In this document: piece after piece, positions 1-64,000 of the stretch | How positions within the stretch are numbered: the first letter of the stretch is position 1 | Layout: each line of letters opens with the position of its first letter | Assembly: GCA_016098155.1 (NCBI GenBank) | Contig: JAAAJB010000034.1 | Span: forward strand, 1 to 64,000 | Reading direction: 5' to 3' | DNA from: Actinomortierella ambigua | Taxonomy: Eukaryota; Mortierellomycota; Mortierellomycetes; Mortierellales; Mortierellaceae | DNA: 64,000 nucleotides | Notes under the pieces: model-generated | The model's input: only the letters and a program-made list of their open reading frames with translations | What the model was told of the DNA's origin: nothing | Databases searched by the model: none | Program-made: the position numbers and the translations under genes

Positions 1-41
1 CATCCAACTCCACCCCCCCAAAAAAAAAAAAAAAAAAAAAG

Positions 42-1345
42 GTATGGGCGGCCGTTATCCTCCACCGTACCTGGATGCGCTTCCTGCTCCAGACCCAGGC
101 TTATGAACTCGAGGCCAAGGGCAGTTACAGCCCCAATGAGATGATGGCGCCACCCAAATGGCGGCGCCGTCGCGTGGGTCTCCGCTTGCTTCTATCGCCG
201 ACGCCGCTGTTTCTGATCGTGACGACGTTCATCTTCTTCTTTGGTTCGATGCGGTCGTGGAATGCGACGGGAACGTTTTTCCAACGGCCTTTGCGGGACA
301 CGATCCTGGACTCGGTCCAGGCGACGTGCATCATTGGCAACACCGGGGACAATGACCTGGTGTCGTATCTGGCCTCTACCGATCTTGCGGCGAAGCAAGG
401 GTCAAAGATTGTCATGTGGTCCGAGACGTCTGTCCGAGTGCACACCCAGGCGGACAAGCAGGTGCTGTTTGAACATGCCCGGAACCGGACGACACAGTAT
501 GGCATCTACATGGGAGTCACGTACTCCGAGTCGATCCTCGGTCGTGCGGGCATGAGGCGCAACATGTTTACTGTTTTCGGCCCTCGGGGACAGATCTTGT
601 TCGACTACCAAAAGGCACATCCTGTGACCATGGTCGAGACCGACGTCGAGGCCGGTCCTAATGACTTGCCTACTGCTGATACCCCGGATCTGGGCCGCAT
701 TGGCGGTGCAATCTGCTTTGACTTGGACTTTCCAAACTTTATTGCTCAGGCCGGTAGGAAGAAGGTCGATCTATTACTGCAGCCAAGCTGGACGTGGGGT
801 AAGCCGTTACAAAGCAAGAGATTTTTTTTTTAACATGGAAGGTACACGTGGAGTGAGAAGGCATGAATTAACGGTCCTTCATTCAAATTTGTTATTCTAA
901 CGTTCTAACCATGGGGATAGCATCCATTGGTCGCCTCGAGGCCACCATGCAGGCTTTTCGAGCCGTGGAGCAAGGCCTGACACTGTTCCGATGCGGCTCA
1001 TGGGCGCCTTCGACAGTTTACGATGCCTACCACCAACTATATGGATATAAGCCATTGTTGGGCCGCGGCACCTTCACTGTCGACATTCCACTGCGCAAAC
1101 ATGTCACGACCCTCTACTCACTGACCGGCAACACCTTCAACTACATTTGTTGTGCGTTTGCAGTCATCCTCCTGGCCTTAGTCATGTCTCCATTCCGGTG
1201 GGTGTGCAGGGCTCTGCACGCCATCGATGATCGTTTGCCAATGACTATCGGTGGCAGTTACAGACGGCCCCTCAAAGGCGCCACAAGTGTCGGCTCGACT
1301 GATTGCGTGTCGGCGACAGTATCGCCCCGTCTTGAGGATGCTTAG
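42..1345 (+). CDS. Nitrilase-superfamily membrane protein, apolipoprotein N-acyltransferase-like (5' partial)
   Basis: The gene enters from outside the window. An exon probably begins at 42, right after a poly-A run ending in AG, and reads in frame through the first internal Met at 75. A GT-AG intron at 799-920 joins in phase, giving a junction reading SWTWASIGRLEA. The protein shows a hydrophobic segment (LFLIVTTFIFFF) followed by a carbon-nitrogen hydrolase domain. All three expected catalytic residues are visible: Glu in MWSETS, Lys in FDYQKAHP and Cys in GGAICFDLDF. A final membrane segment (AVILLALV) lies near the C-terminus. This resembles bacterial Lnt, which acylates lipoproteins, and related eukaryotic membrane nitrilases. 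The substrate in fungi cannot be read from sequence. The stop at 1343-1345 faces CDC48 tail to tail. Confidence 0.8.
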
Positions 1346-1658
1346 CAAAGACACACACACACGCACACACATACGCACGCACGATACTCCTCAAACAGCT
1401 TGAAAATAATAACAAAACATATGAAAAACAATTCGTGGTTTATCTCACTGAACAAGCAAATGAGAGAAAAGAATGGCTATGAGAAAAACAAACTACAAGC
1501 GGGGATGGAGGAGGGGGTTGGATTCTACAAATCTCAAGCAACAAAAAAAGGGAGATGCTAGGCAAAGCTACCTCATACAGTGAAAAACTTTTGCCCTTTT
1601 GAGCTCCTTTCTTCATGGAGATTGAAAAAGAAAAAGAGGGAAGGAAAAAAAAAATGAT
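1346..1658. other. Convergent intergenic region with a CA repeat
   Basis: This gap between two converging 3' ends holds a CA/CG-type microsatellite at about 1351-1382, followed by A-rich sequence that probably serves as 3' UTRs for both neighbours. No further gene is visible. Confidence 0.6.
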
Positions 1659-4703
<3,045 letters not shown>

Positions 4704-5351
4704 TATGCGAATGTATTAAAGTACGAGAGTAAGGTAAAAAGACTGGAGTGGAGTATGAGCAGGAAGAAGATGTGGGCAGAAAGTGAGTGAGTGAAAGGAT
4801 GGGGAAGGAAGGAAGGATGGGAAGTTCGTGAAATTGTGTGAAGGGGGGCGGGGGGTACCTTTGAGTGACGAGTGGGACTGTGACCAGAATATGGCAGACG
4901 CGCCCCAATGAGCTCAGATGGGCTTGCGTGCGTCAGCGTGCACGTGACCTGCTGTATCTTAAACGTGGGCAAAAGAGAGCGGAAGGGTGGAAGATGCCAG
5001 AACGTCCCTCTTGCTCGCAAAAGGTGGCACCACTAGTGGGATTCAGGGAGACGCTCTTGTTGTTGAGAACCATACGAGGATGACGCATCCAATGGGTGTA
5101 ACGGTTAGGGGGGGGATTAGGTGCGGAGGAAGAAGGAGGAGACAGTTGGGTCACTTGCTGTGGTGCTCCATTGACGGATACGGCGCTGTTCTGTTTGTGG
5201 CTGCGGAAGCCTCTAAGTGACGTAGCGCTCGCCTTTCCTTGGGCAGGCAGACGCGTCCAAGGGACATTTTGACTTTCATTGCCTGGCATCACCTCCTGCA
5301 TTCACTCGACTCCACATCCCTTCATCCGACCCCTATCATCTCATACATACC
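4704..5351. promoter_or_regulatory. Divergent promoter region of CDC48 and RPN9
   Basis: 648 bp separate the start codons of two ubiquitin-proteasome genes transcribed away from each other. The region must contain both promoters. It holds GGTGGCA at 5023-5029, which matches seven of nine bases of the yeast proteasome-associated control element (GGTGGCAAA, bound by Rpn4). No other coding sequence was recognised, and binding is not shown by sequence alone. Confidence 0.5.
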
Positions 5352-6863
5352 ATGGAAATTGACACAGACATCCCTCAGTTCCTTGCCAACCAGAAGCGCG
5401 CTGCCCCTGCTTCGTTGCACAGCTACTATGACACATTTGAAGACCTCTACGAGCGCAAGTGCGTGGCATTCTTTAATATATGTTGGAGGCAGACCGACAC
5501 CTATGCCATTATGAACTGATGATACACTAAAACAAGGAGGCTAATGCTCGCGCATTCATCACATTTCGGCGTTAGGTTATGGCATCAGCTGACATTGCGT
5601 ATTGAGAGGTTCGTAGCCCAGCCCGAGTCGGGTCCTTTCCAGGTTGACCTGGTGGACCACTTTATCTCGGACTGGGAGGCCAAGATGAACCAGATCAAGT
5701 TTGTGTCGATCAGTGTGTCAGCAGCACGTCAGTTCAAAGGTATATTTTCACGCAATTGGCATCATTAGGGATGCCTGTGTTAAGCCCTGTCCAATATAGT
5801 CAGAAGTTCGACCATTAATTCCAATGACATGTACACACCATTTCACAATAGATATCAAGGATGCCAAAACGTTCCTGGAAAAGATTACAGCCAAGGTGGA
5901 TAAGGAAGCCTCGCGCGAGGCATATGTCTTTGCCAAGATGGAAACTGCACACTACCAGCTCCTGTTGGGCGATCTGGAATTAGTCAAGAAGGCCATGGAC
6001 GAATGCCAGAAGCACCTCGACACGTTTGATTCGGTCGACCCGCTCATCAACGCCAGCTTTTTGCGCGTCTCTGCAGACTATTTCAAGATCAAAGCAGACT
6101 ATGCCAAGTATTACAAGCATGCCCTGTTGTATCTTGCCTGTGTCAACATTGACGATCTCGCAGTGGCAGACAAGGCAAGTCGTGCCAACGATCTTGCTCT
6201 GTCGGCTCTTCTGGGCGATACGATCTATAACTTTGGCGAGCTTGTAAGTGTCAACAACAGGGTCTTTATTTCATATATTGCTATATCTATCCTAACTGAC
6301 TTTCATGCGAGTGTTTTCTAACGTGCCCTGTTTTATCCCGCTCCCCCCCCCCCTTTCTATGGAACGTCGGTCTACAATAGCTGATGCACCCTATCTTGGA
6401 ATCCTTGTCTGGCACGGAGCGCGAATGGCTGAAGAATCTGTTGTTTGCTTTCAACAGCGGCGATATTGGCAAGTTTGAGGCGCTGGCACCCAACTTCTCA
6501 CAGGAGGCGATCTTGCAGAATAACATGACAGCATTGCGTCAAAAGATCTGCTTAATGTCGCTAACAGAGACAGTCTTCAAGCGAAATGCCGACAACAGAA
6601 ACCTGCCCTTCATGACCATCGCGACAGAGACCAAGCTCCCTGTTGAGGAGGTCGAGATCTTGGTGATGAAGGCGCTCTCGCTTGGACTGATCAAGGGCAC
6701 AATTGACCAGGTGGACGAAGTGGTGCGTGTCACATGGGTGCAGCCTCGCGTACTAGACCGTCAGCAAATCAAGGGTATGCAGGAGCGTTTGCGTGCGTGG
6801 ACGGACAATGTGCGCAAGACGGCCCTGTCTATGGAGAGCGAGTCGGTCGATGTATACGCATAA
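5352..6863 (+). CDS. RPN9: 26S proteasome regulatory subunit Rpn9 (PSMD13)
   Basis: Rpn9 is a PCI-domain subunit of the proteasome lid. Four exons are read: 5352-5458, 5576-5739, 5852-6243 and 6381-6863, giving 381 residues (yeast 393, human 376). The start is the first ATG, with the N-terminus MEIDTDIPQFL. Junctions restore family sequence, for example ERKLWHQLTLRIER, RQFKDIKDAK and NFGELLMHPIL. An N-terminal helical-repeat region is followed by the PCI/winged-helix part (about residues 180-345), where FMTIATETKLPVEEVE and the following helix are typical. The C-terminal helix has QQIKGMQERLRAW, the part that packs in the lid helical bundle. The gene shares its promoter region with CDC48. Confidence 0.96.
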
Positions 6864-7861
6864 GCCGATAGTTTGCGTTCAGAAATGAGGGAGGGAAGGA
6901 AAAAAAACCAGACAATGAAAAGTAGAGATTGATCTCACCGGTTTTGCTTGAACACACGAAAGAATGCTGCTGGAAAAGATAAATGGGTGGGGAGAGGAGG
7001 GAGGGGGGGGGGGGAAGGAAAGGGGGGGGGGGGGGGGGGGAGGGGGTGGGTGAAATGAAAGTCAACGAGGTTTAAAGTTGCACTGCCAGCGCCTCTATTT
7101 TTTTTCCCTTCATGCCACGGCACACATGGGAGGGGGGAGAGCAGGGGCTGGGGGGCAATTCCCAGCTTTCCCTCGTAATAACATGCATGGCTGAGCGAGG
7201 ACCGATGCAAATGAGGTTTTCCCGACCGACTTTTATCTATTTGGAGTTCTTTTTGAGTCAGATTGGGTTCCACTGAATACCTATGAATCAATAGTACCCC
7301 ACAGGAACGTACTAACAGTAGCGTACAAACAGCCCCCAGACTACCCCCCACGTTACTCTTCCAGATGTTTGCATGCTCCTGAACCAAGTCTGCCGCGGAA
7401 GTGACAAAGAGGCACAAGAAAAAAACAACAAACAGACACTGTGCCAAGTCGTGCGTGCATTGGGCGCGACCTGAGCCAGCCAACCCAACCTTCTTTTTCT
7501 TCTCTTGCTTTCTTGCTTCACCCTCTTGGTCAACAAATCTTTCCATCAACAAACAATCCACATCATCTCTCACACATACAAGAACTGCGCTCTCATTTCT
7601 CGTTCTTCCTCTCTGTCTCCTTACCCCACTTTTCTTTTCCTCCCCCCCCCCCCTCTTCTTTTCCCTCTCTGTCTTTTTCTCTTTATTTCTCTCTCGCTCT
7701 CCCCTCCTCTTTCTCTTTCATCCCTCTTCCTCTTCTGTTCTCATTCCTTGTCTCGCGCACATTCCTGCTGCATGACGACGCCTTGAGGCAGCAGCAGTAG
7801 CAGAAACCGCAAAAGACAAATCTCTTTCCTCCTTGTTCTACCACTTTACAGGCTCGACAGA
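6864..7861. other. Intergenic region: RPN9 3' end and Rho-GEF promoter, with G- and CT-rich tracts
   Basis: The first part contains very long G runs, including 12 G at 7003-7014 and 19 G at 7022-7040, downstream of RPN9. The second part, about 7590-7745, is an almost pure pyrimidine tract (TTTCTCTC type) just upstream of the Rho-GEF start. CT tracts are common in fungal promoters and 5' UTRs. No gene is recognised in either half. Confidence 0.6.
6985..7050. repeat. Poly-G / G-run tract, potential G-quadruplex
   Basis: Successive runs of 3 to 19 guanines sit on the plus strand just after the RPN9 stop codon. Four or more adjacent runs satisfy the usual quadruplex pattern, and if transcribed the RNA strand would be G-rich. 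Confidence 0.7.
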
Positions 7862-10800
7862 ATGGCCTTTCACACCTCCTACACCACGCCGCCAGACCCC
7901 AGTGGAAATAATGGCTCAGGCCTTCCACCAGGCAGCCGTGTCAACCCACTTGCTCCTATCCAGTATACGCCCAAGAATCCTTATCAGCCGTCTCACCCAT
8001 CTCGTGCTGCCACGCAACGGAGAGACAACCGTGGCAGGTCGCCATCAGGCGCCTCGGACCTCTCGACGTACAGCGGCAGCACGTCTACAACCATTGTATC
8101 AGGTGGGCGTGTTCTGGAGACGATACCCGATAACAAAGTCTTGCCTCCACCACCAGTGCCAGGCAACTCTCGGCCGTCACTCCAACATGATCTCAAACAG
8201 TTCATCAATGAGCTGTCTTCTGAAGTGAATAACCTACAGATAGCATCACCGCCGCTTCAGCCGCGGCCATCACTCAGCTATGGTCACAGCCACTATGATA
8301 GCGGGCATCCAACGCCTCCATCACTGCACCAACAAGTGCCGATCGTCCCGCACCAACATCAACCGCAGCATCATCATCCCCATCATCATCAACAGCCACA
8401 TCAGCAGTATCAGTATCAACAGCATCAGCATCAGCAGTATCCGCAGGTGTTCACCCCTGCGTCGGACAATGCCGATCACCCTGCCCAAGGAAATCCTTAT
8501 GGCGTTGGCCAAACACAGCCTTACCCTCAGCCCAGCCGCCATCCCTCGGGAGCATCGACTGCGTCCTACTCCATGGGCTATTCATTGGACTCGTCAACCT
8601 ATGGCCCCTCTTCGATTGTACGCTCCTCCACTGGATCCATTGCCTCGCAGAATAGCTGGAGCCAGCCATCGTCACCTGGATTCCCGCCTGCGGCTGGTCT
8701 AGGCTACCACAGTTCGTCCGACCAATACTCGTACGAGCACCGCCATCAGTACCCCTACCAGTATCAATCGCATGTTTCAGAGGAGGCACGACAGCTGATC
8801 GACTTTAACCCTGGTATCTTGTCCACAATCGCGGTCTCCTTCCGTGAGAAGATGCTGCAGAACGAGGTCAAGCGATCAGAGTCTGTCAATTATGGCCTCG
8901 AGTTCCCTGTGACCTTCACGGGCAAGGAAGCTATTGTAAGGGACCTATTTACTTATGAGAGGGAGGGACAGGCATGGCTGCGCTGGTCAGGAAGAAAGGA
9001 GGGGACAGAACAGGGGAGGGGGGAGGGGAGAGAGAAGGGAAGGTGAGAAGGAGAGTCGAAGCTCGGCCGGAACTCAGGGACAATAGTTCGGGTCACAAGT
9101 ATCTTACGTCCTAAATTTGAACGTTAGACCATAACTAACAATTGCCTAATCTTCCCATACTACTCGGGCTTTTCCGCCGTTTACAATTTCGTCGGTGATC
9201 ATTGTTCTTCTCTAGGATGTCATTATTGAGCTTACAAACGTCGACGACAGGAGACACGGATTGGCCATTGCACGGTCGCTGGAGAGGCAGCTGTTGTTCT
9301 TTGGTGGAGGCCTGCTTCAGGTGCTATTTGATTCGAACAGCGATCAATACTTCTTCTCAGAAGCTACACTCGCTTACAACCCTGGAAAGGACAACTTTCC
9401 CACTGTTCCGACGGGCGTGTTCCCGTACAGCACTGCATGTTACAGCCCTCGCTGCCATCCTGGTGCGACTTGCTACTCTTACCTCTGCCCTAATCGCAAG
9501 TCGGTGGTAAGTTTGCAGTTGGTGTTTTGCTCCCACCCTTTCAGTCGTGCTCTTCTCAATTAGAGAGATGAGATACGATAAATGCACTGATGGTTTCTCG
9601 CTTGCTAATTATCATCAAATTTTCACATGGCTCCATTCGCTTCTCCATTTGTAGGGAAGTATTCTTGGACGACAAAATAGCGATGTCTCAACATCGAGCC
9701 AAGAGAAAGTCTGGGCTAACTCCGTTCCCTCAAGTGTTGTCGAAGCTGCATCCAAGCAGGAGAGAAATCGCCAGGAGGCTATTTTTGAGGTCATTCAAAC
9801 TGAAGCCAACTACTGCCGTGACCTTGAGCTGTTGGACGAGGTACCTCAATTATTCTCACGCTAGAAAGGACCAAAAGGAAAAATTATTTGAACCAATTTT
9901 TTTTTTCGTTTCGTATCACACGATCTAACATCATCCTCTATCTTGATTGACTAGATCTTTATTAACCCATTACGTGCTGGTGGTATTGTGGATCCGAGCA
10001 AGGTCGAGTTGCTGATCGAGAATGTTTTCATGAACTACCAAGAGATTCGCCGGCTGAACAAGAACCTCCTGGCTGCATTGAGGGAGCGGCAGGCAGAGCA
10101 ACCACTAGTGGAGGCAATTGGTGATGTTCTTCTGCCTCATATTATGGGGTTCGAGAAGGCATACATGGAATACGTCCCTCGAATTGCTTTAGCCGAGTTC
10201 GCTCACAAGAAGGAAGAGGCCTCTAACCCAAGGTTTGCAAAATTTTTGCAGGTATGTAGTCTCAAATCTTTGACCTCTGTGAACTATTCTCTATGAACGT
10301 TCGTCCATCTACGTGCGTTTTGCACTATCTAGATTAGATGCATCGACTGACTTGTATGTTGCTTCGTTCTGAAATCTAATAGGAATGTAGCCGGCATCCT
10401 GAAGCTCGTCGGCTGGGCTTGCATCATTTTGTTGGTCAGCCCTACCAGCGCATTCCTCGATACCCATTGCTGCTGAAGGAGGTCATCAAGAGGACAGATG
10501 AAAGTGTGAGTGACCGTGAAGTTCTACAGGAGGTGATCCGTGTTTGTACAGAGCTGGGCAAGAGCATTGATGCCCGTATACCCGAGACCAACAAGAAGGT
10601 GCGCCTGCTCAAGATGCAGGATAAGGTGGTCTGGAAGACTGGTGAGGTCCCTCAAGACCTCAAATTGGATGAGAAGAATCGCAAGCTGCATTATGAATGT
10701 ATCGTCAAGCGCCGCTCCAACCACTCCGTCCAGGTGCTGGAACTTCGACTCTTTGTGTTCGACCACTTGCTGCTGATGACGAAGGAAAAGCGCGACAAGA

Positions 10801-13134
10801 TGGCAGGCGACAACAGGGATGCAGTCTTGTACCAGGTCTCTAAGAAGCCGATCCCATTAGAGTTGCTTCATGTAGTTGCCGAAGATGGCAGACCCATCAG
10901 TATGCCTGCTCCCGCACAGCAACCACCAGGTGGCCAGAAATTGAACGCAAGCACAAAGTCAAGTTCGTCGAATAGTCGCAATCCATCGTTCCAGGACCCC
11001 AACAAAGGCCCTCAGGAGACAAAGAATGTCTGTTCGTTGACCTTGGAGCACCGAGGCCGCCGCGGTGGATCGTACGTTATCTACACCTCGCCCAACGACC
11101 GCGATGAGCTGCTGGATCATATCAACCTTGCACGTGCTGCCCGCCAGGAATCGGTATCCAACTCCAACTTGTTTCTGACTCACAAGATTGCACAACTCAG
11201 TGCCTACGCTGCTGCCCAGCCTAACAGTTCCAACGCTCTAGACGGCAAACGCATTACATGCTCGGCTCCTTACTGTAAGTATTTGCTCCAGCGCAGTAGG
11301 ATACCATCCACAGCCTATTTCTTGTCACTACTAACAGCATCGCTGTTTATTCATCTCTATAGATAATGTCATCGACGCAGTGCGTCGAGTCGTGATTGGT
11401 ACAGACGAAGGTGTTTATGTTGGCGTCGAAGATGGAATGTCAAAGTTCCGACTGGCAGTCAGAGGAGTGAGCGCAACGCAAGTGAGTGTTTTGGACCACT
11501 ACCACATCCTTTTGGTTTTGGATGGCAAGTACCTGCGGGCCTATAATTTGAGTGTCCTGGACGAAGGCGCGGACGAGTCGCTCCAGAACGGCCAGACACT
11601 TGGTAGAAGCGTCCAGTTTTTCAGTGCGGGTCAAGTTGCGGGCAAGACGCTTGTGATTTCCATGAAGCGTAGGGGAGCGGGCGAGAGCCACTTCTCAGCC
11701 TATGAGCCGATTGAGAATGCGGTACTTGGCGGCCACCATCAGAGAGGATTCAGTCTGTCATTTGGCAAGCGGAGTAAATCTGACTGGTTCAAGTTGCATC
11801 GCGAGTTTTATGTTGGTTCCGAGTCGTTCAGTCTGCAGATGCTGTCAAAGATGGTCTGCGTTGTCTGTCCGAAGGGCTTTGAAATCGTGATGTTGGATCG
11901 TCTCGAGCATACTCAGGTGTTCCCGCCACGGTCGGACCCGAGCTTTGCCTTCCTGGACCAGCGTGAAAATACGCCAGTCAGCATGTTCCGCATCAACCAA
12001 AATCATTTCTTGATGTGCTATACCGGTATGTTCTATTTGTCCCATCCTCTGGTCACTTCTACACAGCTGGTTTTTTTTTGTTTGCTTGTTTGTTTCTGTT
12101 TCTGTTGCAGTTCGAATCAATACTTACGACTTCTGTGCTCCAATTCTTCCCCTGCAGACTTTGCTTTTATTATGACCAAGACGGGCGAGCTGGTGAACAA
12201 GAAGGACCTCATTGAGTGGGAGGGACGCCCAGAGTCGTTTGCGATTGCCTACCCTTACGTTCTCGCCTTTGAGGACAGTCTCATTGAGATTCGACATGTA
12301 GAGACAGGCAGTCTTGAGCAGATCATCCTCGGCAAAGGCATTAAGCGCCTGTACGCTAACGTCGACATGAAGGGCAGCGCTGTTATTCATGTGTTGATGG
12401 TAAGTTCTCTGATGCTATATGGCGCTCTAAGAGAGATTAAAGGAAATTGGTGTTGCTCCTTTTTTTTTTATTCGTTGCCGCTAACATCATTCCATCCCTG
12501 CATTTAGTCGAGCCCGCAGCAAAGCAGCACACGCCAAGTTTTCAAGTTGGTTCGAGCACCATCACAGCCAAGTCTACCAGGGAGTGACTATGTTGCACGA
12601 GGACCTTTTGTCGCGGAGGCAGTCCCATCCCATCCACCGCCACAACAGCCAGCTCAACAACATTCCCAAGGACCATCACATCTGATGAGCCCTCCAGCAC
12701 AACCGTCGCTGTCACTCGAGAATGCGGGACCAGCAGTCATCGCCTCGCATACGCATCCATCAATACCGGCTGTGCATCATCCTCATCTTTCTGTTGGAGG
12801 CGATGCTAGCAGCGGCAGCGGCGTCGAAGGTTACTCTCAGCAACCACCTATGATTCAGGGTTCGCCGAGCTACCGACAGGGCGTCATGCCACCACCTTCG
12901 CCTCGGATAAATGCAGTGAACCACCCGCATCGGTCCAGCTGGGGAGGCAGCTCGACGTTGACATACCAGTCTTCAGTGCATTACAAGACGCAGCAGCAGC
13001 AGCAACAACAGCAAGGATCTCTGCTACCAACGCAGATCCAATCACCATTTGACGAGCCGCCAACCCAGAGGACTATGCTGTCGGCGCCACTGATGTCCCC
13101 GACTAAGTCGTCCTCGTCGTCCTCATCCTATCAA

Positions 13135-13169
<35 letters not shown>

Positions 13170-13503
13170 ACAACAACAACAGCAGCCACAAGTGCACATT
13201 GCACCTCACCCATATTCGTCCCACGGCAGGACTGGGTATCCACAAGTATACGCGATGCCGGGCGACGAGTCGTCGTCATCGACGGCGGTGAACGCAGGTT
13301 CAGTCTCACCCCAAGGTGGTAATTCGCCCTCGGGATCGTTTGTCTCGCAGTCCGGTCAGCAGTTCCCACAGTATTACCAGCAGCGCCAGCAGCAACAGCA
13401 TCATCAACAACAGGAGCAGCAGCTTAATGCGAATGGCTACCACATGGCATCTTCGACGGTTGTCAAACCCTCCTCTGCTTGGGCATCTGGTGGGTTCCCT
13501 TGA
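7862..13503 (+). CDS. Rho1 guanine nucleotide exchange factor (DEP-DH-PH-CNH), Rom1/Rom2 type
   Basis: The protein activates Rho1, the GTPase controlling cell-wall integrity and glucan synthase. Eight exons are read: 7862-8935, 9216-9506, 9655-9840, 9955-10251, 10383-11274, 11363-12025, 12158-12399 and 12508-13503, giving 1,546 residues. The N-terminal 300 residues are low complexity, rich in His/Gln/Pro/Ser. A DEP-like region (about 300-430) ends in the family block FPYSTACYSPRCHPG. The RhoGEF (DH) domain starts near 490 (EAIFEVIQTEANYCRDLELL) and includes QPYQRIPRYPLLLKE. A PH-like region follows, then a citron homology (CNH) domain at about 910-1200 (VVIGTDEGVYVG, WEGRPESFAIAYPYVLAFE). The last 330 residues carry poly-Q runs. 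CNH exons meet as FLMCYTDFAFIMTKTG. Domain order matches yeast Rom2. Confidence 0.93.
12026..12157 (+). other. Stop-free, multiple-of-three intron in the Rho-GEF CNH domain
   Basis: This 132-bp GT-AG intron keeps the reading frame open if retained, which would add 44 residues with a strongly hydrophobic core (LVFFCLLVCFCFCC). Removing it restores the expected CNH sequence. A second AG further upstream in the same intron would shift the frame. Confidence 0.7.
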
Positions 13504-13791
13504 ATTGGAGAACGAAGGAGTTCGTAATGCTAAGAAGAAGAAAAAAAAAACATGAGATAGAGTGTAGGGCTTACTTTTAATTAAACATATGAAGAAACAT
13601 ACCTTGAGGGCTTCCTCCTCCGTGTACGTACGATTGGGGCTACATTGGTGTGCATATAGACATGGATAATTTGTCGATTACGACAACAGCATGAGTTGGA
13701 CCGTCTTGTCTTTCCGTATTTTATCTTTTTATTTTTCTATTTGGAGTATATGCCGAAAAAAACAAAGGTGTAGCTGTGTAATAGGGAATGA

Positions 13792-15022
13792 TTATTCTTC
13801 TAAGGGTCTCTGCTGGGTAGCTGTTTTCCATAACTGAACGCGCTGCTTGGGTGGAAAAGATTGAGGAGGGTATGCTTCCTCTGTTGCTCCAGGTTGCGTA
13901 GGAGGTGAAGGTTCCGATGGTGGAGAAACAGAAGAGGAGGAGGGGGAGGATGGTGGTACTTCGAACTCGGAGGCTGCAGCCGACGACGCCACGCCGTCGT
14001 TATGATCCATCGACGCTGCCTTGGGAGTACTCAATTCGTCTGGTGTGGTGGAAGTTGATGTGACTGAGGATGGCTCATCCTCTTCACATGATGCTGTAGT
14101 AGAGGTTGTTGTAGTAGAGGTTGTCGTAGAGGACGCCAGAGTGGATGAAGGGGATTGAACAGGAGGAGAGGTAGCTTCGGACGTAGTCCTGAAGCCCGAG
14201 AAACCCGATGGGTTAAAGCGGAGGACGGGTTTGTCTACCATGCCACAGCGCTTGAACTCAAAGTCCTTTTGTAAGACCTTCAAATAGCCGTCGCGGAGCA
14301 AATTTTCCATAGCAGATTTATCCTGAAAGGTCATGAATCCGTAGCCTAGATACCGCTTCGTCTCTGGGCACTAGATCATATGAAACGAAAAAAAGGAAAG
14401 AATGGTGAGTCTCTCTCTCCGAGTAGCTTCGCGGGGGAGCCTTTTTGAGTCCTCTATTTGAATTTGCGAAGAACACATGACTACCTACCCTTGAAAACTG
14501 GTATTGCAGCAATGGTCCATACGTGGCTTTGATGTGACCGATAAACACTTGCGCTTCCTCCAGTGTCCGGATGTTGTCTAGAGACCGGAAGAAGACCCGG
14601 TACAGGGTCGGATGCAATTCTGGATTCGGGCTCGCTGGGAAAAACATCTTGGGCTGTGTCCGGTTGTTGGCGTTATTAGAATTGCTGCTATTTGTTGCCC
14701 TTCCTTTGCGACTCCACTCCTTCGAATTGTCATGGGTGCGGCCACCAGGGTTCCTGTCGCCTTTACGCCGGAACCCGTTACGTTCGGCTGTGTCGAACCG
14801 GGCCTGAATCAAACGATTGTCGTGTTTGTCCGGCGAAGGATAGTGTGACAACGGGCTCGGAGACGACTCGGAAAGTTGAGAGCTGGAGACGGAAACCTGT
14901 CGGATCAGGATGCGATTCATGCCATGGCGATTCGATGAATGTGCAAGGGGGGACAAGAGGTTGGCCACAGCTTGGGTGCGCATGAACAATGTCCGAGCTT
15001 GATGTCCTGAGGTGGTCGCCAT
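13792..15022 (-). CDS. RRM-like protein, probably mitochondrial, function unknown
   Basis: Two exons are read (15022-14489 and 14370-13792), giving 370 residues. The N-terminus is basic, rich in Arg/Ser/Ala and poor in acids (ARTLFMRTQAV and IRQVSVSSS), like a mitochondrial presequence. A single RRM-like fold lies at about residues 120-225: VFFRSLDNIRTLEEAQVFI is a plausible first strand and helix, and RYLGYGFMTFQDKSAMENLL resembles RNP1 with the second helix. The intron falls inside this fold and joins as QFSRCPETKRYLGY. The C-terminal 120 residues are Ser/Thr/Pro low complexity. It could be a mitochondrial RNA-processing or translation factor, but no specific family was recognised. The gene converges on the Rho GEF with a 288-bp gap. 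Confidence 0.75.
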
Positions 15023-15498
15023 GCTGGTTGAAGATTCAATTGGAGAGCTCCAGAAAGTTGGGAGACAGACGAATTTGGTGGCCCAAGTTCAATTTTTTTT
15101 TTATATAAACTGAAAAATTGGTGGCGTACAGCGGAGAGCAACGGAGGCTCCGACTGCCACTGTCGTCGTCAAAGTCGATTTTTCTCGGATGTCACATAGC
15201 CTGCATCCAGTCTGGAGGGTGACCATTGCATGAAGTAAGGAGGCTCCTGTGGGGGAACTGTTGGAACCCTAGAAGTAGCGGTATATAGAAGAAGATGGGA
15301 GAAGGAGGAGCGCAAGTGTGTTTTGACGACGCAACTCGTGACCTAACCCTGGCTAGAGGGCTCGAGAATCACAACGCAAAGGATCGGTGGCGGGTAGACA
15401 ATGTTGGAGAGGACGATAGAGGAAGAAGATCTCAAAGAAGTAGCATAGGAGCGAGATGAAGCAGAGAGACAGCGCGGCGGCGAGCTTATGGAGAAGCG
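15023..15498. other. Intergenic region, no gene seen
   Basis: The gap lies upstream of the RRM-like gene and downstream of the next minus-strand gene. It holds a short T-run (about 15091-15101) near the RRM-like gene's presumed 5' UTR. Nothing else is recognised. Confidence 0.5.
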
Positions 15499-17734
15499 CT
15501 ACTGACGGCCATCATCTCTGCGATATCTCTGCGGGCTACGACTTTGACTTCTGCCTAAATAGCCATATATGCCACTATCACCACCTTCCCGGTGTAACTC
15601 GCGTCCACGGTCGCGAGCGTGGGCGTACTCAGAGTAGGGGTCTCGGTCTCGGTGGTGCTCCTCTTCCTTAATCCGACTTCTGCCTCTGTTTTGCATCCAG
15701 TCCCTGGCTGTGTCTTGGGTTTCGTCATCCCAGTCTCCATCCTCGTCTTGTTCCCCGGCAATGTCAGGTTTTGCTTCTGGCGATTCGGTACCTCGCAGGT
15801 CGTCTACATCACTGTCATCCGAGTCGGTAATGTCTGATCCTGCATCGTCTACATCGTCGTATACTGAAATGCTGATCGGAACGACGGCCGTCGTCTCAAA
15901 AGCATCGCCCATGGCGTTGGCGGAGGTAGTTGTGGCTAGCTGTGACAGGTGGTATGTGGACTGCGTACGTGCACTTGCTAGTCTGCTCATAGTAGCATCA
16001 TCCTCCTGGAGATCTGTCATTATCTTATCAAAGGTCCCGCCTATGGCTTTCGCTACCGAGATATAAATCTCAAGGAGAGCATGCTTCCTCTCCCAATTAC
16101 CGGCGGGCATCGTATCCACCAGGTCGAGCACGATCAACAGAGCATCCCACAGCGGCACCCGCTTGTTCAGATCAACAAGGTCGCCTGAAAAGTTGTGCAC
16201 AGATGGCAAGAGCATGCCGGTGTAAGGGAAACCAGCCTGAAGTCCTCCGCTCGCTTTTGCCAACATGGCTGAACGTACAAGAGGCTGGATGACGTACACC
16301 CAACTGTCGGGATTCGTCTCATGGGCGAATTGATCCATGTCTCGCACGCCGGGTAATAATGGTGGGAAGCTGATGTCTGCGGCGCCAAGGTCGCTTGCGC
16401 GCAATGTTGCTTGAATGCGAGTCGGATCCAGTCGAAAACAAAGCACGCCGTTGTAAGCTGTCACTTTGAGGAACGGGCGGAACAGCGGGCTCATCAGCAA
16501 CAGCTCAACCTCTCCCTGTTCGCCCTTGGGTTGGAACGCTGTCTGATATAACCATGTAATCAGCTGGGCACTCCTGTAGACAAATCCTGAACGACAAAGA
16601 ATCCAGAGCATCGCCTCAAATACTGTCCACGAAGCGCTTTGTTGCAACGCGTAGAGCTCATGTCTTTCTTTCGCCGGTAGTCCAAAAATCGCCGCTCCTA
16701 TTTAAACACACAAAGAAACATGAGTACAAAATGATCGGCATACCTTATCATCCTCGGAAAAAAAGCAAAGCAAAGCAAAGCAAAACAAGACAAAATAAAT
16801 CAAGCTTCCCCCGGGTGTACGACGGAGCACAAGTGAGAGACAACACGGTTGCGTGAGCTCCCAAAAGGTTGAAATAAACTCACCATCGTGTTTTTCTGCT
16901 GCAATCGCCAGCACCTTCTTCTCAAGACTCTCGAGCTGTCTGCGTGCACGCTTATTTTCAAATAGGTCTAGGGAGTGAAATAAAGGAGGGTGGTGTGGTA
17001 AATTTCCTGTGATAGAGCACTATTGTTTCCAAACCATTCCATTTAACTCTCATCCCTGCTTTACCATCATCTTTTGAAGCCTCATAAAAGGCCACCATAT
17101 TTTTAGACTTCCTCTCCCCCTTGGCAGCATGGGTATGCCGAGGCGCTACACCAGGATGTGTTGCATGATCACGTCCGTAATCACGTCCGTGATCTCGGCC
17201 CGCCGGTTGGGGATAAGCGCCAGGTCTGGTTGATCTTCTAGGAGACTTTGGTCGTTGTGGTAGTCGGTGCTGCGGAGGCCTATGGTGTTGTCGAGGTGAA
17301 TTCTGCGAAGGCAAGGATGATGCTCCATGATTCATGGGTGGACCTTTGGAGCCTGGATGCCTCTTCCGCTTGCCACGTGCAGCCGGTTGAAAAGGCTCTC
17401 TGTTACTATGGTTGGACAGGGGATGGGTAGGGCCCGAGGAATGTTGATGTTGTATTTGTGGCCTCCAGTCTTGCCTACTGGGTGGAGGTGGGCGGAAATG
17501 CACCTGCTCATGACCCTTTGGTGCGAACATCTGTGGTTCCCAGTGGCGGTGTGCCATCGGAGCACCAGGCTGTTGAGCCGGACGATGTGAAGGTGCAGCC
17601 ATGTGCGCTGCATGATGTTGCTGCTGCTGGCCAAGATCATGTTCAGGCCTCTGGTGCTGTTGCTGCTGTGTCGGCTGAGGTGCAGGAAAAGGGCGCGGTG
17701 CAAAAGGATACGATCCTCGCGGAAAGGATGCCAT
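15499..17734 (-). CDS. Uncharacterised fungal protein with low-complexity N-terminus and RS-like C-terminus
   Basis: Three exons are read on the minus strand: 17734-17065, 16967-16884 and 16697-15499, giving 650 residues. An alternative in-frame ATG lies at 17755. The first 220 residues are rich in Pro, Gln, His and Arg and look disordered. A central conserved-looking helical region begins with a charged coiled-coil-like segment (LFENKRARRQLESLEKKVLA). It continues through QQSASWTVFEAMLWILCRSG to about residue 480. The last 150 residues are acidic (DDVDDAGSDITDSDDSD) and then RS/RD-rich (RSQSRSPQRYRRDDGR). The composition suggests a nuclear, RNA-linked protein, but I recognise no family. Junctions at SKDDDLFENK and KHDGGAAIFG keep phase. 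It ends only 115 bp after the aspartic protease stop region, in tandem. Confidence 0.75.
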
Positions 17735-17849
17735 TATGGTAGAATGGAGAGACAAACGAGGGAAAGGTGCAACCTTTTATGAAGGTGCATGCATGTCACA
17801 TGATTTGCCACCATCCCCGATACAAGAACCTCCTCATTTACTATTTAGC

Positions 17850-19666
17850 CTATTGTGAAGTCGTAGAGCCAGCCTTCGGGCGGACGCGCTCCCATCGTTG
17901 CCGAAAGAGCTGCTGGATGCGTTCCTCATCCAAATCGACCTCGCCTTCCTCCTCGATCGTCTCATCGCTGTCGACGTCGTCGTCGGCTTGATGAAGCAGG
18001 TGCTTCTCCACAGCATCCTTCGGAGCGCCGTCGTGGTTCATCGTGGCAACGGTGGCCGACAGTGTGGCAGGGCCCGAACCGAGGTTCAAAGGCGCGACGC
18101 CGACACGCTGATTTTCCACGTCAAAGACGATATAGTTGTTCTTGATGAAGACATCGCCAATGATCATAAAGGAGGCTGAGCTCATTTGGATGCCGGAAAA
18201 GCACATACCAGCCCGATCGGTCTCCTCGCGCACAATGTCAGAAAACGGAATCTTGAAACGCTTGCCCTCGATATCAAACTCGACTCTTCCTTCAGGTTCC
18301 AGGCTGGCCAGGTTACAGGGAACAGCCCAGGACTGACCGTGCTCTTGGGCGCCCTTGATCTTGCGATGAATGCCCCTCGCAAGCTTACTCGGCGCCACCA
18401 TCAAGGTCGTGCCCGTATCCATGATGCCGGAGATGGGCTCGCTAATGATATCTTCGTCCTTCTTGTCAGCACCGCCACCGCCAATGGAACCGTGGCGGCC
18501 AGTCTTGTTCTTGTTTCTCCGCGAGTATGAAGAGATTGACATGAGCGAGCGATATGGCACTCGATGATCGTTGACGTACACGCCGCGGATGTCGATCTGC
18601 CAATACCTGGCCTTGGTCACGCGTGTGTAGGTGATATCATGGCCGGGCTCGACGCGCGACATATCCAGATCGCCAAAGAGGACCTCACCGCCGCCATGGA
18701 GAGATGCTTTGCCGAGGTAGAAGGAGAAGATAGCCTTCTCAACCAGGCCTTGGTCTACCATATTTTCAAAGACCGTCTTCGTTGACGCGATGCTGGACGA
18801 GAGCGTTCCAAATGCGAGGCCCATGATCCCGTCAATGGTGTCATCGAATCCGGCGGACTCGGAAAGAACCATAGCCAGTTGCTGATTCTTGACGTGGATG
18901 CCGTCGATCGTCACGTCGTCATGTCCCAATCGACCTTCAGCATGCGACATGTCGCCGTAAGTGATATGCCATGGCTGACCGTTGGCTTTAAAGGATGTGG
19001 AGGCTGAAGGGTCGTAGTGCGAGGTACCCGAGCATTCGGTGCATGCCGTCGTGGAAATGATGAACTGGCTCGACCCTGTGTCAAAGTCAATCTTGAATGA
19101 CTGGGGAGGCTCACCAATCATAACCGTGCCATAGTACTAGGATGGAGAAGAAGGGAAAAGGCTCATTGGTGAACACGTCAAGGCTGAAGAGGTATTCAGC
19201 GTGAATACAAGACTCGTGAGAGAAGGGAGAGTTGAGATTGTTACCTCACGATCGAAATCATAATCGACCAAAGGAACACGAGCGAGGTTGGTGGTCGAGT
19301 CATCGTAGCCTTTCTGGCTTCCTTTGAGTCTTCCGGAGAAGTGCTTATGTGTTCGAAGGTTGTACTTGCGTAGGGCGTGTACCCAACGGCTGACAGTTGA
19401 TGGCCGAACAGGACCGTGGACAGTTTTGATTGGGATTCTACGTTTGGAAGTCCCCAATAAATTCGTACATAAAAAATTTAAAAAAAAATGTTTAAAGAAG
19501 GCGCGGTCAGCATTGAAATTTACTGGCTTGAATGCAACGAAGAGCGTATAGGTGTGGGTGGTGATGGCTGCTGAAATTACTTGAAGCCCCTCTTTGCCTC
19601 GGCTGCAATGGTTGTCGTTGAAAGAACAACGAGGAGAGCGTAGCCGATACTGAAGCTGAGCTTCAT
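17850..19666 (-). CDS. Secreted pepsin-type aspartic protease (family A1)
   Basis: Three exons are read: 19666-19581, 19437-19245 and 19136-17850, giving 521 residues. The first exon encodes a signal peptide (MKLSFSIGYALLVVL, then TTTIAAEA). The propeptide follows, and the mature enzyme begins before YYGTVMIGEPPQSF. The two catalytic aspartates are in IDFDTGSSQF (about residue 112) and SGIMDTGTTLMV (about 333). The flap tyrosine is in WHITYGDMSHAEG. A basic, Gly-rich insertion at about 294-320 (SRRNKNKTGRHGSIGGGG) before the second DTG is unusual and could be a processing or surface loop. After the final strand (VFDVENQRVGVAPL) comes an acidic tail (DDDVDSDETIEEEGEVDLDE) and no clear membrane or GPI anchor. 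It probably acts in the vacuole or outside the cell. Confidence 0.93.
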
Positions 19667-22034
19667 AATGTAGAGCACTGGTGATTAGCCCAGAGGGTAG
19701 TGCTGCTGATGAAGATGGGGCTGAACAGATACTGCAGATCAACCGCAGAGTCAGCAATGTAAGAGAAGTGCAGGAAAACGTTAGCTCTTCTACGGTCAAG
19801 GCCAGCTTGTTCGTAGCAAGAAGGAGTGGGTGGCGAGAAAAAAAAACAATGTGTGGTACGCTGCACAATTCAGTTTGACAAGTGTTCTTAAGTAGGGGTC
19901 CATTGCTCTCTCCATAAAAGCGCCATTAATTCCTATCTGGTCGGCAAATTTGTCTATGACCGGGTTACGATATATTGTACCAGACTGGATCCCTATACAT
20001 CCCGAGCACACTGCAATTGCCATTCCTTTCAGGATGTGGGACCATAGGCGAGATAGGCACCGCCGAGAGAGAGTAGTAAGAGAGAGAGAGCAGTGAGGCG
20101 TCTTGACTTTGAGGGTGCAAGGGGACGTAGGGGCGAAATGAAACCTCACTACCGTCCTAAAAGGAAAACATGAAGCCGTCAAACACACTACACACGCTAC
20201 ATACTGGCTGGCAGGAATCCTTTCTGTGCAGCCTTTTAATATCGCCGGTTCACATATCCTCAGTGCGAGGATGGAGGTGCATCGCGGCCTTCATATAGGC
20301 TCTGTCAATCTGGAGATTATCATGTGCCGATGAACCAAGCAAACATATAATGACTATCAAGTCAACGCTAGGTATGGTATGGTATGGTATTAGAAGAAGA
20401 GTGAAGCATATTCCCTTGTCAACAGCAGTAGCTATGTTGTATACACTCGGTGACGATATGATAGCTCTCATCCCTGTCCACCACACGCACGACACTGTGG
20501 CCAAGCCTACCGATATTTTTTTTTACAACCTGCGACGCTGGAAGTGACGCCTTATCATGACAGCGGTCTTTGGCGTGTGATGCAAGCACCAGCCCTCGAG
20601 AAGGTTATCGACATTGTAGGATTGTCCTCTACGGCTACCAAGATGGGCGGGAGCTAAACGGAGACTGGCAAGTAAATCGCAAGAGCACAAAGAAGAGCTT
20701 TAGTTCCAAGTCAACTGTTGCTTGCCCAACCTGGAGCCGTGCACAAGCAGAAGACACCCCCAAATGACGGAGTCTTACCCAATTAATGATACCTTACGAC
20801 GCAGAGTGCACCAGTACGGTCTGACAGTACTGGTGCTGACCTCTGTGGACATTGATCAATGTCGTGCTCCACCAGAAGGACCTTACGCACCAAGTTTTAT
20901 AGGTTGTACACACCAATGTAGAGCCCTCTTTACATTCTCTTCCCAAACGCAGCATTGTAGTGTAGAAAAACATTTTAGTGGCCACTAATGTAATTCAGAG
21001 TTATTAAAAAAGACACTAGTGCAATAGAAGTTGAAGCAACAAAATATGAGAAGCAGCGACAAAAAAGAAGCGTTTGTCGATCCCGAGACAGATAGCCGAT
21101 AATGTGATTCTTCATGTCAAATGGGAAGCTCTTCCTGCTGGCATATGCCTCTAGGAGGCGACTCGTCTCCGAGAACTCGTCCGACTTGTGGGAGGCCAGG
21201 TTGTGGGATGGCTACTCCGCACAAGGCTTGAGGGCGAGGAGCGGTAGTAGAGTGAATGGTCTGGGGCTTCTTCAGTTGACGAGATGATGACGAGTATGGC
21301 GTGAATGAAAGTTGGTAACGCCGCCTACCACGGTTGTGTCTGTGGCGGTAGTAGCTGTCATAGGCTTGAATCTTCCTTCCTCTGCCTCATCAATGTCTTC
21401 CACGGATGCACTTGTTTGGCAGTGGCCGAATTTGCCAGTTGGAACACCAACGCTCGAAAAAGTGCAGAAGTGCATAGTTTCCTCCTTGCTCTGTTATACG
21501 AATATATGACCTGTCAGATCTGTAGAAAATATAGGAGGTGCCTCTCAACTCTCAGTACACGACGTGCGCATAACGAAATCGAAGCGTGCATTCAAACGTG
21601 GTGGTTGGCCTGTGATGCCAGCCCATTCATCTTTGATACCTTAACGTTTCTCTTGATAAGACTCGGACGTGCAATACCCCTTAGTCCTATTACTTTGGGC
21701 TTCCTTCCTTCTCTTCCTAGAGCAGCCAGCTAGGATGGTGGGACTAACGTGACAACACTTCCCAAGAGTCGTGGCTCGACCATAAGGTGCCCGACCTTAC
21801 ATATCGTCGAAGAGTGTAGTGGCTCTGAGGCCAGGTTGGCGAGGATGGCACCAGGGTAGAGACATTGAAGTGGTGGTTGGAAGCAACGCAGTTGGGCATC
21901 TCTGGCTAGTAAGGTACTCGTCCGTTACCATCGCGACCGCGTGCTGACGATGTGCAGCGTGCAAGCGACCTCCGCTTCGTCGCGCATACAGACTTCATGG
22001 ACGTAGGGTTTGTCGCCAACACTTAGTGCCCCTA
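19667..22034. other. Gene-poor region upstream of the aspartic protease
   Basis: No credible coding gene is seen; only short open frames occur. The sequence has weaker composition bias than neighbouring promoters and contains a four-copy GGTAT tandem repeat at 20371-20390. It also has two close inverted repeats at 20808-20863 and scattered stop codons. It may be decayed mobile-element sequence. Confidence 0.5.
20808..20863. repeat. Paired inverted repeats (hairpin and 16-bp palindrome)
   Basis: A 10-bp perfect inverted repeat (GCACCAGTAC at 20808-20817 and GTACTGGTGC at 20827-20836) has a 9-base loop. It is followed by the perfect 16-bp palindrome GACATTGATCAATGTC at 20848-20863. Both can form hairpins in either strand. 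Confidence 0.75.
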
Positions 22035-22048
22035 TAGCCTTCAATGAC
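22035..22048. repeat. Left target-site duplication of the SINE
   Basis: TAGCCTTCAATGAC directly abuts the T9 run (the A-tail on the minus strand) and is repeated exactly at 22457-22470. Confidence 0.88.
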
Positions 22049-22367
22049 TTTTTTTTTACACTGTGTTTATTCGTGACGTGGAAAATTCCATGGGGAATTC
22101 TAAGGAGGTTGGCCCTATTTGTACACCGCGGGCGGTCCAACGCGGGCTGGAATATAACGGGGTAGGAAGACGGGGGGTCGCTAGGATCGACTGGATGGAT
22201 AACGGAACACTGAAGACTACTTGGGGAGGGCCGAGGATACGAACGGGGGACAACGTCTCAACACCAGCTGCTTGCCGCAATGGTTCAATTTAAGGCTATT
22301 TAAAACTAGACCTTTTTGCCTTCGGGGAACCACGACCGAGGAGTGGAAAGTAAACCTTCCTTAACCT

Positions 22368-22378
22368 GGATTCGAACC
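22368..22378 (-). promoter_or_regulatory. Pol III B box of the SINE
   Basis: GGTTCGAATCC on the minus strand fully matches the B-box consensus GGTTCGANTCC that binds TFIIIC. Confidence 0.8.
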
Positions 22379-22429
22379 CAGGACGTTTCTCCCAAAACGT
22401 AGGATCTTCTGGTTAGTTGGCCCCTCTTA

Positions 22430-22441
22430 CCAACTAAGCCA
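22430..22441 (-). promoter_or_regulatory. Pol III A box of the SINE
   Basis: TGGCTTAGTTGG on the minus strand fits the A-box consensus TRGCNNAGYNGG and lies 51 bp upstream of the B box. Confidence 0.8.
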
Positions 22442-22456
22442 AGGCTCCCCCGGCCT

Positions 22457-22470
22457 TAGCCTTCAATGAC
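22457..22470. repeat. Right target-site duplication of the SINE
   Basis: TAGCCTTCAATGAC adjoins the 5' (tRNA-like) end of the element and is identical to 22035-22048. Confidence 0.88.
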
Positions 22471-23060
22471 ATGCACCAGTGAGATGAACCTTGTGTTACG
22501 TGCTATAAAAAAAGCCACATACAAGATGGCGGTCGGCATGAATAGACGTCGAGGTTGAGCGTCGAACAGTCATCTTGGAGTTGGACTGTGGGTAGGGACA
22601 GAATACTACACGTACCCCCGATGAGGACATTAGCTACGCGGCCAGGGGGCAAGGTCCGCGATGCATTACCGTACGTCGCCACTATTGGAGCTCAGAGAGC
22701 ACTTGTAGCGTATCATAAATGGCATGGAGAGAGTCGATCTCCTAGTTGACTCGCCCATCTCTTGCTACAGTCTACCATTGCTGTCTGAACAGGGTGGGGT
22801 CTATTTGGAGATGACACATCCTTTCTTTTTTTCTCGGTGGTCGATATAAATGCCCAAAAAATAATATACCACGCTCGATCATTGCTTCAAGAGAGGCTGG
22901 AAATTTATGAGAAAGCCTATCAAGAAACGACATATGCGAAAAAAAGATGCTTGTCTATACTAATCTACCAAGCAAAGATACAAAAAGACAACAACAAAAG
23001 CTAGATTATACAGCTCCCCCGGTCCCTCGATTAGAGGTCTAACAACTCGACTCCCCTGTC
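22471..23060. other. Intergenic region downstream of uS11m
   Basis: This stretch lies between the SINE and the 3' end of the uS11m gene. The A-rich last 150 bp probably include the uS11m 3' UTR. No gene was recognised. Confidence 0.5.
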
Positions 23061-23911
23061 TTACAGACGACGAGGCTTGGGGGGACGGCATCCATTGAAG
23101 GGGATCGGGGTGGTATCGGATATCCGCTTAATATCCCAGCTGGTCTTGGCGGTGATGGCCTTGAAAGCAGCATCACGGCCGGGACCAAAGCCCTTAAGCA
23201 AGACATGCAACGAAGCAATGTGGACGTTCTTCTCTTGGACTTTCTCAATCATCTTGCACATGGCCTGGTAGCCAGCCTCGGGGCCCGAACGCTGAGACTT
23301 CTTCAAGCCAGCCGCACCGGCAGAAGTGTTGACGATCGGAACACCGGCTGCGTCTGTGAGCGTCAGGATGGTGTTGTTCATCGACGCATGGATGTGCAGG
23401 TTGTGCGAGGCCAGGTGCCGTTGAGGGATCCGTGCCACATTCCGAACGCCAAAGATCGAATCTAAGGTCCGCGGCGAGCGCGACGAGGCCATGCGGTCCG
23501 ACACCCGGTTCAGCGTCTCCATGATCATGTCTACGCCCTCCAGTTGTGCGCTCGATGCTTTCCTGGGTGTGGTGGAAGTGGTGGTAGTAGTGGAGGTAGT
23601 TGTAGTAGCAGTAGCACTGGCTGACTCCTTGGCAGCAGAGGTCGACGATCCTGGAGCCACATCCTTCAAAAGCGCCTCCAAATGCTCAACTCCGGTCTCG
23701 CTCTTCGAGGCATAGGTTCTAAAAGCAAGTAGAGCAAGGAAAAGACTCATTAGTTTTCTAAATGTCTTTCCCGACCTGATCAGGGTAACAAGGTTCGGAG
23801 ACCATGGATGCTTTGCATGCGAGAGTGTGGAGCTGTTGAATACCTGACGGCCTGGAGCTGACCGAGGCGGTAGGTGGGCCGCAGTGAAAGACGAGCAAAG
23901 GAGGACAGCAT
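23061..23911 (-). CDS. Mitochondrial small-subunit ribosomal protein uS11m
   Basis: Two exons are read (23911-23844 and 23718-23061), giving 241 residues. The first exon encodes a basic mitochondrial presequence (MLSSFARLSLRPTYRLGQ). The junction reads LQAVRTYASKSETG, typical of an organelle cleavage region. A Thr/Ser-rich linker precedes the uS11 domain, which occupies the last 115 residues. It shows HIHASMNNTILTLTDAAG, the SAGAAGLKKSQRSGPEAGYQ block, VHVLLKGFGPGRDAAFKAI and the Arg-rich end NGCRPPKPRRL that contacts rRNA. It is a component of the mitoribosome platform. The gene is in tandem with the b561 gene, 258 bp downstream of that gene's stop. Confidence 0.94.
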
Positions 23912-24120
23912 CGTTGGGGGTGAGTTGATGGGTGGAGGTTGCGAGGTCGAAGAGGGTAATGCTTCGCGCGGAAATGAAAAACAAAGTCCCGTTGTTCTGC
24001 CCGGCTGCACAGGCACACACACATACAAAATGCGACGATCCTTCGGTGGCTTGTACAAAATGTTTATAGCAGTTGATTGACTTGATTTTATTCAATGGTG
24101 GGGTAATATGTTGAGTATAT

Positions 24121-24122
<2 letters not shown>

Positions 24123-24158
<36 letters not shown>
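24123..24158. repeat. (GA)n microsatellite
   Basis: About 18 GA units lie between the uS11m start and the b561 stop codon. Confidence 0.9.
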
Positions 24159-24163
<5 letters not shown>

Positions 24164-24169
24164 CAACGA

Positions 24170-25348
24170 TTAAGCAACAGACCGGTATCCGGATCTCTTG
24201 AAGAGGCGATCGGGGGTGATACCGGCAACCATGCCAATGGCGACCATGGTTGTAGCCAGATTCATGATCCACGGCTTGTCAAAGTTGCGGTTCATCCAAT
24301 TGGTGATGGTGCCGAGCCAGAGTGTGACCCACAGCAGTGCGATCGAGATATAGCCAAAGACTCGGTGCATGCGCAGCACGCGTGGCTGCCCAAAGTTACG
24401 GAGCAGGCGTGGGTAGTAGCCTACCAGCACACCAAAGACAAGCTGCACAAAGATGGAGAACATCGTCGCCAGACCCCACCATGCGTGGTTACTCTTAAAG
24501 TGGATCTTGTTCTGCATCGTCTTGTTCGCGTACACAGCCCAAAAGCCAACGGTCAGCAGAACGAGAGTCACTCCATGCAGAACAGCATGTACGGTCTTGA
24601 GACTTCGCTTGTGACGCGCAAGCTCCTTTGGTTGCAAAACCAGGATAGCTAGTGTGGACAATATCAAAAAAGGGGGGAGTCCAGCAAGGAGAACGAAAAA
24701 GGGGATGACAGGGTAAGGGGATGCGATGCGGCCAAGGTAAAAGAAAAGATGGAAGGATGGGTGAGCAATCTACTCCTAATATGGATGCGTGGGGTGTGAC
24801 TAAACTGGGCACGCACCAACTCCCTTTTTTTTTGCATTCATGGCCATCATTTTCCCCCTCTCTTCTTTCTTTTTACCTTCTGTTGCCAACAGGCCAAAAA
24901 GGCCCATGAGGATAGGATGCCAGGAATATGGGTAGGCCCAGGGTGCCTTGATAATGACAGCAGTGAGTGTGCCAAAGAAAAGTAGCACGCCCAATTGAGA
25001 GATGACAAATGCCACTTGGCGCATACGTTGTACAGTGAATGTACATGCAGAATTATCGTTCTTCTTGCGCCGTGCGGTAGTGGAATTGGGCTTCGGCAAG
25101 AAATCCGACTCTTCCTCCGATGAGGAATCGGAGCTATCATCGGTGGACGACGATCCTGCCGATCCTGAAGCGCCTGCAGGCGGACGAGGAGACGACGTAG
25201 CAGAGGGCACGATCGTTCGATACGAGTCGTCCGACTTTGAGACGGTCGACAAGAGCGAGTTGACGGCACTCGAGTCTTGTCGGGGGGCGTTGTTTGCCAG
25301 GATTGGCCGCTGCTCTTCAGGCGTCACTGTGCTGTCCTTGAAAAGCAT
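24170..25348 (-). CDS. Cytochrome b561-type transmembrane electron carrier
   Basis: Two exons are read (25348-24877 and 24648-24170), giving 316 residues, with the junction GLLATEAILVLQPKE. The start is the first ATG of the open frame. Upstream, a CTCCACAG acceptor-like site suggests a non-coding first exon. The N-terminal 120 residues are Ser/Asp/Glu-rich and probably cytosolic. Then come five or six membrane segments. Four histidines expected to hold two hemes are visible in SWHPILMG, KTVHAVLHG, KSNHAWWG and RMHRVFGY. This matches the cytochrome b561 fold, which moves electrons across membranes, often from ascorbate to ferric iron. No DOMON or ferric reductase flavin domain is fused. Substrate and membrane location cannot be told from sequence. 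Confidence 0.88.
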
Positions 25349-26445
25349 GATGATATCGTTGTTGGTAATGTCGGTCTCGGGAACTTTTGCTGTGGAGCAC
25401 AAAGAAGCGCAGGGCTGCAGTTCAATATCGCCCTATTGAAGGCGATCATTATGCCATTGAAACCAAGTCTTTGTGAGTTGGAAGCACAAAAAAATGAGAT
25501 AGGAGAGGGAAGAAGGGCGGGGAGAAGGTGGGGTAGGTAGGCAGGTGGGCATTGGAGGTCATTATTTCATGGAGCTTACTTGAAATGAGATGAAACTGTC
25601 GTGCTTGGAATGGAACTTGATTGGATCCAGGGATGCCGGCAATGCTTCCTGAGGCTCAGCAGAAGGCACAAAGGAAGGCTGGAGGCAATAGAAAGAAGGC
25701 GGAAAGGAAGAAGGATGAAGAAAAGGCCGACGAGTTTTTAGGTTGTTGTTGCCTTTTCCTTTATCAGATTTTTTTGGCCACCCGTCATTCTGCAGCAGGT
25801 AAGCCCACCTCGCAGCCGCCTGTCATCTCTGTTTCTTCTTCGTTTGTTTTTTTTTTCGCACGCGGAACGTGGCGAAGGGGAGGCACACAGAAGAGTGCAC
25901 GAAAGACTAAAAAAGCTTGTTCGTCGTGAGAGGAGGCAAGGCCAGAGGCTAAAGGGGTGGGGGGAAGGGAGAGCGATGAACGAGTGGGCGCAGACAGCGA
26001 GTGGATCTGATATGCATTTTCACGTACAAAAAAACTAAAATTATATGCAACGAACGTAAAATGACTTGCCACCAAGTTGGGAAGGTCGTGCGGGTGGAGG
26101 ATGGGCAAAAAAAAAGGGCCATGCAGGGCGGAGAGAGGATTGTTGAGTGCAACGATACTTTCATAATGCACCCTGGGAAAAAAAATTACCCCCTCTCGTG
26201 GCCATCAAACCATGTGGCTCCTGAGTGGAGCCTTGCAGTCAAGTCGTGTGACGATCGAGTGTAGGCTACCTGGGGTCCGATGTTTCTCTTTTGCCACTTG
26301 TGCCTAAAAAAAAAAAAAAAGAAGAAGAAGCAGCAACTCGTCCCTGTTCTCTTTCTCCCTTTCTCTCTTTCGCTCCCACACATCATCCTTGAGCCTTTCA
26401 CGCCATCGCTCATTCCCACCCCTTCCATGCTGACAAAGTTTAGCC
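25349..26445. other. Divergent promoter region between b561 and transglutaminase-like genes
   Basis: About 1.1 kb separate two divergent genes. A donor-like CAAGTAAGC on the minus strand near 25577 could end an untranslated b561 first exon. Pyrimidine-rich sequence at 26330-26410 precedes the plus-strand gene. No additional gene was recognised. Confidence 0.5.
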
Positions 26446-29286
26446 TTGCATCATCTAGTCCCTGCATTCCTGAACCATTTCAAATCATTCTCCCCAAACA
26501 TGACCTCGGCTCGCCCACCTCCCCCCCGCGCTACCACCATGTATGCCGGCTCCACACGTGGTCCTGCACCAGTCCCTTTGCCGCGACCAAAGAGCGAGGT
26601 TGCGTTTGCACCACGACGCCCTCTTCCACCTCCACCTCCTGTGCCAGCTTTACATCCTACTCCACCAAAACGGCCTGTTCCACATGCCCCAAGTCAGTCA
26701 CTTCCCGAACCGGAAGAACCTCCGCCGCCACCTTCGCCACTCAAGGTCGCTCTTTCGCCCACGCGCACTTTGCCCACCCCTCCTTCATCCGCGCCGGCAT
26801 TGAACAACCTCAGCGACTCCCCCAATGTTGGTCTAGGAAGGTCGCCGCCCTCTTTAGCACATAGACCTGCCCCCGATAGTCCGCCACAAACTCCCGAACG
26901 ACCAACAAATGGCCACTGCGGGGATAGACCGCGCTCCGGGCGCAAAGTCCTTCCTGAAGCGGAGATCTCAGATGGCACCGGACATACAAAGGTGCACTCC
27001 GATATAGCAAAGCGATTCGTGCCGCGGCTCTCATCCTCGCCGCCTGCATCACCTAAACTAACCTTTAGTCCGCCACCAGCGCCACCAACCTTGCCACGAC
27101 GACCAACAGTGTCTATCAAACAGCATGAATCTCATGGCTCAGAGACCAGCATCGAGCCAACACCGGTCATTCATTCACCATTTCCTCTTTCTCATCCCCC
27201 TCCCCCTCCCCTACCAAGTCGCTCAATGTCCGTTTTGAAGAGGATCCAAGACATGCAGCTAAACCACACATCGTCCACGTCTCCGTCAAAGCCTCCACGG
27301 GTTGATGCCACCAAGGTAGCAGAAAAGGCCCCGGACGTCAGTGGTGTTTCACCTTCCACGCCGCCCACTCTTCCGACGAGACCAGCCTTACCTCATCGCC
27401 CTGCTGTGCCTGCTCGTCGTACTGTAAATGAGCGCCCCTCTGTACCTGAGCGCCGCCCAACTGTGCCTGGGCCTGGGCGTGCTGCTGTGCCTGAGCCTGA
27501 GCATCCCGCCATTCTGGAGCGCCCACCTTTGCCTGCGCGGCGACCCACGCTATCTGAACGACCAGCCCTACCTAAGCGACCACAGCAGGGCACAGGATCC
27601 ACACACGCTTCATTCTCAACCACATCCTCTACAATCTCCTCCACCACGACCGGCAACTCTACCTTCACTGCTACTTCCTCCTCCTCCTCCTCCTCCTCCT
27701 CCTCCTCCTCCTCCTCGTTCTCATCTACCGCCTCACGACTTTTATCGTCTACCAACTCATTCCTCCATCGCCCCGCACAAGCTCCAAACGGCGATCGTCC
27801 ATTGCCGTCAGCGCCACCGCTATCTCGCTCATCACGATCACCGCCGCATGCATTCGTCCCAGGAGACGATCCCATGGCGATTCTTGCGCTATCAAAGCCT
27901 GTGACGACAAAAGACTTTTGTGGCGAACGAACTGACTATAGCCAGGTTGATTTTAGTAGCCAAGATCAGCACGTCGCAGCCTGTCCACCGTCTGAGGCAC
28001 AAAGTATTGCTCGGCTCTCGAGTTATCTGACGTCCCCCTTTGTAGGCGACAGGATTGCACAGTTGCGTACTATCTTTACTTGGATTGCGAGAAACATCCG
28101 GTACAACATGGCAGGGTTCAGGTCGGGCAACCTTGGTGACAACTCGGCCGAGGCCGTGCTCTGCAGCCGGACCGGTGTCTGTGCGGGCTATTCCAACCTA
28201 TTCATGGCCTTGTCGGCACAACAGCATCTTGGCGTGACCATGGTTGTCGGCGACGCACGCGGCTATGGATTCAAAGTTGGGACGCGCGACAGGGGAGGGA
28301 AACATGCCTGGAATGCGGTCGAGGTGAATGGCGAGTGGTTACTGATTGACTCGACATGGGGCAGTGGAGGCGCGACAAGTGATGATGGTGGTCCGAGGAC
28401 AGGCAGCGGTGATGATGACCCGTTTAATCCATACTACTTTTTGGTCCGACCCGAGCAAATGATCTATACGCATTGGCCGACAAAAGCAGAAGAACAGTTT
28501 CTGGATCCGCCTGTCTGTGAAGACCTGTATCTGGAATTGCCGGCAATTCAGTGGGCGGCTTGGTCGATTGGACTCTGGCCCACGGCACCCTACACGAGCC
28601 AAGTATTGCATGCGGATGATGATTTTGTGGAGCTGGCCATTCGCATGGCACCCTCAACGGCGTCGTCGAGCAGCATCAACAACACGCCAACGGTCCCTCG
28701 TCTGAAGCTTGCATGGAACGGAAGCAGTCTGTCGAATGACGAGTTACCGATTGGGCCGTTTTGGTACGCCGAAGACGAGGAAACAGGCGATATCGTGTAC
28801 TCGTTCCGGTTCTTCTGTCCAAGCCAGGGCACGGGCGAGCTGAGCGTGTTTGCGTTTGTTGATGGTGGCGCTGGTGGTGGTGTCATGAAAGCCAATCGTA
28901 GTTTGTTGTACAGGGTGGTCAACGAGGGCACGGGGGCGCGGTTCCAGCCGCCGCTTCAGCAGAGTCCTGTGGCAGCGACGCCCGTGGTGGTGGTCGAGCC
29001 ATGGACGGCGTTGATCGCGAGCGGCGTCCAACAAAAGGTGTGTGTGCGGGTGGTACAGACAGCATCGAAAAACAGTCGTTCGAAAGCACCTACATTCGTC
29101 GTGATCCAAAACGGTGGAGGTGGTATCATGTTACGCCACCCGCCAACAATGCTGAAGGAAGTAAAGCCAGGCTGGTTTGAGGTCGTGCGGACGTTTTCGC
29201 CAGGGGAATATTTCATTGGTTCCTCAAACGGATCGGCGCTCATGCCTACATCGTTTTCTGTACTGACTAGCTTCAATGTCAAGTGA
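26446..29286 (+). CDS. Proline-rich transglutaminase-like protein (Cyk3/kyphoscoliosis-peptidase type)
   Basis: A single exon encodes 946 residues. An alternative start at 26500 (MTSARPPPPRATT) would give 928. The first 480 residues are Pro/Ser/Arg-rich with many PxxP and PxLPxRP motifs, suiting SH3-domain partners. An encoded Ser run lies at about 27677-27717. A transglutaminase-like domain follows at about residues 520-690, with the Cys-His-Asp triad in TGVCAGYSNLFM, GGKHAWNAVEV and WLLIDSTWGSGG. The C-terminal 250 residues look like beta-rich modules. Yeast Cyk3 and animal KY proteins share this core and act in cytokinesis or cytoskeletal cross-linking. Cyk3 also has an N-terminal SH3 domain, which is absent here. 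The triad looks intact, so enzyme activity is possible, unlike Cyk3, where it is considered degenerate. Confidence 0.85.
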   Translation: MHHLVPAFLNHFKSFSPNMTSARPPPPRATTMYAGSTRGPAPVPLPRPKSEVAFAPRRPLPPPPPVPALHPTPPKRPVPHAPSQSLPEPEEPPPPPSPLKVALSPTRTLPTPPSSAPALNNLSDSPNVGLGRSPPSLAHRPAPDSPPQTPERPTNGHCGDRPRSGRKVLPEAEISDGTGHTKVHSDIAKRFVPRLSSSPPASPKLTFSPPPAPPTLPRRPTVSIKQHESHGSETSIEPTPVIHSPFPLSHPPPPPLPSRSMSVLKRIQDMQLNHTSSTSPSKPPRVDATKVAEKAPDVSGVSPSTPPTLPTRPALPHRPAVPARRTVNERPSVPERRPTVPGPGRAAVPEPEHPAILERPPLPARRPTLSERPALPKRPQQGTGSTHASFSTTSSTISSTTTGNSTFTATSSSSSSSSSSSSSSFSSTASRLLSSTNSFLHRPAQAPNGDRPLPSAPPLSRSSRSPPHAFVPGDDPMAILALSKPVTTKDFCGERTDYSQVDFSSQDQHVAACPPSEAQSIARLSSYLTSPFVGDRIAQLRTIFTWIARNIRYNMAGFRSGNLGDNSAEAVLCSRTGVCAGYSNLFMALSAQQHLGVTMVVGDARGYGFKVGTRDRGGKHAWNAVEVNGEWLLIDSTWGSGGATSDDGGPRTGSGDDDPFNPYYFLVRPEQMIYTHWPTKAEEQFLDPPVCEDLYLELPAIQWAAWSIGLWPTAPYTSQVLHADDDFVELAIRMAPSTASSSSINNTPTVPRLKLAWNGSSLSNDELPIGPFWYAEDEETGDIVYSFRFFCPSQGTGELSVFAFVDGGAGGGVMKANRSLLYRVVNEGTGARFQPPLQQSPVAATPVVVVEPWTALIASGVQQKVCVRVVQTASKNSRSKAPTFVVIQNGGGGIMLRHPPTMLKEVKPGWFEVVRTFSPGEYFIGSSNGSALMPTSFSVLTSFNVK

Positions 29287-29753
29287 GAGAGAGAGGGGAA
29301 AGAGAGAGAGGAGAGATAATAAAAGTGTATAGAATAGAGTCAATGTCAATAGAGTCAATGTCAATAGAATGCATCCAGACATCATCGAGAAGTTGGTTGA
29401 CAGGAGGGGAAGGGAAAAAAGGGAGTCCCTGCTTGAACATGACCGAGTCTCCGTCTTTTTCATCGCAACGGCCCATGTCACACTGCATGGTTGTTTGCTG
29501 GATCCCTTTTTTTTCCCGCCCCTTCTGTCCCTTTCTCCCTTCTCGGGGATGGCGCCTTTTCCGATTGGGCTTGTCTCTTTGTCCTTTGTAGTCTTCCTAA
29601 CCTCCCTGCATCCCTTTTTTTTCCCTCTCTCTTTCTCCCTCTTTTTATTGATCTTCTCTCTTTCTTTCGCCTTGTGGCCACGTGAACCTGACGACGGATT
29701 GACAGTCTCTTGCTGCAGAAAGAGAGGGGACAACAAAAGGATGGGGAGGCGTT

Positions 29754-29756
<3 letters not shown>

Positions 29757-29798
<42 letters not shown>
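29757..29798. repeat. (GA)n microsatellite
   Basis: About 20 uninterrupted GA units lie downstream of the transglutaminase-like gene. Confidence 0.9.
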
Positions 29799-29801
<3 letters not shown>

Positions 29802-31311
29802 CATTAAACTAGGGCTACGAGGGATGAGACGAGAAGAGGAAGTTCCAATGTCTGCATCTGCATGGTTGTGTATCCAACAGAGAGAGAGGGGGGGAGGTGA
29901 CTGGGGGGAGGCAAATATGGCAAGGTCACTGCTGTTTGTTGTCCCTGTTGCACGTCCCAGGGGCAAGCGACTGAATGCGTGAGTGTGTGCGTGTGAGTGT
30001 TGTTTGTCTGCATACGTCTTTGCGCACACACATACATATTCACATACACACACATACGCACACGCACGCGCGCACGCATACACGCACGCACACGCACACA
30101 AACGTACACAGGCACAACATTTTGCTCTCGCCAATAAAGTCAATCTTCAGGTGTAATAATCCTGGGAGCTCTCCCAGAATATATATTTAAAAAAAAAGTG
30201 AGAGCCTTCTTCATGATTCTCTCTGGTCGGTCGTGTTCACTACAGTACCACGTTTTTTGTGTTCTCCCAATATCTCCGTCAGAACTATACAAATAAAAAA
30301 AGAGGGCGGGAAGAACGGAAGATGCGAGTGGGATGGGGGAAAATGAACAGGGGGAGGGGAGGGGAGGTGGATAGCAGCTGATATGACGACTTTTCGTCTA
30401 TCAGGGGCTGGCAATCCCACAAATGAATCGCAGGACACTAGGAGAAGAAAAAAACACCGCGCATGGTGCTAAACGGAAGGGCTTTTTTTTCCTTCACTGC
30501 TGCGATTTGAAAACAGTGAACACGGTGGCAGGCAGCATAGATTTGTTTGCTAGAAAGGTGTGGGAGAACGGGAAGCACATCCCATCCAAGGAAAAGAGCG
30601 TGCGGGATCAACCAAATTTCCCAATCAAAAAATTAAGAAAAAAACAAGGGTGAGAGCGATGGGGTAAGCGAAGAAAAAAAAAGGGAAGAAGGGAAGGGAA
30701 GGGAAGGAAGGGAAGGGAAGAAAAGGAAGGGAAGGAGCTGGATGAGAGGGAGGGGGGAGGGAGAAGCTAATCCAGTGAAGCCAATGTTCAACTGTAGAAG
30801 TTTGTTAGTGATGAATATGACCATCCATCCGTATTTCGCCTCCGAGGAAGTGGACAGAGAGAGGATGAATTAAGAGAGGAGAGAGAGAAGAGAAGAGAGC
30901 ACACACGCATCTGCATGCGTCTATCGACTGACCTATCCACCTTGCCAACAGCTGCTCTTACCTTTTTTTTTCTCGAGCAACTGCGCTACCTTTGGTATTG
31001 TCATGTCTTGTTAGTGAAGAGTACACCCGCGTGGTACTGTTCGTTGTGAGGAGAATGGTCCCCCTCTTTCCATGGCCTGGCCCAAGCATCCAGCCGTTTG
31101 CGTGGTGATGGATAGTGATGGATTGGCGATGAATCAATCGATAGATGGAGGGAGGGGGGAACAAGGTCCCCTTGGTTCTTTCCCTTCTGTCGGTCAGTTG
31201 GTCGGTGGGTTGTTCTGTTTTGTGTTCCTCCCTTTCCTTTTGTCCTCCCTTTCCCTCTCTCCATCCTCTCGTCCTCCTTTTTTGTTGCTTGTGTTCTCCT
31301 CCAGTCAAAGA

Positions 31312-31575
31312 CTGTCAGTCGGTCAGCAGTCAGCAGTCGGTCATCCATCCGTCCATCCGTCCATCCAGTCCAGCCTAGTCCAGCCCAGTCCTGTTCCTTC
31401 GTTTGTTCGTTTTCATTATCAGTCAGTCAGTCAGTCAGTCAGTCCGCCAGTCAGTCAGTTGCACATTCAGTCAGTTAGTCAGTCAGTCAGTCAGTCGGGT
31501 AGGTCAGTCAATCAGTTAATCATCAGGTTGTCAGTCAGTCAACCTGTCAGTCAGTCAGGGTCGTCAGTCAATAGC
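31312..31575. repeat. Degenerate CAGT/CATC tandem array
   Basis: Dozens of CAGT units with occasional single-base changes and CCAT/CCGT variants form a minisatellite of about 260 bp. Confidence 0.85.
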
Positions 31576-32808
31576 TTGTTTGTCAGCCGGGGCCTAGCAA
31601 TATCAGCTCATCGCCTCCTTGTGGTCCTTTCTTTGCCTCTACACCACCATCATCCAAAAGGGTATGATTTGTCTCATTGCATATGGCTCATGGTTGCCTT
31701 TGGTTCCATGAAAAGGAAGCAAAAGCAAGAAAGAAGATACAGTGCACCCCCTCCCCTCCCCCTCCCCCTCTCCCTCCCACCCCACTCCCGCCCCTGACTG
31801 TACATTCGTACTGTTGGCTCCCATCACTACATATCACCACCACGACTATCCTACCATCACTGCCACAAAACTGGCTTCAAACTACTTGCTACCTATCGCC
31901 ACTCCGCTGCCACGACCATCCTCATCCTCCTCCACCTCTACCGCCGCTCCTTCTCCGTCTCCGTCGTCCTCTTTTTTGTCGTCGTCCTCTTCTTCCTATC
32001 CCTCTTCCTGGCTGTTGGTCAGAGAGCATCTTCATCATCTTCCCTCCCCCTCTCTCCCTTTCCCTTTTCCCTTTCCCTTTTCCCTTTTCCCTCCCCCCAC
32101 AGTGTGCGAATGTGTGTGTGTGTGTGTGCGTGCGTGCGGGTGTGTGCCACCTCAACGAAAAGAGGAGTACACGACAAGGTACGGCGACTGACTTTCAGTA
32201 ACCTTCTGGTTACCTCAGTCGATCTTTCTCTAGCCAGCCAGCCAGCCACTCCTCAGCTACTTGGTCTAGTCAGCTAGGCCTGCCCAAAAGGAGTACCATG
32301 CAGCAGCTTACTTGCCCACTCTGTTGCAGTAGCCCTCCCTCCCTCTATACCTCCATATTCAATCCCGCCGTGTGCTCTCTTTTTTTCACTCTCTTTCTCT
32401 TCTTCCTGCTCCATCCACATCCCATCTCATTTCCTTTCTCCCCCCTCCCCCCTCCTCTCACCCACCGGATTCTCTGCATCCTTGCGCTTCACCACTCCGG
32501 GCTGGCTTCCACAGCCTCAGGGATCACTTTCTCATTGCCTGTCATTTATTAAACGCCGCCTCCCCTCTCTCCTCCTTTCTCACTCTCTTATACGCCCGGT
32601 TTCATTCGCGTTCGTGCCATTCCGCTGGTCGCCACCATTTCCGCATTCTCAACTTCGCCATCACCCTTCCAGCACCACCATAACGCACCCGTAGTCACTC
32701 TCACCCCCCCCCCTACCTTCTACTCACCTACAGTAAGCTCCAGCTCCACCATCAACAACATCCACATCCTCAGCCTCTCTCTCTCACCGTCTCACCCGAC
32801 TATTCGCC

Positions 32809-40441
<7,633 letters not shown>

Positions 40442-40793
40442 TAGGAAACATCGCTCGCAACAAAAAAAAAAAATATGAACAGCCTCCTCCTACCCTTCTT
40501 TTCGACTTCTTTCCTCTCTCAAAAAAAGTAATTTGTTTTTTATACTCTTTCTTTTCTTTCCTTTCTTTTGTCTCCCCTTTTTTTTTCTCTCAGAAAAGAA
40601 AACGAGGAGCTCCTAACTTTTCTCCCCTAAATATTAGTATTTCATTTGCTTCTTAATCTCCGTCGAGGCGCGTTCTTTTTTCCCCAATACAAAGCTCGAA
40701 ACAAGTGTTTGTATTTTTTTTAAAACATCTATGCTACTTGTATGGTTTTCCGTATGAATGTGCATGTTGAATACCAAAAAAAGATTTTTTTTT
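40442..40793. other. Convergent 3' region between kinase and PEP carboxykinase genes
   Basis: 352 bp of T- and A-rich sequence probably contain both 3' UTRs. No other feature is seen. Confidence 0.55.
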
Positions 40794-43072
40794 TTAGACG
40801 GAGGGACCCGCGGCAATGACCTCCTGCGACGCAACAGCCTTGTACTTTTCAAAATTGTCCCTAAACAAGATGGCGAGTTTGTTGACGGCGGCCGCATAGT
40901 CGTCCGGGGACCCTTGCCAGGCCTTGCCCGGGTGCAAGACATCGTTCGGCACGCCCGAGACGCGGCGTGGGATATGGAGACCAAAGACCGGGTCGGTTTC
41001 GAAATCGGTCAACTGGGCCAACTCGCCCGAGTGGATCGCGTCCAGGATCGCGCGCGAGTACTTGAGCGAGATACGACGGCCCGTTCCATATGCGCCTCCG
41101 TTCCAACCAGTGTTGACCAGCCACGCATTCGCCTGGTGGGTGTGCATCTTTTGCGCGAGCATCGTCGCATACTGCGTCGGGTGCAGGACAAGGAACGGCT
41201 GGCCGAAGCAGGCCGAGAAGGTCGCTTCGGGCTCCGTCACGCCGTCCTCTGTGCCCGCAATCTTGGCGGTGTAGCCCGAGATGAAGTGGTACATCGCTTG
41301 CGCCGACGTCAGCTTGGAGACTGGCGGCAGCACGCCAAAGGCGTCGCACGTCAGCATGATGATGTTGGACGGGTGCTGACCGACGCAGGGGATCAGCGCA
41401 TTCGGGATGAATTCGATCGGGTACGCACAGCGTGTGTTTTCTAGATGGACAGATTTGAGACACACACAGAGACAGAGAGAGACAGAAGCGACAGAGACAA
41501 GTACAATTAGCTCACTGGGTGATCTCCCCTTTCCCCCCCCCATCCCTCAAACATCAAAAGAGCATCATCTATCCTTACCTGTCAAGTCACAGTTGCTGTA
41601 GTCGACCACACGGTTATCTTCGTCGAGGACAACATTCTCAAGAACGGCTCCGAAACGGATGGCATTAAAGATCTCGGGCTCCTTTTCGGCCGAGAGGTCG
41701 ATCGTCTTGGCATAGCAACCGCCCTCGATGTTGAAGACACCGGTATCGGACCAGCAGTGCTCGTCGTCACCAATCAAATGGCGGTGCGGGTCAGCCGACA
41801 AGGTGGTCTTGCCCGTGCCGGACAAACCAAAGAACAGGGTGAGATCGCCCTTGTCACCCTGGTTGGCGGACGAGTGCAAGGAGAGAACGCCGGCCTTGGG
41901 CATGAGGTAGTGCATGATGGTGAAGACACCCTTCTTCATCTCACCTGCATATTCGGTGCCGAGGATGACCATCTCGCGTCGCTTAAAGTTGATGGCGACG
42001 GATGTGGTCGAGGTCATGCCAGTCGTGTAGCGGTTGGCGGGGAAGGCGCCTGCGTTGAGGATCGTGAAATCTGGCTCGCCATAGTTTTCTAGCTCTTCCT
42101 CTGTCGGACGAATCAGCATGTTGTGCATGAACAGGCAGTGATAGGCTCGAGCACAGACCACTCGGATCTTGACTCTACTCAGCAGGTTTTTTTTTTTTTT
42201 TTTTTTGTATACAAGGTGAGACCCCAATATTCCCCCATGCCCCTCACACAACGATTAATAAACGTGTAGAGTACTTTCGTGCGAAAAGAAAGTCCGTGGA
42301 CTACAACACAGGAAAAAACGAGGGTATGTTTCACAGTCTCGAACACATAATTGTGTACATGACCGACTTGTGTTTCCCCACACTCTTTCCCGTCGGTTGT
42401 ACAAAAAAAAACCGAGAAAGAGAGATGGAGAGGGAAAGAAAGAGAGAGAGGGAGAGAAAGAAGAAGGGAGAAAGACAGCAAATGCCAATTACACACAAAA
42501 AATAAAACTCACCTGTACTTGGGATCCCAGCCGGCATACCCATCAAAGACATAAAGCCGCTTCCGCGTATTGAGATAATCGACCGCTCGCTCATGATTGA
42601 TCAAGAACGCATTCTCGCTGAGCTTGGTGTTGACAGGCCCCCACCAGATCTCATCCACCGTCGTCTCCTCCTCGACAATCCGCTTGTCCTTGGGGCTCCT
42701 GCCAGTCTTCTTGCCCGAGCTCGTCACCAGGGCACCCGTCGACGAGATGATCGTGCCCGGCTCGTACTTGAGCGCATCCTCGTACAGCCGCGCCACGGCG
42801 GCGTTGCGGATCAGGTCCACGTGATTGTAGTCGATCCCTGTGTCGTGGTACAGCTGCTCCGGGTTCGGGTGGTAGGCCTTGTGGTGCACGTTCGGGTGGA
42901 TCATGTTGATATGGCCCGGGTGCTTGTGTGCTGGAGGCAAGGCCGAGCCGCTGCCTGTCGAGCCGCTGCCGGAGCTCTGCAGCGATGTCGTCGACGACTG
43001 GGCACCGGCTGCGAGGTTCTGGAGGTTGCCAAGCGCAGGGATCTGCTGGTCCTTGGAGCTATGCGACATCAT
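40794..43072 (-). CDS. PCK1: Phosphoenolpyruvate carboxykinase (ATP)
   Basis: This enzyme converts oxaloacetate and ATP to phosphoenolpyruvate, CO2 and ADP, the first committed step of gluconeogenesis in the cytosol. Three exons are read (43072-42513, 42174-41579 and 41440-40794), giving 600 residues. The junctions [17 protein letters not shown] and [15 protein letters not shown] restore the family sequence. The ATP-type P-loop [11 protein letters not shown] lies near residue 303, followed by [10 protein letters not shown] with the metal-binding acid. [14 protein letters not shown] substrate binding appears as [15 protein letters not shown], and the C-terminal FVNTGW-type motif as [17 protein letters not shown]. 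The first 50 residues are a Ser/Gly/Gln-rich extension compared with the usual 540-560-residue enzymes. A second ATG follows the first directly. Confidence 0.97.
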
Positions 43073-44973
43073 TCGTTTCTGCGTGCGTTGAGAGTGGGGA
43101 GAGTAGGGTAGGTTTGTAGTGAAAGAAAGAAAGGAAGAAACAAAAAGTGAAAAGTGAAGAGGGAGAGAGAGAGAGATTGAAGAAGAGGCCTGAGCGAGAG
43201 GGATTTTTTTTTCTTGAAAGAGAAGATGGAATTCAGCGTTGTATGTACAAAACAAAAATGGTAAGGGTTTTGTTCAGTGTGAGTGCTGGCTTATATACGT
43301 AACCGGAGGGGTGGGGATCCGGGCCAGGCTAGGTCAGACTCTTTTTTTTATTTTTTTGCCTTGAAAGAACCGGGGCGCATTGTGCGTTCATTGACGCAAC
43401 AGCTGACATTCCTTCCTCTCGTGCTCGCTTTTTTTTCCATCATCCCTCCCGTCCCCTTTTGCATATGCTCCTTTTGTTGGCCCGTTGTCTTGTGTGCTCC
43501 TGAGCAATAAGAGGGGAGTGCGGGGTAAACGACACAAAGAATTGGACAAATCAGGCCAATCACGACTGGGCAATCCAATACAGCAGCACTTTCTCACACC
43601 CGACAGGGGGGAGAAAGGGGAGAGAGAGAGGAGAGAGAGAGGGAGGCAGAGAAAAAGGGAGCGTCAATAATGCCTGCTTGGAGTTTTGCCTTCTCACAAA
43701 GAGATTCATCGTTCTCGTCCCTCGCCGAGAGTACGGAAAGTGCCGGGTTGCGGCTATGGTCTGGTCTCTCACTGTGTCTCAATCCTCGACAGAGTATTGA
43801 GCCATTCTAAGATGCAGGAGATAGAGTAGCCCGGAAGAATACAGCGTGTGTGTGAGTGAAAGACAGAGAAAAACAAAAAGCGCGCAACACCGACCCACGC
43901 TGCACAGGGAAGGATTAGAACGCCCAGGTCGTTGCTGAGGTTGGGTTAGGGGCGATCTGCTGGCTATACGTAACTCATCACTCGAAGCTAGTGATGGTGA
44001 TGGTATCCGATGGGGGGGGGGCATGATCCACAACAGGGTGATGGATGAAACGTGGGGTGGATAGAAGAGGGGTTGGACGGACAGGGGGATCGTAGGGCAT
44101 CATGGTTCACTCATAAGCCAACGAACGAAAGACCATCTAAGCAAGGCAAAGAAGGCAGTAAAGATTCAATCTCCAAAACGAAGATTGACCACAAGGAAGG
44201 AAGGAAGGAAGGAGGGTGGCGAAGCACCACGATAAGTATGACGATGCAGTGCAAAGCAAAGTACCCCATCCAAAGGAAGAAAACCACACACTCCTGAACC
44301 CTCCTTCACAGCCCTCATCCATACTTTCAACTCCAAAAATAATAGCCAGCGAGCTTTGTTACAAGTCAGTCCGATGACATAGATGACACGATAGGCACAA
44401 AGGACCCAGCCCATAAAGAGCAAGTAAACACCGAAAAACGTCATTTCCTACGGTGTGGCCTGTGCCTGGCGCACAGACATCCCCCATGCAACGACATGGC
44501 ATTCATGCATTGGCTCAACATGGAAGCTGGACAATGAGAACCCGCAATGAAAGAGCCTACAATAACCTTGTCATATAGATAATGAAGGTCTGTGCAATCG
44601 TGAACCTTCAATTGCGCGGCATGGAGAGGGGATAAGGGATTGCAAAAAAAAAAATAGTCTTGTATTCGACATATTCTACATGAGAGAGAAGGAAATAATG
44701 ACTACTGAAGAAGATTGTCGAGTAGGTAAAACGGTGACAGGAAGAACCCGTGAAAAGTCGACTGAACATCCGTTTGCTTAACAGGCCCGAAAGGAAAGGA
44801 GGAAGAAGGCGAGAGATGGAGGTAGTTTGATCGGTGTGCGTGCGTGTGTGTGTAGGTGTACGAGTGCGAGTGCGAGTGAATGGGGGAGTGCGAGTGCGAG
44901 TGCGTGTTCGTGTGCGTATAAATGCATGTTCTGCGTAAGTTTTCTTTTTCTTTTCTTTTTGTTCGTTTTGTCA
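43073..44973. other. Intergenic region: PCK1 promoter and FKS1 3' end
   Basis: 1.9 kb without a recognised gene. GA-rich runs near 43100-43180 and 43610-43660 sit on the PCK1 promoter side. Nearer FKS1, the 44830-44930 stretch is a GTGCGAGTGC-type imperfect repeat. Small open frames here look like chance. Confidence 0.5.
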
Positions 44974-47900
44974 TTAGAATGGGATCTTTCGTGAAATGTC
45001 CTTGGGCAAGTAGCCGATAAAGACCAATGGACCGACAATGAGCATCACAAAGACGACCATGAGGAATATAAACAGCGCTCCATACGTCCAGGCAATTCGT
45101 CGACGCTGGGCCCGAAGCTTGGCTGACAAGATCGGCGGCCGGATCTGCTTGCTGGGCCGCAACCAGAAGAGCATGGTCGAATGCCACCGGTCAATCCACG
45201 GGATCAAGCAGATCGGGAACAGGAAGAACAGGATAGCATGGCCCATCACAAAGTCGCAAGCAAACATCGACATCTCGATAATCTTGCACAAAAACTCTCG
45301 CAGCGGCTGCGAGATCGCATGCCACCCGAGCCCTCGTCCATGCCATTTGCCCGTCCACCACGCTCGATTCGTCTCGTCGTGCTTAAACTCGCGCGTCAGG
45401 AAGAACGTGATCAGACACTTGAACACAAACCGTTGGACCGAGATTGCCGCAATGACACCCAAAACCGCATGTGAAAGCACCCACGCCTCCAAAGCCCATA
45501 GCGCCTCAAACGATGCCAGCAAGATAACTAACGCCGCTGCGTGGGCGATGGCTGCCATGATTGACCCAAACTTGACACAGCATAGGTTCATCAATGGTCC
45601 AAAGACAATCGAGACCCCAAACAGACCCGCCAGAACAGCAGCGTTTGCGAGCAGAGGCCCCACAGCAAAGACACCGATGCGAAGCAGACCGCTCGTGTAA
45701 ATGGGCGAACCGGACGGCGAAAAATCTGCTGGAAACGAATGCTCAAACATGTAGCAGGTGACACACATGACCATCTGCAGGAAGGGAAGCGCAATCTCTG
45801 ACATGAAGATCACCCCAAAGTTGGCCTTGGGTGTGTCGCCGCCTAGCTTTTCGGAAGGATGGCCTAGACGCTTGCGCTTGTATCCCGTGATACGAGTACG
45901 GATGGTGCGACAGTACGATATCCAAGAGGATGCATGTGTTCGCGAGTTGCCACGTGAGAGCCATCGTAAAAACTCGCGATAGTCCACCAAGAAATCAACA
46001 AAGGCAAACTGGTGAGGGTTGAAGAGGAACGGCGAAGTCACCAGTGCCAGGACAGACACCCAAAAGTAGGTCAGATGGGGCACCCACATGGTGATGGACG
46101 CAAAAATAAGCATCAGCAGCATTCGCATGCCCAGATACAGCGACGGCTCGGCAAAGCGTGAGTAGAGCAGCGAGAAGGGCGTCCGCGTCGTGGCAAAGCC
46201 GCGACCAGTCGCGATATAGCGCGCGCCTCCAAAGGACAGGTTCGTCAGGATCGAGTTGGTGTAGATCTGTGTCACAAACACCTCAAACAAGGGCGACAGC
46301 GACATGAAATGCTTGCCCAAGCGGAGAATGCTCCGTGCAAAGCCGCGCTCCATAAACTCTTGGAGGAACAATGGCAAAAAGGCGATGAAGAAGACAATAA
46401 AGATGGACAGGACACAGCGTTTGATCCAATCGTACACCGGCACGAGGTTGACGCATCCTGACTCGACATCATCGGAACAGACCTGTACAGACGACGCCAT
46501 CGAGCCGATAAAGAGCATCGACACAAGGAACATCTGTACCGACAACATGATGAAAATGTTGTTGATGTGGAATCCGGGGTGTGCGTAATAGAACGTCAAG
46601 AAGCGATCGAGGGGGAGCTGCGTACCGAGATAGTAGTATTCGCGCGACAACATCTGTTCACCCATGCCTGTGCCAATCTTGGTGTTGAAATTGAGAATAG
46701 AGCCAAATCCTAAATCACGACCCTTGCCGCATTGGTAGTACTCCGTATGCTTGATCGTTCCTCCGCGACTAAAGGCTGTCATGCCAGCATAGATATCCTC
46801 GTTCAAATGGAGCCCTTTTTGTGCTTTGCTGACACCTATAGGTCATTGTGTTTTTTTCGTAAGCAAATAGAAAGAAAAGAAAAAATGGGTGTTAGGTTTC
46901 GATAATGGTCCCTCGTATGAATCTCCAACCCAAGAACCCAAGCATTCTTCACGCCGAAAAATGAAACTTACCTCCACGAGTGGACATAAAGATAAAGTTT
47001 AGGAAATCAGGATGGCCATAGTGAAGCTTGCCTCCAATCTTGGCCATCATGCGCTGGGTGAGGGTACCAAACGTCTGCTCCTTGCCGGCGGCGACATCTC
47101 CCAAAACGCCAATGTTCTCCGAAAAGATGTACTCTCGAGCGCCCACGATGGCGACAGGCGTCGGCACATCTTTCGAGTCGAGCTGAGGTGAATAGGGTGA
47201 CACTGCAGGCATGTGGTACTGCTCAAACTCGCCAAGGACATTGCGGATCTTGAGGGCCTCTTCCAGATAGTTGTCCTGATTGGCGTCGACCAATTGAACA
47301 TACTCGCCTCGCGAAAAGATGATGGAGTGGTTCTGATTGTCAGACTTGCCGTCACCCAGGATTGGGTTCCCTGGCAGACGAATGCGGTACTTTGGCTTGC
47401 GCTTTCCGTCGGGCATTATCTCGCAATGACCGTCAATCAAGACCGAGTACACGACAGGCTCGCCTCCCTCGACCTCTGGTGGGCGCTCGTCCAGATAGGC
47501 AATCTGCAGATTCGGGTAGGCACGAAGAAGAAGTTCGGCGTTCTCGGCCTCTTCCTTGCTAAATTTTGTGAAACGCTGCATCGACACGACAAACTTGAAC
47601 TTTTGGCTCGACAGTCGGTTCAGTTCTCGCTCAAGACGCTCACCATTGCCGCCAAATAGCTGGACAACCTCGGGATTCTCGACACGGTACAACAACTTGA
47701 TCGCCTTGGCATAGTTCATGAAGCCGGAGACTGTACGGTACAACGTCTGAGCACGGAGTGACGCCCAGATACGGGTGCGGAGCGTGTACTCGGGAGCAGC
47801 CGACTTGAAGCCAATGCAGTAGAAGGGAAGGTCGTCATTCTTGGTCCGGTCAACGTCCCTGTTACTGTCCTTCTCGGCATCAGAGCCAGAGAGACCTAGA

Positions 47901-50900
47901 CCAGTGCTGCTACCAAACATATTGGACTCCTCGGCCAAGATTTTGGTATCGCGGACAAAGTTGTCCCACTCGACCGAATGTAGCTGTTTGAGGTACTCGA
48001 GCAAGGTCACGCGCGTGTTTTGGTCCTCCTCGCGGATAATCTCGCGCAAGGAGAGCAAAATCTTCTCCGAGTAGTGCGGCACCAGAACAGTGAATGTCGG
48101 CATCTCATCGACGGGCAAAGGCGAAGGAATCGAAGTCGACAAGGACTGGGCGAAAAAGGTGATTCGACGTTCAGCCTCCGAGTGCTGAGGGTAAAACTCG
48201 GTCTGGACCGAAGAATCCTCTTGAGCAACAAAGAACGTGGGGGCTTTGAGGGTACGCTTGTCGCCATGCTCAGAGGGCACCTGCTGGTACAATAATCGCT
48301 GGACGTGTTCAATCGACAACAGGTGCTCACGGTACATCGAGATGACGATTGCATTCCAGATCTGCGAGCAAAGCACTTTGGGCTTGAATTTGACGTCCAT
48401 ATCGGCCGTAGCGAGCAACTTTGCATAAATGCGCTTGGGCAGACGCGAGAAGATGTTTCGCCATGGTGTCCATATCGAAATACCGAGTCGGAACGACTGG
48501 AAGACGGAAAAGATGGTGTTCCAGATAACATACCATAGATAAGTGTCCAGGAAGAAGAGCACTAGGTCGACAAAGAACATGACAACGACCGTCAGGACTG
48601 GCATCACCGAGCAGAGAACCCGGCCAATGTACTTGTCTTCGCAGTTGGGGATGCGCTCAGAGTAGAGAGCCTTGAGCGGGTCCGTAAAGGAGACCACGAG
48701 GAAGAAATATGACTCGACAAGTTTGCATCCAAAGACAAGGGTCCACAGGAAGATGGAGAGCATACGATCGGATCGGTTCAGCTTTGGGTATGAGGCAGTG
48801 AACGTCTGCGATGCCAGATTTTTGCGCGACGTCTTGGATGGCGAGCCAAAGAGCTGGTTCGACGGGAAGATGGCAAAGACCAAGGTGGTGATGATGGAAA
48901 TGACAAACTGAATGATACCAATGATCAAGGACACAGTACCCTTGCGCTGAAACATGCAGATATACACCGACGGCCCAGCATTGATGATAAGCACCGTGAC
49001 CAAGATAATGAGCCGTCGCATCAACATGGCCGAGTTGGACCACGTCAGCGGAATAAACATAAACTCGCAAAAGACGCCGAGGAGCATGATGCTCGTCGCA
49101 ATGGCACCTCCCAAGGCAACCACCGACCACTGAACAGGAGCCTCATCTTCATCCTCGTTCAGGTATAGGAAGGGCGAGTTGTAGGAGGCATAGTACCAAA
49201 ACGAAACGACATGGATGATCCAGATGCGAGTAAAGTTGACTGCAAGATGGAGCCAGGTGCGCTTCTCGATGTAGGTCTTGCGGAACGCCGACGACCAATC
49301 CATCCGCTGGAGGACATTCCACCGCTGGCCGATATGGATATCAACGAGCCGTGTCTTGTCATCGAGTCGAAGACGTTCGATACCTTCGGGACTCCAAAAG
49401 GCCTGGTTAATGTCGTCGTAGCCGATGATTGACTTGTGGTCGCGTTCGCGCTTGACGTACTTGCCACCCATGGCCTCGTAGGATTGGTCGCGGATAAAGG
49501 AATACAGAGGAGTGATGACATGACGCAGGTACTCGCCCTCAGGAACGGGATCGACCATCTGCTGGCACTCTGACGATAGGTAGTAATCTTCGGCGCACTT
49601 GAAGATGAAGCAAAGGCATTCAGGTAGGAATCGGATCTGGGATGCCTCGCCCCAAAGCAAAAGGTACAGCGCCACTTGACGGGCCCGATCAAAGTGCGAC
49701 ATTTGGTGCATACGCGTCTTCCAATTGAGCTCGGCCGCTGCTAGGTTTTCGTGGTTCTCGACGTGGAGAGCGCCGGGCTGGGGGACCATCGAGTTGCGGT
49801 TGACTTTTTTGTTCTTGCCGGGCGCAGAATGGTAACCCATGTGGTCATCAAGATCCAGCTGGGCAGCAAAGTACCATTTGCGGTAGTTGGCATACTCTCC
49901 CCCGATGTAGTCGGCGTGGATGGTTGTTAGCGCCTGAATTGGACTCATGCGAGAGGCTCGCGAGTCGAGCATGGTCATGAAGGCATCGAGCTGGTTGCAC
50001 ATGCTGTCGTGTTGGAATCCAAACTTGCGAGTCAGATCCAGCATGATGCTTTCAATCTCCTCGCGCGTCACTGGAACTTGTCTCTCAATAGTCCATGATG
50101 GGTAAGGGTTTGGAGGAAGAGGAGGGGGGGAAGGCGGCGGTGGCTGCATGGGTACCCCATTTGGGTCGGCAAAAGGGTTAAAGTTGGACGATGAGCTGGT
50201 GCGGTGGTGATTCTGGTAGTGGTGATTGGAGAACATGCTGCGCTTGCTTTCTAGCATTGACAATAATGCATCCGAGGATGGGGCGATGCCAGTATAGCGA
50301 CCATCATCAGGACCACGAAGCGGGCCAAAGAGATCAACATCTGACCCATAATACGGGGATGGTGACGTGCGATAGGCATCAGACCTATTCGAATAAGCAG
50401 CCTCGCTAAAGGTTTCCGTGTCTGATTCCGATGGGCCAAGAGGAAGTTTGCCCTTTTGCCTCATGACAGCGAATTTGTCTCTTGGAGGTTGTGAGCCTGA
50501 GAATCCTACTGTGGAAGAATATAAGCTATGGTTAGCAGTGCTTCAGAGGAGCATGCTTTCCTTAGTGTGTCATGGCACCCTCTAATCCATCACTACTTTT
50601 CATGCGTCTGCTCCTTTCATTATGAATCACCAAGAGCTTCTTTTTCAATACTTACCATCACTAGTTAGCTCAGACTCCTCATCAGTGGTCGCCTGCGAAG
50701 GATGGATATACGCCTCCAGTGGAGGTGAGTGTGCAGGGTCTCCATGATAGTGCGACGGACTTCCTGTGCTGAGGCTCATTGGATGCCCAGGAAAGATGTT
50801 GTTGTTGCTGTTCAAGGGGTGCACAGGGTATTCTTGGGCTGCACTGGAGAATATTCTAGGCGAAGCCATCTGTCCAGGAGACAGTTGGTGCTGTGGGTAG

Positions 50901-51124
50901 TAGTCGTACCCTCGTGGTGACATCGCCACCGGCGCAGTAGCAAGAGCAGGGTATGCCGGAGAAAGCTGTTGGTGTTGGTGAGGCTGCGGGTTAAACGACG
51001 AGCTGATGCCTCCTGCATGCTCTGTGCGAGGGCTGATTATTCTCTCCGGCCGTCGCATGGCAGGCGAGACACGTGCTGTCGAGGATCCAGCAGGGCTACC
51101 ACCTTGATGGGGTTGGAACTCCAT
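44974..51124 (-). CDS. FKS1: 1,3-beta-D-glucan synthase catalytic subunit
   Basis: This plasma-membrane GT48 enzyme makes wall beta-1,3-glucan from UDP-glucose and is regulated by Rho1. Three exons are read (51124-50656, 50508-46972 and 46835-44974), giving 1,955 residues (yeast about 1,876). The junctions TSDVGFSGSQPPRDKF and [20 protein letters not shown] restore expected sequence. The N-terminal 200 residues are low complexity, followed by the FKS1 dom1 region (RKFGFQHDSMCNQLDAFM). A first group of membrane helices comes next. A large cytosolic catalytic part includes YRIRLPGNPILGDGKSDNQN and EYVQLVDANQDNYLEEALK. Second and third helix groups run to the C-terminus. The echinocandin hot-spot positions read FLVVSFTDP and DWIKRCVL. 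It is the only glucan synthase in the window. Confidence 0.97.
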
Positions 51125-53946
51125 GTGAAGGAGGTGGACTTTTCAAGTCGAACCGCTGTCGACCTTTCACAACCAGAGCAATGTAGATGAAGAGGAAAAG
51201 TCAACACCACTGTATTACGATCAGATGTGAAGAGTATATATCCGGGCGAGAGTGTGCGGTTGGTTGAGAGGGAGTAAAAGGCGAGAAAAGCAAGCATCCA
51301 GAGTGCAATGGCCACACGAGTGTGGAATGCAGATGTAGGGGAGGGGCGAAGAAGGTCTAGTGTGTATCTGCTTACCGATAGTGTTCTGTGATGTACTTCA
51401 GGAACGATCGGCAGTTTACAAGAAATGTGGGTAGCTGCGATTTTTTTTTCGTCCAACTCGTCTCCCTTCTGCTACTGCCGTTCCTCTTCGTGCAAGAAAG
51501 AGGAGAAGGGAGGTGGTGTTGAGTGAAGTGAATGTCTGCAGCGAATGTCTGCTAGTTCAATGAGCAATGAATGGCAAGACGTGAATGCAACAGGGCAGGG
51601 GCAAAACTAGGTTTATGCAGGTTGGCTGCGTACAAGAGTCTGTGCGCACAGAATGAAATTTGCGGAGAAATGGGGATTGGCGATAGAAGGACGAGAGAGG
51701 GCAGGATATTAAAGGTGCACAGGCAAAGAAGAGGAGAGAAAGAGAAACAGGCAGGTAGGCGGCAAAAGTGAGGCCGACTAGTTGCGAAAAGAAAAAAGAA
51801 AGAGAGAGAGAGAAAGAAAGAAGGAGGGTATGAAAGAAGATAGAAGAAAGGACGAAACGGTCAAAATACAGTTTGGCGACACTGACATGCTGGAGAGAGG
51901 GAACGTGCAGCCTATTCTTACTGGTCCCACTTTCGTCTCTGTGCTTGGACCTGAACCTTGTGGGCATCACAGACAATGACACACTAGCCAGGCAGCAGAC
52001 GACCATACACACATTCCTACAGAGTCAATACACACACGAAGGAGAGATCCAAACATAGCAATCCACTCCCTACCTCAAAGACCATCATAAAGTCGTGCCT
52101 CTTCCTCTCCTCACTTCTGTTTCAACATCCCCTCCCCTTCTCCACTCTCGATTCTCCATCCTCTTCGCACACTATAGTCCTTTCCCCATCCCTCCACCAT
52201 CCCCTTCGTGCCCTGCACCAGACATCCCGGCCACTGATCCGTATCGGCGCCCTCCGCCACAATTTACTGCAGTCTACTGGTGTTCTGTTTCGTCCTCGGG
52301 GTCCTCCCGGCTCGCAAGGTTTATGAGATGGTGAATTAGCAACTATTAATCCTTGACCTCTTGTTCGACCACTTTCTGGCACATCGAGGCGTGTGTGCAT
52401 TTGGATTAGCTCTCTCTCTTTTTGCTCTCCCTCTCTATCTCTGCCTTGTTACCAGCCTGCTGTCACCATCGGTACCACTCAAGTATATCACTACAGAACG
52501 TCAAAAGGCCAAGCACGGCAGGGCATTGCAAAGCAAAGTGGGGCCGGAAGGGAATGCATTTCTTCCCTCTACTATAGCTGTCGTCAGCAGATATTCTTCT
52601 GCTGGCTCGTATAGCCTCTCAGAGGCTTGCGGATTCGACTATATTTTGTGCATCCAGTTGTTCATACGATCTACATACATCCACACTGCTGTGAATCGCC
52701 ATCAGGGCAGACTGGGATATCCAGGAGGTGCTATTGTATCGCATGGCAACCTGTCTTTTTGCTCACAAAGATTCTATTTGGCAACGAATCAGATTCTCAA
52801 TGTCTCCTTTTTTTGTACTCAGTGCCCTTATCGTAAGACCCTTGAATATTACTGCAGAGAACGACAGGCCGCGCACAGGCATTCTAATATAGGTCGTATG
52901 TCGCCCCCGTACTTGTCTCGTCTCAATCAGCTTCATCTTGGGCCCCATTTGGTTCATACTTTAGTGTGGAATAGTGGCACCCATACGAATGAATGACCGA
53001 GTCCAATATTTTGTTTTGTGCTCTGTTCCTTTTCGTACGGCGCCTAGTTCCGAGTGACTAGCGCTGCGCCTATCAGTAGAGTTTTTACAGCGATGAAAAT
53101 GTCTGTGCTCCTCCCGATTAAACATATTGAATGGACAGTCTACAGAGGGCAAGGTCAGGTAGGTTCCACCAGGACGATATTCAATCGATACTTGCCAGCG
53201 CAGCTCACTTAGGACCAATGATGCTGTTTGACCAAGAAATTTCATATCTTCAATCAATTCCGCTTCACGCCGGCTGTTAGCACCATGCAGCAACGGGGGG
53301 TGAAAGGGCAGAGAAATGCGTTTTGTCGTTTTTCCTCTATTATTGCTAGATACTTTGTTGACGTCTCGGATGCTACACAGGGACGAGAGAACGACAGGGA
53401 TTCTATCGTTGGATGATATCCGTAGCCTCTTTAGAGCTTTGGCCAACCTCGCCACGTACCAGCAAGCCCACAGATTCTCATCCCGGCGGGAAGACGGGTA
53501 GTAGGTGTAATTACGGTACAAACACACTCTCACCCTGTCTGGGCACCTCTGGCCCTCTCCACTTTTCTGTTCTTTCCATGCAGGAATCGTTCGTTTGTGT
53601 ACACTGAGTTGTATCAGAATGAACATCTTGCCACTCTGGAATATCATACACTTTTACTGGCTCTTTGTCTGTTAGTGTTATTGGCACGAACCTGGTACAG
53701 GTTGCCAAGCGTACCTGTCCCGTATTTGGCCGTAGGCAGTATCGTTGCCCAAGTGCTTCGAGGCAATCTTTCTCATGAATAAACTCTTTCACAGTTATCA
53801 CTTACTATAGACACGGGAAACGACACCACTGTCTTCAATATCAATTTATATCCCACTTTCAATGAATTTGCCTCTTTAAATCCTCCTCGTTACTCACTCT
53901 ACCCATTCTGCGCACCAACTGACCCTCTACCTGCGATCTCGTTATT
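51125..53946. other. 2.8-kb divergent region between FKS1 and the GH72 gene
   Basis: This region must hold the promoters of both wall genes. The FKS1-proximal part has GA and CT tracts (51720-51840 and 52100-52200). The middle and distal part (52360-53650) is of ordinary composition and contains two moderately long open frames on opposite strands, neither of recognised family. An AGCCTCT-C-AGAGGCT inverted repeat lies near 52613-52627. Confidence 0.5.
52961..53647 (-). other. 228-codon open frame of unknown status
   Basis: The frame is open for 687 bp with a normal amino-acid mixture and contains basic stretches (ISSNDRIPVV, SNNRGKTTKRISLPF) and several Cys/His. No domain, signal peptide or introns were recognised, and the start and context are arbitrary. 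It could be a chance frame, an orphan gene or a decayed element in the FKS1-GH72 gap. Confidence 0.2.
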
Positions 53947-55588
53947 ATGACAAAGACAATTGCAGCGTCAGTTGTCCTACTAGGGGCACTCTTCAGCTCG
54001 CTCACCTATGCGCTGAACCCCATCACCATCAAAGGCACCAAGTTCTTTGATTCGGTCACCAAAGACCAGTTTTTCATCAAGGGTGTGGCCTACCAGCCAC
54101 GCACACTGCACTCAGAGGTGATTGATCCTCTGGCCAAGCCAGCAGACTGTAAGAGAGATTTTGAACTCATGAAGGCGCTGGGTTTGAATACCATTCGTGT
54201 GTACCAGGTAAGTGCTATTCGTCGGCCTTGCAACAAGAAACTCTTAAGACGAAACACCTCGTCCCATAGGTTCCTTCCACTAATGCGCAAATGGCTGGCA
54301 ACACTTTACTCCAACACAGGTCGACAACAGGCAAAACCATGACGAGTGCATGAAACTGATGGAAGCGGCTGGTATTTATCTGCTATTGGATGTGGTCGCA
54401 CCCAAGTACTCGATCGTTCGAACCAACCCCGAGTATGATCTCAACACTTGGTCGAACGTCAAGGGCACCTTGGATGCCTTCAAAGGCTACTCCAACGTGC
54501 TCGGATTCTTTGTCGGTAACGAAGTCACCAACGACAACAAGACGACGGTGGCCAGTGCGTACGTCAAAGCTCTGTTGCGTGACACCAAGAACTATCTGGC
54601 CAGTGCTTCATCTAGGAAAATTCCAGTTGGCTACGCCAACAATGACGATCCCGATATTCGACTTCAAATCCAAGCCTACTTCAATTGCGGACCTGACAAC
54701 GAACGCATCGATTTTTTCGGCATCAACCTCTATGAGTGGTGCGGCACAAGTGTCACCTACCAGACATCCGGCTATGCAGATCGCTCCAAGGAGATCGAAG
54801 GCTATTCGATTCCTGTTTTCCTCTCCGAGTTTGGTTGCAACGCGATCATGCCACGAACATTCCCGGAGGTCAAGTCCATCCTTGGGCCGGACATGACGGA
54901 TCTCTGGTCGGGCGGCATTGTCTATGAATGGAGTCAGGAGGACAACAACTATGGCTTGGTAAAGATCAATCCTGACAATAGTGTCTCGACCTTGCCCGAC
55001 TACGCCAATCTTAAGAGTGTCCTCGCCCCGCTCAAGCCTGTCGGGGTCAAGATGGATGCATACAGTGCAACAAACAAGGCCTCCACCTGTCCAGCCCTCA
55101 CTCCCATGTGGGAACCCAATGCCAAGCTCCCTCCTATGCCATCAGCAGGTGCCTGCGACTGCATGATGTCGTCACTCAGTTGCGTTGCATCTGATCAAGC
55201 TGTTGTTACCACGGAGAGCCTCGGAACCTTGCTCAACACCATCTGCGGTATGACGTCGTGCGATGATATCAGTTCCAATGGCAAGGCCGGTGTTTATGGC
55301 CGATACTCGTCTTGTCTGCCCTCCCAAAAGCTGTCCTACATGTACAATAAGTACTACGCCATTGCTGGCAAAAAGGAGCCTACTTTCTGCTCGTTCAACG
55401 GTATGGCCAAGCTATCCACCGCCTCCAAACCGACGGACGAGGGCTGCTCAGATGTAAAAGATGCCATCATGGTCGCACCGGCTGAAACTTACAAGAGTAG
55501 TCAAGCACCCTATTCATTTTCTCCGTTCCTGGTCAGCAGTACGTCTAGCACAGCCCTTGCCATGGTGATGGGAGGTCTCCTGATATAG
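53947..55588 (+). CDS. GH72 1,3-beta-glucanosyltransferase with X8/CBM43 domain, GPI-anchored
   Basis: Enzymes of this family (Gas/Gel/Phr) cut and re-join beta-1,3-glucan chains to extend wall glucan at the cell surface. Two exons are read (53947-54207 and 54320-55588), giving 509 residues, with the junction [15 protein letters not shown]. There is a signal peptide ([19 protein letters not shown]). The catalytic acid/base Glu155 lies in FFVGNEVTN and the nucleophile Glu257 in VFLSEFGCN. The Cys-rich X8/CBM43 module spans about residues 345-450 ([14 protein letters not shown] onward). The C-terminus is Ser-rich and ends in a hydrophobic tail ([13 protein letters not shown]), as in GPI-anchored members. 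The gene is divergent from FKS1, whose product supplies its substrate polymer. Confidence 0.95.
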
Positions 55589-55813
55589 ATACAATTTTTT
55601 TCCACATGAATTTATGAATCTTCCCTTGCAAGAAAAAAAAATAAAAATAAAATAGCTACAGTTTCTATGACAAGTGTATCGTGAAATGAAGCAAGTCTTT
55701 ATGAACAAAATGATGAAGAACCAAACAATTACAAAACGAGAGAAAAAAAAATAGCCACCTCCCCAATGGTATTTTTCAAAAGGCGCCTATGTCCCCTATT
55801 GAATGCATTTTTT

Positions 55814-56695
55814 TTATGCCGATGTTGGTGCATCGCCCAAGGACTCCATCTTTGTCTTGGCGCTTTCATAGCCAACCTTGCCACCAAGAACAGTTCCATC
55901 CAGAGCGTCCTTCAGATCCTGCTCACGCTTGGCCAGATCCTGGGACGACACGACACCGCCATTGTCAACAACATTCCGGACCATGTCGCCTACTCGATCC
56001 GTGTACAGCTGAGTACCCATGGACAGGGACTGCTCGTAAAACTCGTTGACTTTGCGATCCAGGTTCTCATGGGTGACAAAGTCCTCCGCTGCATGGTACA
56101 GACGGATCAGGTTATCCAAACGCTCCTCCGACTCTTGCTCCTCTCGCTTGTGGAAGTTGGCGAGGCGCTGCTCCTTGCGTGCCTCCACAAACTCGGCGAC
56201 GCGCTGCTTCCGTTCTGCTCCTGTACCATAGCCCACCGGGTGCATCAGTGTCTCAAAGGCCTGACGTTTCTCGTTTGCGATCCGGTCTGCCTCCTGACGT
56301 GCTTGCAGTTTCTTCAGTGACTTTTGACGCTGCTCCGTCTGCCGGGATCGCTTGTGTGCCTCGTCCTTGAGGTGGTCGCGCTGAAAAGAATGACGGAGCT
56401 TGGTCATTTCGTAATCGTATTGCTGCTTGGGCGTTCCGTGGGCCTTGTAGTCGTGCTTCTTGGACATATTGGGCAGATCCTCTGCTGTGCGGGGTTCGGG
56501 TGGTGGCATAGGGGCTGCTGAGCTGCCACGAGCGTGAGGCATGCCAGGGGCATAACCCTCCTTGCCTGGGCGGTAGTTGACTGAGGGCTCCTCAACAGAC
56601 TTGCGACCAATGGTGGTCGAGTACGAAGCCCGTGCTGCTGTGAAGGACACAGAGGAGCCTGCCCTCTGGAGTTGATGGAATGTCGAACGGAGCAT
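55814..56695 (-). CDS. Mitochondrial small-subunit ribosomal protein mS26/Pet123-like
   Basis: A single exon encodes 293 residues from the ATG at 56695. An in-frame ATG at 56776 would add 27, but the chosen start gives a typical presequence (MLRSTFHQLQRAGSSVSFTA, then ARASYSTT). The middle, about residues 90-190, is a long charged helix rich in Arg, Lys, Glu and Gln (RDHLKDEAHKRSRQTEQRQ, KLQARQEADRIANEKRQAFE), as in fungal Pet123/mS26. A helical C-terminal half follows. Assignment rests on this overall pattern, presequence and length (yeast Pet123 is 318), not on a catalytic motif. Other coiled-coil mitochondrial proteins are possible. The gene is divergent from SRP40 with only about 250 bp between starts. 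Confidence 0.6.
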   Translation of the reverse strand: MLRSTFHQLQRAGSSVSFTAARASYSTTIGRKSVEEPSVNYRPGKEGYAPGMPHARGSSAAPMPPPEPRTAEDLPNMSKKHDYKAHGTPKQQYDYEMTKLRHSFQRDHLKDEAHKRSRQTEQRQKSLKKLQARQEADRIANEKRQAFETLMHPVGYGTGAERKQRVAEFVEARKEQRLANFHKREEQESEERLDNLIRLYHAAEDFVTHENLDRKVNEFYEQSLSMGTQLYTDRVGDMVRNVVDNGGVVSSQDLAKREQDLKDALDGTVLGGKVGYESAKTKMESLGDAPTSA

Positions 56696-56945
56696 GGTCG
56701 ATTGATGAATGAGAGGTTTGGCGGCGATGAATGCAAAGGGGAAACGGGACGTCGGAATTGTTGTTTTTCTTCCCACTTGATCAGGTAGGGGCTCCGAGCA
56801 CCTGAAGGTCCAAGACGGAAAGCAGTCACTATGTCGGCGAGGTAAACAACAAAAAAAAAAAAGATGCCTCTTTGCTTCCCAACTGCATCACCCTCCTGCA
56901 CAATTTCATCCACCTTTTCCCCTCATCCATCTCGCCCTTGCCGTC

Positions 56946-58164
56946 ATGTCACCACCAGCAGAACTCTTTTCCCTTATCGCCGACTTTTTGAACTCGCAGG
57001 GCTGCTATGACACCGTCAAAGCCCTGAAAAAGGAGGCCAAGAACGTATGTTTCATTGGCCATCAGCTTGGTGGCAAATGTCCCTATCAATTAGCCCGAGA
57101 AAGCTTATCTAACAACCGCCCCCTTTGCTTTTATTCTCTCAACTAGACTCTGAAGACCGTCGATACTACAGAGTCAAAGAAGACGCTACTTGAGATCTAC
57201 AACGACTTTGCCAAACAGTATGTGAATCATCGAAATCGATATGTTGTATCGCTATTGGAGCACCTTCTTTTCGTCCGACTGCCTGATCGCTCATAACCTT
57301 TTGTCTCTTCAACCTCAATCGATCCCTCTAGGAGCAAGAATGGAAGCGATAAGGATGACTCCTCGGACGACTCGAGCGACTCTTCTAGTGACGAGTCCTC
57401 TTCATCGTCGTCCAGCGATGATGAGTCCGATTCCTCGTCGTCATCTTCCTCTTCAGATGATGAGTCTTCTTCGTCTTCGGATGATGAGTCTTCTTCTTCG
57501 TCTTCAGATGATGAGTCTTCTTCTTCTTCGTCGTCGTCTTCTTCTTCCTCCTCTTCTTCGGAGTCCGAGTCGAGCGACAGCAGCAGCAGCGAGGACGAGG
57601 ATGATAAAACCAACACCAAGAAGCGGAAGGCTGCCTCTAGCGACAGCGACTCTTCGTCGTCTGAGTCGTCGTCCTCAGAGTCTGATTCGGAAAAGGAGGT
57701 GAAGAAGAACAAGCAGAAGGCTGAAACGAAGGACCAAGAGAAGGTTGATCAGACACCAAAGCCCAACAAGGTATGTGCCATTTGCTGGTTGATGCGCGTT
57801 GTGGCAGCAACTTTTTAGGACATCACGGAATGATTAAGCATTGACCTTTTAATTTATTTTATTTTTCATCTATTCGCTACTGCAGGACACAAAGGAAAAC
57901 AACAAGACTCAGAATACGCCATTCAAGCGTGTCAAGGCCGAGGATGTTGTGTTCCTCGATAACAGGCTAAAGGACAACACTTACATGTCGAAGGGTGGAG
58001 CTGAGGAAGGATATGGCTTCAAGGCACACCAGGACCTGATCGTCACAAGAGGAAAGGGATTCCGCAACGAGAAGAACAAGAAGAAGCGCGGCTCGTACCG
58101 TGGAGGACAGATCGATATGAAGTCGCACTCGATCAAGTTCAACTTTGGAAGTGACGACGAGTAG
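56946..58164 (+). CDS. SRP40: SRP40/Nopp140-like nucleolar phosphoprotein
   Basis: The protein is a nucleolar chaperone of snoRNP assembly in yeast and animals. Four exons are read (56946-57044, 57147-57217, 57332-57770 and 57886-58164), giving 295 residues. The N-terminus (ELFSLIADFLNSQGCYDTVKAL) is a LisH motif. The middle, about residues 57-160, is an extreme Ser/Asp/Glu repeat region with many casein-kinase-2-type sites, followed by a Lys-rich stretch. The last 80 residues form the conserved SRP40 C-terminal domain: TPFKRVKAEDVVFLDNRLKD, YGFKAHQDLIVTRGKGFR, NKKKRGSYRGG and SIKFNFGSDDE. Only one Ser-rich block is present, as in yeast Srp40, versus ten in mammalian Nopp140. Confidence 0.93.
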
Positions 58165-59358
58165 AGATCCCTTCCCCTCCGCTTCTCCATGAAGAGTGAG
58201 GCAACTCTCCAGTCTTGACATCCACCACTGTTCACTTCATCGTACGCTCTCGCTTCAGCGTGACATCATGCAGCATTTTATTTTCAATCTCCCGACCATC
58301 TAGAAGACAGACACCACGGCCATTAACAGCAGTAGAAAAGGCAATACACAAATACACTACCGTATATTTCGTGAAAGGACATTTAGAGGGGGTTTCAACA
58401 AGAGAAACGACACCATTTTCCTCTGCCCTGCCAGCCACCAAACACCAAAGATACCCAACTCCTGAAAGTTGATATCCTCACGCACACGCGACAGATGCAG
58501 TCGAGCCACCAACAGCGGCAGGTAGTTTGTTTGGTCACTGCACTGTCTAAAGTTTCCATTGTCCCTCCCACGCTGGCCTGGTAGGATTGGATGGAGGGAA
58601 CTGGGAGGATTCACTCTGCTGTCTGTTCGTTGGTATGGTGGGACAATGCATCCACGCTGGGAATGATGGGCCTGCCCGCCCTTGTTTTGAATTTGAGGGC
58701 ACGACAAGGAGACGGCACAAACAGTCTGTTCGCACGCGCGGGAGTATTAACACACACACGAAAGTCCAACAGCACTGTTGCACAGTAAGGACCTCTTGTT
58801 CGTCTGCTGCATGCTGCTGCTGTTGCCGTCACTACTACTGCTGCTGTCCCTCCTCCCCTGGGGCACCTATCGAAGTTCCCCTCCCTCCCCCTCCTCCTCC
58901 TCCTCCCTTCTCCTCTTCTCCTTCCCCTCGTCCGCCTCTCCGTCCTCACCGCCGGTGGATAGGTTCATCACTCGTTCTCTCGTTCTATTGTTTGCCTGCC
59001 TGTACCCCTTCTCAGCTCCCTACTTATCCTCTCCCTTTTTTTTTGTATCGAGGTGTTAACATCCCCCTAACCCGCACTGCTTTTCTTCCTTCTTTTCCTG
59101 TCCTCTATCTCCTTCATCCCTCCCGTCTCCTCAGTATTCTCCTTTGATCTTCAGGTGCTGGCCATTTTGCGGCTTCCTTACTCTTTTTTTTTTTGCCGCT
59201 TCTCTCTTTTCTTTCTTTCTTCCTTTTTTTTCACCTCCTCCTCTCCTTTTATCCCTGTCTGCCTTGTCACCGTTTATTTCTTAATCTCAACTTGTTTGCA
59301 GCTCCCTCAGCGCCAGCTTCAGATAAACGAGCCTTCCAGAGTGAGAAACTGCATCTCG
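58165..59358. other. Intergenic region: SRP40 3' end and zinc-finger gene promoter
   Basis: 1.2 kb without a recognised gene. The second half (58810-59270) is strongly pyrimidine-rich, like other promoters in this window. A TTTGCAG acceptor-like site near 59294-59300 and another CAG at 59308-59310 could mark a 5' UTR intron of the following gene. Confidence 0.5.
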
Positions 59359-59538
59359 ATGCTAGCCCTGCATCAGCTTGACAACGGGAGAATGGCATCG
59401 CAATCAGCACAATCAGCCAATGTACCTGGAGACGATGGAATCATGAATGTCGAGCTGACTCTGGGTGTGCAGGGATACTCGAGTTCGGCACCTTTGCTGA
59501 CGTCCACAATGCTGGAGAGCGATGCCTTTCAGACCCTT

Positions 59539-59581
<43 letters not shown>

Positions 59582-62500
59582 AACAAGAACAAGAATTGTT
59601 CCTCCAAGCACATCTGCAACATATTCAGCAACCGCCGCCGCAGCACCCCTTCGCACATTCACTGCATCCTCTACAATCACCCGAAAAGGCACGCTCGCCA
59701 ACGAGTACATCAGTGTCTGCTGCTTCTGCCGGTTCGTGGGTATTTGACTACCCCCCTCCTCTTCCAAGGTAAAAAAGAAAAGAAAGGAAAAAAAAAGGCT
59801 ATGCAGGGAGCATCCCACAAAGTGCTCATTGACCCGTTCGTGTTTCGTGCGGCGCCTGTACCCTGTTGCACAGTCGCGTTTCTCGCCCCTCTCTTCCCCC
59901 CCCCGTCTACGATCGATCCCTCTTTTAATACTCGTGGTTGAGCGGAAGATGAAAATGTTGCTACTTCTCCTTTAGAGAGAGAGAGAGACGCGACGGATGA
60001 GTGATTAACGATGATATGGACTGGGAGAGGGAAGGGGAGGGGGGCCAACCTGGGTAGCAGTAACCCTGCGACAGATGGCTGCTCTGCGGGTTGTGCAAGG
60101 TTTGAGGACAGAGATGGCTGCCTTTCTTTTTTTAATATGCCCTGTTTATCTGCCTGCCTAGAGCGAGAGATGGAGAGAGAGAGACAGAGAGACAGAAAGC
60201 GGAGAGGGAAATGGAAAGGAGGGGAAAAGAAGAAAAGGGAAGGCGAGGCAAGGGAAGGAGGGAAGCAAATGTCCTGTTGCTGTGGTTCCCGAACGCAAGC
60301 AAGATCAGGGGGGAGTTGGGGCAAGAGTGTTTCCAACGTTATTGCTGGGTTATGTAAGGCAGCACGCCGCTATTGGTGCCCTTTCGTGCTCATGGTTCGA
60401 GGGCTCGACAGGCAGACTCTAGAGCCATGGAAAAGAAAACAAAAAAAAAAGCCGCCAAGACCTTTAGACTTCTTGCTTTGACCTCGGATCTATCTGCCGT
60501 GGATGTGTGGGGGGAGCGTGCTTCATTCCAAAGAAGCGTGTGGCATGTTTCTCTGTTGTTCTTGTTGTTTGCTGCTGCTGCTGTTCGGTATTGTTTTGGT
60601 CACTTGGCACAGTATGCAAGCGAGGGAACCACATTGAATTCAAAACACATTCATACCACAACACCTATCCAACACTCTCTCTGCATGCGCACACATTTGT
60701 TGACGATCACTAATGGTCTGCTATTTTTTGTTGTCTTCCTTGTCCTCTTCTTTATTTTGGCATCACCCCCTTTCTTTCTCCCCTTGCTGCTGCTGCTACC
60801 TCTATGATGCTCTTCTGCCCATGCTGTAGAGGACACAACTCTTCAGCTGCCCAAGCACCAGGCCTCCTCACTCGCTCTCTCAACCAACTGCATCCTCTGC
60901 AACAAACACCACCGCAAACACTGTCGCGTGCTCAAGGACAAAGTTATGTCACCCTACAACAACAGCAACAGCAACAACAGCAGCAGCAACAGCTACAGCA
61001 GCAACAACAACAACAGCAACAACAACAACAACAACAACAGCAGCAGGTGGTGTCAGCTGTCCACGGTACATTGGCCTCGTCCTTCTCCATAAACTTCCCC
61101 ACGGCCGTGAGCAACGCAGGCCAGCCCAGCATTGGGATGCTTGGACAGCAGGACACACTGACAATCATCCCAGATGTGTTTTCGTGGGGTGAGCAGAGCA
61201 TAAGTAACTCGAAAGCAGACATCTTTCAATTGACCTCACCACCAATGACACCCTCCGGAATTGCAGCGCGCTCGCCAAACTCGTATGGTGGAACACCGCT
61301 TGTGTACGGCCAACACCACAAGCGCCCACCTCTGTGGCCCATGGATCGCCCTCCGTTGTTACCCCTCCCACGCCAGACACTCACTCCTCAACAGTCTTCC
61401 AAAGGTATGCGTTAAAGACCTTTGGCGTCATGAAACAAAAAATCGCTTGACTCTCATCGCAAGATGAATGCTTGTACTCACGTTATATCGAAACGTTTAT
61501 TGTTCTAGCGGCCAACTTGCAATATGTACCATGCAAGTTTTTCAAAAGTGGGGCATGCACAGCTGGCAAGAACTGCCTCTTCTCACACTCGAGAGATCTG
61601 CACTCGGAAAACCATGTGTGCAAATACTTTCTGAAAGGCAACTGCAAATTTGGCAGCAAGTGCTCACTATCGCACTCGTTTCTATCAGCGGATCGCAAAT
61701 CTTCGGCCATGAATCTTGCCAGCAGTAACGGCTCCACCCTGAACGCGAATCAGGTCAGCAGCAGTACTAGCAATGGAATTCAGTTAGGGCGGGCCCGCCT
61801 GGAGCGGCGTGCGTCCAGTGGCGCCATTGCAAATAGTTTTTGGCCATCCGAACCTCTATCACCACCATTTGGACCACCATTGAGCCACCAAGGAAAGAGC
61901 ATTCATCAGCCTCCTATCCTTCAAGCACAGCACCCAATGCGACTGGACAGATCAGTATCGCAAGAGTTCTCCATCAGCCGTTCACCAAGCCAACCAGCAC
62001 TCTACTCACGGAATATGCTAACACGCTCCACAACCGAGAATTTCCGGCATTCGTACAGTTTAAATGGCGCACTGAAACAATTACATGATATGGCTCCGTC
62101 ACCCTCGTTTGATGATGCTGGTTCCAGTCCAGAGAGCAACAGCCTGGCGAGCACATTTGGCAGCAGCTCCCTCGACCTGGGCATGGCAAGTGTCAATGGC
62201 TCGCTAAATACATTTGAGAGTCGCTCTCGACAGCATCTTGCAGCACCACTCCCAATCCGACAGCGCTCGCTACCAGATATTTTCCGTCTTGGCCCTTGTT
62301 CAGGGTCGTTTGCATCCACCTCGGCAAACGATACCAGTGGCCTGGGAACAAACTCTACTAATACAGGACAAATACCGCCGCCGTCTTTCTATCCAGCAGG
62401 AAGCAAGGCGCTGCTCCTTGGGGTTCATTTCGACCACGATGGCGCGCAGAGTTCGCCTATCAAACTGCATTCTATCCCAGAACGCTTCCATCCACAACCC

Positions 62501-63748
62501 AGCGCTGCTGCTGCTCAGTTGAGTAACAACCAGCATCAACACCAGCAGCACCAGTACCAGCAGCAATATGCGCTTGAACGAGGGATCAGTCATTACAATG
62601 GCCCACTCAGTGGCAATGCAGGATTTTTGGGCACCGGTGAGACTGTACTCGGAGATTTTGGATCGGATGAAGAAGGCGATTTGAAGACGGACCTTGGATA
62701 CCTCCCTTCCTCTCTCAGTGAGCTATTGAACAATGGCGATCGCCAGCCACAGCGAGAGCTAGGAGAGAACGCCAATACTGCACAGCCAACGGACGTGCTG
62801 CCATCTCCCGCTAGTACTCTCCGCGAAGACAAGGATGAAGAAGGTGGCGGCCATGACCGAAGTGTTTCGTCCGCCACGACCCTTGGTAAGAAACACGCTC
62901 AACAACAAGCATGGATTGATCCCGATGGCACTGCAAGTCTTCAATTGTCTCACTTTTTTTCTCTGGTTTTTTTTTTCTTAGGCACAAGCAGGGACCCACT
63001 AGAGGCTTTCAGAACTCGATTTCAGTCGTCGATGGATGATCTCCATCGTGAGGCTCGCCATGAACACAACAACCTCAATCGAGTTACGGAGGGCGACCTG
63101 GAATTCTCCGTCTACAAAGGCGTCGATGGCGCTAGCCTATTTTCTCATGCAGTCTACGAGGTCAACAACAACGACTCAAAGTCCTCCGCCATGACGTCCT
63201 TCCACCCTCTCTCTTCGCAGTTCAACGGCCTCCTTTACGATGAATATGGGCGCCTCGATCAACCGCAGTTTCATCAGCACCAGACTCTGTTTTCAGCGCC
63301 CATGCAAGCATACGGCGACCTGAAGAACTCGAGCTCGCTTGAAACGGCCAACACGACTAGCCGCGCGGGAACACCGGACCCTTTCTGCCCTTTCCCTCAG
63401 GAGGCAGACGAGGTTCAATTTACCATGGATGACGACCTGCCGGTTGTTACCGGGTCTACAACTGACAACCTCCGTACGAAACCACTTGGGCTGGGGCTTT
63501 ATGGGGAGTCAGCAATGTCTTCTCCACCGCCTCCTCCTCCACCACCATCACATTTTTCTCCACCCACTCTTGCCTCGTACGCCTCAACCCTTCAGTCGTC
63601 CACGAGCAGGCATCTGGGCGATCATGATAAACCAACGAAGCATGAGGAGCAGGGTGAACGCACAGCAGACAAGCAGGATGTGCACAGCAATTTAGTAGCA
63701 CTCATGAATTCACTCGACATGACGGAAAACGGCATCTATTCGATGTGA
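59359..63748 (+). CDS. Tandem CCCH zinc-finger protein with poly-Q tracts
   Basis: Four exons are read: 59359-59768, 60830-61404, 61509-62885 and 62982-63748, giving 1,042 residues. A start at 59392 is also possible (1,031). Two CCCH fingers, both C-x7-C-x5-C-x3-H, lie at about residues 337-355 (CKFFKSGACTAGKNCLFSH) and 366-384 (CKYFLKGNCKFGSKCSLSH), 10 residues apart. Such fingers usually bind single-stranded RNA, and fungal relatives include Cps3-type and Lee1-type proteins of poorly known role. The remainder is disordered: Gln runs in exons 1 and 2, Ser/Pro-rich stretches, and an acidic SDEEGD patch. Junctions PPLPRGHNSS and SSKGAANLQYVPCKFF keep phase. The first intron (1,061 bp) is long. 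The last removes 96 bp without changing frame. Confidence 0.85.
59769..60829 (+). other. Long (1,061 bp) first intron of the CCCH gene
   Basis: Donor GTAAAA follows PPPLP and acceptor CTGTAG precedes GHNSSAAQ, joining in phase across an Arg codon. It contains GA-rich sequence near 60170-60260. The weak donor means an alternative gene model, with separate transcription starts for each part, cannot be excluded. Confidence 0.6.
62886..62981 (+). other. Stop-free 96-bp intron in the CCCH gene
   Basis: The intron has GTAAGA and a T-rich tract ending in CTTAG. Its length is a multiple of three and it has no stop codon, so retention would insert 32 residues instead of truncating the protein. Confidence 0.7.
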
Positions 63749-63867
63749 AAAAAAGACATCCTCCCATACAAACATCCATATCCATGAGATATACCCGCCT
63801 TTTTCCACCTTTTTTTATTGTTCCTGTTGATTGCTAGATACCTAAAAAAAAAAAAGATACCGAATAA

Positions 63868-63895
63868 CTCTCTCTCTCTCTCTCTCTCTCTCTCC
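63868..63895. repeat. (CT)n microsatellite
   Basis: About 14 CT units lie in the presumed 3' UTR of the CCCH gene, followed by an A-run. Confidence 0.9.
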
Positions 63896-63916
63896 CAAAA
63901 AAAAAAAGTAGTGATG

Positions 63917-63922
63917 AATAAA
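63917..63922 (+). promoter_or_regulatory. Possible polyadenylation signal of the CCCH gene
   Basis: A perfect AATAAA hexamer occurs 169 bp after the stop codon, downstream of the CT repeat. Confidence 0.45.
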
Positions 63923-64000
63923 CTTAAAAGTTGCTAGTTGTATGTTTGAAAGTCGATGGAAGGGTGTACAAGATGGCGCTTTCTGTACGCACTTTGGAAA

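Follow-up and report, generated by a model that had tools for sequence, protein, structure and literature searches.

A probable, very low-copy tRNA-derived SINE in the genome of Actinomortierella ambigua

The insertion and its flanking repeat

The window analysed here is a stretch of 64,000 nucleotides from one contig of the Mortierellaceae fungus Actinomortierella ambigua. It contains a glucan synthase frame (so assigned by its domains) at 46949-50464 and, some distance before it, an insertion that is read on the minus strand and lies between the two copies of an exact 14-base direct repeat. Across 99% of the query the glucan synthase frame has 100% identity to an Actinomortierella ambigua protein, and among the hits listed (120 of 1852) A. 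wolfii comes next with 91%. On either side of the insertion stand an aspartyl protease gene at 17850-19121 and a gene with a ribosomal protein S11 domain at 23061-24272. The features of this insertion, in window coordinates, are the following.

22049..22456, minus strand: the whole element, a probable SINE-type retroposon of 408 bases, with a duplication at both ends and a relative at G000:C838:48657-48930, which extends further with softer gap costs
22457..22470, no strand: target-site duplication TAGCCTTCAATGAC, copy at the 5′ end of the element, exact 14-base repeat
22430..22441, minus strand: Pol III A box TGGCTTAGTTGG, exact consensus, 15 bases inside the 5′ end of the element
22413..22437, minus strand: 8-bp inverted repeat TTAGTTGG...CCAACTAA in the head, from a predicted fold
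22364..22399, minus strand: segment resembling the anticodon and T arms of tRNA-His(GTG), the best of 40 tRNA sequences, score 40
22368..22378, minus strand: Pol III B box GGTTCGAATCC, exact consensus, also exact in the C838 copy
22166..22436, minus strand: stretch that BLAST aligns with the C838 copy at 88% identity (244 matches; 18 transitions and 7 transversions, with gaps)
22058..22363, minus strand: non-tRNA body, with no known RNA family and, in the genome, similarity found to the C838 copy only
22066..22071, minus strand: AATAAA motif close to the 3′ end, direct reading
22049..22057, minus strand: A9 tail touching the duplication, direct reading
22035..22048, no strand: target-site duplication TAGCCTTCAATGAC, copy at the 3′ end of the element, exact 14-base repeat

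Along the minus strand the element therefore opens with AGGCCGGGGGAGCCT, followed by the A box, the predicted hairpin, an anticodon-like arm and a T arm that carries the B box, and then by a body of about 300 bases, AATAAACACAGTGT, the A9 tail and the second copy of the 14-mer. AATAAA starts 14 bases ahead of A9, and the inserted DNA has the ends AGG...AAA. Both boxes were judged against the usual Pol III consensus sequences, and the target-site duplications of SINEs measure about 5-20 bp. In its particulars the original prediction of a tRNA-derived SINE at this site has held well. TAGCCTTCAATGAC, said to be perfectly duplicated, is present in the window at 22035 and 22457 only, with both strands searched; the A box and the supposedly perfect B box are both exact; the A9 said to lie directly against the duplication is flush with it at 22057-22049; and the acceptor and T stems are decayed as described, the former being unpaired and the latter having one extra or mismatched G on direct reading.

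The motifs of the element differ greatly in rarity. There are 41 A or T runs of nine bases or longer in the window and 28 exact A boxes, so that neither A9 nor the A box is remarkable by itself, and the exact B box is found once in 64 kb on both strands. Exact pairs of 14-mers that lie 40-600 bases apart have a mean of 0.15 in 20 first-order Markov sequences, and in the real window they fill 55 rows, most of which fall in simple or low-complexity sequence; the pairs elsewhere are 3921/4285, 22035/22457 and 57450/57501. The strength of the case derives from the placing of the A-tail inside one copy of the duplication, of the A box 15 bases inside the other, and of the lone B box at a suitable position between them. 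It is this arrangement of duplication, A-tail, A box and B box that makes chance untenable as an explanation, and no single motif does so. The first of the other pairs belongs to an exact 15-base direct repeat at window positions 3921-3935 and 4285-4299, with a spacing of 364 bases, which is not simple sequence.

The perfection of the duplication had also been taken as a sign of fairly recent insertion, which does not follow. With 0 differences in 14 positions the upper bound on divergence is, by arithmetic, about 19% at 95%, and at about 10% divergence, as between the two copies of the element, a perfect 14-mer is still expected about one time in four. The duplication thus says little about the age of the insertion.

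The tRNA-like head and the body

The head was compared with tRNAs of the same genome, represented by 58 ARAGORN calls at 50 loci with 40 distinct sequences; this set contains overlapping loci, a few sequences that differ by an end base and some apparently mitochondrial members, and it is incomplete (61 matches, with scores for 63 of the 709 first-look candidates). The best score of the 3′ half of the window head in this set is 40, with tRNA-His(GTG); tRNA-Tyr follows at 32 and the next best at 28. The maximum for 200 shuffles of the same half is 30, random 45-mers of the window reach at most 29 (n=993), and random 100-base stretches of the window reach at most 32 (n=495), against 40 for the head. 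The corresponding half of the C838 copy scores 36, 32 and 28 with the tRNAs, with a shuffle maximum of 29. Judged by these scores, the window head is tRNA-derived beyond chance, though unrecognisable as a tRNA today. The choice of parent is less firm: a short-word BLAST again ranked tRNA-His first, but with an E-value of 0.26, and under gentler gap costs Tyr, His and Phe were almost tied over the whole head. Because of this near-tie it is for the 3′ half alone that the alignments point to tRNA-His as the probable parent. For the 5′ half, the window copy scores 28 (shuffle 95% level 25, maximum 30) with no parent singled out, and the C838 copy scores 23 against a shuffle 95% level of 25.

A structural tRNA scan, put forward as the way to name the parental tRNA, shows no cloverleaf at default settings; the preference of the 3′ half for tRNA-His comes from the alignment scores, and the 5′ half points to no one parent. 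With these settings ARAGORN called no tRNA in the window, nor in either copy of the element with introns allowed, and at relaxed thresholds it returned several poor, overlapping folds that were given no weight. No Rfam family was matched by the window copy, even at E-values up to 1. A tRNA-Pro parent, an idea that came from the TTTGGG loop, may also be considered, as no tRNA-Pro is among the tRNAs compared. Among the tRNA calls elsewhere in the genome are two identical Ser-AGA genes at G000:C468:21956-22281 (L039) and two identical Val-CAC genes at C653:50433-50735 (L048), in each case in opposite orientation and about 155-165 bases apart.

In its internal spacing the head departs from a tRNA. 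The starts of its A and B boxes are 63 bases apart, and in the tRNAs the same distance is 42-45 bases in 29 of the 39 measured and 52-54 in six (Ser, Leu, Tyr); the other four were set aside, since misplaced boxes gave them spacings of -5 to 18, and one of the 40 sequences gave no spacing. About 20 extra bases, absent from ordinary tRNAs, lie between the A box and the anticodon arm and are predicted to pair with the A-box region. Within 22413-22437 of the window an inverted copy of the A-box region, CCAACTAA, comes after that region, in a part of the head that none of the tRNAs compared explains. The window head folds such that 5 of 200 shuffles do as well; for the C838 head 165 of 200 shuffles are as good, and part of the pairing of the window head is legible there by eye. 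The element as a whole folds no better than its shuffles (z 0.47; 70 of 100 as good).

Two parts of the body, scored against the tRNA set, stayed within the shuffle range. A dimeric SINE was considered on account of a B-box-like CGTTCGTATCC at element position 212, and rejected, since the surrounding 90 bases score 22, which is the shuffle median. The longest stop-free frame in the element has 80 codons, translated searches with two stop-free frames returned no protein relatives, and scans of IMG/VR with two core patterns gave 0 matches.

A diverged relative and the rival readings

In the genome searched (33.8 Mb, 846 contigs) two copies were found, the one in the window and one on contig C838, and the same two places were returned whether the query was the full element, its head, the element with its flanks or the C838 copy. 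An 18-base pattern from the T arm, allowed one mismatch, and one of 25 bases from the body, allowed three, each occur at these two places only, and backward-read controls of both gave none. These repeat counts are lower bounds, as very common words were skipped and strongly diverged copies may have escaped. The C838 copy is 88% identical across element bases 21-291 and has different flanks; of the 269 bases paired in a BLAST-like alignment 244 are the same, with 18 transitions, 7 transversions and gaps of about 21, 17 and 4 bases. The longest identical run, 52 bases across the B box, is of a length given by 2.3% of 5000 random placements.

Towards the 3′ end the relationship fades. BLAST of the last 127 bases of the element against the genome found itself only, as did BLAST of 131 bases from the 3′ part and flank of the C838 copy, so that the 3′ parts of the copies are not linked in this way. 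Softer gap costs carry the homology on until it stops a few bases short of AATAAACACAGTGT in the window copy; the 3′ part then scores 53.3 against a maximum of 46.7 in 1000 shuffles. The C838 copy is without the AATAAACACAGTGT end, its 5′ end is blurred, and its A box is degraded (best match with 2 mismatches). At its 3′ boundary AAAGTCATCTGCA, just past the end of homology, and AAAATCATCAGCA upstream agree at 11 of 13 positions, as good as 7 of 500 shuffles in a stretch chosen once the alignment was known. The repeat is consistent with a decayed duplication that would possibly belong to the C838 copy itself; if so, the head of that copy is enlarged by about 24 bases. As it is missing parts that the window copy has, the C838 copy seems an unlikely direct template, and the direct source of the window copy is lost, unassembled or missed.

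The element is therefore neither single-copy nor, with homology that stops at its ends and flanks for which no second place was found in the genome, part of a larger repeat. The original prediction had looked for multiple copies that share both ends and differ in their flanking duplications; what was found is one dispersed copy with different flanks, without the 3′ end and with a blurred 5′ end.

Collectively, a tRNA-derived head with A and B boxes, an unrelated body, an A-tail, a 14-bp duplication and a diverged relative with different flanks lead to the explanation judged best, with a probability of roughly 0.8, namely that a tRNA-derived SINE, of very low copy number in Actinomortierella ambigua, was inserted at 22049-22456 on the minus strand through target-primed reverse transcription. 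The tRNA-SINE reading first proposed for the site is thereby retained, with just two copies found and a probable parental tRNA. Weighing against it are the count of two copies in 33.8 Mb, the degraded A box and absent AATAAACACAGTGT end of the C838 copy, the lack of a LINE match at the 3′ end, an overall fold no better than that of shuffles, the absence of a cloverleaf at default settings and a nick site that is not rich in T. That so few copies were found, and that 52 bases around the B box are identical as though constrained (2.3% of 5000 trials), would also suit a stable tRNA-like Pol III gene, at C838 or at a locus now lost, of which a LINE would now and then make a retrocopy; the window copy would then be a retropseudogene and belong to no proliferating SINE family. 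This is unlikely in view of the degraded C838 A box and of the 25 substitutions and the gaps of about 21, 17 and 4 bases between the copies. Moreover, the 3′ end seen in the window copy has no counterpart at C838, and C838 may have a decayed duplication of its own, so that it looks inserted itself, and neither the Rfam search with the window copy nor ARAGORN at default settings on both copies identified such a gene.

Considerably less probable again is a processed Pol II transcript with AATAAA as its true poly(A) signal and a tRNA-like head that is incidental. The 14 bases from the start of AATAAA to A9 are a spacing usual for mRNA ends, and AATAAA is also present in some mammalian SINEs. However, the head matches tRNA above chance, the 5′ boundary of the insertion lies 15 bases ahead of the A box, as would be expected from Pol III initiation, and neither the 80-codon limit on stop-free frames nor the two translated searches without protein relatives favours an mRNA. 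The ends of LTRs are usually TG...CA, and an element that has an A-tail and ends in AGG...AAA can hardly be the solo LTR of a Helenus-like element, a reading given almost no weight. Frames with LTR-element domains do occur in this genome, and Helenus, as far as the text available describes it, is present in some fungi and has LTRs with A and B boxes, that is, a tRNA-like promoter, but its duplications are of 4-5 bp, and of 5 bp in fungi, against the 14 bp here (PMC10886601).

Proposed mode of insertion, fungal SINEs and LINE frames

For the tRNA-derived SINE favoured above, insertion may be pictured as follows. With the internal A and B boxes as promoter, RNA polymerase III would start transcription about 15 bases before the A box, at what is now the 5′ boundary of the insertion. 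A LINE would supply the endonuclease-reverse transcriptase that takes up the A-tailed RNA; the plus strand would be nicked at TAGCCTTCAATGAC^A, and the nicked 3′ end used to prime reverse transcription on the A-tail, with a staggered second nick 14 bases off giving rise to the duplication. The target nick site is without T-richness. A likely helper would be a Tad1/I-like LINE of the same genome that recognises the A-tail and not a shared 3′ sequence.

Aspergillus fumigatus belongs to a different fungal division from Actinomortierella. The fungal SINEs named in passages of PMC5063351 are, to our knowledge, all ascomycete. In those passages AfuSINE2 of A. fumigatus resembles the present element in being tRNA-related, with Pol III promoter features, a tRNA-unrelated region and a host genome with a Tad-clade LINE; it is 140-493 bp long, has duplications of 4-14 bp and is not abundant (PMC5063351). 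The 3′ end of AfuSINE2-1a is LINE-related, whereas the element here has no LINE match, the two being compared by description only (PMC5063351). Mg-SINE of Magnaporthe, at 472 bp, is likewise fungal and tRNA-derived and, according to the parts available, is thought to use the LINE MGL; again by description only, it differs in having about 100 copies and an MGL-like 3′ end, against two copies here, for which no LINE with a common 3′ end was found (PMC5063351, PMC2104539). Foxy of Fusarium oxysporum is also a fungal SINE, but is described as active with about 160 copies (PMC5063351). Helenus shares with the element, from what its source relates in the part at hand, the status of a non-autonomous retroelement with an internal tRNA-like Pol III promoter, and there the likeness ends (PMC10886601).

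The element is real and, as a probable SINE, ordinary in kind, in a lineage from which none is described among the titles listed in the literature searched; Repbase, SINEBase and most subscription papers lay outside that literature, and no priority is claimed for a SINE in Mortierellaceae. Within it, the accessible part of PMC10386755 has no word beginning with SINE, and that of PMC6416283 mentions SINEs and not Mortierella. A tRNA SINE in an early-diverging fungal lineage would widen the known range, as a modest extension with no surprise in kind, and would allow one to ask how such a family persists or is lost when it is nearly single-copy. A more specific proposal, which is tentative and for which the odds are somewhat short of even, is that of a so far undescribed SINE family of the Mortierellaceae, with a head rebuilt from tRNA-His, in which about 20 extra bases between the A box and the anticodon arm form a hairpin with the A-box region, present in one or two copies per genome and kept by a Tad1/I-like LINE that reads the A-tail.

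Reverse-transcriptase matches in the genome number 12. The frames on C322, C370 and C787 have domains of LTR elements; those on C740 and C130 are of LINE type, with endonuclease and reverse transcriptase, and both run off contig ends; the other frames examined have the reverse-transcriptase domain alone, apart from a second domain below threshold in one of them. The C740 protein is similar to R2 and L1 proteins whose structures have been solved. On C1 lies an 84% relative of the 3′ part of the C740 element, broken into short frames, with an RNase H domain downstream, and an RNase H in that place is a mark of the I/Tad1 group. Such a Tad1/I-like LINE would, somewhat more likely than not, be the helper. 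Between the region downstream of the C1 relative and the last 130 bases of the element there is no similarity (score 30, shuffle 95% level 34); this is the one LINE downstream region read, the C740 and C130 frames being cut by contig ends. Three options follow: a helper that reads the A-tail, a different LINE as helper, or a true LINE 3′ end that was missed.

A candidate target-site duplication of the C1 LINE, TTGGATTGGT after an A9, was rejected because the likeness continues, by eye, on both sides, as in a longer direct repeat. In G000:C1:44500-53500 (L086) a direct repeat of about 100 bases (by eye) is present near 1628-1730 and 8161-8261, its copies some 6.5 kb apart and flanking the decayed LINE, and it is not a target-site duplication. 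At G000:C212 (L076) 2341-4374, minus strand, a 678-aa frame combines a reverse transcriptase with a weak, below-cut-off match to the Dam methylase family.
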